From: Magnetococcales bacterium HCHbin5
GTDB taxonomy: Bacteria; Pseudomonadota; Magnetococcia; Magnetococcales; Magnetaquicoccaceae
Length of the DNA: 47,784 bases
Assembly: GCA_002753505.1 (NCBI GenBank)
Contig: PEAG01000004.1
Location: 1-47,784 of the forward strand
Direction: 5' to 3'
Part shown: piece after piece, positions 1 through 47,784 of the stretch
How the letters are laid out: the number at the start of each line of letters is the position of its first letter
Numbering within the stretch: position 1 is the stretch's first letter
Notes under the pieces: model-generated
The model's database searches: none
What the model was told of the DNA's origin: nothing
Seen by the model: only the letters and a program-made list of their open reading frames with translations
Translations under genes and position numbers: made by a program

Positions 1-120
1 TGTGCGCATGCTGACGAAAGAAGATGGTCGGAGAGCCGTGTACGGGAAAACCGTACGCACGGTTCGATGAGGGGGTACTGGAAACGGGGCGAAAGCCACC
101 GCGCCTGCACTCTACTCTAC
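1..120 (+). mobile_element. Group II intron, 3' end (partial)
   Basis: The left edge of the window carries the 3' part of a bacterial group II intron. A canonical domain V lies at 33-65. It is followed by a domain VI-like segment with an internal GGC-GAAA-GCC hairpin, and the intron ends at about 120 with TCTAC, matching the usual terminal AY. The next bases, CAAAGCCCCTGCATG, are the second half of a hairpin that is intact in the other repeat copies (around 11200 and 34430), which places the 3' splice junction at about 120/121. Domains I-IV and any reverse transcriptase would lie left of the window, so intron class and activity cannot be judged. The exact junction is inferred from the repeat comparison. 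Confidence 0.85.
33..65 (+). ncRNA. Group II intron domain V (catalytic hairpin)
   Basis: The lower stem GAGCCGTG pairs with CACGGTTC, including the AGC catalytic triad at 34-36. A two-base CG bulge at 56-57 follows the upper stem TACGG/CCGTA, which is capped by a GAAAA loop. Size and layout fit the roughly 34-nt domain V of bacterial group II introns. Confidence 0.88.
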
Positions 121-528
121 CAAAGCCCCTGCATGAACTGCGCGTTTTCCCAAAGCAAATTTTCGCAGAAAATTTGCGCAACGCGCACAAAACCGCCCCG
201 CAGGGGCGACCTTGGGAGGGCGGCAGCCCGACGCGCACGGTTATGTCGTGGAAAATATTTGGATAAAAAACCAGAACCCTCGGATATTCCGCCTCTCGTT
301 TGATACAAGGCCAGGAACGGTTTTTTTTCAAACCCTCCCCTGTTTTGCCCGCTCTCAGTCGGGCTGCCGCCCTCCAGGAGTGCCCCTGCGGGGCGTTTTG
401 GGCGCGCTGCGCCCATTTGCTGCGCAAATGGGCTTCTGTGAAAGCGCGCCCGTTCATGCAGGGGCTTTGCCCCTGCACCCCACCGGGGACCGTGACGGTC
501 CCCGGACCCCTGCAATTGTTTTAAAAGA
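121..528. repeat. Dispersed hairpin-rich repeat, copy 1 (split by the intron)
   Basis: This is about 410 bp of GC-rich palindromes in two inverted arms around a less GC-rich core (about 245-345). Hairpins include CAAATTTTC-GCA-GAAAATTTG, CCCATTTG-CTG-CGCAAATGGG (approximately paired) and TGCAGGGGC-TTT-GCCCCTGCA. The same blocks recur at 11094-11659 and 34256-34935, and in diverged form at 25228-25620. The left outer part is missing because the intron 3' end joins the repeat at 120/121. The right end (CAATTGTTTTAAAAGATTAG) abuts the stop codon of the minus-strand gene at 529. Frames of 70-150 codons stay open across it in several registers but follow the repeat, not a protein. Confidence 0.85.
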
Positions 529-1482
529 TTAGGAAAAGCCCTTGCTGGCCGATTTGCCACCAAACAGACTCGTCAGCGACTTGAGCAGGCCAAAAAATCT
601 GTTCGCAAATACACCAGCCAGAAAAGAGGCAAGACAGGAGCCATACAGAGTGAGTGAAAATGAATGGTTTTTTCCCTGCCCATCGATCAATCCTGCCCCC
701 CCTTTTGCAACCAAATAGACCAAAAAACCCATGACCACGCCCGATATCATACTGCGCAACAGAAACGGATAACCGTCATCCCTGTTAAAATGACCGGCCA
801 ACGCGCCAATCACACAGGATAAAATGAGCGAAATCGCCAGCAGAGAGTTGGAGTTGTAATTGCAGACAAAAGAGACAAAGAGATCATTGATATTGTCTAT
901 AAATACATTGAACTCATGGATGCGCAGGATAAAAGGAGAACCGTCCAGCATCTTGCTTTTATTGATGGCGGTTTTACCCTGCAGGACCGAAGAGAGACTG
1001 GAGTTTCCCTCAATGGACTTGGCCTTCAGGACCAGCAGATCACGAAATGAGAAGAGATCATTTTCCAACGGTATGGAACCATTCGCAATAATGACCTGCG
1101 CAACCTGTCTGAACTTTTCAAGCAGGTCAATTTGGGATGCAAGAGCGGCTTTTGCCTTCTGGTTGTTATCCGCTTTGGAATGAGAGGATTCCAAAGCCTG
1201 CAACTCGGTTTTGTGTTGGTCAATTTCGTTATCAACAGATACCGTAAAAGCCACCCGATTGGAAATTTCAAAAGTGGATACAATGCTGGCTGGTATCAGG
1301 ATAATTAAAATGATAAAAACAAATAAATATGAAAGTACATCCAACGTGGTCAACCCTTCCTCCTCCTCCTCCTCGTACTCCTCCTCGACGTCATTCTCAG
1401 GAACTCTATTGGCAGAGGCTTCACCCAAATCAGTCGATAACTCCGCATGGAGCTTTTTAGTTTCCACAGTTTCAGATGTCAT
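529..1482 (-). CDS. Uncharacterised multi-spanning membrane protein
   Basis: I do not recognise this 317-aa protein. The start MTSETVET is chosen because GAGGAA lies six bases upstream; an ATG 40 codons earlier has no such support. Residues 1-45 are polar, with an acidic run of glutamates (about 33-42) encoded by a CTC/TCC triplet repeat at about 1360-1386. A strong membrane helix spans about 48-70. A charged, coiled-coil-like stretch (about 85-130) and a loop of roughly 110 residues follow. Three more hydrophobic segments lie in the last 110 residues. A four-helix membrane protein with a large exposed middle domain is the most I can say. Its stop codon touches repeat copy 1, and it appears to be transcribed alone. 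Confidence 0.75.
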   Translation of the reverse strand: MTSETVETKKLHAELSTDLGEASANRVPENDVEEEYEEEEEEGLTTLDVLSYLFVFIILIILIPASIVSTFEISNRVAFTVSVDNEIDQHKTELQALESSHSKADNNQKAKAALASQIDLLEKFRQVAQVIIANGSIPLENDLFSFRDLLVLKAKSIEGNSSLSSVLQGKTAINKSKMLDGSPFILRIHEFNVFIDNINDLFVSFVCNYNSNSLLAISLILSCVIGALAGHFNRDDGYPFLLRSMISGVVMGFLVYLVAKGGAGLIDGQGKNHSFSLTLYGSCLASFLAGVFANRFFGLLKSLTSLFGGKSASKGFS

Positions 1483-1819
1483 GTGCGCTTCCTCAAGGAA
1501 AAAAGGGGTGGGGACAAAATGACACAGCAACCAGAGGTTGCAACGGATTGAAAACAGGCCTGCTCGGTTGTTTATGCATGAATAATGCCAGAAAAAAACC
1601 ATGTCTTTATTGTTTTATTAATTTACAAAACCCTATTAATTGTTCATTGTGGGGTTTTAATATTAAAATAATTATAAATATTTATTTTAATTGTAAAAAC
1701 AAAGGCGGGGCATCGTCAAAGCATGATCTTCTATTGTTTGTTGGGTCTGGTCTGCTTGCTGAAGAGAGCTGAATGGGGATGGACCTCCGAACCGGAGGTC
1801 CAATTGCCCCAGCAGCATC
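1483..1819. other. Intergenic region upstream of the 529-1482 gene
   Basis: No convincing gene. About 1590-1700 is very AT-rich (runs such as ATTATAAATATTTATTTTAATTG) and should contain the promoter of the minus-strand gene at 1482, but I cannot fix -35/-10 boxes. The hairpin at 1781-1801 lies just after the actP stop. Confidence 0.6.
1781..1801 (-). terminator. Hairpin after actP
   Basis: A perfect 8-bp stem (GGACCTCC/GGAGGTCC) with a 5-base loop lies about 20 bases beyond the actP stop in the direction of transcription. No T-run follows, so this is a stabilising hairpin or weak terminator rather than a classic intrinsic one. Confidence 0.45.
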
Positions 1820-3514
1820 CTAATGGTTAACGCTTCCGGCCGCTCCAATACCGCTTTCACACCGAATGGATTGGGCCTCAAAGAGGGCGCGCTCAGCTGC
1901 CGCCCGCGGGCTGTTGTCCAATTTGGAAAACAACCAGCACCCCACAAAGGCGAGGGTCATGGAAAAGATGGCCGGATCCTTGTAGGGAAAGAGGGCTGTC
2001 TTGTTGCCAAGAACATCCACCCAGACGGTTTTTGACAACACCACCATGACGACTGTCGTGATCAACCCGAGCGAACCGCCGATCATCGCGCCACGAGTCG
2101 TCAGATTTTTCCAGTGAATGGAGAGAAACAGGATGGGAAAATTGGCGGACGCGGCGATCGCAAAGGCCAAACCAACCATGAAGGCGACGTTTTGCTTCTC
2201 AAATTGGATGCCGAGAAAAATGGCAACGATGCCAATGGCCAATGCGGCAAATTTGGAGACCCGCATCTCCGTCTGTTCGTTCACTTTGCCACCACAAATG
2301 GCGTTGGCGAAGAGGTCATGGGAAACAGCCGAGGCACCGGCCAGTGTCAACCCGGAGACCACAGCCAGAATGGTGGCAAAGGCCACCGCTGAGATAAACC
2401 CAAGGAAAAGGTCGCCTCCCGTGGCGTGCGCCAAATGAATGGCTGCCATATTGTTACCACCTGCCAGCGTTCCCTGTGCCAGATCGACATACTGGGCATT
2501 GGGAGCCACCATCATGACGGCACCAAAACCGATGATAAAGGTCAGGATGTAAAAATAGCCGATGAAGCCGGTTGCATAAAAGACCGATTTGCGCGCCTCC
2601 TTGGCATTGGGAACGGTAAAAAACCGCATCAAAATGTGCGGCAGTCCCGCCGTACCAAACATGAGTGCCAGTCCCAGAGAGATGGCCGAAATCGGATCGG
2701 TCACCAGACCGCCCGGAGCAAAAATATCCTTGCCTTCGGCAACAACCTTTTTGTGATTCGCCAGCCCACTGGATTTGATGCTCTCCAGGGCGGTCCTGAA
2801 AAACAGCTCCAGATCAAAATGGGTATGGCTGAGTGCGCTCAGGGCAATAAAGGTCGCCCCCGTGAGGAGCAGACAGGCCTTGATGATCTGTACCCAGGTG
2901 GTCGCTATCATGCCTCCGAATGCCACATAGAGAATCATCAAGGCACCAACAATGATGACCGCATATTCGTAGGGCAGACCAAACAGGGTGCGAATCAGTT
3001 GCCCCGCTCCCACCATCTGGGCTATCAGATAGAGAATGACGGTAAACAGGGTTCCCAGGGCTGACAAAGTGCGGATGGGTGCCTGCGCAAGACGAAAGGA
3101 GACAATATCGGCAAACGTGTAACGGCCCAGGTTGCGCAGCTGCTCGGCCATCAAGAACAGGATGATTGGCCAACCAACCAGAAAGCCGATGGAATAGATC
3201 AGTCCATCATATCCTCTCGCAAACACCATGGCCGAAATACCGAGGAATGAAGCGGCCGACATGTAATCACCGGCAATGGCCAAGCCATTCTGAAATCCGG
3301 TGATTCCACCACCAGCCGCATAAAAATCCTTGGTACTTTTTGTGTGGGAGGCGGCCCAGTAGGTAATCCCCAAGGTGACCGCCACGAAGGCAAAAAACAT
3401 GATAATCGCTGTGATATTGACCGAAGATTCCGTTGCCGCCGCATCTGCGGCCAACCCGGTTGAACTGTAAAAACTGCCAAATACAACAAACAAGCACCAC
3501 AAGAAACGACTCAT
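1820..3514 (-). CDS. actP: Acetate/glycolate permease ActP (sodium:solute symporter family)
   Basis: A 564-aa inner-membrane symporter, close to the length of E. coli ActP (549 aa). It has a cleavable-looking N-terminal signal (to about residue 22, ending GLAADA). Family hallmark stretches include [68 protein letters not shown] and [19 protein letters not shown], spread over about 13 membrane helices. It imports acetate and other short monocarboxylates for the Acs encoded upstream. The start ATG overlaps the yjcH stop (ATGA), so translation is probably coupled. The order acs-yjcH-actP matches the enterobacterial operon. Confidence 0.95.
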
Positions 3515-3837
3515 TTTGTCTCCTCCTTGACCTGCCGGGCCAACTCGTCAAAAGTTCCGTTTGCCCGAAAAACATAAATCCCTGTTAATACAAAGGCGAT
3601 TACGATAATGAGTACGCCTATGGGAATCCCGACGGAAATGACACTGTCCGGGGATAGTTTGTTGCCCAAAACGTTTGGTACGAAGGCTACAACCAATATG
3701 AAGGCATAATAGATGACCAGCATGATAATACTGAGCAACCAGGCAAAACGGGAGCGTTTTGCTACCAACTGCTGATATTTCGGATTGTCTCTGATCCGTT
3801 TGATAAGTTGACTGTCAACGGGATCGTTGTTCATCAT
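3511..3837 (-). CDS. yjcH: DUF485 small membrane protein (YjcH)
   Basis: A 108-aa protein with two membrane helices (about residues 28-52 and 67-93), fitting the DUF485/YjcH family that sits between acs and actP in many proteobacteria and is thought to be an accessory of the permease. The start used is the ATG at 3837, five bases after AGGAG. A GTG at 3843 is in frame but too close to that site. It follows acs by 88 bases and overlaps actP by 4. Its exact role is not established. Confidence 0.92.
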
Positions 3838-3925
3838 ATTCACTCCTGCAGGGTGTTGATCCGGGAATGGTCAGGTAATGCGTTATCCAACAACACGATT
3901 TCAGAGAAGGCAGTGTCTGATTTGT

Positions 3926-5863
3926 TCAGGTTGACTGCCTTGCGTGGATCAGAGCCTCTACCACACTGGGGTCGGCCAGGGTAGTCGTATCGCCCATGCT
4001 GTCCAACTCATTAGAGGCAATTTTGCGCAAAATACGTCGCATGATTTTGCCGGAACGGGTTTTGGGCAGGCCGGGGGCCCATTGCATGATGTCAATGTGC
4101 GCAATGGGACCGATCTCCTTACGAACCAGCGCGGCCAACTCTTTGCGCAAATCCTCGGAAGGCTCTTCACCCACCATCAGGGTGACAAAGGCATAGATTC
4201 CTTGCCCCTTGATGGGGTGGGGATAACCAACCACCGCGGCCTCTGCAACCTTTTCATGCAGCACCAGGGCAGATTCAATCTCGGCAGTACCCAGATTGTG
4301 CCCGGAAACAATGATAATGTCGTCCACCCGTCCGGTGATCCAATAGTAGCCATCCTCATCCCGACGACAACCATCACCTGGGAAATAGCGGCCCGGATAG
4401 GCAGCAAAATAGGTGTTGATGAAGCGTTGATGGTCACCATAAACGGAACGCATCATGCCAGGCCAGGGGCGGGTGATGGTCAAAATCCCCCCCGCTGCAC
4501 CCTCCTGCGGCACCCCCTTTTCGTCCACAATTTCCGGCACAATTCCAAAAAAGGGCAACGTGGCCGAACCGGGCTTGGTGGCAATGGCACCCGGCAGTGG
4601 TGTGATCAGAATGCCCCCGGTCTCGGTTTGCCACCAGGTATCGACGATGGGACAACGGCCCTGACCAACGACGTGAAAATACCACTCCCACGCCTCTGGA
4701 TTGATGGGTTCGCCGACCGATCCCAACAGGCGCAAAGAGGCCCGGCTGGTCTTGTTGACAAAGCCATCCCCTTGCGCCATGAGCGAACGAATGGCGGTCG
4801 GGGCGGTGTAAAAAATGTTGACCTGATGTTTGTCGATCACCTGCCAAAAACGAGAGGCATCCGGATAGGTGGGAATACCCTCAAACATCAGGGTGATGGC
4901 TCCGTTGGAAAGAGGGCCGTAGACAATGTAGGTGTGTCCGGTGATCCAGCCTACATCGGCGGTACACCAGTAGACATCGCCATCATGGTAATCAAAAATA
5001 TAGCGATGCGTCATGGTGGCGTAGAGAATGTAGCCTCCTGTGGTGTGCAAAACCCCCTTCGGTTTGCCGGTAGAGCCGGAGGTATAGAGGATAAACAGGG
5101 GATCTTCCGCTTCCATGGGCTCTGCCGGACACTCCGGGCTGGCGGCGGCGATGGCTTCGTGATACCAGACATCCCGCGCCGGTTCCATCGGTACTGCACC
5201 ACCGGTCAGGCGTACGGTAAAAACAGTATGAACCGACGGACACTCCTTGAGGGCTTCGTCCACATTGCGCCGCAGCGGAATTTTTTTGGCCCCTCGAACC
5301 CCTTCGTCCGCTGTCACCACCGCACAGCTGGCTGCATCCTGGATGCGGTCCTTGAGAGATTCCGGGGAGAAGCCGCCGAACACCACCGAATGAATCGCGC
5401 CGATACGGGCACAGGCCAACATGGCGATCGCTGCCTCGGGGATCATCGGCATATAGATGCAGACCCGGTCTCCCTTGCGTACGTTGCGGGATTTGAGCGC
5501 GTTGGCAAATCGGCAGACCTCTGCGTGCAGGGCCTTGTAGGTAATCTTTCTGGCGTTGTTGGGATCGTCTCCTTCCCACAGAATGGCAGTCTGGTCGCCA
5601 CGGGTTGCCAGGTGACGGTCCAGACAATTATACGAAACATTCAACTGCGCCCCATCAAACCAGCGAATGTGGGCCTTGTGAAAGTCCCACTCCACCACGG
5701 TGTCCCACTTTTTGAACCAATCAATAAAAGACTCTGCCTGGGAGGCCCAATAACCTTCCATGTCATTGATCGATTGGGCGTACAAAAGGTCATACTGTTC
5801 CCGATTGATCAGGGCGTGGGTTGCAACCTCTGACGGTACAGGATATTGTTTGTCGATACTCAT
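3926..5863 (-). CDS. acs: Acetyl-CoA synthetase (AMP-forming)
   Basis: A 645-aa cytoplasmic enzyme making acetyl-CoA from acetate, ATP and CoA through acetyl-AMP. The adenylate-forming core is clear: [12 protein letters not shown] (about 262-273), [24 protein letters not shown], the hinge region [19 protein letters not shown], and near the C terminus [15 protein letters not shown]. The lysine of that last motif (about 606, equivalent to E. coli K609) is the residue acetylated by Pat-type enzymes. ATG 5863 is preferred over the longer frame because AGGAAGGAGT lies 7 bases upstream. It heads the acs-yjcH-actP operon and is divergent from the acyltransferase-like pair at 6149-10137, which could modify it. 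Confidence 0.96.
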
Positions 5864-6148
5864 GCCGATGACTCCTTCCTGAATGCGGTTCCGGCGACGA
5901 CCACTCTGCATTATCGCCTATCATTGCGGGCTGATGGATGACGCATAAAACCACAAATGTCAAGTATTCGTGATAGGCCTGTACGGGATGTTGCGGCAGT
6001 CCGGGTCATTTTTGTTGCAATGTCCTGGGCATACTCATATATGATTGTTGCAGTAAATTTGTGGCGGACAGGGTGCAGAGTGTCGGCAATCAATCATTGA
6101 TCGTTCTCCTGAGCCCGATACCAACCGAATACAGGGAAAACAATCAGC
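5864..6148. promoter_or_regulatory. Divergent promoter region between acs and the Pat-like pair
   Basis: These 285 non-coding bases must hold the promoters of both the acs operon (minus) and the 6149-10137 pair (plus). The clearest candidate is the sigma-54-like site described separately at 6062-6077. No convincing sigma-70 boxes or CRP-type dyad were identified. Confidence 0.5.
6062..6077 (+). promoter_or_regulatory. Possible sigma-54 (-24/-12) promoter
   Basis: TGGCGGACAGGGTGCA keeps the GG and GC dinucleotides exactly 10 bases apart, with TGGC and TGCA as in the consensus TGGCAC-N5-TTGCA. It would start transcription about 60 bases before the GTG at 6149. The middle of the -24 box departs from consensus, and one such match in a GC-rich spacer can occur by chance. 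Confidence 0.3.
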
Positions 6149-8266
6149 GTGACCCACAGTACAGAGCAGCTCTCTTCCCTTCTTGCACCGCGCTCCATTG
6201 CCATCGTTGGAGCTTCCCGCCATGCGGGAAAGTGGGGGCATCGCCTGCTCGCCAATGTTGTCTCTGGCGGGTTTGCCGGCAGCATCTATCCCGTCAATCC
6301 CCACGGTGGTGCCATCCTGGGGCAGGCTGTTTATTCTGAGCTTGCCGCCGTTCCACGGGGGGTTGAACTGGTACTCTTGCTGCTCCCTGTGGCCCAGATA
6401 TGGCAACAGGCCAAAATGGCCGTGGCACGGGGCATTGCCGCCCTGGTGGTGTTGACGGAAGGATTCGATGATCATACGCAGGAGGGGCTCGAACGGGCGG
6501 CTGCCCTGGCCAAACTGTGTCGGGAACGCAATGTACTGCTGCTGGGCCCCAACTCCCTGGGGATTGTACATCGACAATGGGCTCTCAATGGCTCCCTGGC
6601 CCCTGTCATGCCACCTGTTGGCGGCCTCTCTCTCTTTTCTCAATCCGGGGCGGTATGTGCAGCGGCGTTGGATTGGATGGTGTCCCGCCAGTTGGGCATC
6701 GCCAAAATGGTCAGCCTGGGCAAACAAGCCAGTATTACGGAGCTTCACTGTCTCTCCTACCTGGCCCATGACCCGGACACCAGCCTCATCGCCTGTCATC
6801 TGACCGGGATCTCAGAAGGCAGCAACTTTCTCAAAGCAGCCATGGAGGCCGCCCACAATAAACCGGTGGTTCTGTTGCTGGGTGATGAGGGCAGCAACGG
6901 CTGCAACGCCCCCTCCGCGCACTCAGCCAGTCGGTTGAGGGAGTCGCCCGCCGTTCGGGCCGCCATCCGTGACCGTACGGGTATTATTCTGACCACCGAT
7001 TTTCAAGCGTGGATGGATATACTGCTGCTGCTGGCTCGTTCTCCCTTGCCGGGCAACAACCGGGTAACGGCCATCACCAACGGTAATCCCGGGCTGTTGA
7101 CCGCCACCCTGCTGGAGCGTCATGGCCTGCATTTGCAGCACCCTGCAGAACCGATGGCCGCAACAGTGCGGTCCCAACTGGCTTCTGTCTGTTTACCGAA
7201 TGCTCCGTTGGATTTGCGCACCGTTGCGCAACCCGAACACTATCGTTTGGCGGTGGATGCGCTCCGGCATGATACCTGGACAGATGCCATTGTCGTATTG
7301 ATATTTCCCCACTTTTTGACCCATCCCGCAGAGACCGTGCACGCTTTGGCCACCGCTGCCGCCGGCGGGAAGCCCCTGTTGGTGATTGTGATGGGAGGGG
7401 ATCGGGCGCAACCTGTGATGGCGGAACTGGACCGCCTGGGTCTGGCGGCTTTTGCCACTCCAGAGCGGGCTGTCATGGCCCTGGCCAGCCTTTACCAGTA
7501 CGGATGTTGGCGACGCCGTACGCCTCGGGTGATCTTGCCCTTTGTTGTCAACCAGGGCCGGGTTCGACGCCTGATTCAACGGTATGGCGCGTTGGGCATT
7601 CAGCAGCTTTCTGACCTGGAATCCAAGCAAATCGTGCAGGCGTATGGTGTCGCTCTCCCCGACGGAGAGGAGGCGGCCAGTATCGATGAGGCGTTGGAAA
7701 AGGCCGAACGCATGGGCTATCCGGTTGCACTGCACCTGCTTCTCCATGAACGCCTTCCGGGGCACTCCGTGGAGAGTCGCCCTGTTCATGTGGCTGGACC
7801 ACAGGCCATGCGGGATGGCTTTGAATTGCTCATGTTCCGGTTTGCCAGCCGATTGCCGGACGCACAATGGGCGGGGCTTTTTGTCGAAAAAATATTTTCC
7901 CGGGGTTATCCCGTTTCATTGGGTATGCAGCGGGATCCGCTGTTTGGTCCTCTCCTCCACATTGACGATGGCCCCTCTTTTTCCCGGGAGGCCATCTCTT
8001 GTCAGTTGGCCCCCGTGACCAGCGAAGAGGCCATGGCTCTGTTGCGTCTCCATTGCCGTCAACGCTCAGGATACCCCCTGGGCGAAACGCTGGAGGATAA
8101 CGAATTACAGGGGGCGGCGGAACTGTTGCAGCGTATTGCCCAACTGGCTCTCGATTTTCCGGCCATTGATCGGATAGGGATCACGCCCTTGCTTGTTCGC
8201 CGGGCGGGTCTGCCTCCCGTGGTCAGCACATGTGATATTCAACTGTCGCAACAGGAGAGGGTATGA
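6149..8266 (+). CDS. NDP-forming acyl-CoA-synthetase-like protein (Pat-like without GNAT)
   Basis: A 705-aa cytoplasmic protein of the ADP-forming acyl-CoA synthetase superfamily, starting at GTG. An N-terminal CoA-binding Rossmann domain (about 1-130; APRSIAIVGASRHAGKWG, GLSLFSQSGAVC) is followed by two succinyl-CoA-ligase-like domains (about 140-440) and an ATP-grasp domain (about 485-700). Key sites look weakened. The usual SHTG around the phosphohistidine reads SAHSAS, and the ATP-grasp YPVxLK reads YPVALH, losing the nucleotide-binding lysine. The HKSD-type loop is also replaced. Salmonella Pat has this same layout plus a C-terminal GNAT domain; here the GNAT is fused to the next gene, whose start overlaps by 4 bases. 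A CoA-sensing or regulatory role fits better than active ligation, but activity cannot be excluded. Confidence 0.8.
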   Translation: MTHSTEQLSSLLAPRSIAIVGASRHAGKWGHRLLANVVSGGFAGSIYPVNPHGGAILGQAVYSELAAVPRGVELVLLLLPVAQIWQQAKMAVARGIAALVVLTEGFDDHTQEGLERAAALAKLCRERNVLLLGPNSLGIVHRQWALNGSLAPVMPPVGGLSLFSQSGAVCAAALDWMVSRQLGIAKMVSLGKQASITELHCLSYLAHDPDTSLIACHLTGISEGSNFLKAAMEAAHNKPVVLLLGDEGSNGCNAPSAHSASRLRESPAVRAAIRDRTGIILTTDFQAWMDILLLLARSPLPGNNRVTAITNGNPGLLTATLLERHGLHLQHPAEPMAATVRSQLASVCLPNAPLDLRTVAQPEHYRLAVDALRHDTWTDAIVVLIFPHFLTHPAETVHALATAAAGGKPLLVIVMGGDRAQPVMAELDRLGLAAFATPERAVMALASLYQYGCWRRRTPRVILPFVVNQGRVRRLIQRYGALGIQQLSDLESKQIVQAYGVALPDGEEAASIDEALEKAERMGYPVALHLLLHERLPGHSVESRPVHVAGPQAMRDGFELLMFRFASRLPDAQWAGLFVEKIFSRGYPVSLGMQRDPLFGPLLHIDDGPSFSREAISCQLAPVTSEEAMALLRLHCRQRSGYPLGETLEDNELQGAAELLQRIAQLALDFPAIDRIGITPLLVRRAGLPPVVSTCDIQLSQQERV

Positions 8267-10137
8267 TGACCCATCCAGCCGCTTTGGATACCCGCTGGGA
8301 AATCAGGTATGCCGGAATGATCACCCATGCCAAAGCCGCTGTGCAGCGCATTCAGCCGGGTCAACGGGTTTTTCTTGCCACCGGGGCCGGGGTTCCACAG
8401 GCTCTGGTGCGGGCCCTGCTCAATGATCATGCCCGTTTGGCTGATATTGAAATTGTCACTGTTTTCGTGGCAGGCAGGCTTCCTCTCGCACTGAAAGAGC
8501 TGGCCGGCACCTTTACCCTCAACACCTTTTTTGTCGTCGATTCTGTCCGGGCTCTGGTGCAGTCCGGGCTGGCGGACTATACGCCCATCCATATGTCGGA
8601 TATTCCGCGACTCTTTTCCAGTGGTCAATTGCCGCTGGATGTTGCCATGATTCAGGTCTCCCCTCCCGATACGGAGGGCAACGTCAACCTGGGGGTGTCG
8701 GTGGATGTGGTGCGTTCTGCGACTGAGAATGCGCATTTGATCATTGCACAGGTTAATCCCTGCATGCCGAGAACCCATGGCGATGCCTCTCTGTCTGTCT
8801 GGAATGTGGACCTGATGGTTCCAGAGGAGGAGCCCCTGCAAGAGCTGTTGCTGCCGGCTCCAACGGAGGTCATGGATCGCATCGGTCGTCACGTAGCCAC
8901 CTTGATACCCGATGGTGCGACGATTCAAATGGGTATTGGAAGGGTGGCCCAGTCTGTTGTCCGCTATTTGACAGACAAGCATGATTTGGGCATTCATACG
9001 GAGATGATTTCCGATACCATTCTGGATTTGATCGACTCCGGTGCAGTGACAGGTCAGCAAAAATCCCTTGATCAGGGGGTGGTCGTCACCAGTTTTGCTC
9101 TCGGCAGTCGTCGTCTCTACGATGCGGTTCATGACAATCCGCTGTTTTCTTTTCGTCGGACAGAATATGTCAATGATTTTATGACAATCGTTCGCCAGCA
9201 GCGCATGGTGGCCATCAACAGTGCCCTGCAGGTGGATTTGACAGGTCAGGTTTGTGTGGACTCCATCGGTGCGTTGTTTTATTCGGGCATGGGGGGGGTG
9301 GTTGATTTTAATTCAGCCACGGCTGCCGCAGAGGGTGGTCGGGCTGTGATCGCTTTGCCCAGTACGGCTCGTAAAGGTAAAACCTCCCGTATCGTCTCCC
9401 GCCTGAACAGCGGGTCAGGCGTGGCCTTGAACCGGGGCATGGTCCACTACGTGGTCAGCGAGTATGGTGTCGCCTATCTGTTTGGCAAAACCATTCAGGA
9501 GCGGGCCCTGGCCCTGATTGGCATTGCCCATCCAAAATTTCGGATCCGACTGCTGAAGCAGGCGGTCAAGTCGGGTTTTTTGCGACCGGAAATAGGGGAA
9601 ATGGATGGTCAAATCTGGGTGGGTAGCCGTGAGTTGCGTACCTCTCTGTTGCTGGAGAGTGGGCAATTGATCACCTTTCGTTCCTCCCGTCCCACAGATT
9701 GGAAGGCGGTCAAAAAAATGCTTTACTCTCTCTCCGAGGGGAGTGTCTATCGCCGATTCATGAGTCATGTCAAGCGATTTCCACTCAACAGGTTGAAAAA
9801 TTTTACATTTATCGATCAAAGACGGGATGTGGTGGTGGTGGGTGTACTGTCTGATGGTCAGAATGAGCAGGTGATCGCCATGGGCGGATACAATGTTGGT
9901 GGTACCGCAAACTGGGCGGAAATCGCCTTTCTTGTGCAGGATAAGTGGCAAGGGCAGGGCATAGGCACCTTCATGATGCAACATTTGGCCAGTGTTGCGC
10001 GCAGTGCAGGACTGGCGGGTTTGACAGCAGAGACCCTGGTGGATAACCTTCCCATGCAAGGGGTATTAAAAAAATGCGGTTTTGCGGTTCAATCCCGATT
10101 CGATGGGGAAACGGTGCATTTTGATATAGAACTGTAG
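8263..10137 (+). CDS. Acetyl-CoA hydrolase/CoA-transferase fused to GNAT acetyltransferase
   Basis: A 624-aa two-part protein. Residues 1 to about 465 are a family I CoA-transferase/acetyl-CoA hydrolase (IEIVTVF, DTEGNVNLGVSVD, IQMGIGRVAQSVV, INSALQVDLTGQVC, VHYVVSEYGVAYLFGK). Residues about 480-624 are a GNAT domain with the acetyl-CoA pyrophosphate loop WQGQGIGTFMM and strand AEIAFLV. In relatives I remember, the residue before VDLTGQV is the catalytic glutamate; here it is glutamine (codon CAG, about 9223), so transferase activity may be lost. The first ATG overlaps the stop of the preceding gene (TATGATG). With acs divergent, the GNAT part is a good candidate for acetylating Acs. Confidence 0.85.
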   Translation: MMTHPAALDTRWEIRYAGMITHAKAAVQRIQPGQRVFLATGAGVPQALVRALLNDHARLADIEIVTVFVAGRLPLALKELAGTFTLNTFFVVDSVRALVQSGLADYTPIHMSDIPRLFSSGQLPLDVAMIQVSPPDTEGNVNLGVSVDVVRSATENAHLIIAQVNPCMPRTHGDASLSVWNVDLMVPEEEPLQELLLPAPTEVMDRIGRHVATLIPDGATIQMGIGRVAQSVVRYLTDKHDLGIHTEMISDTILDLIDSGAVTGQQKSLDQGVVVTSFALGSRRLYDAVHDNPLFSFRRTEYVNDFMTIVRQQRMVAINSALQVDLTGQVCVDSIGALFYSGMGGVVDFNSATAAAEGGRAVIALPSTARKGKTSRIVSRLNSGSGVALNRGMVHYVVSEYGVAYLFGKTIQERALALIGIAHPKFRIRLLKQAVKSGFLRPEIGEMDGQIWVGSRELRTSLLLESGQLITFRSSRPTDWKAVKKMLYSLSEGSVYRRFMSHVKRFPLNRLKNFTFIDQRRDVVVVGVLSDGQNEQVIAMGGYNVGGTANWAEIAFLVQDKWQGQGIGTFMMQHLASVARSAGLAGLTAETLVDNLPMQGVLKKCGFAVQSRFDGETVHFDIEL

Positions 10138-10176
10138 TGGCTGAATAACCTTCTTTTGATCTTTGTTAGATGGTGG

Positions 10177-10977
10177 TCAACGCGCGTTGGTCTTTGTCCC
10201 GCTCTCGCCGGGAAGTGTCACACTCTCAGGGCTGTGACACACCGTTGGGCTGGACACACGCTTTTCCCAGGCCGGGTTGGGCGTATGGTTTTCCCAGGCC
10301 CCATCTGGAAGCAATACAATACCCCGCTTGATACTCAAGGCTCCCATCAACACAATCAGCAAACCGGCCACCTGCATTACCCGCTGCCGCGCCCGCCGAT
10401 CCAGCCAGGTGGAGAGCAAGGCAAAACCCCACATGGCGGGCAGGGTGCCCAAGGCAAAGGCCAACAAAACGGTCATCCCTCCCAACAGGGAGGCGGTTGC
10501 AAAAGCCTGGGCCTGAAAAGCCCAATGCAGAGAACAGGGCAATAAACCGGTCAACACACCCATGCCCAGGGGTTGCCAGAACCGCTTTGCCTCAGACACA
10601 GAGCGACTCCAACCAAAGAACCAACCACCCTGTCCCCCTGCAGCCAAAGAAAACAGACCGCTGGTATGAATGCCCATGATCACCATGGTGACACCGACCG
10701 CCAGATGGGGCAGGCCGTTCCACTGCATGGGTCGCAACTGGAGCAGAGCGAGAGAACCAAGCCAACCGGTCAAAGCACCCAACACCATATAGGTTCCGAC
10801 CCGCCCCAGGGTGTAAAGCAACGGTCGTTGCCACGCACGCCACAACGACTGCTCTGCTCCGCGTGCGCCTGACAGCGAACAGGCGGCCGCTATCCCGCCA
10901 CACATACCGATACAGTGACCACTGCCCAACAGGGCGGCCAAAAATGTCAACCAGAGATCAATCAGAGAGGGGGTCAT
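10177..10977 (-). CDS. SafE/TauE-like membrane protein of the cbb3 locus
   Basis: A 266-aa membrane protein with about six helices, of the sulfite-exporter/UreH-like fold often encoded beside cco genes. It begins MTPSLIDLWLTF, immediately followed by the characteristic GSGHCIGMCGG, so ATG 10977 is preferred over a start 60 codons upstream that would run toward the repeat. Relatives beside ccoGHIS are thought to help copper delivery or maturation of the oxidase. The conserved His-Cys-x-x-Met-Cys would suit copper handling. The gene follows ccoP but is cut off from it by repeat copy 2 and an intrinsic terminator, so it probably has its own promoter at about 10980-11050. Confidence 0.8.
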   Translation of the reverse strand: MTPSLIDLWLTFLAALLGSGHCIGMCGGIAAACSLSGARGAEQSLWRAWQRPLLYTLGRVGTYMVLGALTGWLGSLALLQLRPMQWNGLPHLAVGVTMVIMGIHTSGLFSLAAGGQGGWFFGWSRSVSEAKRFWQPLGMGVLTGLLPCSLHWAFQAQAFATASLLGGMTVLLAFALGTLPAMWGFALLSTWLDRRARQRVMQVAGLLIVLMGALSIKRGIVLLPDGAWENHTPNPAWEKRVSSPTVCHSPESVTLPGESGTKTNAR

Positions 10978-11093
10978 GATGCGGTGTCCTGACGGACGCA
11001 TACCCAAACAACAGGAGGGAAAGCAGTAACGGACTGACCGACCGTTCCATGGACCAAAAAAAAGCCAGGGGAGACGAGCTCCCCTGGTGCGGC
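10978..11093. other. Short spacer upstream of the SafE-like gene
   Basis: Contains the terminator at 11056-11087. Beyond it lie about 80 bases in which a promoter for the minus-strand gene at 10977 is expected; I could not assign boxes. Confidence 0.4.
11056..11087 (-). terminator. Intrinsic terminator reading leftward (ccoNOP)
   Basis: On the minus strand a perfect 9-bp stem (CCAGGGGAG/CTCCCCTGG, 5-base loop) is followed by a C and eight Ts. It would end transcripts coming from ccoN-O-P. It lies about 620 bases beyond the ccoP stop because repeat copy 2 sits between them. Confidence 0.8.
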
Positions 11094-11659
11094 GCAGGGG
11101 CAGAGCCCTATATGCGCTAACATGATGACCATACCCATGCTTTTCAAATCTTTTCAAACGATTGCAGGGGCCTGGGGACCATCACGGTCCCCAGTGGGGT
11201 GCAGGGGCAAAGCCCCTGCATGTAACGGGCGCGCTTTCCCGAAAGCCCATTTGCGCAGCAAATGGGCGCAGCGCGCCCAAAACGCCCCGCAGGGGCACTC
11301 CTGGAGGGCGGCAGCCCGACCGAAAGCTGGCCAGGTTTGGGAGGGTTTGAAAAAAAAATTGTTCCTGGTCTCGTATCAAACGAGAAGCTGAACATCCGAA
11401 GGTTCTGGTTTTTTATCCAAATATTTTCCACGACACAACCGTGCGGGTCGGGCTGCCGCCCTCCCAAGGTCGCCCCTGCGGGGCGGTTTTGTGCGCGTTG
11501 CGCAAATTTTCTGCGAAAATTTGCTTTGGGAAAACGCGCAGTCCAGCAGGGGCTCCGCCCCTGCACCCCGCCGGGGACCGTGACGGACCCCGGCGGACCC
11601 CGGCAATCGTTTAAAAGAAGACCGCAATCATGTTAGCGCATACAGGGCAGAGCCCCTGC
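11094..11659. repeat. Dispersed hairpin-rich element, copy 2, with terminal inverted repeats
   Basis: This is the most complete copy. The ends are inverted repeats of about 33 bp (11094-11126 and 11627-11659). They share GCAGGGGC, a 3-base loop (AGA on one side, TCT on the other), GCCCT, then TATGCGCTAACATGAT with only one mismatch in the last 22 positions. Inside are two inverted arms (about 11160-11330 and 11440-11610) carrying the hairpins TGCAGGGGC-AAA-GCCCCTGCA, CCCATTTGCG-CAG-CAAATGGG (approximately paired), CGCCCCGCAGGGGC and CAAATTTTC-TGC-GAAAATTTG. The core is about 80-100 bp and less GC-rich. No transposase is encoded. It resembles a MITE-like or BIME-like element. Confidence 0.82.
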
Positions 11660-11706
11660 ATGGAAAAGGCATATGTCACCTGCGAAACAACAGACCCGGC
11701 GCGCTG

Positions 11707-12618
11707 CTACTGACCACCACCCAACCCATGGACATACAGGGCGAGCTGCTTGATCTGCAGCGGGGTCAAACGTTTCCCGGTCTCTTTGGCACCACTGCCC
11801 CAGGCAGGCATATGGCCGGTGCGTCCCTTTGCGATGGAGGCCCGAACAACGGCAGGGTCGCTGCCATACAGCCAAACGGCATCCGTCAGGTTGGGCGCGC
11901 CAACCGGTGGGGCAGGAGAGCCAGCCACTGTCCCTTTGATGGAACCATTACCCAGGTCACCGTGACAGCCATTGCAACCCGCCTCGCCATGGAACAACTG
12001 ATCACCCCGTTGAGCCGCTGCTGCATCCTGGGAACGCTTGGACAAAGAGAGTACATACTCCGTCAGGTCATTGACCTGTGCCTCGCTGAACGCCCCACCA
12101 GCTCCCTGCAAGTGGGCGGGCATCGCGCCATCCCGGCCTTTGTCGATGGTCTCGTAGATGGTATCCAGGTCACCGCCAAAGAGCCAATCATCATCCGCCA
12201 GAGTGGGAAAGCCGCCGGCCTTGACGCCAACACCACCACTGCCGTGACAAGGGGCACAAAAATCCCCAAAAATGGCCTTGCCACCGGACATGGCATGTTG
12301 CAGCAGACTGTTGTCCCGGGCAATCTCTTTCAGAGAGAGCTTTTCCAACCGATCATTGGAAGCCTTTTTCTGTGCCAGGGCCGCCTTTGAATCCTGGGCA
12401 AACTCCTGGTGCATGGACCATCCCAACATACCCTTGGTATATCCATCCAGCATCGGCCAAGCCGGGTACAAGACCCAGTAGACAACCGCCCAGATAACCG
12501 TGGCATAAAAGCTGTACAGCCACCATCTTGGCAGGGGATTGTTGAACTCCTTCAAGGGATAACCCTCTTCCGAATCCCATTGGTGCCCAGTGGTTTCCAC
12601 GTCATGTTGATCCGCCAT
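11707..12618 (-). CDS. ccoP: cbb3 cytochrome oxidase subunit III, di-haem CcoP
   Basis: A 303-aa membrane-anchored di-haem cytochrome c that passes electrons to CcoO and CcoN. It has an N-terminal FixP-type domain with one helix (about 33-54), then haem sites CAPCH (121-125) and CNGCH (215-219), and methionines in GAMPAHL and GHMPAWG as distal ligands. The ATG at 12618 is used; a GTG one codon earlier (12621) is equally near the GAGAGGAG site. It follows ccoO by 20 bases. No ccoQ lies between ccoO and ccoP; that gene is found elsewhere in the locus. Confidence 0.95.
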   Translation of the reverse strand: MADQHDVETTGHQWDSEEGYPLKEFNNPLPRWWLYSFYATVIWAVVYWVLYPAWPMLDGYTKGMLGWSMHQEFAQDSKAALAQKKASNDRLEKLSLKEIARDNSLLQHAMSGGKAIFGDFCAPCHGSGGVGVKAGGFPTLADDDWLFGGDLDTIYETIDKGRDGAMPAHLQGAGGAFSEAQVNDLTEYVLSLSKRSQDAAAAQRGDQLFHGEAGCNGCHGDLGNGSIKGTVAGSPAPPVGAPNLTDAVWLYGSDPAVVRASIAKGRTGHMPAWGSGAKETGKRLTPLQIKQLALYVHGLGGGQ

Positions 12619-12638
12619 CACGTCGTCTCCTCTCTCAT

Positions 12639-13355
12639 TTAGCGGGCTTGCGCCTGGTAACTGGAAAAATCCACCAGTGTACCCAGCATCTGCAGATAGG
12701 CCAGTAAGGCATCCAATTCGGAAATTTGATCCGGCTGACCATCAAAATCATCTTTTGGTACCTTGTTGCCATACCGTTGGCTCAAACCGGAGGCATCACT
12801 GCTGGCCGAAGCTTGAGCCTGCAGATCCTTTTTGGCATTGGCGATCTGTTCTGCGCTGTAGGGGACACCCACCATGGCCAGAACCTGCATGCGCTTTTCA
12901 ATGTCTTCATACTTCAACGGACTCTTCTTCAGCCACGGATAGGAGGGCATGACCGACTCCGGCACCACCGACTGCGGATGCTGCATGTGAGCCTGATGCC
13001 ACATGTTGGAATACTTGCCGCCGATGCGGGCCAGATCAGGACCGGTACGCTTGGAACCCCACTGGAAGGGGTGATCATACATGCTCTCTGCGGCCAGAGA
13101 GTAGTGGCCATACCGCTCCGCCTCATCCCGGAACGGGCGGATCATCTGGGAGTGGCAGTTGTAACAACCCTCCCGGATGTAGATGTCACGGCCAACAAGC
13201 TCCAACGGGGTGTAGGGACGCATCCCCTCAACCTTTTCGATGGTGCTCTTGATAAAAAACAGAGGCACAATCTCCACAATACCGCCGATGGAAATCAAGA
13301 CCAAAGTCAGGATGACCATGAGGGGAATGCTTCTTTCAATAGTGTCGTGTTTCAT
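12639..13355 (-). CDS. ccoO: cbb3 cytochrome oxidase subunit II, mono-haem CcoO
   Basis: A 238-aa mono-haem cytochrome c with one N-terminal helix (about 11-34). The haem site is CYNCHSQ (Cys64, Cys67, His68), followed by MIRPFRDEAERYGHYS and WGSKRTGPDLARIGGKYS, all characteristic of FixO/CcoO. Of two adjacent ATGs, the second (13355) has the better spacing (6 bases) from GGAGG. It lies 14 bases after ccoN and is clearly co-transcribed with it. Confidence 0.95.
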   Translation of the reverse strand: MKHDTIERSIPLMVILTLVLISIGGIVEIVPLFFIKSTIEKVEGMRPYTPLELVGRDIYIREGCYNCHSQMIRPFRDEAERYGHYSLAAESMYDHPFQWGSKRTGPDLARIGGKYSNMWHQAHMQHPQSVVPESVMPSYPWLKKSPLKYEDIEKRMQVLAMVGVPYSAEQIANAKKDLQAQASASSDASGLSQRYGNKVPKDDFDGQPDQISELDALLAYLQMLGTLVDFSSYQAQAR

Positions 13356-13369
13356 CATGATCCTCCCTG

Positions 13370-14788
13370 TTATCTCGCCACTGCCTGGGTTTGACGGGAA
13401 CCACCCCGCACGGTCATCGCCAAGTTGTAAGCCATCAGCAAGGCACCCAACAGGAAGACAATGCCACCAACGGCCCGGATCAGATAGTAGGGGTGCATGG
13501 CGGCTACGGTCTCGGCGAAGGAGTAGCTCAGATTGCCAAACGAGTCATAAGCCCGCCACATCAGACCCTGCATGATACCGGAAATCCACATGGCGACGAT
13601 ATAGATAACCACGCCAACCGTGGAGAGCCAAAAATGCAGGTTGATCAGCCGGGTAGAGTAGATGGTCACTCCCCACAGTTTGGGCACCATGTGGTACAGG
13701 GCTCCAAAAGAGACCATGGCAACCCAACCCAAGGTGCCGGAGTGCACATGCCCAATGGTCCAGTCCGTATAGTGTGAGAGGGCATTGACCGACTTGATGG
13801 ACATCATGGGGCCCTCAAAGGTGGACATGCCGTAAAAGGAGAGTGAGACAATGAAAAAGCGCAAAACAGGATCGGTACGCAGTTTATGCCAAGCCCCGGA
13901 AAGGGTCATGATGCCGTTGATCATACCGCCCCAGGAGGGCAACAACAGCATGATGGAAAAGGTGGCCCCCAGAGTGCTGGCCCAGTCGGGCAGGGCGGTA
14001 TAATGCAAATGGTGCGGACCCGCCCAGATATACATGAAAGAGAGGGCCCAGAAGTGGACCACCGAGAGCCGATACGAGTAGACCGGACGTTCCGCCTGTT
14101 TGGGCACAAAGTAATACATCAACCCCAAAAAGCCGGCGGTCAAGAAAAAACCCACCGCATTGTGACCATACCACCACTGTATCATGGCATCCTGCACACC
14201 CGAAAAGAGGGGGTAGGAGTCGGTCAGATTGACCGGTATGGCCAGATTGTTGACAATGTGCAGCATGGCCACGGCGATGATGAAGGCCAGATAAAACCAG
14301 TTGGCCACATAGATGTGCGGATCCTTGCGCCGGGCCAGTGTGCCGACAAAGTTGATAAAATAGGCCACCCAGACCACGGTGATCAGCAGATCAATGGGCC
14401 AGATGGGTTCCGCATACTCCTTGCCCTGGGTAATGCCCAACGGGTAGGTGATCACCACCAGCACGACCACCAGATTCCAGCCCCAGAAGGTCAGATTGGA
14501 GAGGAAGCGGGAGAAGAGCTGCGTCTTGCAGGTGCGCTGCACCACGTAGTAGCTGGTGGCAAACAGTACCGAGCCCCCAAAGGCGAAGATGACCGCCGAA
14601 GTGTGCAGCGGACGCAGCCGACCAAAGGAGAGGTATGGCAGGGTGGTGTTCAGATCGGGGAACGCCAACTCCAGGGCCAAAAACACCCCCACCAGAAAGC
14701 CGACAATCGCATAGATGACTGCCGCGATGGAGAACTTTTTCACCACATCGTAGTCGTAGAAGAGTGTTTGGTTTGCTTGTTGGCCCAC
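13370..14788 (-). CDS. ccoN: cbb3 cytochrome oxidase catalytic subunit I, CcoN
   Basis: A 472-aa haem-copper oxidase subunit with about 12 helices; reduces oxygen to water at low oxygen tension and pumps protons. Haem and copper histidines lie in [36 protein letters not shown] and [17 protein letters not shown]. The length is normal for CcoN. The start is a GTG (protein begins MGQQANQ) because AAGGAGG lies five bases upstream; the ATG 14 codons earlier has no such site. First gene of ccoN-O-P, divergent from ccoG. No TTGAT-N4-ATCAA FNR box was found in the 157-base gap. Confidence 0.96.
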
Positions 14789-14945
14789 GGCATCCTCCTT
14801 CTGTCGGGTACAGAATAATTTGTTAACCAAGCAAGGTTCGTTGCATAGTGTCCCAAGACATTAACAGTCTTTTCTAATATACTAGTCGCACACTGGAAGC
14901 AAGCCAAAAAGATCCCCGTTTGGAAAAAGGATTGAACAGAACCGC

Positions 14946-16358
14946 ATGACTACCGACACAAGTTCCCTTTATGCCGCTTGGAAAAAAATCTATCCTCGCC
15001 ATCAGGAAGGCTTTTTCCGTAATTTGCGCTGGGTGCTGTATGCCTTGGAGCTGGGCATCTTTTTTTTGTTGCCTTTTCTGCGATGGCAACGATCGGCCGG
15101 ATTGCCCACCCAGGCGGTGTTGTTTGATCTGCCCGGGCGCAAGTTTTACATTTTTGACCTGGTGATCTGGCCCCAGGACATATTTCTGCTCGCCTTCCTG
15201 CTGATTGCGGCCGCCATCGGGCTCTTTTTCATGACCGCCTTGGCAGGGCGGGTACTGTGTGGCTACATGTGTCTGCAAACGGTGTGGACAGACCTTTTCC
15301 TGCTGTTGGAAAAGCTGTTCGAGGGGAATCGAAAGCAGCGCATCAAGTTGGACAGCTCTCCCTGGGGTATCAAAAAAGCGGTCATCAAAGCGGGGAAACA
15401 TCTCTCCTGGCTGCTGGTCAGCCTGCTGACCGGCTTTGCCGTGGTCGCCTACTTTATCGATGTGTTTACCCTGCCGCAGCAAATCATGGAGGGCAGCCTG
15501 CCTTTTGCCGCCGGCATGACAGTCTGCCTGGCAGCCGTGTCCACCTATGCCATGGCTGGCTTTGCCCGGGAACAGGTCTGCATCTACATGTGTCCCTACG
15601 CCCGTTTCCAGGGGGCCATGTTTGACGAGGACACCCTGATTGTCGCCTACAACCCCCAGTTGGGGGAGCCCCGTGAATCCAACCGTCGCACCCGGGCTGC
15701 GATGGGGGCAAAGGCGGGCATGTGCATTGACTGCAATGCCTGTGTGACCACCTGTCCCACTGGTATCGATATTCGCGATGGGCAGCAGTACGAATGTATC
15801 ATGTGCGGGGCCTGCATCGATGCCTGTGACAGTGTGCGCCAGCGGTTGGGAGGTGGGGGCGAACGGTTGTTGAGCTATACCTCCCTGCAGGAGATCAAGG
15901 GAAACAAAACCCATTGGTTGCGAGGCCGGGTGGTTGCCTATGCAGCTTTGATGGCACTGGTGCTGGGCGGATTTGTGCTTTACCTGGCCCACCACGCCAC
16001 GGTAGAGTTGACGGTGATCGGCCATCGGCAGCCCCTGTATATCATGCAGTCGGATGGCAGTATCCAGAACAACTACACCATACGCATCCTGAACATGACC
16101 TCCAGCGAGCAGACCTATGCTCTGGGCGTGGAAGGATTGGCCGGTGCGGCCTTGACCGTGGCAGCCGTTTCCAGCGAAGATGCTCGGGGGCACCCTTTGT
16201 TGACGGCAGCACCCGGTTCCGTCACCCCCTTCACCGTCTATCTGCGGCAGGCCCGTGATCACGTGACTTCCGGCAAACAGGAGTTGCGCTTCACTCTGGC
16301 CGCCCAATCCCCTCAGGGGGGATCCACCTCTTACACGAGCGTCTTTATCAGGCCATGA
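14946..16358 (+). CDS. ccoG: cbb3 oxidase assembly polyferredoxin CcoG (RdxA/FixG)
   Basis: A 470-aa membrane iron-sulfur protein. It has about five helices, two Cys pairs within membrane segments (RVLCGYMC and VCIYMCPYARFQG) and a double 4Fe-4S cluster region (CIDCNACVTTCPTGID and CIMCGACIDACD, about residues 260-300). A C-terminal Ig-like FixG domain follows. CcoG is reported to reduce copper(II) for insertion into CcoN. It leads the ccoG-H-Q-I-S operon, and its stop overlaps the ccoH start by 4 bases. Confidence 0.95.
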   Translation: MTTDTSSLYAAWKKIYPRHQEGFFRNLRWVLYALELGIFFLLPFLRWQRSAGLPTQAVLFDLPGRKFYIFDLVIWPQDIFLLAFLLIAAAIGLFFMTALAGRVLCGYMCLQTVWTDLFLLLEKLFEGNRKQRIKLDSSPWGIKKAVIKAGKHLSWLLVSLLTGFAVVAYFIDVFTLPQQIMEGSLPFAAGMTVCLAAVSTYAMAGFAREQVCIYMCPYARFQGAMFDEDTLIVAYNPQLGEPRESNRRTRAAMGAKAGMCIDCNACVTTCPTGIDIRDGQQYECIMCGACIDACDSVRQRLGGGGERLLSYTSLQEIKGNKTHWLRGRVVAYAALMALVLGGFVLYLAHHATVELTVIGHRQPLYIMQSDGSIQNNYTIRILNMTSSEQTYALGVEGLAGAALTVAAVSSEDARGHPLLTAAPGSVTPFTVYLRQARDHVTSGKQELRFTLAAQSPQGGSTSYTSVFIRP

Positions 16359-16900
16359 TGGACACGAAAACCCAGCAGGATTCCCCAAAGCGATGGGGTC
16401 GTTTTGAACCCTGGCCGACCGCAATCGTCCTCTTTTTTGTGGTTGTGTTTATTGTCAACGCAGCCTTTGTCATTGTTGGCCAGCAGAGTTGGAGCGGTTT
16501 GGTCACCGAGGGGGCTTATGTCAAGGGGTTGGCTTTCAACAGGGTACTGGAAGCCCAGCAGCAGCAGGAGCGTTTAGGTTGGAAGTTGAGCCTGGACAGT
16601 GCAAAAATGGTGGTGGGGCAGTCGGGGCCGTTGTCTCTCTCCCTGCGCGATCGCGACGACCAACCCCTCGCTGCGGCTCAGATTCAGGGGGTGCTGTTTC
16701 GACCTGTCCAAGCGGGCACCGACTACCCCTTTACCATGCAGGAAGAGCAACCTGGTCTTTACAGTGTCGCGCTTAAGGTGCCGTTGCCTGGCCAGTGGGA
16801 TGTCAAATTGGCCATTGTGGCCCCCGCCGGGGAATATCGCTATGTACAGCGTATTCACCTGCCACTCCCCCATTCAGGAGAGCAAAATGCAATCCGTTGA
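16355..16900 (+). CDS. ccoH: cbb3 oxidase assembly protein CcoH (FixH)
   Basis: A 181-aa protein with a single N-terminal membrane helix (about 22-44) after the WGRFEPWP motif typical of FixH, and a periplasmic Ig-like domain. The family binds the assembling oxidase and is needed for its stability. Starts inside the ccoG stop (ATGATGG). Its last 14 bases overlap the start of ccoQ. Confidence 0.9.
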   Translation: MMDTKTQQDSPKRWGRFEPWPTAIVLFFVVVFIVNAAFVIVGQQSWSGLVTEGAYVKGLAFNRVLEAQQQQERLGWKLSLDSAKMVVGQSGPLSLSLRDRDDQPLAAAQIQGVLFRPVQAGTDYPFTMQEEQPGLYSVALKVPLPGQWDVKLAIVAPAGEYRYVQRIHLPLPHSGEQNAIR

Positions 16901-17042
16901 TGATTTGATCTATTTTTCCAGAATTTTTGCCCTGGTACTCTTTTTCGTTCTGTTCGTGGGCATTCTGGTATGGGCCTTTTTACCTGGCAACAAACAACGC
17001 TTTGAAAAAGAGGCCCGCAAAATCCTGGAAGAGGATAGATGA
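16887..17042 (+). CDS. ccoQ: cbb3 oxidase small subunit CcoQ/FixQ-like
   Basis: A 51-aa protein with a negative N terminus ([12 protein letters not shown]), one strong helix (about 14-32) and a charged tail ([17 protein letters not shown]). This is the usual shape of CcoQ, where the tail often reads NKxxFEEAAxLPL. ATG 16887 has AGGAG six bases upstream, lying within the end of ccoH, and its stop overlaps the ccoI start (ATGA). CcoQ normally lies between ccoO and ccoP; here it is in the assembly operon between ccoH and ccoI. It is too short and divergent for certainty, but position, size and topology agree. Confidence 0.78.
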
Positions 17043-19486
17043 GTTGTTACCATTGCGGACTGCCTGTACCCCCGGATATGGCCCCTACAAAGGAGGGATT
17101 GCTCTTTTGCTGTGGGGGTTGCCTGGGGGCGTGGCAACTGATTCAGGGCATGGGGTTGGCCGATTATTATCAACGCCGCACCGGGGATTCCGTGGGTATG
17201 CAGCCCCAGGGCACGGATTCGGTTGCCCTGCAAGCCTTTGATGATCCCCTCTACCAAAGCCGGGTGGTACGGCAACGGGAGGGTTCCCATGAGGTCTGCC
17301 TGATGGTGGATGGCATCCATTGCGCGGCCTGTATTTGGCTGAATGAGCAGATCCTGCGCCAGTTGCCCGGTGTGGAGGAGGTATGGATCAACTTTGCCAC
17401 CCATCGTGCCCAGGTGCGTTGGGATCCCAGCCGGCTCTCCCTGTCAGACATTATCGGCACCGTTCGTCGCATCGGCTATCAGGCCGAACCCTATGACCCC
17501 AGCCAAAGCGAACAGGGCCGCAGTCGGAAAGACAAGGCTTTGCTGGCCAGACTGGGGGTGGCGGCCTTCGGGGCGGCCAACGTCATGTTTATCGCTGTTG
17601 CCCTGTATGCCGGCTATTTCCAGGGCATGGAACGGGATGCCAAGCAGTTTTTTCACTGGATCTCCCTGCTGCTGGCCACCCCCGTCATCCTTTTCAGCGG
17701 CGGGGTTTTCGTGCGTGGGGCCTGGAACGGTCTGCGCATGGGACACCTGAACATGGATCTGCCCATTGCCCTGGGGGCCTGGGTCACGTACGGCTACAGC
17801 GTGGTGGTGACCTTGCGTCAGAGTGGCGAGGTCTATTTTGATTCGGTGACCATGTTTCTGTTCGTGTTGCTGACCGGGCGATTTTTGGAGTCGGTGGCCC
17901 GCAGCAAGGCGGCGGCCGCCATGGAGCGGTTGCTCAACCTGGAGCCACGTCAGGCATTGGTCCTGCGGGAGGGGGTGCAATACACCATCCCGGTGCGTGA
18001 GGTGCGGTTGGGGGAACAGGTATTGGTCAAGCCGGGAGAACGTATCCCGGTGGATGGAACCCTCGTCAGCGGCTGTACCAGTGTCGATGAATCGCTGCTT
18101 ACCGGCGAATCGCTGCCGGTGAGCAAAAAAGCGGGAGATGCCTTGATCGGCGGCAGCTTGAACCTGGATGGTGCCATTACTCTGACCGCCGTCCGGGTGG
18201 GAGATGACACCGCTCTGGTCCGCATTCTGCGCCTGGTGGAAAGAGCCCAGGGGGAGCGTCCTCCCATTCAGGGGATGGCGGATCGGGTTGCGGCCCGTTT
18301 CGTGGCTGTTGTTTTATCTTTGGCGGCCATTACCCTGGCCTTCTGGTTGTGGTGGGATCCCGCCCAGGCGTTGGAAAATGCCGTTGCTGTTCTCATCATC
18401 ACCTGTCCTTGCGCCCTGGGATTGGCGGCCCCGGTCGCCATGACGGTGGCCATGGGGGCCGCAGCCCGTCAGGGCATCCTGGTCAAAAATGGCGAGACCC
18501 TGGAACGGCTGCAAAAAGTCACCTGCACGGTTTTGGACAAAACGGGTGTTGTGACAATGGGGGTTCCCCGGGTGGAGTGCCTCCTGCCGGTGGCGGGAAT
18601 GGACGAGAGGCATCTGTTATCCACGGCGGCGGCGGTGGAACAGTATTCCGAGCATCCCTTGGGGCGGGCCATTTTTCGAGCCTTTCAGGAACGGGATTGG
18701 GGTACGGCGGAGCAACTGGAGCAGGTCAGGAATGTGCCGGGTTTGGGGCTGGAGGCCTACCGGCAAGGGCAACTGTTGCGGGTGGGCCGGGCGGAGTTTG
18801 TCCTGGGTGGGGGAGCGGGGCCGTTGCCTGTGCCGCAGGAGGATCCCGATCATCCCCTCACCTGGACGGCGTGCGGGGAGGCGGGGCGGTTGCTGGGTTG
18901 GATCGGGTTGGGGGATACCCCCAAGGCCAATGCGGCAGAGGTGGTGGCAGCCTTGGCGCAGATGGGGTTGTCAACCCTGCTGTTGTCGGGGGATCGCCAG
19001 GGGGTTGTGGCCCATATGGGTCGTTTGATCGGTGTCGAGCGGGTGATCAGTGATGTATTGCCGGAGGGCAAAGAGCAGGTCATTGCCCAGTTGCAGCAGG
19101 CGGGGGAGATGACGGCCATGGTGGGGGATGGGGTGAATGATGCCCCGGCCTTGGCGCGGGCCGATGTCGCGCTGGTGGTGGCCAACGCGGCGGATTTGGC
19201 GGTCTCGGTGGCGGATGTCATTTTGCTGAACCGGGATTTATACTCTGTGGTACGGGTATTCCTGTTGGCACGGCGGACGGTACGGATTATTCGTCAGAAT
19301 TATATGTTTTCCATCTGTTATAATCTACTGGCCATCCCTTTGGCCATGAGTGGTTTGGTGGCTCCGATTGTTGCGGCCATTGCCATGCCGCTCTCCAGTC
19401 TGGTGGTGGTGGGCAATGCGTTGCGTCTGCGCCAATGGGAAGGGCCGGAGGCTGCCGGGTACGCTGCGATGGCAGGGAAGAGTTGA
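17039..19486 (+). CDS. ccoI: Copper-translocating P1B-type ATPase CcoI (FixI)
   Basis: An 815-aa P-type ATPase needed to supply copper to the cbb3 oxidase. An N-terminal Cys-rich segment (CYHCG, CCGGC) precedes a heavy-metal-associated domain with GIHCAACIW (about residues 90-100). The actuator motif is TGES, the membrane metal site CPCALG (about 455-460), the phosphorylation site DKTG (about 499), SEHPLG in the nucleotide-binding domain, and [10 protein letters not shown] (about 696-705) in the hinge. About eight helices. Longer than many FixI proteins because of the N-terminal Cys-rich region. Coupled to ccoQ by an ATGA overlap and one base before ccoS. Confidence 0.95.
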
Positions 19487-19487
19487 A

Positions 19488-19682
19488 ATGGATGCGATCT
19501 ATCTGTTATTGCCCCTGGCTCTGTTGTTGGGGACGGGTGCGTTGGCCCTGTTGATCTGGTCGATTCGCCATGGCCAGTTTGATGACATGGAGGGACCGGC
19601 ACAGCGGATACTGTTCGAGGATGATCAGGCGATGATCCCGACCGCTTCCCGGCCCCCTAATGACAAGGGGAAACGGGATTGA
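19488..19682 (+). CDS. ccoS: cbb3 oxidase maturation protein CcoS
   Basis: A 64-aa protein with one N-terminal helix (about 4-24) then SIRHGQFDDMEGPAQRILF, the CcoS signature, and a polar tail. The ATG is one base after the ccoI stop. CcoS acts late in cofactor insertion into the oxidase. Last gene of the assembly operon, followed by a long hairpin. Confidence 0.92.
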   Translation: MDAIYLLLPLALLLGTGALALLIWSIRHGQFDDMEGPAQRILFEDDQAMIPTASRPPNDKGKRD

Positions 19683-19686
19683 CTGC

Positions 19687-19732
19687 CAGGGGCCCCAACG
19701 GGGGACACTACTGTCCCCCGTTGGGGCCCCTG
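19687..19732. terminator. Perfect 21-bp hairpin between convergent operons
   Basis: CAGGGGCCCCAACGGGGGAC plus A pairs perfectly with the facing arm around a CTAC loop. It lies between the ccoS stop (plus strand) and the KAP operon end (minus strand), where a two-way terminator is expected. There is no T-run on either side, so it may be a transcript-end stabiliser. The rest of the gap to 19825 shows nothing. Confidence 0.6.
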
Positions 19733-19825
19733 CGTGTAAGCGGTCGGGCGACGCACGAGCCGATGACGCCTCTGCGACCTGCTGTGTGATACGTTCATGA
19801 TGGCGGTTCCTTGGGGCGAGCAGAA

Positions 19826-21535
19826 TCAAAAACCGTACCTGAGCAGGTTGATTGATATCGACCGTAGGCGTTCCTGACCGGCAGGGATCGATTCCCAGCA
19901 GTGAGGATGGGTCTCGATCTGGTAACGGATGGCTCCCAGGTCGGTGAGCAAGGTCAGCAGGTTGTGATCGGAGGCAAACCTAAAGACATGATGGCCGGCG
20001 GTTGCCATGGCGGTATAGGCGGGATTGTTGAGGGCATTGATAAAGGGGGGCCACCAAGCGGTGTGCAGTACCACTTGGTTGCGAAATTCAAAAAAGGCCA
20101 GCCCCAGTAGGAGTGCCCGTGCCTCGTAGATGAGTTCGGCTTGCGGGGGATTGTCCTCTTTTGAGCGATAGCAAATCCAGTAGGTTCGACAATGGTCGAT
20201 GAGTCGTTCATAAAGGCGGATGTTTTTTAGCATGTTGTAGTTCAGGCATCTGCTCAGGGCGCATTGCAAGTCGCTACGGGTGGCCCATGTTGGCAGTGGC
20301 AGGGGTTCGGTGTCTTCTGGGCAGGCTCGTTTTGTTGGGCATGGCTGTCTTGTCGGTAGTGCTGGATCGGACTTGCGCTCTTCTTTGGGGGGTGGCGTCG
20401 CACAGGTCGGATCGACCTCATGGGGGGCCAAAGCTTTTTGCCAAAGGAGGGAAGCTTCCTGGTCGGTGCTGGTCAATAGGGGCATATTGACCCGCGTCTG
20501 AAAAGCCTGAAGCAGGTAGGTGTCTATGGAATAATCTGGAATGTCTTTGTATTCTTTACGGAACATCTGCTCCATTACAGCTCCGTCCAGTAGCCATAAA
20601 CTGCACATGGGTATAAGCGGGGAGTTTTCCCTGGACGAGAGATGCGTGGCTTTGCCCTTCAACTCCTTCTGTTCCCTCTGGATTGGCTCATCTCCCTGGG
20701 CGAGCTTGGCGACCGTTTGATGCAGCCGCTCGTCAACGCCCTGGTCCAGAAAGAGAAAGTAGCGGAATAGACCATCCAGTATGGCAATGGCTTGTTCCGG
20801 GCGGCATCGGTCGAGATCATCCACAACCACCAGAACACCCAGTTTGCGAGGGTGCTCCCGATTAAGGGGAGGGCAGCCCAAAGTTTTAAAATGCTGCATA
20901 TTGGCAATCTGACCATACAAACACCAGATCAGGAGGCGCAGAAACAGAGGGTGCTCAGGTTGGAGTATGCGCTCACTGAGTTCTGTCGGCGCGGCTTCTG
21001 GGGCAAGCAACTTGTCGTTGATCGCCCACACTGCGCCCTCTTTCATCGCCTGATAGAGATTGAATATATTCTTTATTGATGTTTTGACATCCACTGATTC
21101 CTTAAGCGTTGTCCGGTAAGCCGGAGCAGAATCAGATGATGTTGTCGAGAACGTGCCTCCCAAACCAACCATAATTTGTTCCGCAACCACCGCCAAGTGT
21201 GCCTTGGCTCTCTTCCATCGTACTCCCCCTGAGCCATCCCCATAACTGCTTAGCAGGTCATACAAGAAACTGGCGAGCAATTTTTCTGGGGCCTGTTTGA
21301 CCCCACCGTAAAGCAGCGGGGAAAAATGGATCACCTCATACTGTTCTTTCAACGCTTCACAAATCTTTTTCGCCAGAGTGGTTTTACCACTGCCTGCCGG
21401 TCCAGAGAGCAAAATATTGCGTGAGAAAATGCGGAGATAGTCTTTCTCTTCATTGCTCTTGGGCGCACGGATACACAATTCATCAAGCAGGCGTTGTTCA
21501 AGACCCGACATGTTTACCGCTGACGTGGAAGTCAT
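19826..21535 (-). CDS. KAP-type P-loop NTPase (second of two)
   Basis: A 569-aa predicted soluble NTPase. Walker A GPAGSGKT lies at about 45-52 and Walker B VLVVVDDLDRC at about 233-243; DDLDRC is the signature of KAP-family STAND-like NTPases. Between them are about 180 residues with FSPLLYGGVKQ (in the place of the KAP aromatic strand) and no convincing membrane helix, unlike many KAP proteins. The C-terminal 200 residues are helical, with a Pro/Glu-rich linker (about 385-410). The start overlaps the stop of the 689-aa gene (ATGA). Last gene of the three-gene unit; specific function unknown. Confidence 0.85.
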   Translation of the reverse strand: MTSTSAVNMSGLEQRLLDELCIRAPKSNEEKDYLRIFSRNILLSGPAGSGKTTLAKKICEALKEQYEVIHFSPLLYGGVKQAPEKLLASFLYDLLSSYGDGSGGVRWKRAKAHLAVVAEQIMVGLGGTFSTTSSDSAPAYRTTLKESVDVKTSIKNIFNLYQAMKEGAVWAINDKLLAPEAAPTELSERILQPEHPLFLRLLIWCLYGQIANMQHFKTLGCPPLNREHPRKLGVLVVVDDLDRCRPEQAIAILDGLFRYFLFLDQGVDERLHQTVAKLAQGDEPIQREQKELKGKATHLSSRENSPLIPMCSLWLLDGAVMEQMFRKEYKDIPDYSIDTYLLQAFQTRVNMPLLTSTDQEASLLWQKALAPHEVDPTCATPPPKEERKSDPALPTRQPCPTKRACPEDTEPLPLPTWATRSDLQCALSRCLNYNMLKNIRLYERLIDHCRTYWICYRSKEDNPPQAELIYEARALLLGLAFFEFRNQVVLHTAWWPPFINALNNPAYTAMATAGHHVFRFASDHNLLTLLTDLGAIRYQIETHPHCWESIPAGQERLRSISINLLRYGF

Positions 21536-23601
21536 GTTGGTTCTCCCGGTGGTGAGTTTTGCTCCCCTGTTTGTCCAGGCTCAAGTGGAGGCAGACCACA
21601 GATGAGGCGGGCATCGCTGTCCATTTTTTTCCAGAGTTCTCTCGGCCAGTTCATGGCATCGGTAAAGCTTTCGCAGGTTGTTATCGGCTCGAAGTCACTG
21701 CCAAAGATGGCCAAGAAAAGTTTGGGTTCATTCAGCTCTTCTTGGCTGTGCAACCAGCTTAAAAAGTCCTTCACCAACGATGACTCATCATGAAACTTGG
21801 CTATCAGACTCTCTGCCATTTTGTCCGCGTTGTTTGGACATGGTCCCAGACCAAATTTTTCCCACACCCGAGTTACTCTCTCAACCCACTTTGAAATCAC
21901 AGCACCCTCCTGACTCTCGACGATCAGGCTTAAGGCTGCCAGGGCACACAAGGCAAGTCTTTCCACTCGATTAGCCAGATCGTATCTGGCTAATGCCACC
22001 ATGACTTGGGTAAAGATTTGCGATGAATAGGATTGATTCGACAGTATGAATGCCTTAAACCCCAACAGATGACGACTCAGCCTCACTCCGGCTATCTCGC
22101 CGAGAGCCCTGATTGCGGATTGGCCCACCGCGTTATTGGCAATCAATTTGACGATCTGTAGAAAACCGTCTTTTTGTTTAAGATCTTGTCGATATTTTGG
22201 GCACCCTTCATCAAACTCTGCGACTCTCCAGAAGGGCAACAGAATGGCGGTGCGCTCATTGAGGAGGGTAGGATCCCGCAACATCTGGTCCAGAGAGGCG
22301 TCCAGGCGCAGAATGATCTGCTTACTGCTACTTTCTTCGTAGAGATCCTGCATGATATAAGGTGCCAGTCGTTGTACCGTCTCTCGGATTGCTGGAATGT
22401 GTTCTGCCCCCTTGTCGGGTGGAATACGAACACGAAGCAGGTTTATCTGACGACGAAATTCTTGGAGCGGATCCGACTGACTGGCATCTCCAGAAAGTGC
22501 CTTGATCCGTTCTTCGGCGATCTTTCTGGTATTGCCTGCAAACGAGGGGTGTTTGGCAAGATCCTGGAGCTTGTTGTCGTCGGCTAAACAGCCCAGGAGG
22601 AATTCGGCATAGGAGTTACAGACCACGACTGTGCCTCCCCGGTGCAATGCCGCTTCAAAAAAAGCTGCCGCCAGGGGTTCTTCACCCCGCAAACCATCCA
22701 GGAGTATGCCCAGGTTGGCGAGAGAGATAGCAACCTTGTTGGTCTTGCTCATGACCCTCAGGTGGTTCGGAAATATGTGTTGGCCATACTCCTCCAGAAT
22801 GTCACGCGCGCGCAATTTGTTCTCGGAGTCTTCCCGTATACTGTCATCCAACTGGGAGATTTTTTCATCGGGATCCCCAGTAAATTTCCTGCCGAAATGC
22901 TTCTTGCAGAATGCATCGAAAGCACCCTCCCACTCATTCGTCCGAGCTTCATTCTGGACTTTGTTGACCGGAGAATCGGGATAGGGTCCAGCGAGCAGAA
23001 TATCCTGGATGCTGTCGGTTGGGGAATCGCCGTGAGGTTTGGCAAGCGGATCCGGGGTTGTCAGGAGAAAGAGCAGGAAATGTTGTTCCTTGGGTTTGCG
23101 CGGCCAAACGTCATAAGCACTATAAGGCATGCCGTTTGCTTTGAGAATCCCGTCCAGTTGATCCACAAAATAGCGGTCTGCCACGCCAAAAAGATTCACC
23201 TGAACCAGCTTGGTCATGTGATGGCTTATGAGGCGTAACTGCTCAAATCCCAACTTGTTCTTTCTCTCCAGTTCATTCAACCAGGGAAAATTTTGTTCTC
23301 GCAGTTCTGTCAAGAACCCCTCCTGAGAGGAACCCATTAGTACATGGCGGAACCAACTCTTGACCTGACGCAAAGTAAGATAGGGGGCTACTTTGCTGAT
23401 CTCAGGAGCAACAGCCCATCCCTTTTCTTGTTTATTCCAAACCAAAATTTTTTCAATAAGCTCATAAGTACGAGATGGCTTTCCCCCAAGGTATTTGCCT
23501 GGTGTGGAAGTGTTGTCGGAGCTGTCTTCAACCTGTTTTTTCGCCTGATCCTGGACAGGTCCAGTGTTTTTTTCAGTGTCTGCGAGTGGTTCTTGTGGCA
23601 T
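21532..23601 (-). CDS. Large uncharacterised protein between two KAP NTPases
   Basis: I do not recognise this 689-aa protein. It has no signal peptide, membrane helix or enzyme motif that I can see. Residues 1-40 are polar and probably disordered. Residues 40-190 contain a compact helical region (RTYELIEKILVWN, YLTLRQVKSWFRHVL). The rest is mostly helical, with HEAT/ARM-like stretches around 500-570 (VGQSAIRALGEIAGVRL). The tail is Pro/Gly-rich. GGAG lies seven bases before the start. The stop overlaps the downstream KAP gene, and the upstream KAP gene ends 12 bases before it. Coupling to two NTPases suggests it is their partner, sensor or scaffold; that is inference from position. Confidence 0.75.
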   Translation of the reverse strand: MPQEPLADTEKNTGPVQDQAKKQVEDSSDNTSTPGKYLGGKPSRTYELIEKILVWNKQEKGWAVAPEISKVAPYLTLRQVKSWFRHVLMGSSQEGFLTELREQNFPWLNELERKNKLGFEQLRLISHHMTKLVQVNLFGVADRYFVDQLDGILKANGMPYSAYDVWPRKPKEQHFLLFLLTTPDPLAKPHGDSPTDSIQDILLAGPYPDSPVNKVQNEARTNEWEGAFDAFCKKHFGRKFTGDPDEKISQLDDSIREDSENKLRARDILEEYGQHIFPNHLRVMSKTNKVAISLANLGILLDGLRGEEPLAAAFFEAALHRGGTVVVCNSYAEFLLGCLADDNKLQDLAKHPSFAGNTRKIAEERIKALSGDASQSDPLQEFRRQINLLRVRIPPDKGAEHIPAIRETVQRLAPYIMQDLYEESSSKQIILRLDASLDQMLRDPTLLNERTAILLPFWRVAEFDEGCPKYRQDLKQKDGFLQIVKLIANNAVGQSAIRALGEIAGVRLSRHLLGFKAFILSNQSYSSQIFTQVMVALARYDLANRVERLALCALAALSLIVESQEGAVISKWVERVTRVWEKFGLGPCPNNADKMAESLIAKFHDESSLVKDFLSWLHSQEELNEPKLFLAIFGSDFEPITTCESFTDAMNWPRELWKKMDSDARLICGLPPLEPGQTGEQNSPPGEPT

Positions 23602-23613
23602 TTCTTTACTCCG

Positions 23614-24933
23614 TTATGATTCCTGTCGCAGGTTATCATGTCTCCTGTCGGAGGATTTGTTTTTCAAGTCTTCTTCGGTGATGTGCCCTAACATGACAGC
23701 TAGAAACAGCGTAAAATAGTTATTTCCAAGAAGTTTCACTAATCCGGAGCTGTTTCTTCCAGGATCGTACGATTGCAGTTCCTCCCTGAGAGAGGGTGGG
23801 CAGTCTGGATGGTTGGAGACATACCTGTCCGCGTACGCATGGAGTAACCGTCGAATATTTTGTGCATGGCTTGGTGCATCACGTTCGATCTGGTCCACGA
23901 GGTCTTGTTGTGCATTCGCAACAGCGTCTCCCATTCCTGGCAAATTGACTTGCAGGGCGATATACTTACGCAAGGCAGAGGCGGGGGAATAGGCGGTTTG
24001 TGTGCCGTTTCTTGTTTCGCTGCCAGCCTTGTCCCCGAATCCATGGCCGTGACACTCCATCCACTGTTTGGCCCCGACGGCCATGATTTCCTCGTCGCAA
24101 GCCAGCACAAAGTGGACCCGTTCCACCCCACCGAACCGCAGCAATAGACGGATGACATGATAAGGTACAAACTTCTGGCAGCGGTCCAGGTCGTCCAGGA
24201 ATACCACCAAATGACGGGGATGGGGGAAGTTGCCCTTCAAAAGTTCTTTTATGCCCTGTTCCAGTTGGACCGCTTGCAAAACCCGTTCTGGCGTGGTGGC
24301 TCCGGGCAGGCTGCTGCGGCGAGGCTCCTCTCGACACTCTTTTTGAGTATTGTCCGGGGGGGGCTTCTTGGCAGTATCGAAGGCACAGGGGCTGGATTGG
24401 CCGTTGGTGTGGGCGTACATGGCCTTGTCGAGTTCCCATATCTCTCTGACATGGGTTTGCCACTCCGGGTTAACTGTGCCGTATCCCTCACCGGCCAGTT
24501 TGTTTACGATGGCGGCCATGACCAGGGCATGTGTCAACGCAGGTGTTGTACCGGTCAGGGAGGGCATGTCAAGCCACAGGGTTTGGAACTGTCCCTCCTC
24601 TTCTGCCATATCCAGCCTGTTTTTCAATCGCCGCAGCAAAGAGGTTTTTCCGGTGCCATATTCAGCGGATACCATGATGTTATAAGGGCTTTTTGTTCTC
24701 CGAAAAGACTGGACTATCTCCTCCAGAAGTTGCAGTCTGGCAGGTTGTACGGCAGTTTCCCCCCCCCGGCCAGCCTCGGCGGTGGTTCCAATATCTGATG
24801 GATGGGACGGGGAAACCAATCCCCACTTTAAGGCCCAAAGCAGGTCGACCGGAGGCTCACCCTCTGTCTCTCCCTGCCCAAGCGGGGATTCGGAGAGAAA
24901 CTGCATCAACTCTTCCGGATAGTCATTGTTCAT
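23614..24933 (-). CDS. KAP-type P-loop NTPase (first of two)
   Basis: A 439-aa protein with Walker A AEYGTGKTS (about 90-98), matching the KAP form G-x-W/Y-G-x-GKTS, and Walker B LVVFLDDLDRC (about 240-250). FVLACDEEIM follows, where KAP proteins have a sensor strand. The region between Walker A and B includes a Pro/Ser-rich insert (about 180-215) and no clear membrane helix. An acidic N-terminal segment (about 1-60) precedes the fold. It differs in length and sequence from the downstream KAP NTPase, so they are not a recent duplication. First gene of the unit; candidate promoter and dyad lie just upstream. Confidence 0.85.
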   Translation of the reverse strand: MNNDYPEELMQFLSESPLGQGETEGEPPVDLLWALKWGLVSPSHPSDIGTTAEAGRGGETAVQPARLQLLEEIVQSFRRTKSPYNIMVSAEYGTGKTSLLRRLKNRLDMAEEEGQFQTLWLDMPSLTGTTPALTHALVMAAIVNKLAGEGYGTVNPEWQTHVREIWELDKAMYAHTNGQSSPCAFDTAKKPPPDNTQKECREEPRRSSLPGATTPERVLQAVQLEQGIKELLKGNFPHPRHLVVFLDDLDRCQKFVPYHVIRLLLRFGGVERVHFVLACDEEIMAVGAKQWMECHGHGFGDKAGSETRNGTQTAYSPASALRKYIALQVNLPGMGDAVANAQQDLVDQIERDAPSHAQNIRRLLHAYADRYVSNHPDCPPSLREELQSYDPGRNSSGLVKLLGNNYFTLFLAVMLGHITEEDLKNKSSDRRHDNLRQES

Positions 24934-25227
24934 GGCAAGAAAACCCCTTATTGGTTTTAAAGAGGGAACATATTAGATTTCAAACTGTTTTGAATGGCCC
25001 CTAAGAACAATTAATATTTTATATTTATTGCCACTCTTCCTTACCCACCCGTAAAAAGCAGCTTGCCTCCCGGATTGACTGGGTAAAGAAATATAGGTAT
25101 CAGATAAAGAGGACGGGAACGGTATCTGAGTCGTCAGAATATACCAAGCATCCTGATGGCCTAACGGAACCGCGCCAGCAGACCAAAACACGCTAAAACC
25201 ATTTCCATCTCAACCGCAGGAAGGCCT
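24934..25227. promoter_or_regulatory. AT-rich region upstream of the KAP operon
   Basis: Non-coding and clearly AT-richer than its surroundings (for example AATTAATATTTTATATTTATTG at about 25010-25032, over 20 bases in part). A minus-strand TAATAT (24975-24970) could be a -10 box, with the dyad at 24979-24994 directly upstream. No good -35 box was found. A 72-codon minus frame at 24973-25191 lacks support. Confidence 0.45.
24979..24994. promoter_or_regulatory. Candidate operator dyad for the KAP operon
   Basis: TTCAAACTGTTTTGAA is a perfect 6-bp inverted repeat with a 4-base spacer, about 46-61 bases upstream of the first KAP start and next to the possible -10 box. No regulator gene is adjacent, and a 12-base dyad in AT-rich DNA can arise by chance. 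Confidence 0.35.
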
Positions 25228-25620
25228 TGATCATCGTTTCGGCCATTATGTCATGGGGTCCAGGGCGAAGCCCTGGGACTTTGCTTTTGGTGCGCCTGTC
25301 ACGATAAGCCGGCGCGCCTTTGAAGCCTGGCGTGTGGATTGGCGCGGCTTTTTGCGCCAATCCACACACCTTCTTAATGGTTGTTGATGGCTGGCAAAAC
25401 ACCAAAAACGTGGTTTCCAGACGCCAGCTTGTCTATCGGGCTACCGCCATCCAGGAGTCTGTCCCTGCGGGGTAGGCGTTGTGCGCGCTGCGCAAATTTC
25501 CTGCGGGAATTTGCTTTGGTGAAGCGCGTTCCATACCATGGCTTTGCCCTGGACCCACTAGGGGGGGTGCCCTTGGACCTGTAATACCTAGTAATCATTT
25601 TGGACGGGCAGAATCACCGA
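25228..25620. repeat. Diverged copy 4 of the hairpin-rich repeat
   Basis: The right arm (about 25436-25560) matches the arm found in copies 1-3 at reduced identity: GGGCTACCGCCATCCAGGAG, CCTGCGGGGTAGGCG and a CAAATTTCCTGCGGGAATTTG hairpin. The outer parts form an inverted pair of their own: GGGTCCAGGGCGAAGCCCTGG at left (about 25256-25276) and GGCTTTGCCCTGGACCC at right (about 25540-25557). It seems to be an older, decayed member of the family. Confidence 0.65.
25332..25367. repeat. Perfect 14-bp hairpin inside copy 4
   Basis: GTGTGGATTGGCGC and GCGCCAATCCACAC flank an 8-base loop GGCTTTTT. No gene ends here, so it is more likely part of the repeat than a gene terminator. I saw no match elsewhere in the window. 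Confidence 0.6.
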
Positions 25621-25941
25621 TGGACAAAACGATGATCAAGACCCACAGGAATACGATAAACTAATTTAATTTATCATGTCAAGAGATCTGGTTGATCGTT
25701 TTAAATTTGTTTTTTTCGATCAACAAGGTGTTCAAATCGTAATATTTGTCCGATTTTTTTCAGAAATGTAATGTTTTATAAAATAACCGGTTTTGACAAG
25801 ATGCGAACAGACTTGCGCTGTTGTTGCACGATCCCCATGCCCCGTTTTTTCGAGATGTCGGAAGTTTTTCGGACTCGTAACAGCTTGGAGATCAAGCGGG
25901 CAAACCGGCTGGACGCATAGAGGGGGAGGTTGGGTAGAGGG
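25621..25941. other. Gene-free spacer before tRNA-Gln
   Basis: AT-rich DNA to about 25800, then mixed composition. In the minus direction it follows the tRNA 3' end. No terminator, tRNA-end duplication (att-like repeat) or gene was recognised. Confidence 0.5.
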
Positions 25942-26016
25942 TGGCTGGGCCGCCAGGATTCGAACCTGGGGATACCGGAATCAAAATCCGGGGCCTTACC
26001 GCTTGGCGACGGCCCA
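25942..26016 (-). tRNA. tRNA-Gln (anticodon TTG), CCA encoded
   Basis: Read on the minus strand, the acceptor stem TGGGCCG pairs with CGGCCCA, the discriminator is G, and CCA is encoded at 25944-25942. The anticodon stem CCGGA/TCCGG encloses TTTTGAT, giving anticodon TTG. The T arm contains GGTTCGAATCC. Total 75 nt with CCA. Confidence 0.95.
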
Positions 26017-26046
26017 TCATCTCAAGGCTGCCCTTATACCAGATTT

Positions 26047-26919
26047 TTACTCGTCGGAAAAGGGATGTCTGTTAAAAGTTTGCCCGCTGAAAATTTGCCA
26101 CTCCGGATGGCGGGTGCGCAGGGTATCGGCGGCCTGCTCTGCCTCCTCCAATCCGGCAAAAAGGCCGAACAGGGAAGAGCCGCTGCCGGACATCAGGGTG
26201 GCCCGGGCACCCAGTTGGCGCAATGCCTGGGGGATCAAACCGATGGCGGGCACCATCTGCATCGCGGTCGATTCCAAATCGTTGCCAAGCACAGGCCACA
26301 CCCCCTCTTGCTGCCATCGGGACAACGGGGGTTCGGCACTCCTGGAGGTCTGTTCCGCCTGTTGACGGTGCCAGTGTTGAAAGACAGCCGCTGTTGACAG
26401 CGTATAACCCGGGTTGACCACTACAAGTGCTGCCGTGGCCAAGTGGGGCAGGGGGGTGAGTCGTTCCCCGATCCCCTCTGCCAACGCTGCCTCGCCCCCC
26501 AGGAAAATGGGTATGTCGGCTCCCAACCGGGCCCCGATCTCTATCAATTGCGACCGGGAGAGATGCAGATGCCACAGTCGGTTAAGGGCCAGCAGGGTGG
26601 TTGCGGCATCGGAGGAGCCGCCGCCCAGACCGGCTCCATGGGGAATCTGTTTGGTCAGATGCAGCCGGGCACCTTGTCGGGTTCCGCTCACCTCCTGCAA
26701 CCGTCGTGCTGCTCGCCACACCAGGTTGGTGGTCGGATCTGCGGTGACTGGTGGCTCACAGTGCAGCTGCAGATCGGCAGCGGGAACGGTGATCTCCAGC
26801 TGATCATACAGAGGGAAAAAGGTCATTACCGTCCAGAGCAGATGGTAGCCATCCTGCCGCTGGCCGACAATGCGCAAGGCCAGATTAATCTTGGCCGGTG
26901 CCGAAAAGCGGTAGTTCAC
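26047..26919 (-). CDS. ispE: 4-diphosphocytidyl-2-C-methyl-D-erythritol kinase
   Basis: A 290-aa GHMP kinase of the non-mevalonate isoprenoid pathway, phosphorylating CDP-methylerythritol. Visible motifs: APAKINLALRIVG at the N terminus, the ATP loop PHGAGLGGGSSDAATTLLALN (about 95-115) and the C-terminal MSGSGSSLFGLF (about 240-251). The length is typical. The start is GTG 26919, overlapping the lolB stop as GTGA. The tRNA-Gln follows 30 bases after the stop. Confidence 0.96.
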   Translation of the reverse strand: MNYRFSAPAKINLALRIVGQRQDGYHLLWTVMTFFPLYDQLEITVPAADLQLHCEPPVTADPTTNLVWRAARRLQEVSGTRQGARLHLTKQIPHGAGLGGGSSDAATTLLALNRLWHLHLSRSQLIEIGARLGADIPIFLGGEAALAEGIGERLTPLPHLATAALVVVNPGYTLSTAAVFQHWHRQQAEQTSRSAEPPLSRWQQEGVWPVLGNDLESTAMQMVPAIGLIPQALRQLGARATLMSGSGSSLFGLFAGLEEAEQAADTLRTRHPEWQIFSGQTFNRHPFSDE

Positions 26920-27767
26920 GGCTGCGCTGGCCTGTCCCGGAAAGGCCGCTCAATGGTAAAGTCAGGATACAGTTGCAGGGGGGAAAACCAGTCGGCAGCA
27001 AAGGGCTGCTCCACGGTATGCCACTGCCGTGCCTTGTAGTGGATCCGGGTCTCTCCGGGCAGCAACTGAACGCGAACCTGCGTGGGCATAGGCAGCAGCG
27101 GGTCGTCAGGAGAGTCGGGCCACTGGTAGATGACGCGGTAGCTGCCGCCGCTCTCTGTCTCCCCCGATCGCTCTTCGATCAGACCGGTTTCGGGGTTCAA
27201 AAGCAGTTGTTCCCCTTGCCGTGTCCACCACCCATTGGGCAGCGCAGCATCCGGCTCAGTCAGCGCATCCGCCACGGCAATCATGGATTCAAACAGTACC
27301 TCCGGTTGCAGGCCAATGCCAATCAAATGGTATAACCCTGCTGCGCTGGCGGGTACCTCGGTAATATGTCGTTGTTCCGCATCCACCAGACGAATCTCTT
27401 CCGGGCCTGCAAACAGCACCGCGACGATCTGTTGCATGAGACCAAAGAGGGTAACCTGGGCCTGCTGAGCCATTTCGCCCTTGATCTCTGTGCGGTAGCG
27501 TCTGCTGCCTTTGTCGCCGCTGACCTCCAATACCCCGGCCACCTGCCAATGGCGCAGTCGTTCCCGCCGCCCTTGCTGGTCCCTGTTGAACCGCTCCATG
27601 GTGATACGGGGATCGACCTGGACAGCCACCTTTGCGGGCGGTGGAACGGTGGCGCAACCGGCCACCAGGAGGGTGAGCAGCGAGAGGGAGAGCCCCAACC
27701 AGGGACGCACCTGGTTGAACCGTCCGTCTGTGCAGGAGTGCCACTCAGGGCGGGGAGGGACGGTCAT
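26916..27767 (-). CDS. lolB: Outer-membrane lipoprotein insertion protein LolB-like
   Basis: A 283-aa predicted lipoprotein with signal peptide and lipobox LLVAGC (Cys at about 38), followed by a beta-rich domain with GVLEVSGDKGSRRYRTEI and LTEPDAALPNGWWTRQGEQLLL that fits the LolB/LolA fold. It sits just before ispE, a common lolB-ispE order in proteobacteria. ATG 27767 lies inside the end of the TPR gene; the longer frame (to 27875) would add 36 implausible residues. Sequence similarity to LolB is modest, so the call rests on fold features plus gene order. Confidence 0.82.
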   Translation of the reverse strand: MTVPPRPEWHSCTDGRFNQVRPWLGLSLSLLTLLVAGCATVPPPAKVAVQVDPRITMERFNRDQQGRRERLRHWQVAGVLEVSGDKGSRRYRTEIKGEMAQQAQVTLFGLMQQIVAVLFAGPEEIRLVDAEQRHITEVPASAAGLYHLIGIGLQPEVLFESMIAVADALTEPDAALPNGWWTRQGEQLLLNPETGLIEERSGETESGGSYRVIYQWPDSPDDPLLPMPTQVRVQLLPGETRIHYKARQWHTVEQPFAADWFSPLQLYPDFTIERPFRDRPAQP

Positions 27768-29631
27768 CTGCGGCAATCTTTTTTTGCAGGTTGTTGTTCT
27801 TGGGGTCCAAAGCCAGTGCTTTTTTCCAAACCTCGACGGCCTCGGCTGTTTTTCCCATGGCATGCAGTACATCACCCAAATGTTCGTGAATGGTGGGATC
27901 TTTGGGCTCCAGCCGAACCGCTTCCCGCATCCGCAGCAGCGATTCGTCCAGCCGGTTCAACCGGAACAGGGCCCATCCCATACTGTCGGTGATAAAACCG
28001 TCTCCGGGGGATAATTGCAAAGCCTTTTCCAGCAGCTTGATCGCCTCTTCCAGACGTTCGTTGCGTTCCGTCCAACTGTATCCCAGATAGTTTAACGCAT
28101 TGGCATCGCTGGGATTCTGCTTGATGTACAACAGGAGATCCGCCTCAGCCTCCGGCCACCGGTTCAGCTTGTCCAGGGCAATGGCACGATTAAAACGCAG
28201 GCGACCGTGGTCTGGATCCAGGGTCAACCCCTGGGAGGTTGTCTCCACAACCTCCGCATATTTTTCCTCCTGCATGAGCAGTACGCTCAGCGCAACCCAC
28301 AAGGTTGTCTGTACCTTGGGATCGTTGGTAACCAGATAGGGCGGTTGTTCGGTGCGGGTGACCAATGGCGTGGCATCCGTTGCCAGCAGGGCGCGAATGC
28401 GCTGAATTCCTGCCGCTCTCCGACCGCCTTCCGCCTCCAGGAAGGCCAGACGCAACTGGGTATCTGCGTAAAATGTCTCCTTGGGGTTCACCTTCAGGTA
28501 GGCCGTTTCTGCCTCTTTGCTGCGGTCCAGCAACTCCAGAACCTGCCCCAGATAGTAGGATACCCGTCCGTCGTCCTGGCGGGTGGCTTCCGCCAGACGC
28601 AACTCCTGCAGTGCCTCTTCGAGCCGTCTTTGACTCAACAGAATCAGCGCAGAGGTGATACGGGCCGGAACGCTGTCCGGAGCGATCTGTGTGATGGTCT
28701 GAAACTCGGCCAGGGCGGCCTGCTGATCATCCTGGTTCAGGTAGAGTCGCCCCATCCGGCTATGAATCTCCTTGCTGTCTGGATGGGTGACCAAAAAGCT
28801 CCGATAGACCGCCTCGGCATCCTTGGGTCGCTTCAATTCCTGCAATACCGCCCCCAATGCCAGCACGGATTCCAGTTTGTCCGGGTCCAACTGATAGGCC
28901 TTGCGAAACTGGGCGGCTGCCTTCTCCATGTCAGGCAGATTGGCGTAAGCCCGTCCCAACGCCAGGTAGGCTTTCCAGGCCTGATTGGGTTTGTTGAACA
29001 GGGGAGTGAGGGCCTTGCGGGTCTGCTCAATCTTGTTCGACTGGCCATAGATCTGCGCCAGTTGAAGACGGGCAGCCTGCTGGTCAGGGTTGAGCAACAA
29101 AATTTCCTCGTACTGCTCGGCTGCCTTGTCGTAGGATTTGGTTGCCGTCAGCAGTCCCGCCAACAGTTGGCGCGATTTTTCCTCTTTGGGTTCCAGCGCA
29201 ATCGCCTCTTCCGCAAAATGGATGGCTTTGGTCAGGTCACCCCGTTGGGTGGCCAAGTGGGCCACCAGCATGCGGGTTTCGACCGATTGGGGATCCGCCT
29301 TGGCCACCTCGGTCAAGGCCCTTTCCGCGTCATGCCAGTTGCGTTCCCGCAGCAGGATATGTCCCAGTATGTAATAGTAATAGGCTTTACCCTGTTTGAC
29401 TTCGGCCCCAAAGGGATCGCCATTGCCTGGAGTGGTGGTGGCGATGACAGGAGCTACCGTCAAAACCCCATTCTCACCGGCCACCAATGGGGGCAGAGAC
29501 TCTCCATCCGCTGGATCCCCCGCCCCGGGGGCAATGCATCCCCCCAAAAACGATGTCAGCAGGACGACGACCAATCCCGTGGAGAGACCGATACCAATCC
29601 ATTTCCTGGAAAAAAAACACCTTAAACCCAT
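27745..29631 (-). CDS. TPR-repeat lipoprotein
   Basis: A 628-aa protein with an N-terminal signal and lipobox SFLGGC, so it is probably anchored to a membrane on the periplasmic side. After a short Pro/Gly linker, about 14 tetratricopeptide repeats fill the rest, for example YYYILGHILLRERNWHDAER, LNPDQQAARLQLAQIYGQ and DALNYLGYSWTERNERLEEA in relaxed form. Proteins of this type often precede lolB-ispE and act as scaffolds in envelope assembly or export. ATG 29631 is used because the signal peptide begins there. Overlaps the lolB start by 23 bases. Confidence 0.85.
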   Translation of the reverse strand: MGLRCFFSRKWIGIGLSTGLVVVLLTSFLGGCIAPGAGDPADGESLPPLVAGENGVLTVAPVIATTTPGNGDPFGAEVKQGKAYYYYILGHILLRERNWHDAERALTEVAKADPQSVETRMLVAHLATQRGDLTKAIHFAEEAIALEPKEEKSRQLLAGLLTATKSYDKAAEQYEEILLLNPDQQAARLQLAQIYGQSNKIEQTRKALTPLFNKPNQAWKAYLALGRAYANLPDMEKAAAQFRKAYQLDPDKLESVLALGAVLQELKRPKDAEAVYRSFLVTHPDSKEIHSRMGRLYLNQDDQQAALAEFQTITQIAPDSVPARITSALILLSQRRLEEALQELRLAEATRQDDGRVSYYLGQVLELLDRSKEAETAYLKVNPKETFYADTQLRLAFLEAEGGRRAAGIQRIRALLATDATPLVTRTEQPPYLVTNDPKVQTTLWVALSVLLMQEEKYAEVVETTSQGLTLDPDHGRLRFNRAIALDKLNRWPEAEADLLLYIKQNPSDANALNYLGYSWTERNERLEEAIKLLEKALQLSPGDGFITDSMGWALFRLNRLDESLLRMREAVRLEPKDPTIHEHLGDVLHAMGKTAEAVEVWKKALALDPKNNNLQKKIAADDRPSPP

Positions 29632-29676
29632 GGCTATTCTTCTATACCTTGATACACACAGCAAAAACAGACCCGT

Positions 29677-29919
29677 TCACAAAAGCGGACTCTCATGATC
29701 AGGTGAGATCTTTATATCGGTTGATTTTCCCATCGCATAAACCTGTTCGATGAGGTGGTTGATGTCAAGCTTGTACATGCGGGCCACATCCAGCAACGTG
29801 TCCACCTGGGAAGCCATGCACTCTGCGCACTCAATCCCCTGTTGCCACAGGATGTGGGCAAGGTGGGGATATTCGTGGATCAACTGAGTCATGCTCTTCG
29901 TTGGGTCAATTTTATTCAT
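29677..29919 (-). CDS. DUF1858 domain protein
   Basis: An 80-aa cytoplasmic protein of the DUF1858 type: an N-terminal helix pair (MTQLIHEYPHLAHILWQQGI) followed by a CAEC pair (about residues 31-34) and a short helical end (LDVARMYKLDINHLIEQV). The Cys pair suggests redox or metal binding; related domains are fused to hybrid-cluster-associated disulfide oxidoreductases. It stands 45 bases upstream of the TPR lipoprotein and may share its transcript. Function unknown. Confidence 0.85.
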   Translation of the reverse strand: MNKIDPTKSMTQLIHEYPHLAHILWQQGIECAECMASQVDTLLDVARMYKLDINHLIEQVYAMGKSTDIKISPDHESPLL

Positions 29920-30099
29920 CTATTCAATCTCCAACGGAAAAGGTATCAATACCAATCCGCCGCGCCCCCCCAATGGAACACCGGCTGGCCTGCCTTGAAA
30001 ATCACCTGCTTGACGTGCATCCACAGTCAAGTATAAGATAGCGCGTTTTTAGTGAATCATCCAGCACAATCATCCCTGAATTTAAAGGAAGAGCATCTC

Positions 30100-30396
30100 A
30101 TGGCCAGGAAATCCACCCTGGGTGTCAAAGCCCCTCAAACAGGCAACTGTGTCTCCCACTCGCACCGCAAGACCAAGCATCTCTGGATGCCCAACATGCA
30201 GGATCACGCCCTGTACAGCATGGTGTTGGATCGGTTTTTCCGCACCTCTCTGCCGACGACTCTCTTGCGTACCATCGACAATACAGGCGGGTTGGACAAC
30301 TATCTGCTCAGCGTCGCCCCGGAGACATTGGATCGGCCGATGCGCCAGGTGCGCAAGCTGATCGTGGAACGCAGCAAGCTTGCCAAAACGGCTTGA
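30100..30396 (+). CDS. rpmB: 50S ribosomal protein L28
   Basis: A 98-aa ribosomal protein (TGNCVSHSHRKTKHLWMPN, LLRTIDNTGGLDNYLL). It is longer than the 78-aa E. coli form and resembles alphaproteobacterial L28, which carries a C-terminal extension. ATG 30100 has AAAGGAAG upstream; 16 extra codons in the open frame are not needed. A monocistronic gene ending in a strong hairpin. Confidence 0.95.
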   Translation: MARKSTLGVKAPQTGNCVSHSHRKTKHLWMPNMQDHALYSMVLDRFFRTSLPTTLLRTIDNTGGLDNYLLSVAPETLDRPMRQVRKLIVERSKLAKTA

Positions 30397-30407
30397 GAAT
30401 ACGGTCC

Positions 30408-30457
30408 GACCGTTTTCCCTCACCCTCTCTCCTGCGGGCGGGTGAGGGAAAACGGTG
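30408..30457. terminator. Hairpin between rpmB and apgM
   Basis: A perfect 17-bp stem (30409-30425 with 30440-30456, ACCGTTTTCCCTCACCC) with a 14-base loop. It lies between convergent ends of rpmB and apgM and could end both transcripts. No T-run beyond the stem. Confidence 0.65.
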
Positions 30458-30483
30458 GAGTAGCAGCGAAGTGAACGGTCTTC

Positions 30484-31677
30484 TTAATCCAACCCGATCA
30501 ACGTGCGGATCAGGCGGGTACCGGGATCAAAGGTGAGGGAAGCGGTTTCCAGCAGTCGTTCGTCGTAGGCGGTGTTGTTGTCTGGCGCAATGCCGGTGCC
30601 GTAGAGCGCGAATGGTACCCGCTCTGAGGTGTGGGTGCGGCTGGCAACGGGGGTGGGGTGGTCCGGCAGGGCGACGGCGCGAAAATTTCCCTGGGCCGCC
30701 ATGGCGGTCAACACCGGGCCGACCAGACGCCGATCAAAATCCTCGATGGCCTGGATCTTGTAGTCCAGCCGGCCCGCGTGGCCCGCTTCGTCCGGGGACT
30801 CTACATGGACAAAAATCAGGTCGTGCCGTTTTAATCCTTCAATACAGGCCTGGGCCTTGCCCTCATAGTCGGTGTCGATCCAGCCGGTGGCCCCCGGCAC
30901 ATGGATAACCTCAAAACCGATATGTTTGGCGATGCCCCGCATCAAATCCACCGCAGAGATCATGCCACCGGAGAGCGCGAAGCGGGCCTGGAAGGGTTCC
31001 AGCTCCGGCTTTTTGCCCTGCCCCCATAACCAGATGCTGTTGGCAGGCTTCTCACCCCGGCTGCGGCGGGCCTGATTGACCGGATGGTCCGCAAGCTGCG
31101 ACCAGGAGGCCTGCATCAGTTGTACAATGGGGGCCGCCGCCGGACCCGTGGGCAGGTGCGGCTGAATCGCCAAGTCGGCAATGTCATGAGGGGCGACGCA
31201 TTGCACGGCATCGCTGCCATCGCGCCAAACCAGCAAGTGCCGATAACTGACGCCGGGATAAAATTGAAACTGCGCCGACGCCAATGTTTTGTTCAGGTGG
31301 GCAATAATTTCAGCCGCCTGCGCGGTCGCAATGTGGCCGGCTGAAAAATCTTCCATGTGGGTAAAGCCGGTCGACAGGGAGACCAGGTTGCAACGGAAGG
31401 CAACATCCCGGTCTCCCAGCTCAACCCCCATGGCCGCTGCTTCCAGCGGGCTCCGACCGGTATAGCTTTGGGTGACATCATATCCCAGCACACCCAGGTT
31501 GGCGATGTCGCTGCCGGGATAGTAACCCGCAGGGGTGTTGAGCGACCAGCCACCCACCCCATCCCGTACCATGCGATCCAGGTTGGGAGTCTGTGCCACC
31601 ATCAAGGGGGTGCGCCCCTCCAGTTCCGCCATGGGCTGATCGCTCATCCCATCGCCCAGGAATATGATAAACTTCAT
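30484..31677 (-). CDS. apgM: Cofactor-independent phosphoglycerate mutase (archaeal-type, ApgM)
   Basis: A 397-aa glycolytic enzyme interconverting 3- and 2-phosphoglycerate, of the alkaline-phosphatase superfamily. MKFIIFLGDGMSDQP carries the first metal-binding aspartate, PNLDRMVRDG and GSDIANLGVLGYD follow, and VHVESPDEAGHAG and ALPDHPTPVASRTHTSE carry the remaining metal ligands. ATG 31677 is chosen because GGAGA lies seven bases upstream; the longer frame adds only MPENS. It follows mdh by 25 bases and is probably co-transcribed. Confidence 0.93.
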   Translation of the reverse strand: MKFIIFLGDGMSDQPMAELEGRTPLMVAQTPNLDRMVRDGVGGWSLNTPAGYYPGSDIANLGVLGYDVTQSYTGRSPLEAAAMGVELGDRDVAFRCNLVSLSTGFTHMEDFSAGHIATAQAAEIIAHLNKTLASAQFQFYPGVSYRHLLVWRDGSDAVQCVAPHDIADLAIQPHLPTGPAAAPIVQLMQASWSQLADHPVNQARRSRGEKPANSIWLWGQGKKPELEPFQARFALSGGMISAVDLMRGIAKHIGFEVIHVPGATGWIDTDYEGKAQACIEGLKRHDLIFVHVESPDEAGHAGRLDYKIQAIEDFDRRLVGPVLTAMAAQGNFRAVALPDHPTPVASRTHTSERVPFALYGTGIAPDNNTAYDERLLETASLTFDPGTRLIRTLIGLD

Positions 31678-31702
31678 GCTGTTCTCCGGCAAGAGATCGA
31701 AA

Positions 31703-32689
31703 TTATGATTTTTTCAGCAAATCTTTCACAACTTCACGTTCGGTTCGCAACTCGTTCAACACATGGTCAAACTTGCCCCGTGCCCAGGTTGACAGGGAGA
31801 GTCCCTGCACAATTTCCTGGCTCCCGTCGGCATGGGTGCGGAGGGGAAAGCCAAAGACCAGGCCCGGGTCAACGCCATAAGAGCCATCCGAACGGACAGC
31901 GGCCGAAAACCAATCGCCGGCGCGGGTGGGCTCCATCATGGCGGCGGCATGATCCAGTACGGCATTGGCAGCCGAGGCCGCACTGGAGGAGCCACGGGCC
32001 TTGATCACGGCGGCTCCCCGCTCCTGCACGGTATTGACAAAGGTCTCCTGCAACCAGGGAAGATCGGTGATCACCGCCGTGACCGGTTGGCCATTGATCT
32101 GGGCATTTTCAAAATCGGGATACTGGCGATTGGAATGGTTGCCCCACACCGCCAGATGGGAGACGGCGGCAACGGGGGTTCCGGCTTTGCCGGCCAGCAG
32201 GGCCTTGGCGCGGTTCTGGTCCAGGCGCATCATGGAGGAAAAACGCTCTGGCGGCACATCGCTGTTGTTCATGGCAATCAGGCAGTTGGTGTTGCAGGGG
32301 TTGCCCACCACCAGCACCCGCACATTGTCTGCACTGCGATTCAGAGCCTCGCCCTGACCGACAAAAATGGGACCGTTGATCCGAATCAGATCAGACCGTT
32401 CCATGCCGGCTCCACGGGGGCGGGAGCCGATCATGAAGGCCCACTGGATGCCATCAAAGGCGACAGCGGCCTGATCGGTGACGGTAACCCCTGCCAGGGT
32501 GGGAAAGGCACAATCTTCCAGCTCCATGACGACACCGGACAAGGTTCCCATCGCCTGGGGAATTTCCAACAAATTGAGATGGACTGGGCGATCTTTACCA
32601 AACAGTTGACCAGAGGCAATGCGAAACAACACGCTGTAGGCAATTTGACCGGCTGCTCCGGTGACTGCAACACGAATCGGATTGGACAT
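31703..32689 (-). CDS. mdh: Malate dehydrogenase
   Basis: A 328-aa NAD-dependent malate dehydrogenase of the cytosolic-type group. The nucleotide loop is [18 protein letters not shown], the substrate arginine loop is [24 protein letters not shown] follows, then the second arginine in [11 protein letters not shown] and the catalytic histidine in [18 protein letters not shown] lies six bases before the start. Operates in the TCA cycle, in keeping with the acetate-use genes nearby. Followed by apgM. Confidence 0.96.
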
Positions 32690-32859
32690 CTATTCCTCCC
32701 ATACTATTGGTGATTGACCGTATTGGATCCCCCCTCCATGTCAAGACGGTCCACCCCATCCCTCCATGCTGTTGGGCAACCCGCAACACTCTGTTGACCG
32801 ACAGCATGACTTATCTATGGGCAATTGGCAAGCTTTTGGCGACACATGGCCGGTCGGCT

Positions 32860-34212
32860 TCAAAAGGGACGCCGGGGGAGGGTGGGCAGACCGCCCCGCA
32901 TCATCCCTTTTTGTCCCAATTTGCCAAACCGTTTCATCAGGGTTTGGGCCTGCACAAACTGCTTGAGCAGTTGATTGACATCCTGGACCGTTGTCCCGGA
33001 ACCCTTGGCGATGCGACGTTTGCGTGAGGCATTGAGCAGCATGTGTTTGCGCCGCTCCTGCACGGTCATGGAGAGAATGATGGCCTCCGTTTTTTTGAAC
33101 TGGGCATCTCCCAACTCCATCTCCCGCCCCTTGAGTGCCTGTTTGACTCCGGGGATCATACCCATCAGGTCGCCCAACGGACCCATCTTTTTGATCTGGC
33201 CCATCTGCTGCAGAAAATCCTCCAGGGTCATGGAGGAACTTTGCAACTTTTGTTGCAGTTTGGCGGTCTCGGCCAGATCCACCGTTGCCATGGCGGTTTC
33301 GACCAGGGTCAGAACATCTCCCATTCCCAGAATGCGGGAGGCCAACCGCTCCGGATGGAAGGCCTCCAGTTTGTCCAGGGCCTCGCCCGTCCCCAAAAAT
33401 TTGATCGGCTTTCCCGTCACATGGCGAATGGAGAGTGCGGCACCGCCACGGGCGTCGCCGTCGGTTTTGGTCAGGATAATGCCTGTTATGTCCAACTGCT
33501 CGTTAAAGCTGCGGGAGACGGTCACCGCATCCTGACCGGTCATGGAGTCTGCGACCAGCAAGGTTTCCACCGGATGGATATGGTCCCGGATGCTCTTCAA
33601 CTCTTGCATCAACGCTTCGTTGATGTGGAGCCGTCCGGCGGTATCCAGAAACAGTACGTCATAACCACCGTTGCGGGCCGCATCCAGCGCACGGCGGGCA
33701 ATATCCAACGGTTGTTGACCCTTTTGGATCGGCAGGGTGGTGACTTTGACCTGTTGCCCCACCGTGGCCAACTGTTCCATGGCGGCCGGTCGATAGACGT
33801 CCAGTGAGGCCAGCAGACATTTTTTGTGCTCTTTTTCCCGCAACCAGCCTGCCAGTTTGGCTGTGGTGGTGGTTTTTCCCGCCCCCTGCAGGCCCACCAT
33901 CATCACCACTGCCGGCGGTTGGGTGGCCAGATTGAGGCGGGAATTGGTCTCTCCCATCAGGAGAATCAACTCCTCGTGGACCACTTGGATCACCTGCTGG
34001 CCTGGTGTCAAGGTGTCCAAAACCTCGCGACCAACCGCCTTTTTGCTGACATTGGCAATGAATGTCTTGACCACGCTGAGGTGAACGTCTGCCTCCAGCA
34101 GAGCCATGCGCACCTCCCGCATGGCCTCCTGGATATTGGATTCGTTCAGGGTGCCACGGCCCCGTAATTTTTTGAAAACAGCATCAAAACGGTCTGAAAG
34201 GGTATCAAACAT
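32860..34212 (-). CDS. ffh: Signal recognition particle GTPase Ffh
   Basis: A 450-aa protein that delivers signal-bearing ribosomes to FtsY at the membrane. The N domain (1 to about 90) is followed by the G domain with GLQGAGKTTTTAKLA (about 101-115), DVYRPAA, DTAGR and TKTDGDARGG, then the Met-rich M domain (about 300-450; LEDFLQQMGQIKKMGPLGDL, GSGTTVQDVNQLLKQF). The tail is short and basic (PTLPRRPF). AGGAAG lies nine bases before ATG 34212. Repeat copy 3 begins 40 bases upstream of the start, so its promoter is in or beyond the repeat. Confidence 0.97.
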   Translation of the reverse strand: MFDTLSDRFDAVFKKLRGRGTLNESNIQEAMREVRMALLEADVHLSVVKTFIANVSKKAVGREVLDTLTPGQQVIQVVHEELILLMGETNSRLNLATQPPAVVMMVGLQGAGKTTTTAKLAGWLREKEHKKCLLASLDVYRPAAMEQLATVGQQVKVTTLPIQKGQQPLDIARRALDAARNGGYDVLFLDTAGRLHINEALMQELKSIRDHIHPVETLLVADSMTGQDAVTVSRSFNEQLDITGIILTKTDGDARGGAALSIRHVTGKPIKFLGTGEALDKLEAFHPERLASRILGMGDVLTLVETAMATVDLAETAKLQQKLQSSSMTLEDFLQQMGQIKKMGPLGDLMGMIPGVKQALKGREMELGDAQFKKTEAIILSMTVQERRKHMLLNASRKRRIAKGSGTTVQDVNQLLKQFVQAQTLMKRFGKLGQKGMMRGGLPTLPRRPF

Positions 34213-34255
34213 GGTTGTCTTCCTGACTCTGGAGATGGGGGCATTGCCTTATATT

Positions 34256-34935
34256 CAATCTGTTAAAACAATTGCAGGGGTTCGGGGAGCGTCACGCTCC
34301 CCGGTGGGGTGCAGGGGCAAAGCCCCATATACGCCAACAGGATGACCTTACCCATGCTTTTTTCAATCTGTTAAAACAATTGCCGGGGTCCGGGGAGCGT
34401 CACGCTCCCCGGTGGGGTGCAGGGGCAAAGCCCCTGCATGAACGGGCGCGCTTTCCCAAAAGCCCATTTGCGCAGCAAATGGGCGCAGCGCGCCCAAAAC
34501 GCCCCGCAGGGGCACTCCTGGAGGGCGGCAGCCCGACCGAGAGCGGGCAAAACGGGAAACAGTTTGGGAAAAAAACCGTTCCTGGCCTTGTATCGAACAA
34601 AAAGCTGAATGTCTGAATGGTCGGGTTTCTTATCCAAGCATTTTCCACAACGCCCTATCCCAAACAAAAACTTGAATATCCGAACCTTCTGCTTTCTTAT
34701 CCAAGCATTTTCCACAACATAACCGTGCGAGTCGGGCTGCCGCCCTCCCAAGGTCGCCCCTGCGGGGCGGTTTTGGGCGCGTTGCGCACATTTTCTGCGA
34801 AAATGTGCTTTGGGAAAACGCGCCCTGTTACATGCAGGGGCTTTGCCCCTGCACCCCACTGGGGACCGTGACGGTCCCCAGACCCCTGCAATTGTTTAAA
34901 AGAACACCACACTCATGCCGGCGCATACGGGGCAT
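34256..34935. repeat. Dispersed hairpin-rich element, copy 3, with a partial duplication
   Basis: A full element (about 34311-34935), with the same arms as copies 1 and 2 (about 34380-34545 and 34735-34895) and a core that itself contains two related pieces, each with CTTATCCAAGCATTTTCCAC. The end repeats are GCCCCATATACGCCAAC (left, 34324-34340) and, inverted, GCCCCGTATGCGCCGGC (right, 34917-34933). Left of it, about 70 bp of the inner arm (34256-34325: CAATCTGTTAAAACAATTGC, then the GGGGAGCGTC-ACGCTCCCC hairpin) is repeated at 34363-34433. The right end runs into the coding sequence of the rhodanese gene. Confidence 0.82.
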
Positions 34936-35779
34936 TGCCGGCAACAACCGGATGGCCCAGGTAACGCCACTCCGCGATGGAACCATCATACAAACGGACC
35001 TTGTGAAACCCCAAATGGCGCAACAACAACCAGGTATGGGCCGCCCGATGGGCTGTTTCACAGTACAGGATAATCTCTTGCTGACGATCCTCGATGCCCA
35101 GGCGGGCAAACAGGGACAACAACTCCGCCGGGGGCTTCAGACGTGGATCATGGGTACCGAGCAGCGCATCCAGCCAGTTGAACAGGCGCGCACCGGCAAT
35201 ATGGCCCCTGGGCTCGCGCGCGGTCAACCCCTGATACTCCTCCGGGGTGCGGGTGTCCAGCAACAGTGTGGCACCCTCGGTGCTGGCCACCGCCAGCACT
35301 TCATCGGCGGTGGCCTCCCATTCCAGGGTGGGCTGAGGCAAAAAGGAGCAGGCGGGAAAAGGGGTCGCCAGACTATCCATCACCCTTTTTTCCCGATACC
35401 AGACCCCCAACCCGCCGTCCAATTGAGCCAGTGCCGAATGGCCCAGGGAGGCCAGGGTCCAAACCCCACGGGCAGCATCCATGCCGCTGCCGACATCATA
35501 AAACAGCACCGGGGTTTGCAGCGTGATGCCCATACGGCCCAGCAGCTCGGCCAGCAGCTCAGGATCGGCCCGCATCCCCGGTACAGTGTTCCGCAGGGTG
35601 ACCAGATCCCGAAAAGAGAGGAGGGCGGCTCCCGGGATATGCATCTGCGGATAATACCGCTCTCCCCCAATCTGAATGATACGAAAGCTGGAATCCTGCA
35701 AATGCTCTTCCAACCACTGGCTCTCCACAAAGAGAGCGGGAAACGGATTGTCGACGGATGCCTGGGCGTTGCTTGTCAT
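34913..35779 (-). CDS. Rhodanese-type sulfurtransferase (two domains)
   Basis: A 288-aa protein with two rhodanese domains. The N-terminal, inactive-type domain (about 12-145) contains FYDVGSGMDAARGVW. The C-terminal domain (about 160-285) contains LLDTRTPEEYQGL and the catalytic loop YCETAHRAAHTW, whose Cys would carry the persulfide. The loop differs from the CG(S/D)GVTA of mercaptopyruvate sulfurtransferases, so the substrate is open. The start overlaps the response-regulator stop (ATGA), making it the last gene of the signalling operon. Its final codons (APYAPA, stop) lie in the terminal repeat of copy 3. Confidence 0.88.
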   Translation of the reverse strand: MTSNAQASVDNPFPALFVESQWLEEHLQDSSFRIIQIGGERYYPQMHIPGAALLSFRDLVTLRNTVPGMRADPELLAELLGRMGITLQTPVLFYDVGSGMDAARGVWTLASLGHSALAQLDGGLGVWYREKRVMDSLATPFPACSFLPQPTLEWEATADEVLAVASTEGATLLLDTRTPEEYQGLTAREPRGHIAGARLFNWLDALLGTHDPRLKPPAELLSLFARLGIEDRQQEIILYCETAHRAAHTWLLLRHLGFHKVRLYDGSIAEWRYLGHPVVAGNAPYAPA

Positions 35780-37359
35780 GGGAGAACACTTTCGATGGTA
35801 TCAGGCAAGGCCGCCTGAATGGCTTGAAATTCGGCCAAATGGGCCAGGAAAAGATCGACCAGCCGGGGATCAAACAGGGTGCCACGACCCGCCTGAATAA
35901 ATTCGGCAGCGCGAGACATTTCCCAGGCCTTTTCGTAATAGCGGTCGTGACAGAGGGTATCAAACACATCGACCAGGCTGGTGATGCGGGCAAAAATGGG
36001 AATCTCCTCCCCTGCCAATCCCCTGGGATAGCCCTTGCCGTCCCACCGCTCATGGTGCATTTCCGCGATGGTGGCACCAACCCGCAGTACGCGATGGGTA
36101 TTGTTTCTCAACAACCGTGCCCCCAGATCGGTATGGGCCTGCATGAGTTTCCACTCCTCCGGAGTCAGCTTTTCCGACTTGGTGAGAATCATATCGGGAA
36201 TGGCAATCTTGCCCAGGTCATGCAACGGGGCTGCCAACCATAACAACGACTCCTCGGCCTCCTCCAGGCCCGCCTTTTGGGCCAACAACCGTGCCCCGTC
36301 GGCCACCCGACGCAGATGATTTTCCGCCCGGTCGGAGTGGGCATCGACCAGGGCACCCAACGAAAAGAGAAAGGCCTGCTGCCCCTCCAGTTGCGCCTGA
36401 TTGGCGTACAGATGCTCAAAAGCCAGGGAGACGTTGACGGAAAAGGTTTCGATCAACCGTTGATCCACCTCATCCAGGGGTTGGTTGCCTTGCAGGAAGA
36501 CCAGGTTAAGCGAGTCGCACTGGGTGCGGAAAAAACCGACATAGCAATTTTGCTCACACAAACTTTTCCCGGCCAGGATGGCCCGCTCCACCATGTCAAT
36601 GCCGCGTGCATCAGAGGCTTCTTGAACCGTTTGACCTATTTTTTGCTCATAGGGCCCTGTGCCGGCATACAGGATCAGTCTGTTTTTGGCGATGGGGGTG
36701 TTGGTGGCGGCAAACCCCCCTGGTTGGACATAAAAGGCCCCCTCTTCCAGTTCCAACAGCGCAACCAACTGGATCAGAACCCCGGTGGCCAAATCTTTCA
36801 AAGATTGCGGTTTGAACAGACTGTGGGTGGCTTGAATGATTTTTTCCAGACCCCGCCGATTTTCCTCAATAATTTTAAGATCCCGATAGGAACGCAGCGA
36901 GGCGGTGATGGTTGTGGTCAGCTTTTGCGCCGTCAACTCCGTTTTTTCTTTGTAGTCGTTGATGTCATAGGCGGTGATGACCTGCTGTTCGGGGGCACGC
37001 CCCGGCTGTCCGGTACGCAGGATGATGCGTACAAATTGATTTTTTAACTGGTTGCGCACAAAATCGACCGCCTCCAGGCCGGACTCCTCTCGCTCCATCA
37101 CCACATCCAGCAACAGAACAGCGGTGTCAGGATGCTCCGCCATCAACCGCTTGGCCTCTGCACCCGAGCGGCCAAAGAAAAATTGCAAGCCCCGTCCCTC
37201 AAATTGAAAATCCCGCAGCACCATATGGGTCAAGGTATGAACATCCGTGTCATCGTCGATGACGATGATTTTCCATGGCGTACGATTGCGCGGGTTGGAC
37301 GGAGTGGGCACCGGCTCACTCTCCTCCGCCAGAAACAGAATGGATTCGTTATCCTGCAT
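35776..37359 (-). CDS. Response regulator with DUF3369 and HD-GYP domains
   Basis: A 527-aa cytoplasmic protein. A receiver domain (about 28-150) has the acidic pair IDDD, phospho-acceptor Asp85 in LLLDVVMERE and Lys in INDYKEKTE. A DUF3369/GAF-like sensor region follows (about 150-330). A C-terminal HD-GYP domain (about 340-520) has HDLGKIAIPD, MQAHTDLGARLL, HHERWDGKGYPRGL and DVFDTLCHDRYY, all the metal ligands and the GYP motif. It should hydrolyse cyclic di-GMP when phosphorylated. It lies 27 bases after the kinase gene and overlaps the rhodanese gene. Confidence 0.94.
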   Translation of the reverse strand: MQDNESILFLAEESEPVPTPSNPRNRTPWKIIVIDDDTDVHTLTHMVLRDFQFEGRGLQFFFGRSGAEAKRLMAEHPDTAVLLLDVVMEREESGLEAVDFVRNQLKNQFVRIILRTGQPGRAPEQQVITAYDINDYKEKTELTAQKLTTTITASLRSYRDLKIIEENRRGLEKIIQATHSLFKPQSLKDLATGVLIQLVALLELEEGAFYVQPGGFAATNTPIAKNRLILYAGTGPYEQKIGQTVQEASDARGIDMVERAILAGKSLCEQNCYVGFFRTQCDSLNLVFLQGNQPLDEVDQRLIETFSVNVSLAFEHLYANQAQLEGQQAFLFSLGALVDAHSDRAENHLRRVADGARLLAQKAGLEEAEESLLWLAAPLHDLGKIAIPDMILTKSEKLTPEEWKLMQAHTDLGARLLRNNTHRVLRVGATIAEMHHERWDGKGYPRGLAGEEIPIFARITSLVDVFDTLCHDRYYEKAWEMSRAAEFIQAGRGTLFDPRLVDLFLAHLAEFQAIQAALPDTIESVLP

Positions 37360-37386
37360 GATAGGTCGCGCCTCGGTTGCTCGATA

Positions 37387-39363
37387 TTACTTCGGAATAT
37401 CAATCTCGTATGTTGTCCCCTGCCCGGGGCTGCTCTGGCACAGGATGGTTCCCTTCAAAGTTTGCGTGACCAGGTTGAAGACAATGTGCATGCCCAAACC
37501 GCTGCCGCCACGATTGCGGGCGGTGGTAAAGAAAGGCTCAAAAATACGCAGGCGGTCACTCTCCTCCATCCCGTGGCCATTATCGGAGTATCGCAGGCAT
37601 ATGTCACCCTCTCTTTCCACCACTTCGATAACAATTTTTCCCTTTTCATGGGGCTGAAAGCCGTGCATCAGGGAGTTGACAATAAAGTTGCTGATAATTT
37701 GGGAGAAGGCCCCTGGATAGCTGGTTATCTCCAGTGTTGTGGGACACACCACCTGGATCTCATGCTGGGTCTGTTTCAGGCGTGGGCGCAGGCTGAGCAG
37801 GACATGGTGAATATATTCCTGCATGCGGAAGGTGCGCTGCTCCTCGTTGGCCCGGTCAACCGCCACCTGCTTGAAACTGCGGACCAACTCAGCCGCACGT
37901 TGCAAATTCTGGAGAATCATCTGGGTGGACTCCAACACATCCTGGAAAAATCTTTCCAGCTCCGATTTGCGCAGGCTGTTGTTGGCAAAATGGTCGGCGC
38001 ACTCCTGCGCCTTTTGCGCCAAAAAAGAGGCAGCGGTCAGACCGGTGCCGACGGGGGTGTTGATTTCATGGGCCACCCCTGCCACCAGACTGCCCAGAGA
38101 GGCCATCTTTTCAGCCTCGACCAGGCGCGATTGGGCCCGCTTGATCATGACCAGGGATTGATGCAGGGCATCATTGGTGTTTTGCAACTCCAGCTGACGT
38201 TTGTTCTCTTGTTGCCGGGCCCGGATGATCTCCTGGGTCATCCACTGAAACCGCTCGGCCAGGATCAACAGTTGATCACCCGCTTCAAAACGTTGCTCCT
38301 CCAACTCCAGCTCATTCACAGCGGTTTCAATGATTTTTCTGGTAAAACGATGGATGCCTCTGGTGATCATCAAGACCAACGACAGAAAAAGCAGCGAGAG
38401 TACACCAAAACCGATGGTTCGTTGTTTGCGTTCTGCCTGTAAAATAGGATCGCTGATTTTCTGGATCTCTGTCCTGGGAACCAGGGTGGCAAAATGGATG
38501 GGGACATTGATGGCAAAACTGTAATCCAGAAATCTTTTCCCGAAGATTACGTACTCCTGTTCCAGTTGAGCCAATGTTGTTCCCACCGGAATTTGACCCG
38601 GCAGGCTGCTGGCAAAGACCCGGTCACTCTCACCGTGGATAAAGGCGACGGCACTGCTGGTCTCCAATCGGGAGTGAAAGATGGTGAGAAAATCATTATC
38701 CAGCGGAGCAACCAAAACCAGAAAGGCATTCGGTCTGGCCTGGCCCCTCTGGTCAAGAAGGCCGGTCTCCGTGATCAGGTAGACAACGCCGTTGGAATCA
38801 GCCAGGATGTGGGTGCGATCAGGAGCCATCAACAGATCGGGCAGGCTTTTCCGCACCAGGGTTTCCGGCAGGGGTGGCAAGCCCGCTTCCCGCAGAAAGC
38901 TCTCGCGCACATTTTTTTGACCATCCAGCAACAACATGTAAGGGGCGGCCACCAGGCCCCGCATCACGGAACGGGGCGGCAACCAGGGGGGGCGATTTTC
39001 TCCCGCCCATTGACTCTTGTCTTTCCACCATTGACCCTGTTGGGCGGGGTTTGCTTCCCAGTTCGGCAGCATCTGTTCCACATGGTGGATAAAGGGGGTA
39101 AGGAAAGAGATCAACCGGACCGATTGCTCTTGTTGGCGAATATATTCATCAAACAGTATGCGGTCGCGTTGGGCTTGTACGTCGAGTTCAGCCAACAATT
39201 TTTGGTTGAAAATGGCCTCGACATGTACTGTCTGCCAGTAATCCGCGATCAGCCAGAATGCACCTCCAAGGAGGGCAGCGAGACAGACCGCCTTGACGGT
39301 CAACGAGGTGCGTCGCCACAAGCGTCTTCCCCACCTGCGCGGCAAAGGCTCACGATCTCTCAT
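37387..39363 (-). CDS. Membrane sensor histidine kinase
   Basis: A 658-aa kinase. A first helix (about 25-47) and a second (about 325-345) enclose a periplasmic region of nearly 280 residues that looks like a double Cache/dCACHE domain. A coiled-coil linker follows (about 350-420), then the phospho-acceptor in GVAHEINTPVGTGL (His about 431) and the HATPase domain (ISNFIVNSLMHG, YSDNGHGME, FEPFFTTARNRGGSGLGMHI). It starts at ATG within TGATG, overlapping the upstream binding-protein stop. The HAEINTP-type H-box places it with kinases that often pair with DUF3369 HD-GYP regulators, as here. Confidence 0.93.
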   Translation of the reverse strand: MRDREPLPRRWGRRLWRRTSLTVKAVCLAALLGGAFWLIADYWQTVHVEAIFNQKLLAELDVQAQRDRILFDEYIRQQEQSVRLISFLTPFIHHVEQMLPNWEANPAQQGQWWKDKSQWAGENRPPWLPPRSVMRGLVAAPYMLLLDGQKNVRESFLREAGLPPLPETLVRKSLPDLLMAPDRTHILADSNGVVYLITETGLLDQRGQARPNAFLVLVAPLDNDFLTIFHSRLETSSAVAFIHGESDRVFASSLPGQIPVGTTLAQLEQEYVIFGKRFLDYSFAINVPIHFATLVPRTEIQKISDPILQAERKQRTIGFGVLSLLFLSLVLMITRGIHRFTRKIIETAVNELELEEQRFEAGDQLLILAERFQWMTQEIIRARQQENKRQLELQNTNDALHQSLVMIKRAQSRLVEAEKMASLGSLVAGVAHEINTPVGTGLTAASFLAQKAQECADHFANNSLRKSELERFFQDVLESTQMILQNLQRAAELVRSFKQVAVDRANEEQRTFRMQEYIHHVLLSLRPRLKQTQHEIQVVCPTTLEITSYPGAFSQIISNFIVNSLMHGFQPHEKGKIVIEVVEREGDICLRYSDNGHGMEESDRLRIFEPFFTTARNRGGSGLGMHIVFNLVTQTLKGTILCQSSPGQGTTYEIDIPK

Positions 39364-40376
39364 CAAGGCTCACCGACCAACTCATCGTCCTTGAATTTCC
39401 AGCCTTTCTTCTTTAACTCAGCCGCGGGAACCAAGTGCAGGGCGGGGTCGATGCGATCCGCATGATCGATCAGGTATTGCACCAGCTGTTGGGCTTTAGG
39501 GTTGACGGTATTATCCGCGCTCCAGGTGGAGACATTATAGACCCAGTAAAAGGGGTACAAACCGGTTGCAACAGCGTTGTGATTCCGGGGATCCTGGCCG
39601 TTGATTTGAATGGCTTTGACGGTCTCCCTGTATTTGGGATCGGCAACGATTTGCCAATTTTCCACATAGCCGAGGGCACCGCGGGTTCGGCCGACGCTGG
39701 CTGCCACATCCATGATGGTGCCCACCTCGCTGACGCGGGGTCCGAACAGCTCTTCGTTGTCCAGAATGAGCCGCCAATGGCCCGGTCTGAATTTGCAATG
39801 GAGTCGGGTGATGGGGCGGATCAGCGTCGCTGCGGAAATTTTATCGCCTATGGTCGGTATTTGTGCCCAACGGGTCAGCTTGCCCTGAAAAATATCCCGC
39901 ACCTGATCGGAGGTTAAATTGTCGATGGGGTCAGCGGCATTGACCAACATGGCCATGGGCGAAATACCCACCGTATGCCAACGCAAACCCGGCAGCCGAT
40001 CCTCCTTGGCCGTCGGACAACAAGAACCGCCAATATCCACCTCTTTGCGCAAAATTCCCTCGGCGGCCGGGCCGCAGGTGCCTTCGTGGACCGCCACATT
40101 CCACTGTTTGGCCCGGGCGAACTCCTGCACCAATGGCAGCAGGCCGGGATATATGTTCTGGTCCAGCAGCAGGGTGACGTCCAGCCCCGCATCCTGTGGT
40201 CGATAGCGGACGGGCTGTTGTTGCCACGCGGCTGGCTTGGGGGTGATGTCGTCCGGGTTGGAAAAGGGGGGGCCTTTCAGAATGGCGGGTGGCGTCTCCG
40301 TTGTCCAGCCCGTTGAGGCGAGCAGGAGTGTCAACGGAGCCAGCAGAACGACCATGTAAACGGCGAAGCGATTCAT
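39363..40376 (-). CDS. PstS-like periplasmic substrate-binding protein
   Basis: A 337-aa secreted protein with an N-terminal signal (to about residue 26) and a type II periplasmic binding fold of the PstS-like group (MLVNAADPIDNLTSDQVRDIF and GALGYVENWQIV are phosphate/anion-binding-protein features). Unusually, it has a Cys-containing segment, EGTCGPAAEGIL, then GGSCCPTAKED (about 90-115). ATG 40376 has GGGAGGAG seven bases upstream; 15 extra codons in the frame are ignored. No permease or ATPase gene is nearby. Next is a sensor kinase, so it probably presents a ligand to the kinase rather than feeding an ABC transporter. Confidence 0.85.
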   Translation of the reverse strand: MNRFAVYMVVLLAPLTLLLASTGWTTETPPAILKGPPFSNPDDITPKPAAWQQQPVRYRPQDAGLDVTLLLDQNIYPGLLPLVQEFARAKQWNVAVHEGTCGPAAEGILRKEVDIGGSCCPTAKEDRLPGLRWHTVGISPMAMLVNAADPIDNLTSDQVRDIFQGKLTRWAQIPTIGDKISAATLIRPITRLHCKFRPGHWRLILDNEELFGPRVSEVGTIMDVAASVGRTRGALGYVENWQIVADPKYRETVKAIQINGQDPRNHNAVATGLYPFYWVYNVSTWSADNTVNPKAQQLVQYLIDHADRIDPALHLVPAAELKKKGWKFKDDELVGEP

Positions 40377-40424
40377 GAGTACTCCTCCCATGCACGGTAC
40401 AGAGGGTATCTGTTGAGTCAAGCG

Positions 40425-42551
40425 TCATTTGTTGGATTGTTTTTCCACCCAGGCCCGCACAAAGCGTTGTGACTCCGCCATCTGGGTGCGGGTCATCTGC
40501 TGGGTCAATCGATCCCGATCCTTGATGGCCGCCTTGTAGCCATGCATGGCGGAGAGGGTATACCAACCCAGTGCGATCACCGGATCGGCGAGGCGGCCCT
40601 GGGCATCTTCATACAGGATACCCAGGTTGTTCTGGGCTTCGGCATCCCCCTGTTCGGCTGCCAGCAGATACCAGCGCAGTGCCTCCTGTTCATCCTGCGC
40701 CACCCCGTCCCCGTAGGCATAGAGGTTGCCCAGGTTGTTTTGGGCCTCCCGGTTGCCCTGTTCAGCCGCCTTGCGAAACCAGAGCATCGCTTCGGGATAG
40801 GATTGGTCGACACCCAGGCCATCCCGGTAGAGCGTGCCCAGGCTGTTCTGGGCCTGGGAATCGCCCTGACCGGCCGCTTTCCGGTACCACAAGAGGGCCT
40901 CTTTCTGGTCCTGCGGGATGCCCTGACCCGTGAGCAGACGGCTGCCCAGGCTGTTCTGGGCCATGATGTGGCCCTGTTTGGCCGCATGTCGGCAGAGCAG
41001 GAGGGCCTGCTTGTCATCCTGTTTGACCCCGGTTCCGCTCCAGTAGAGCAGGGCCAGCTGATACTGGGCATCCAGATAGCCCTGCTCTGCCGCCTGTCGG
41101 TAACAACGGGCAGCCTCTGTCGGATCCTGGGGCAGACCGTGGCCATGGGCATGGGCCAACCCCAGGTAATATTGTGCCTGGGGCGTGCCCTGTTCGGCGG
41201 ACTTGCGCAACCAGGGCACCGCCTCTTTGTAGTCCTGAGAGACGCCCCGACCATGATAGTAGTGGAAACCAACGCTGAATTGGGCCCCTCGATGGCCTTG
41301 TGAGGCGGCCTTGCGATACCAAGCAAACCCCTCCTTGTCATCCTGGGTCACCCCGGTGCCGGTCGCATAGCAGTTGCCGAGATTGTATTGCGCAATGGCA
41401 TGGCCCTGCTCGGCCGCCTGCCGAAACCAGAAGGCCGCCTCCTGATCCCCCTTCGCGACCCCCTTGCCGCCGCGATAGAGGTTGCCAAGATTGTTCTGGG
41501 CATTGGCGTTGCCCTGTTCAGCCGCTTTGCGATACCAGAACGCGGCCTGTTCACTGCTCTGCTCTACTCCCTGACCCTCCGCATAGCGGGCGGCCAGGCT
41601 GCTCTGGGCACTGTCATGTCCCTGTTCAGCCGCCTTGCGATACCAGAATACGGCCTGTTGATCATCCCGTGGTACCCCGGTTCCCTTGCGATAGAGGGAG
41701 CCCAAGGTGTACTGGGCCTCCGGGTGGCCCTGTTCAGCCGCTTTCCGGTACCAGGAGGCCGCTTCCCATTTGTCCTGGGGCAGGCCAAGCCCCTTGCTGT
41801 AGGCAAGGCCCAGGTTGTATTGGGCGTCGGGATCTTTCTGCTCGGCGGCTTTGTAATACCAGTAGACCGCCTCCTCCTCGCTTTTAAGCACCCCTCGCCC
41901 CAGGGCATACAACAGACCCAGTTGGACCTGGGCGGCTGCGTTGCCCTGTTCGGCCTCCCTGCGATACCAGGCGACCCGTTCGGCATTGGTCTGGAACAGA
42001 TCCGTGCCGCCAGCTCGCAGCAGATCCAGGGCCGACTGGGCACCCGCATGGCCCTGCTGGGCCGCCTTTGCATACCAAAGGGCCGCTTCCTGTGGCTCTT
42101 TGGGGAGACCTTGGCCCTCATTGTAGAGCTGGGCCAAGCTGAACTGGGCGTTGGCCTCGCCCTGTTCGGCCGCCTTGCGATACCAAACCGCTGCTTCTGA
42201 AAAATTTTGGGGAATCCCTTGGCCGTTAAAATAGATGTGGCCAAGAAACAGTTGATGTTCCGCGTCGCCCTGTTCAGCCGCCTTGCGGTACCAGAAGAGT
42301 GCCTGTTCTCCGTCGGGGGGGATCCCCTCTCCATCGCTATAGAGATCACCGAGAAACAGTTGGGCCTCCAGCACGCCCTGTTCAGCCGCTTTGCGGCCCC
42401 AGTCAAGGGCCTCGGCATAATCCTGGCTGACTCCGGTGCCATCACTGTAGCAGAGTGCCAGGCGGCTTTGCGCCACCGCGTCCCCCTGTTGGGCCAGGGT
42501 GCGCAGCTCTTCAATGGACGGTTGCTGTTTTTTTCTCGGAATCGATGCCAT
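40425..42551 (-). CDS. Sel1-like repeat protein (18 repeats)
   Basis: A 708-aa protein made almost wholly of 18 consecutive 36-residue Sel1-like (TPR-class) repeats of the form G-x-x-x-AQ-x-x-LG-x-x-Y-x-x-G-x-G-x-x-x-D-x-x-x-A-x-x-WYRKAAEQ, from about residue 22 to 670. Repeat 5 is the most degenerate. No signal peptide, so cytoplasmic. The DNA repeats of 108 bp reflect this and are not a CRISPR. ATG 42551 has GAGGAGGGG seven bases upstream. Sel1 proteins are protein-interaction scaffolds; the partner is unknown. Its neighbour upstream is a TPR glycosyltransferase. Confidence 0.93.
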   Translation of the reverse strand: MASIPRKKQQPSIEELRTLAQQGDAVAQSRLALCYSDGTGVSQDYAEALDWGRKAAEQGVLEAQLFLGDLYSDGEGIPPDGEQALFWYRKAAEQGDAEHQLFLGHIYFNGQGIPQNFSEAAVWYRKAAEQGEANAQFSLAQLYNEGQGLPKEPQEAALWYAKAAQQGHAGAQSALDLLRAGGTDLFQTNAERVAWYRREAEQGNAAAQVQLGLLYALGRGVLKSEEEAVYWYYKAAEQKDPDAQYNLGLAYSKGLGLPQDKWEAASWYRKAAEQGHPEAQYTLGSLYRKGTGVPRDDQQAVFWYRKAAEQGHDSAQSSLAARYAEGQGVEQSSEQAAFWYRKAAEQGNANAQNNLGNLYRGGKGVAKGDQEAAFWFRQAAEQGHAIAQYNLGNCYATGTGVTQDDKEGFAWYRKAASQGHRGAQFSVGFHYYHGRGVSQDYKEAVPWLRKSAEQGTPQAQYYLGLAHAHGHGLPQDPTEAARCYRQAAEQGYLDAQYQLALLYWSGTGVKQDDKQALLLCRHAAKQGHIMAQNSLGSRLLTGQGIPQDQKEALLWYRKAAGQGDSQAQNSLGTLYRDGLGVDQSYPEAMLWFRKAAEQGNREAQNNLGNLYAYGDGVAQDEQEALRWYLLAAEQGDAEAQNNLGILYEDAQGRLADPVIALGWYTLSAMHGYKAAIKDRDRLTQQMTRTQMAESQRFVRAWVEKQSNK

Positions 42552-42632
42552 GGCCCCTCCTCTAAAGCCTACAAACCCGGTACATGGTATCACAAAATGG
42601 GTCCAGTGAAACGATATAAAAATCGGCTGCCG

Positions 42633-44675
42633 TCATGGGCCTTGTTCGCACCAGATACGCCACATCTCCTGCCAAGCCCGGAGCAAATGGTTGGCAAAGC
42701 GGGCGGTATCAAACAGCGGTGTCTGCAACACCCGCCTGCGCAATCCGGTGCGCAAGATGGCCAGCCGGGGCAGGTCATGGGCAAACTGAACCGCCTTGGC
42801 CACATAATCGTCCACATCGTAGGCAATCCAATCGGTCAACCCGGCGTTGGAAAGAATGCTCTCTCCCTGATGGGAGATATAACGATGACCACGCAAGGTG
42901 ATAAAAGGGACACCCATCCACAATCCTTCCACACTGGTGGTAACGCCCGGATAGGGAAAGGGGTCCAGGGCAATATCCACCCGGTGGTAGGATTCAAAGT
43001 AGAGATCCCGTGCGGAGGCCCCTTCCAGGATCAACCGTTCCGGCCCGATACCATGGTAGGCAAATGGATCCAGCAAATTTTGACGCATGATCGGATCCGA
43101 AAAGTTTACACTTTTCAGAGACAGACGGCTGTCGGGCACCGCATGGAGTATTCTGGCCCAACAGGTGAGCACCTCATTGTTTATCTTGTTGGTATTGTTA
43201 AAGCAACCGAACGTGACCCAGCCATTGCTGCGGGCGGGCAGTGGATTGGGGGTCAGGGGCAGGTCAGGCGGGGTGAAGCAGAGATAACAGTCGGGCAGGG
43301 GCCAGGGGGTTTCGGTAAAATGGTGGGCCTCTTCTGGCGGCAGATTGAAGGGATCCCCCAGGATATAGTCCATCGCCGGCAGGCCGGTGGTGGCAAAATA
43401 GCCCAACCAGGTGACCTGCACCGGGGCCGGTTTCCAGGCAAACATGGCCAGGCGGTTGCGGGCTGTATGGCCGGAAAGATCCATGAGTATATCGATGTTA
43501 TCTGCCCGGATCCGTTCGGCCAGAGCTTCGTCCGTCATGCCCATCACCATCAGCCAGTGGGGAACGACGGCTTTGAGCTGCCAGGTCAGTTCATCTTCCT
43601 GGAAATAGTTGGAATAAACAAACAACTCCACCTGTGCCGGGTCCAACGAGGGGATGACACCATCGAGAAAAAATCCCACCGGATGTTTCAATAAATCACC
43701 GGATACCAACCCGATTCGCAAACGGCGATGGATATCTTTCCGGTCGGGATGGTGGCGGAATGGGGTGATGGCAGCGGAGACCAGCCTGCCATATCCTTTG
43801 GCATCATCGATCGCCGTCTCCAGCGACTCATCGCCCAGATAATTCTGGGTGAACAACAAATTGTGGATGATGTCCACATAATCTGGCTTGTATTCCAACG
43901 CCTTGCGATAACACGCCACCGACGCCTCTATCTCCCCCAGGGTGAGATAGAGCAGGCCCAGGTTGAGCCTGGCCTGCATGTCGTTGGGGGTGTATGACAA
44001 GGCTGAGAGAATAACCTCCTTGGCCTCATGCAACCGGCCAAGGGAGGTCAACACATTGCCCAGGTTGTTGAGTGCGCTTGCGGCATCCGGTTTCAGGGTT
44101 AACGCTGTCCGGTAGATCAGGGCCGCTTCGTCCAGGCGTGCCGTCTCGGTCATGACATTGCCCAGGCCGATGAGAGCTTTGACAAAATCCGGCTGAATAT
44201 TTAATGCCTTCAGGTAGTGGGACTCAGCCTCATCCATTTTTCCCATGCTGACCAGAATATTGGCCAGAATACAGTGGGCCTCCGGGGAGTCGTTGTGCAA
44301 TGAGACACAGTTGCGGGCTGTCGCTTCCGCTTCCTCTTTGCGGCCCAGGAAAAGCAGTGCATCCCCCATATTGACATAGGCCGACAAATAATCGGGTCTG
44401 GCCTTGAGAGAGTCTTGGCAACAGACCACAGCCTCCTCATGTCTGCCCAAACTGTTGAACAGGGAGGCCAAATTGCTGAGAGCCAGGGGATACTCCGGCA
44501 TGGAGTCGGTGACGCGGCGATAGCAGGCGACGGAGAGTTCCAACTCGCCCTGATTGTAATATTCAAGCCCCTTGACGCACCAGTCATTGCCCTCTGTCGA
44601 GGTATGAAAAGGGTGTGAAGGGCGTGCCTTGATCCGGCTGATTTTTTTGGCCTGGCGTCGCTGTTGTCGGTTCAT
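42633..44675 (-). CDS. TPR-containing GT41 (O-GlcNAc-transferase-like) glycosyltransferase
   Basis: A 680-aa protein. An N-terminal superhelix of about eight TPRs (about 25-300; ALSNLASLFNSLGRHEEAV, ALNNLGNVLTSLGRLHEAKE) precedes a GT41/SPINDLY catalytic part. IGLVSGDLLKHPVGFFLDG carries the conserved His, VQVTWLGYFATTGLPAMDY and FGCFNNTNKINNEVL (Lys equivalent to the UDP-binding Lys of OGT) follow, then PYPGVTTSVEGLWMGVPFI and HQGESILSNAGL. Such bacterial enzymes add sugar to proteins such as flagellins or adhesins. With the aminotransferase and SDR upstream in the same direction, a protein-glycosylation role is plausible. Confidence 0.92.
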   Translation of the reverse strand: MNRQQRRQAKKISRIKARPSHPFHTSTEGNDWCVKGLEYYNQGELELSVACYRRVTDSMPEYPLALSNLASLFNSLGRHEEAVVCCQDSLKARPDYLSAYVNMGDALLFLGRKEEAEATARNCVSLHNDSPEAHCILANILVSMGKMDEAESHYLKALNIQPDFVKALIGLGNVMTETARLDEAALIYRTALTLKPDAASALNNLGNVLTSLGRLHEAKEVILSALSYTPNDMQARLNLGLLYLTLGEIEASVACYRKALEYKPDYVDIIHNLLFTQNYLGDESLETAIDDAKGYGRLVSAAITPFRHHPDRKDIHRRLRIGLVSGDLLKHPVGFFLDGVIPSLDPAQVELFVYSNYFQEDELTWQLKAVVPHWLMVMGMTDEALAERIRADNIDILMDLSGHTARNRLAMFAWKPAPVQVTWLGYFATTGLPAMDYILGDPFNLPPEEAHHFTETPWPLPDCYLCFTPPDLPLTPNPLPARSNGWVTFGCFNNTNKINNEVLTCWARILHAVPDSRLSLKSVNFSDPIMRQNLLDPFAYHGIGPERLILEGASARDLYFESYHRVDIALDPFPYPGVTTSVEGLWMGVPFITLRGHRYISHQGESILSNAGLTDWIAYDVDDYVAKAVQFAHDLPRLAILRTGLRRRVLQTPLFDTARFANHLLRAWQEMWRIWCEQGP

Positions 44676-44695
44676 GATGATTTACCATATGGATA

Positions 44696-45790
44696 TTAAA
44701 AAGAGTTTACCGCTTTGATCACCGCATCGATCTCCTCTGGTTCCATCATGGGGTGGCACGGCAACGAGAGGCACCTTTCTGCATGGCGTTCGCTGTTGGA
44801 GAGGCCGAGGGGATCACGCGGCAGATCACCGCATGATGCCTGCCGATGGATCGGGATGGGATAGTGGATGATGGATTGGATGCCCTGCCTGGTGAGATGG
44901 GCCTGCAATGCGCCACGGTTTTCGCAGGTGACGACAAACAGGTGATAGACATGAGAGGCCGGGTCGGCCGGTTCAGACAGCATCTGAATGGCGGCATGGT
45001 GAATGCCTGCCCGATAGGCTTGGGCGATGGTGCGCCGGGCCTCGGTAAAGGCGGGCAGCCAATGCAGTCGTTCGGACAGAATGGCCGCCTGCATTTCGTC
45101 CAGTCGGCTGTTGGTGCCCAACTCGGTAAAGTGTCCCGTCTCCTCCTGGCCATAATTGCGCAGCTGGCTTGCTCTGTTGGCAAGGGATGCGTCGGTTGTC
45201 ACCAGCATGCCCGCATCGCCGATGGCCCCCAGATTTTTGGTGGGGTAAAAACTGAAGGCACCGACACGGCCAAACGAACCCACCGGGCGACCTTGCCAAT
45301 GGGCCAGATGGGCCTGGGCACAATCCTCTATCAGTGTGATATGGTGAGCTTTGCAGAGATCCAGCCAAGCCTGCATGCGGTTTACCTGCCCGTAGAGATG
45401 GACCAACAGTACCGCCCTGGTGCGGGGAGAGAGGCAACGGCGCACGCTCTCCAGGGAGAGCAGGGCGGTATCGGCTTCAATATCTGCCAGCACGGGTTGG
45501 GCTCCGGCCTTGAGAATGGCCAGAACGGTGGCAAATGCGGTCATCGGGGTTGTGATCACCTCATCGCCGGGGCCAATATCCAGGGCACGCAAGGCAATTT
45601 CGATGGCATGCAGTCCGTCACCCACCCCCACCCCGAATGGGACAGCACACCGGGTTGCCCAGAGTTGCTCAAAGCGGTGGAGCTCCTGACCCAATATATA
45701 GCGGCCGGAATCCATCACCCGACCAACAGCCGCCAGCATGGCCTGCCGGAGCTGCGGGGGTTCGGCTTTGAAATTATTCATGCATATCAT
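44696..45790 (-). CDS. DegT/DnrJ/EryC1/StrS-family sugar aminotransferase
   Basis: A 364-aa PLP enzyme that aminates keto-sugar nucleotides. GVGVGDGLHAIEIALRAL, GDEVITTPMTAFATVLAI, the ring-stacking and Asp region LIEDCAQAHLA, the PLP lysine in FSFYPTKNLGAIGDAG, and NSRLDEMQAAIL are all present. The start ATG overlaps the stop of the upstream SDR gene (TTATGATATG); a second ATG three codons on is also possible. Probably makes an amino sugar for the nearby glycosyltransferase. Confidence 0.93.
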   Translation of the reverse strand: MICMNNFKAEPPQLRQAMLAAVGRVMDSGRYILGQELHRFEQLWATRCAVPFGVGVGDGLHAIEIALRALDIGPGDEVITTPMTAFATVLAILKAGAQPVLADIEADTALLSLESVRRCLSPRTRAVLLVHLYGQVNRMQAWLDLCKAHHITLIEDCAQAHLAHWQGRPVGSFGRVGAFSFYPTKNLGAIGDAGMLVTTDASLANRASQLRNYGQEETGHFTELGTNSRLDEMQAAILSERLHWLPAFTEARRTIAQAYRAGIHHAAIQMLSEPADPASHVYHLFVVTCENRGALQAHLTRQGIQSIIHYPIPIHRQASCGDLPRDPLGLSNSERHAERCLSLPCHPMMEPEEIDAVIKAVNSF

Positions 45791-46809
45791 AATTCTGTCA
45801 CCCTGTCGTCCGGCACGCTGTGGCGCATCAGATAGTGTCGGAAATGTCTCTGATAATAGGCCATTGTTTTGGTCAGTCCTGCATCCAAGGTCACCTTGGG
45901 TTGCCATTTTAATTCGCGGGAGATGCGGGAAAAGTCGCCATAATAGTCTCCAATATCAATCTGTTTTCTCTCGTCTGGAAAGGGGATGCACTCATAGGAG
46001 CCCCTGCCGCTCAGCTTGACCATTGTTGCGGCCAGTCTGTTCAGGCTGATCACCTCCCGGCTTCCCAGGTTGTAGACCTTGCCGTTGGCTTTGTCGCGGC
46101 TTCCCGCCAGCAGCAGCGCATCCACGCAATCTTCCACATAATTGAAATCACGTCGTTGTTCTCCATCGCCAAAAATCGGGATTGGTTTTTGTTCCATCAA
46201 CAATCGAAACCAGAGCCCCAGAAAACATTGCTGTGCATCCTGGATGCGCATGCCCGGCCCATAGGTGTTGGTCAAGCGCAGCACGCAGGTATGGAGACCG
46301 TAGATGGTGTGATAGAGGGCGTAATAGGATTCGCTGGTCGCCTTGTGGATGCCGTTGATGTCCGTCGGCTGGATGGGATGATTTTCATCCACAGGCAGAT
46401 ATTGGGGTTTTCCATACACTTGACGGGTACTGGCATAGACGACTCTGATCCTGGGATTCCATTTGCGACAGGACTCCAGCAACCCCAATTGGGCTGAGAC
46501 GTTGATGGCCATGTCCGTGGTCGGGTCGGTCATGGAACCGGTGTGGCTGGTCTGGGCCGCCAAATTGAACAAAAAATCATTTTTTTTGATAAAACGGTTC
46601 ATCGCCTGCTGCTCACGCACATCGCAGATGTTGATGGAGACTGCAGACTCAAAATCCTGGATGTTGAACGGGTTGGAGCCGTGCAGGGGGAGCAGGTTGT
46701 CCACGATTGTCACCTTGGCCCCCAAATGCACCAGGCGACGTGCCAGACGGGAGCCGATAAAGCCCATGCCCCCGGTAATCAGCACTCTGGATTTGTTATA
46801 GTGCATCAT
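45787..46809 (-). CDS. NAD-dependent sugar-nucleotide epimerase/dehydratase (extended SDR)
   Basis: A 340-aa extended SDR. The Rossmann loop VLITGGMGFIGSRLARRL, NLAAQTSHTGSM, VVYASTRQVYG, RLTNTYGPGMRIQDAQQCF and FGDGEQRRDFNYVEDCVDALL support the call. The usual catalytic YxxxK is NGIHK here: the lysine is present but Asn takes the tyrosine position, as I recall in some related epimerase-like groups. The start is MMHYNKSRV (46809), with AGGA nine bases upstream; the longer frame adds 31 poor codons. Upstream partner of the DegT aminotransferase, so it likely supplies a keto or epimerised sugar. Confidence 0.88.
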   Translation of the reverse strand: MMHYNKSRVLITGGMGFIGSRLARRLVHLGAKVTIVDNLLPLHGSNPFNIQDFESAVSINICDVREQQAMNRFIKKNDFLFNLAAQTSHTGSMTDPTTDMAINVSAQLGLLESCRKWNPRIRVVYASTRQVYGKPQYLPVDENHPIQPTDINGIHKATSESYYALYHTIYGLHTCVLRLTNTYGPGMRIQDAQQCFLGLWFRLLMEQKPIPIFGDGEQRRDFNYVEDCVDALLLAGSRDKANGKVYNLGSREVISLNRLAATMVKLSGRGSYECIPFPDERKQIDIGDYYGDFSRISRELKWQPKVTLDAGLTKTMAYYQRHFRHYLMRHSVPDDRVTEL

Positions 46810-47349
46810 CTCAATTTTCCTGGTTGCCACCATGGTTGGCCATCGCTGAATGACCACGTTGCAAACATTGTCCCGTTCACAATAAAGCAATATGTGAGCC
46901 ATCTGGAGTGCTATAAAAAAATTATAACAATATCAATATTTTTACTAAGAGAGTTTCGGATATTGGCAGGGATGTGTTGCAAAAATAAAACGATCAGGAA
47001 GCACGGATGTTGCGTTTTTTTAATGGTCCTGAGAAGCCTGTAACCGCCTTGCAAGGCGGTTTTTTTGCAGGCGTTCCAGTGGATGGTTGGGGGGAAGAAA
47101 AAGGTTAACAGATTAAAATAAATAAAAATATTTTACTGTTCGTCCGGAAACGGTTCCGCTTGCAATGGAGAGGCTTTTGCGGCAGACTGACAAACAGATC
47201 GACATCTGTTTCGTTATGACAATGGAACCGATTCAAAAACGCAACAGTCGCAGAATCCTCATGGTGGAGCTTGCCGGCCATTGTATTAAAAATATTTTTA
47301 TAAACAAATATTTAGTAATGCTTGGCTGCGTTATTGCAAGGAGAATATC
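46810..47349. other. Gene-free region with AT-rich promoter DNA
   Basis: Divergent spacer between the SDR (minus) and the sensor gene (plus). Very AT-rich around 46913-46950 and 47105-47135, plus 47283-47315. Contains the orphan terminator at 47042-47066. A 108-codon plus frame at 47165-47491 overlaps the sensor gene in another register and lacks a ribosome site. Confidence 0.5.
47042..47066 (+). terminator. Intrinsic terminator without an annotated upstream gene
   Basis: AACCGCCTT and AAGGCGGTT form a near loop-less 9-bp palindrome (central GC, so a practical loop of TGCA) followed by a run of seven Ts (47060-47066). It reads on the plus strand, but no plus-strand gene precedes it after 46810, suggesting a small RNA or a leader attenuator for 47350. 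Confidence 0.8.
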
Positions 47350-47784
47350 GTGTCGAATGAGTCACACCCGGGTTTGGTCTGCCCATCCGTTGATCTCTCC
47401 GCAATTTGGGAATGCAGTCATCAGCTGCCTGATCGGGACATGGTTATGGATAAAATTAAGTCGTTGCGGCAGTTTGTGTTCGTTGGCCTGACCTCGTTGG
47501 GGGTTGTTCTGGTGGCCATCGGCTATTTTTTTTCCCAAGAGACCCGGCAAATCCAGCAACAGGCGATGCTGGAACAGACAGTCATGGGTTTCTTGAACAC
47601 GGTATTGGAGGTGCGACGCTATGAAAAAAATTATTTCATGTTCCACAATAAAAGCGACTTTGAAAATGCATTGAATTATCTGGATCAGCTGGATCAGCAG
47701 GTGCGCCTGGTCCGTCCGGCCATTCCGGGTCGACCGGATGGTTCGCATCTGTTGGCGGAGATTGCGGAGTTGTCGGTACACTAC
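47350..47784 (+). CDS. N-terminal part of a membrane sensor protein (cut by window end)
   Basis: 145 codons open to the window edge. GTG 47350 has AAGGAG seven bases upstream; an in-frame ATG at 47446 lies just before the membrane helix and is an alternative. After 32 polar residues comes one helix (about 40-60; FVFVGLTSLGVVLVAIGYFF). An extracytoplasmic helical region follows, with EVRRYEKNYFMFHNKSDFEN, a pattern frequent in the sensor domains of histidine kinases and chemoreceptors. The output domain lies outside the window, so kinase versus chemoreceptor cannot be decided. Confidence 0.75.
   Translation, partial: MSNESHPGLVCPSVDLSAIWECSHQLPDRDMVMDKIKSLRQFVFVGLTSLGVVLVAIGYFFSQETRQIQQQAMLEQTVMGFLNTVLEVRRYEKNYFMFHNKSDFENALNYLDQLDQQVRLVRPAIPGRPDGSHLLAEIAELSVHY

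Follow-up and report, generated by a model that had tools for sequence, protein, structure and literature searches.

A probable immune module pairs two KAP-type ATPases with a protein of a new family in distantly related bacteria

KAP ATPases recur across bacterial defence, in Qat, Tmn and PifA, and an operon that places two of them around a protein without a recognised domain raises the question of whether it is a genuine unit and, if so, what such a unit might do. The operon in question lies in a stretch of 47,784 nucleotides that was analysed as a whole (the window) and that belongs to the Magnetococcales bacterium HCHbin5, whose assembly comprises 4.19 Mb in 200 contigs. The original prediction, made from the letters of this stretch, took it for a multi-component, undescribed system. 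We refer to the three proteins as A, B and C; the letters run against transcription, so that the operon reads C -> B -> A, and the module is called C-B-A here.

Three tightly coupled minus-strand genes had been predicted, and their coordinates, the 12-base gap and the ATGA overlap were all borne out (Table 1). The overlap likely couples translation of B and A. An AAGGGG-like ribosome-binding site precedes C within the gene-poor stretch upstream. The operon has no fourth gene, and no QueC-like or TatD-like partner was found. To its left lies a convergent ccoI/ccoS-like pair and to its right a tRNA-Gln followed by ispE, the names of the protein-coding neighbours being read by eye from the sequence.

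Table 1. Features of the C-B-A operon and its flanks in the HCHbin5 window
Feature	Coordinates	Strand	Remark
Perfect 21-nt inverted repeat, 4-nt loop	19687..19732		between convergent ccoS-like gene and A
Direct repeat copy 2, 24 bp	19812..19835		overlaps A stop codon, other boundary
Gene A	19826..21535	-	last in operon; second KAP P-loop NTPase, 569 aa
ATGA overlap, 4 bases	21532..21535	-	B stop/A start; from coordinates
Gene B	21532..23601	-	middle; 689 aa, all-alpha (predicted), new family
C/B gap, 12 bases	23602..23613	-	from coordinates
Gene C	23614..24933	-	first in operon; KAP P-loop NTPase, 439 aa
Gene-poor stretch, ~1 kb	24934..25941		upstream of operon, probable promoter side
Inverted-repeat remnant, ~420 bp	25223..25643		MITE- or repeat-like
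tRNA-Gln (TTG)	25942..26016	-	upstream boundary of module stretch
Direct repeat copy 1, 24 bp, imperfect (19/24)	25967..25990		within tRNA-Gln

A hairpin, a gene-poor stretch of about 1 kb, a decayed repeat and a tRNA had been named as flanks, and all four are present. The hairpin to the left of A is formed by an inverted repeat without a clear T run and is probably a terminator or a repeat element. The remnant on the other side has 24-nt end arms that are 88% complementary and inner arms at 25256-25276 and 25536-25556; its nested inverted repeats read GGGTCCAGGGC...GCCCTGGACCC and are MITE-like. As for composition, the three genes have a GC content of 0.50-0.54 and a GC3 of 0.54-0.59, compared with 0.54-0.61 and 0.63-0.75 for most window neighbours. 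The claim that the unit is AT-richer than its surroundings thus stands against most neighbours and fails against two other window genes whose GC is equally low or lower (529-1602, 0.453; 8263-10137, 0.538). Separately, a Group II intron domain (RF00029) scores above its gathering score at the extreme start of the window (31-120, plus strand).

That two dissimilar KAP NTPases flank a protein without a recognised domain was confirmed by family searches, in which A and C pass the Pfam KAP_NTPase model (PF07693) and B has no library match. Window A reaches 5e-11 (42.8 bits) and window C 2e-10 (40.9 bits), the gathering score being 20 bits. In C, the Walker A motif reads AEYGTGKTS and the Walker B motif VVFLDDLDRC, and the protein terminates shortly past a KY...LP segment; in A, the corresponding motifs are GPAGSGKTT and VVVDDLDRC, and a C-terminal N-x-RLY motif is present. 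The two proteins can be aligned with each other at Walker-motif patches only. The same genome also encodes a third, unrelated and far more canonical KAP NTPase on another contig (G000:C86:8899-9744; PF07693, 1.2e-62).

B has no match in Pfam, PADLOC, NCBIfam or PHROGs, and none by sequence among solved structures. Against defence families, no hit is significant (the best, AbiEii, reaches 0.017 in one member), and a deaminase domain was looked for in B and not found. Its N-terminal block bears a YLTLRQVKSW motif, and its central block looks TPR-like (SLANLGILLDG...). The AF2 model is all-helical with a pLDDT of 57.7, better at about residues 100-350 and of low confidence in the C-terminal third; by fold it finds weak matches, mostly TPR superhelices (Foldseek best, 2.9e-3), and the Pfam model TPR_TmcB reaches a sub-threshold 0.11 with one member of the B family. 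B is therefore predicted to be an all-helical and possibly TPR-like protein. No housekeeping family, the outcome that would have spoken against the original prediction, was seen with either profile or structure methods, and B adds a protein family that is absent from the defence-family library searched.

Is C-B-A, then, more than a chance arrangement in one genome? Searches with B alone by tblastn and pattern scans returned no relative, whether from 60 related genomes, from 84,980 species contigs or from the viral contigs, plasmids and phages, a result explained by the divergence of the copies, which share 24-36% identity. Within the order Magnetococcales, C and A had one convincing relative each, both in the Magnetococcales bacterium nWRX3bin10 (genome G030, loci L012 and L013) and on two contigs. 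There, C lies at the extreme end of contig C101, and at the extreme end of contig C151 a 616-aa open frame is followed by A. The matches to the window are 1e-24 for C and 2e-25 for A, and B matches the 616-aa frame in BLASTP at 3e-10. Since all three proteins match, we infer that nWRX3bin10 has the same module and that its two contigs join.

Scanning genome contigs with a profile of the C pair yielded three further loci, in a Rhodocyclaceae MAG (L078), a Chthonomonadales (Armatimonadota) MAG (L079) and Azoarcus (L081), and local HMM searches recovered C, B and A, arranged as in the window, in each. Their middle genes match the B HMM at 1.1e-27 (Rhodocyclaceae), 2e-19 (Chthonomonadales) and 1.1e-15 (Azoarcus). 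The C-B-A order is thus common to five genomes of two phyla, with a B homologue between a C and an A in all five, and no relative was seen in which the genes are unlinked. The four homologous middle genes found with profiles rule out B as an orphan or spurious ORF. Two kinds of match were set aside. A matches in many Magnetococcia at E values of about 1e-4 cover the P-loop only, and, the two examined being ClpX, this group was not counted as homologous to A. Weak B matches in three genomes of the family of the Rhodocyclaceae copy (1e-3 to 5e-5) extend over some 60-70 residues within ORFs of 942-943 aa and are likely chance matches of the repeat type.

The five copies make it possible to ask which features of the ATPases are kept. 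A and C pass the PF07693 cut-off in the Rhodocyclaceae, Chthonomonadales and Azoarcus copies (37.9-83.7 bits) and in nWRX3bin10 (A, 50.6; C, 30.5), and Walker A together with a DDxDR-type Walker B is intact in all five A and all five C sequences, which argues that both ATPases are active. In a maximum-likelihood tree of five A, four C (the Azoarcus C being absent) and 20 other KAPs, including QatA from a qat operon, the A proteins form one clade (support 100/99) and the C proteins a separate one (100/100), so that the pair represents two old, co-travelling partners rather than the product of a local duplication. Membrane attachment, in turn, varies within the A family. Window A, B and C have no strongly hydrophobic segment (in A and C, no 19-residue window exceeds 1.6), in keeping with the original prediction that neither NTPase has a membrane insertion; for the family this does not hold, as the Azoarcus A (L081:12798-14594) has a strongly hydrophobic, membrane-type insertion inside its NTPase region that the other A proteins lack.

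In the Rhodocyclaceae copy, one uninterrupted reading frame encodes both C and B, the C part being separated from the B part by about 85 residues, and C and B therefore likely form one functional unit. The same fusion also speaks for a further reading of the anatomy, in which C and B would be two pieces of a single KAP NTPase, the L-T-x-R-Q-x-K block at the B N terminus supplying the C-terminal lid (PRxxKR motif) that is absent from C. A generic KAP lid profile run against the whole of B scores best at residues 75-86 (20.6, with a maximum of 14.1 over 40 column shuffles), yet the formal probability of the lid alignment is 1.7%, and lid HMM searches neither set B apart from decoy proteins nor pick up A. 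Because these HMM searches cannot tell the block from background, a lid in the B N terminus can be proposed at motif level, and we regard the split as a hypothesis that falls somewhat short of an even chance. It is compatible with the immune-module explanation developed below; the anatomy would then be that of two complete KAPs.

The spread of the module is both rare and patchy. It occurs in 2 of 48 genomes of the window's class and 2 of 398 sampled in its phylum, in 2 of 299 genomes of the family of the Rhodocyclaceae copy and in 1 of 291 of the phylum of the Chthonomonadales copy. Among the window's relatives, A, B and C are restricted to the same two genomes, and B is missing from all six other genomes of the window's genus. 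Every copy forms a self-contained cassette with neighbours that differ from those of the others, and in all five cases the flanks are richer in GC than the module. These data are best read as horizontal movement of a complete cassette. Taken together, the five copies, their fixed order, the C-B fusion, the patchy distribution, the low GC relative to the flanks and the lack of a corresponding family in the libraries and literature searched uphold the prediction of a multi-component, undescribed system, and the case for C-B-A as a real, previously unlisted unit is well supported.

Horizontal movement could also mean that an integrative element carries the module as cargo or for its own maintenance (stability, sister-element exclusion or a partition-like role), so that the module would travel with elements whose insertion sites lie near tRNA genes. 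The window offers several points in favour of this explanation besides the low GC. The module stretch is bounded by tRNA-Gln, and the DNA that follows this tRNA differs among genomes of the genus, two order mates having a prs- or pth-containing stretch in its place. A 24-bp direct repeat, 19 of whose 24 positions agree, has one copy within the tRNA and the other at the opposite boundary; none of 60 shuffles reached this agreement, in a region picked after the fact. Given that choice of region and the fact that no integrase was recognised, the repeat gives a hint of a putative attachment-site trace. On the other side, relaxase and partition genes likewise went unrecognised in the window interval, the other four copies are surrounded by ordinary genes and by no recognised element genes, no tRNA was found at the nWRX3bin10 copy, and none of the phage, virus and plasmid records searched carries the module. 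We therefore consider integrative-element cargo an unlikely account of C-B-A.

Proximity to known defence genes gave a divided answer. The Chthonomonadales copy adjoins a complete type I-C operon (cas1-cas4-cas7-cas8c-cas5-cas3), with a tricorn-like protease as a further neighbour, but no recognised defence system stands in the remaining four neighbourhoods, which for copies outside the window were scanned to about 10 kb either way. The Rhodocyclaceae copy neighbours a DEAD-box helicase and mfd, the Azoarcus copy rRNA pseudouridine synthase-like and gltX-like genes, and the nWRX3bin10 copy DUF3782/lptE/leuS-like genes and a HicB-like gene; some of the neighbour names at these other copies were read by eye from sequence rather than taken from a family search. 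Two neighbouring frames may be recorded in passing. Between cas3 and the Chthonomonadales module lies an 812-aa ORF (L079:7407-9845, minus strand) that overlaps a co-oriented frame of 351 aa; the former has no PHROGs match and the latter none in Pfam or PADLOC. Directly downstream of the nWRX3bin10 module is a DUF3782 protein (L013:7996-8640, minus strand; Pfam, 2e-5).

The explanation that we favour is that C-B-A is probably a horizontally moving three-component immune module, directed against phages or mobile elements and built on two KAP-type ATPases. The occurrence of the complete cassette at unrelated sites in a few very distant bacteria, once beside CRISPR-Cas, makes it probable that phage defence based on KAP proteins has here a further, new type of system. 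In being compact, rare, divergent, mobile and GC-poor, with one copy beside CRISPR-Cas and ATPase cores that have relatives in Qat, PifA and RADAR, the module fits the pattern of a prokaryotic conflict system. The defence role is probable on the combined strength of this mobile cassette pattern, the one type I-C copy, the Qat- and PifA-type KAP relatives and the predicted structure of C, a low-confidence AF2 model (pLDDT 62.3) whose nearest solved structures by Foldseek are the RdrA rings of RADAR (1.7e-5), followed by ORC/Cdc6-type AAA+ proteins.

How might such a module work? We hypothesize that C and B sense and that A acts or relays. C and B would act as one unit: C could serve as an NTPase switch and the helical B as the arm used by C in recognition or assembly. 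Infection might then trigger nucleotide-dependent assembly of a ring or oligomer, whose assembled state A, as the second ATPase, would couple to an effect by relay or execution: the invading nucleic acid might be excluded or remodelled, or the cell shut down. No nuclease, NADase, protease or deaminase is encoded separately in the module, and no effector enzyme domain is recognisable in it, so the ATPases and B would do the work themselves. It is tentatively conceivable, if rather doubtful, that C-B-A represents a new class of immune machine, a hetero-oligomer of two KAP ATPases and a helical-repeat protein that senses infection and acts without a classical effector enzyme. As a minimal cassette of two KAPs and one partner, fused in one lineage, it would allow the share of each ATPase to be separated by single Walker mutations.

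The module might instead serve cell physiology (stress, envelope or surface assembly) as an ATPase complex of regulatory or chaperone-like type, one that has spread horizontally and stands beside cas genes by coincidence. Such a complex would suit the four neighbourhoods without recognised defence systems, the missing effector domain, the ORC/Cdc6-type neighbours of the C model and the combination of a helical-repeat protein with AAA+-like ATPases, which is also at home in chaperone-type machines, but extreme rarity, the very low identity of the copies to one another (24-40%), a shifting location and low GC are unusual for machinery of this kind, and we hold this explanation to be unlikely.

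As to known systems, A and C share with KAP P-loop NTPases the above-cut-off PF07693 match and the Walker A and DDxDR Walker B motifs in all examined members. The module differs from them in pairing two KAP lineages with a dedicated third protein in one operon and in a C that ends without the canonical C-terminal PR motif; the inserted transmembrane segments that are common, if not universal, among KAPs are absent from window A and C and present in the Azoarcus A. The fusion of C to helical B in the Rhodocyclaceae copy recalls STAND-like sensor/effector NTPases, the TPR character of B being weakly supported (TPR_TmcB and Foldseek matches, above).

With QatABCD, the module has in common a KAP ATPase within a sporadic multi-gene operon, but it lacks QatB, QatC (QueC-like) and QatD (TatD nuclease), and the QatA model matches A and C in short motif patches only, at 22.4 bits each against an equivalog score of 600. 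QatA, a KAP NTPase that carries an additional C-terminal domain, binds DNA in both single- and double-stranded form, seems to be a heptamer or octamer and is not required against some phages (PMC13279940). RADAR, whose heptameric RdrA rings funnel into the deaminase RdrB (PMC9994260), is the nearest structural relative of C by the low-confidence model described above, but C-B-A has no deaminase and thus no RdrB, and it has two ATPases where RADAR has one; the RdrA sequence model scores C at 0.083 and 11.3 bits, against an equivalog score of 600. Tmn is a defence KAP NTPase with transmembrane segments, of unexplored mechanism (PMC11846954); the membrane-type segment inside the NTPase region of the Azoarcus A resembles it, but Tmn is described as a single KAP protein, and window A and three other A proteins have no such segment. 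For both Qat and Tmn, the KAP contribution or the defence mechanism is described as still unresolved (PMC13279940, PMC11846954). PifA and PDC-S20 (PADLOC), which stand for single-gene KAP defence proteins and candidates for such, are among the best sequence-level defence models for A and C (about 2e-7 to 6e-6). The matches are partial and stay at the level of motifs that KAPs share; neither has a counterpart of B, and one gene makes up the system, in contrast to all five modules, which conserve three genes, or two in the copy with the C-B fusion. C-B-A is therefore a system distinct from Qat, RADAR and single-gene PifA.
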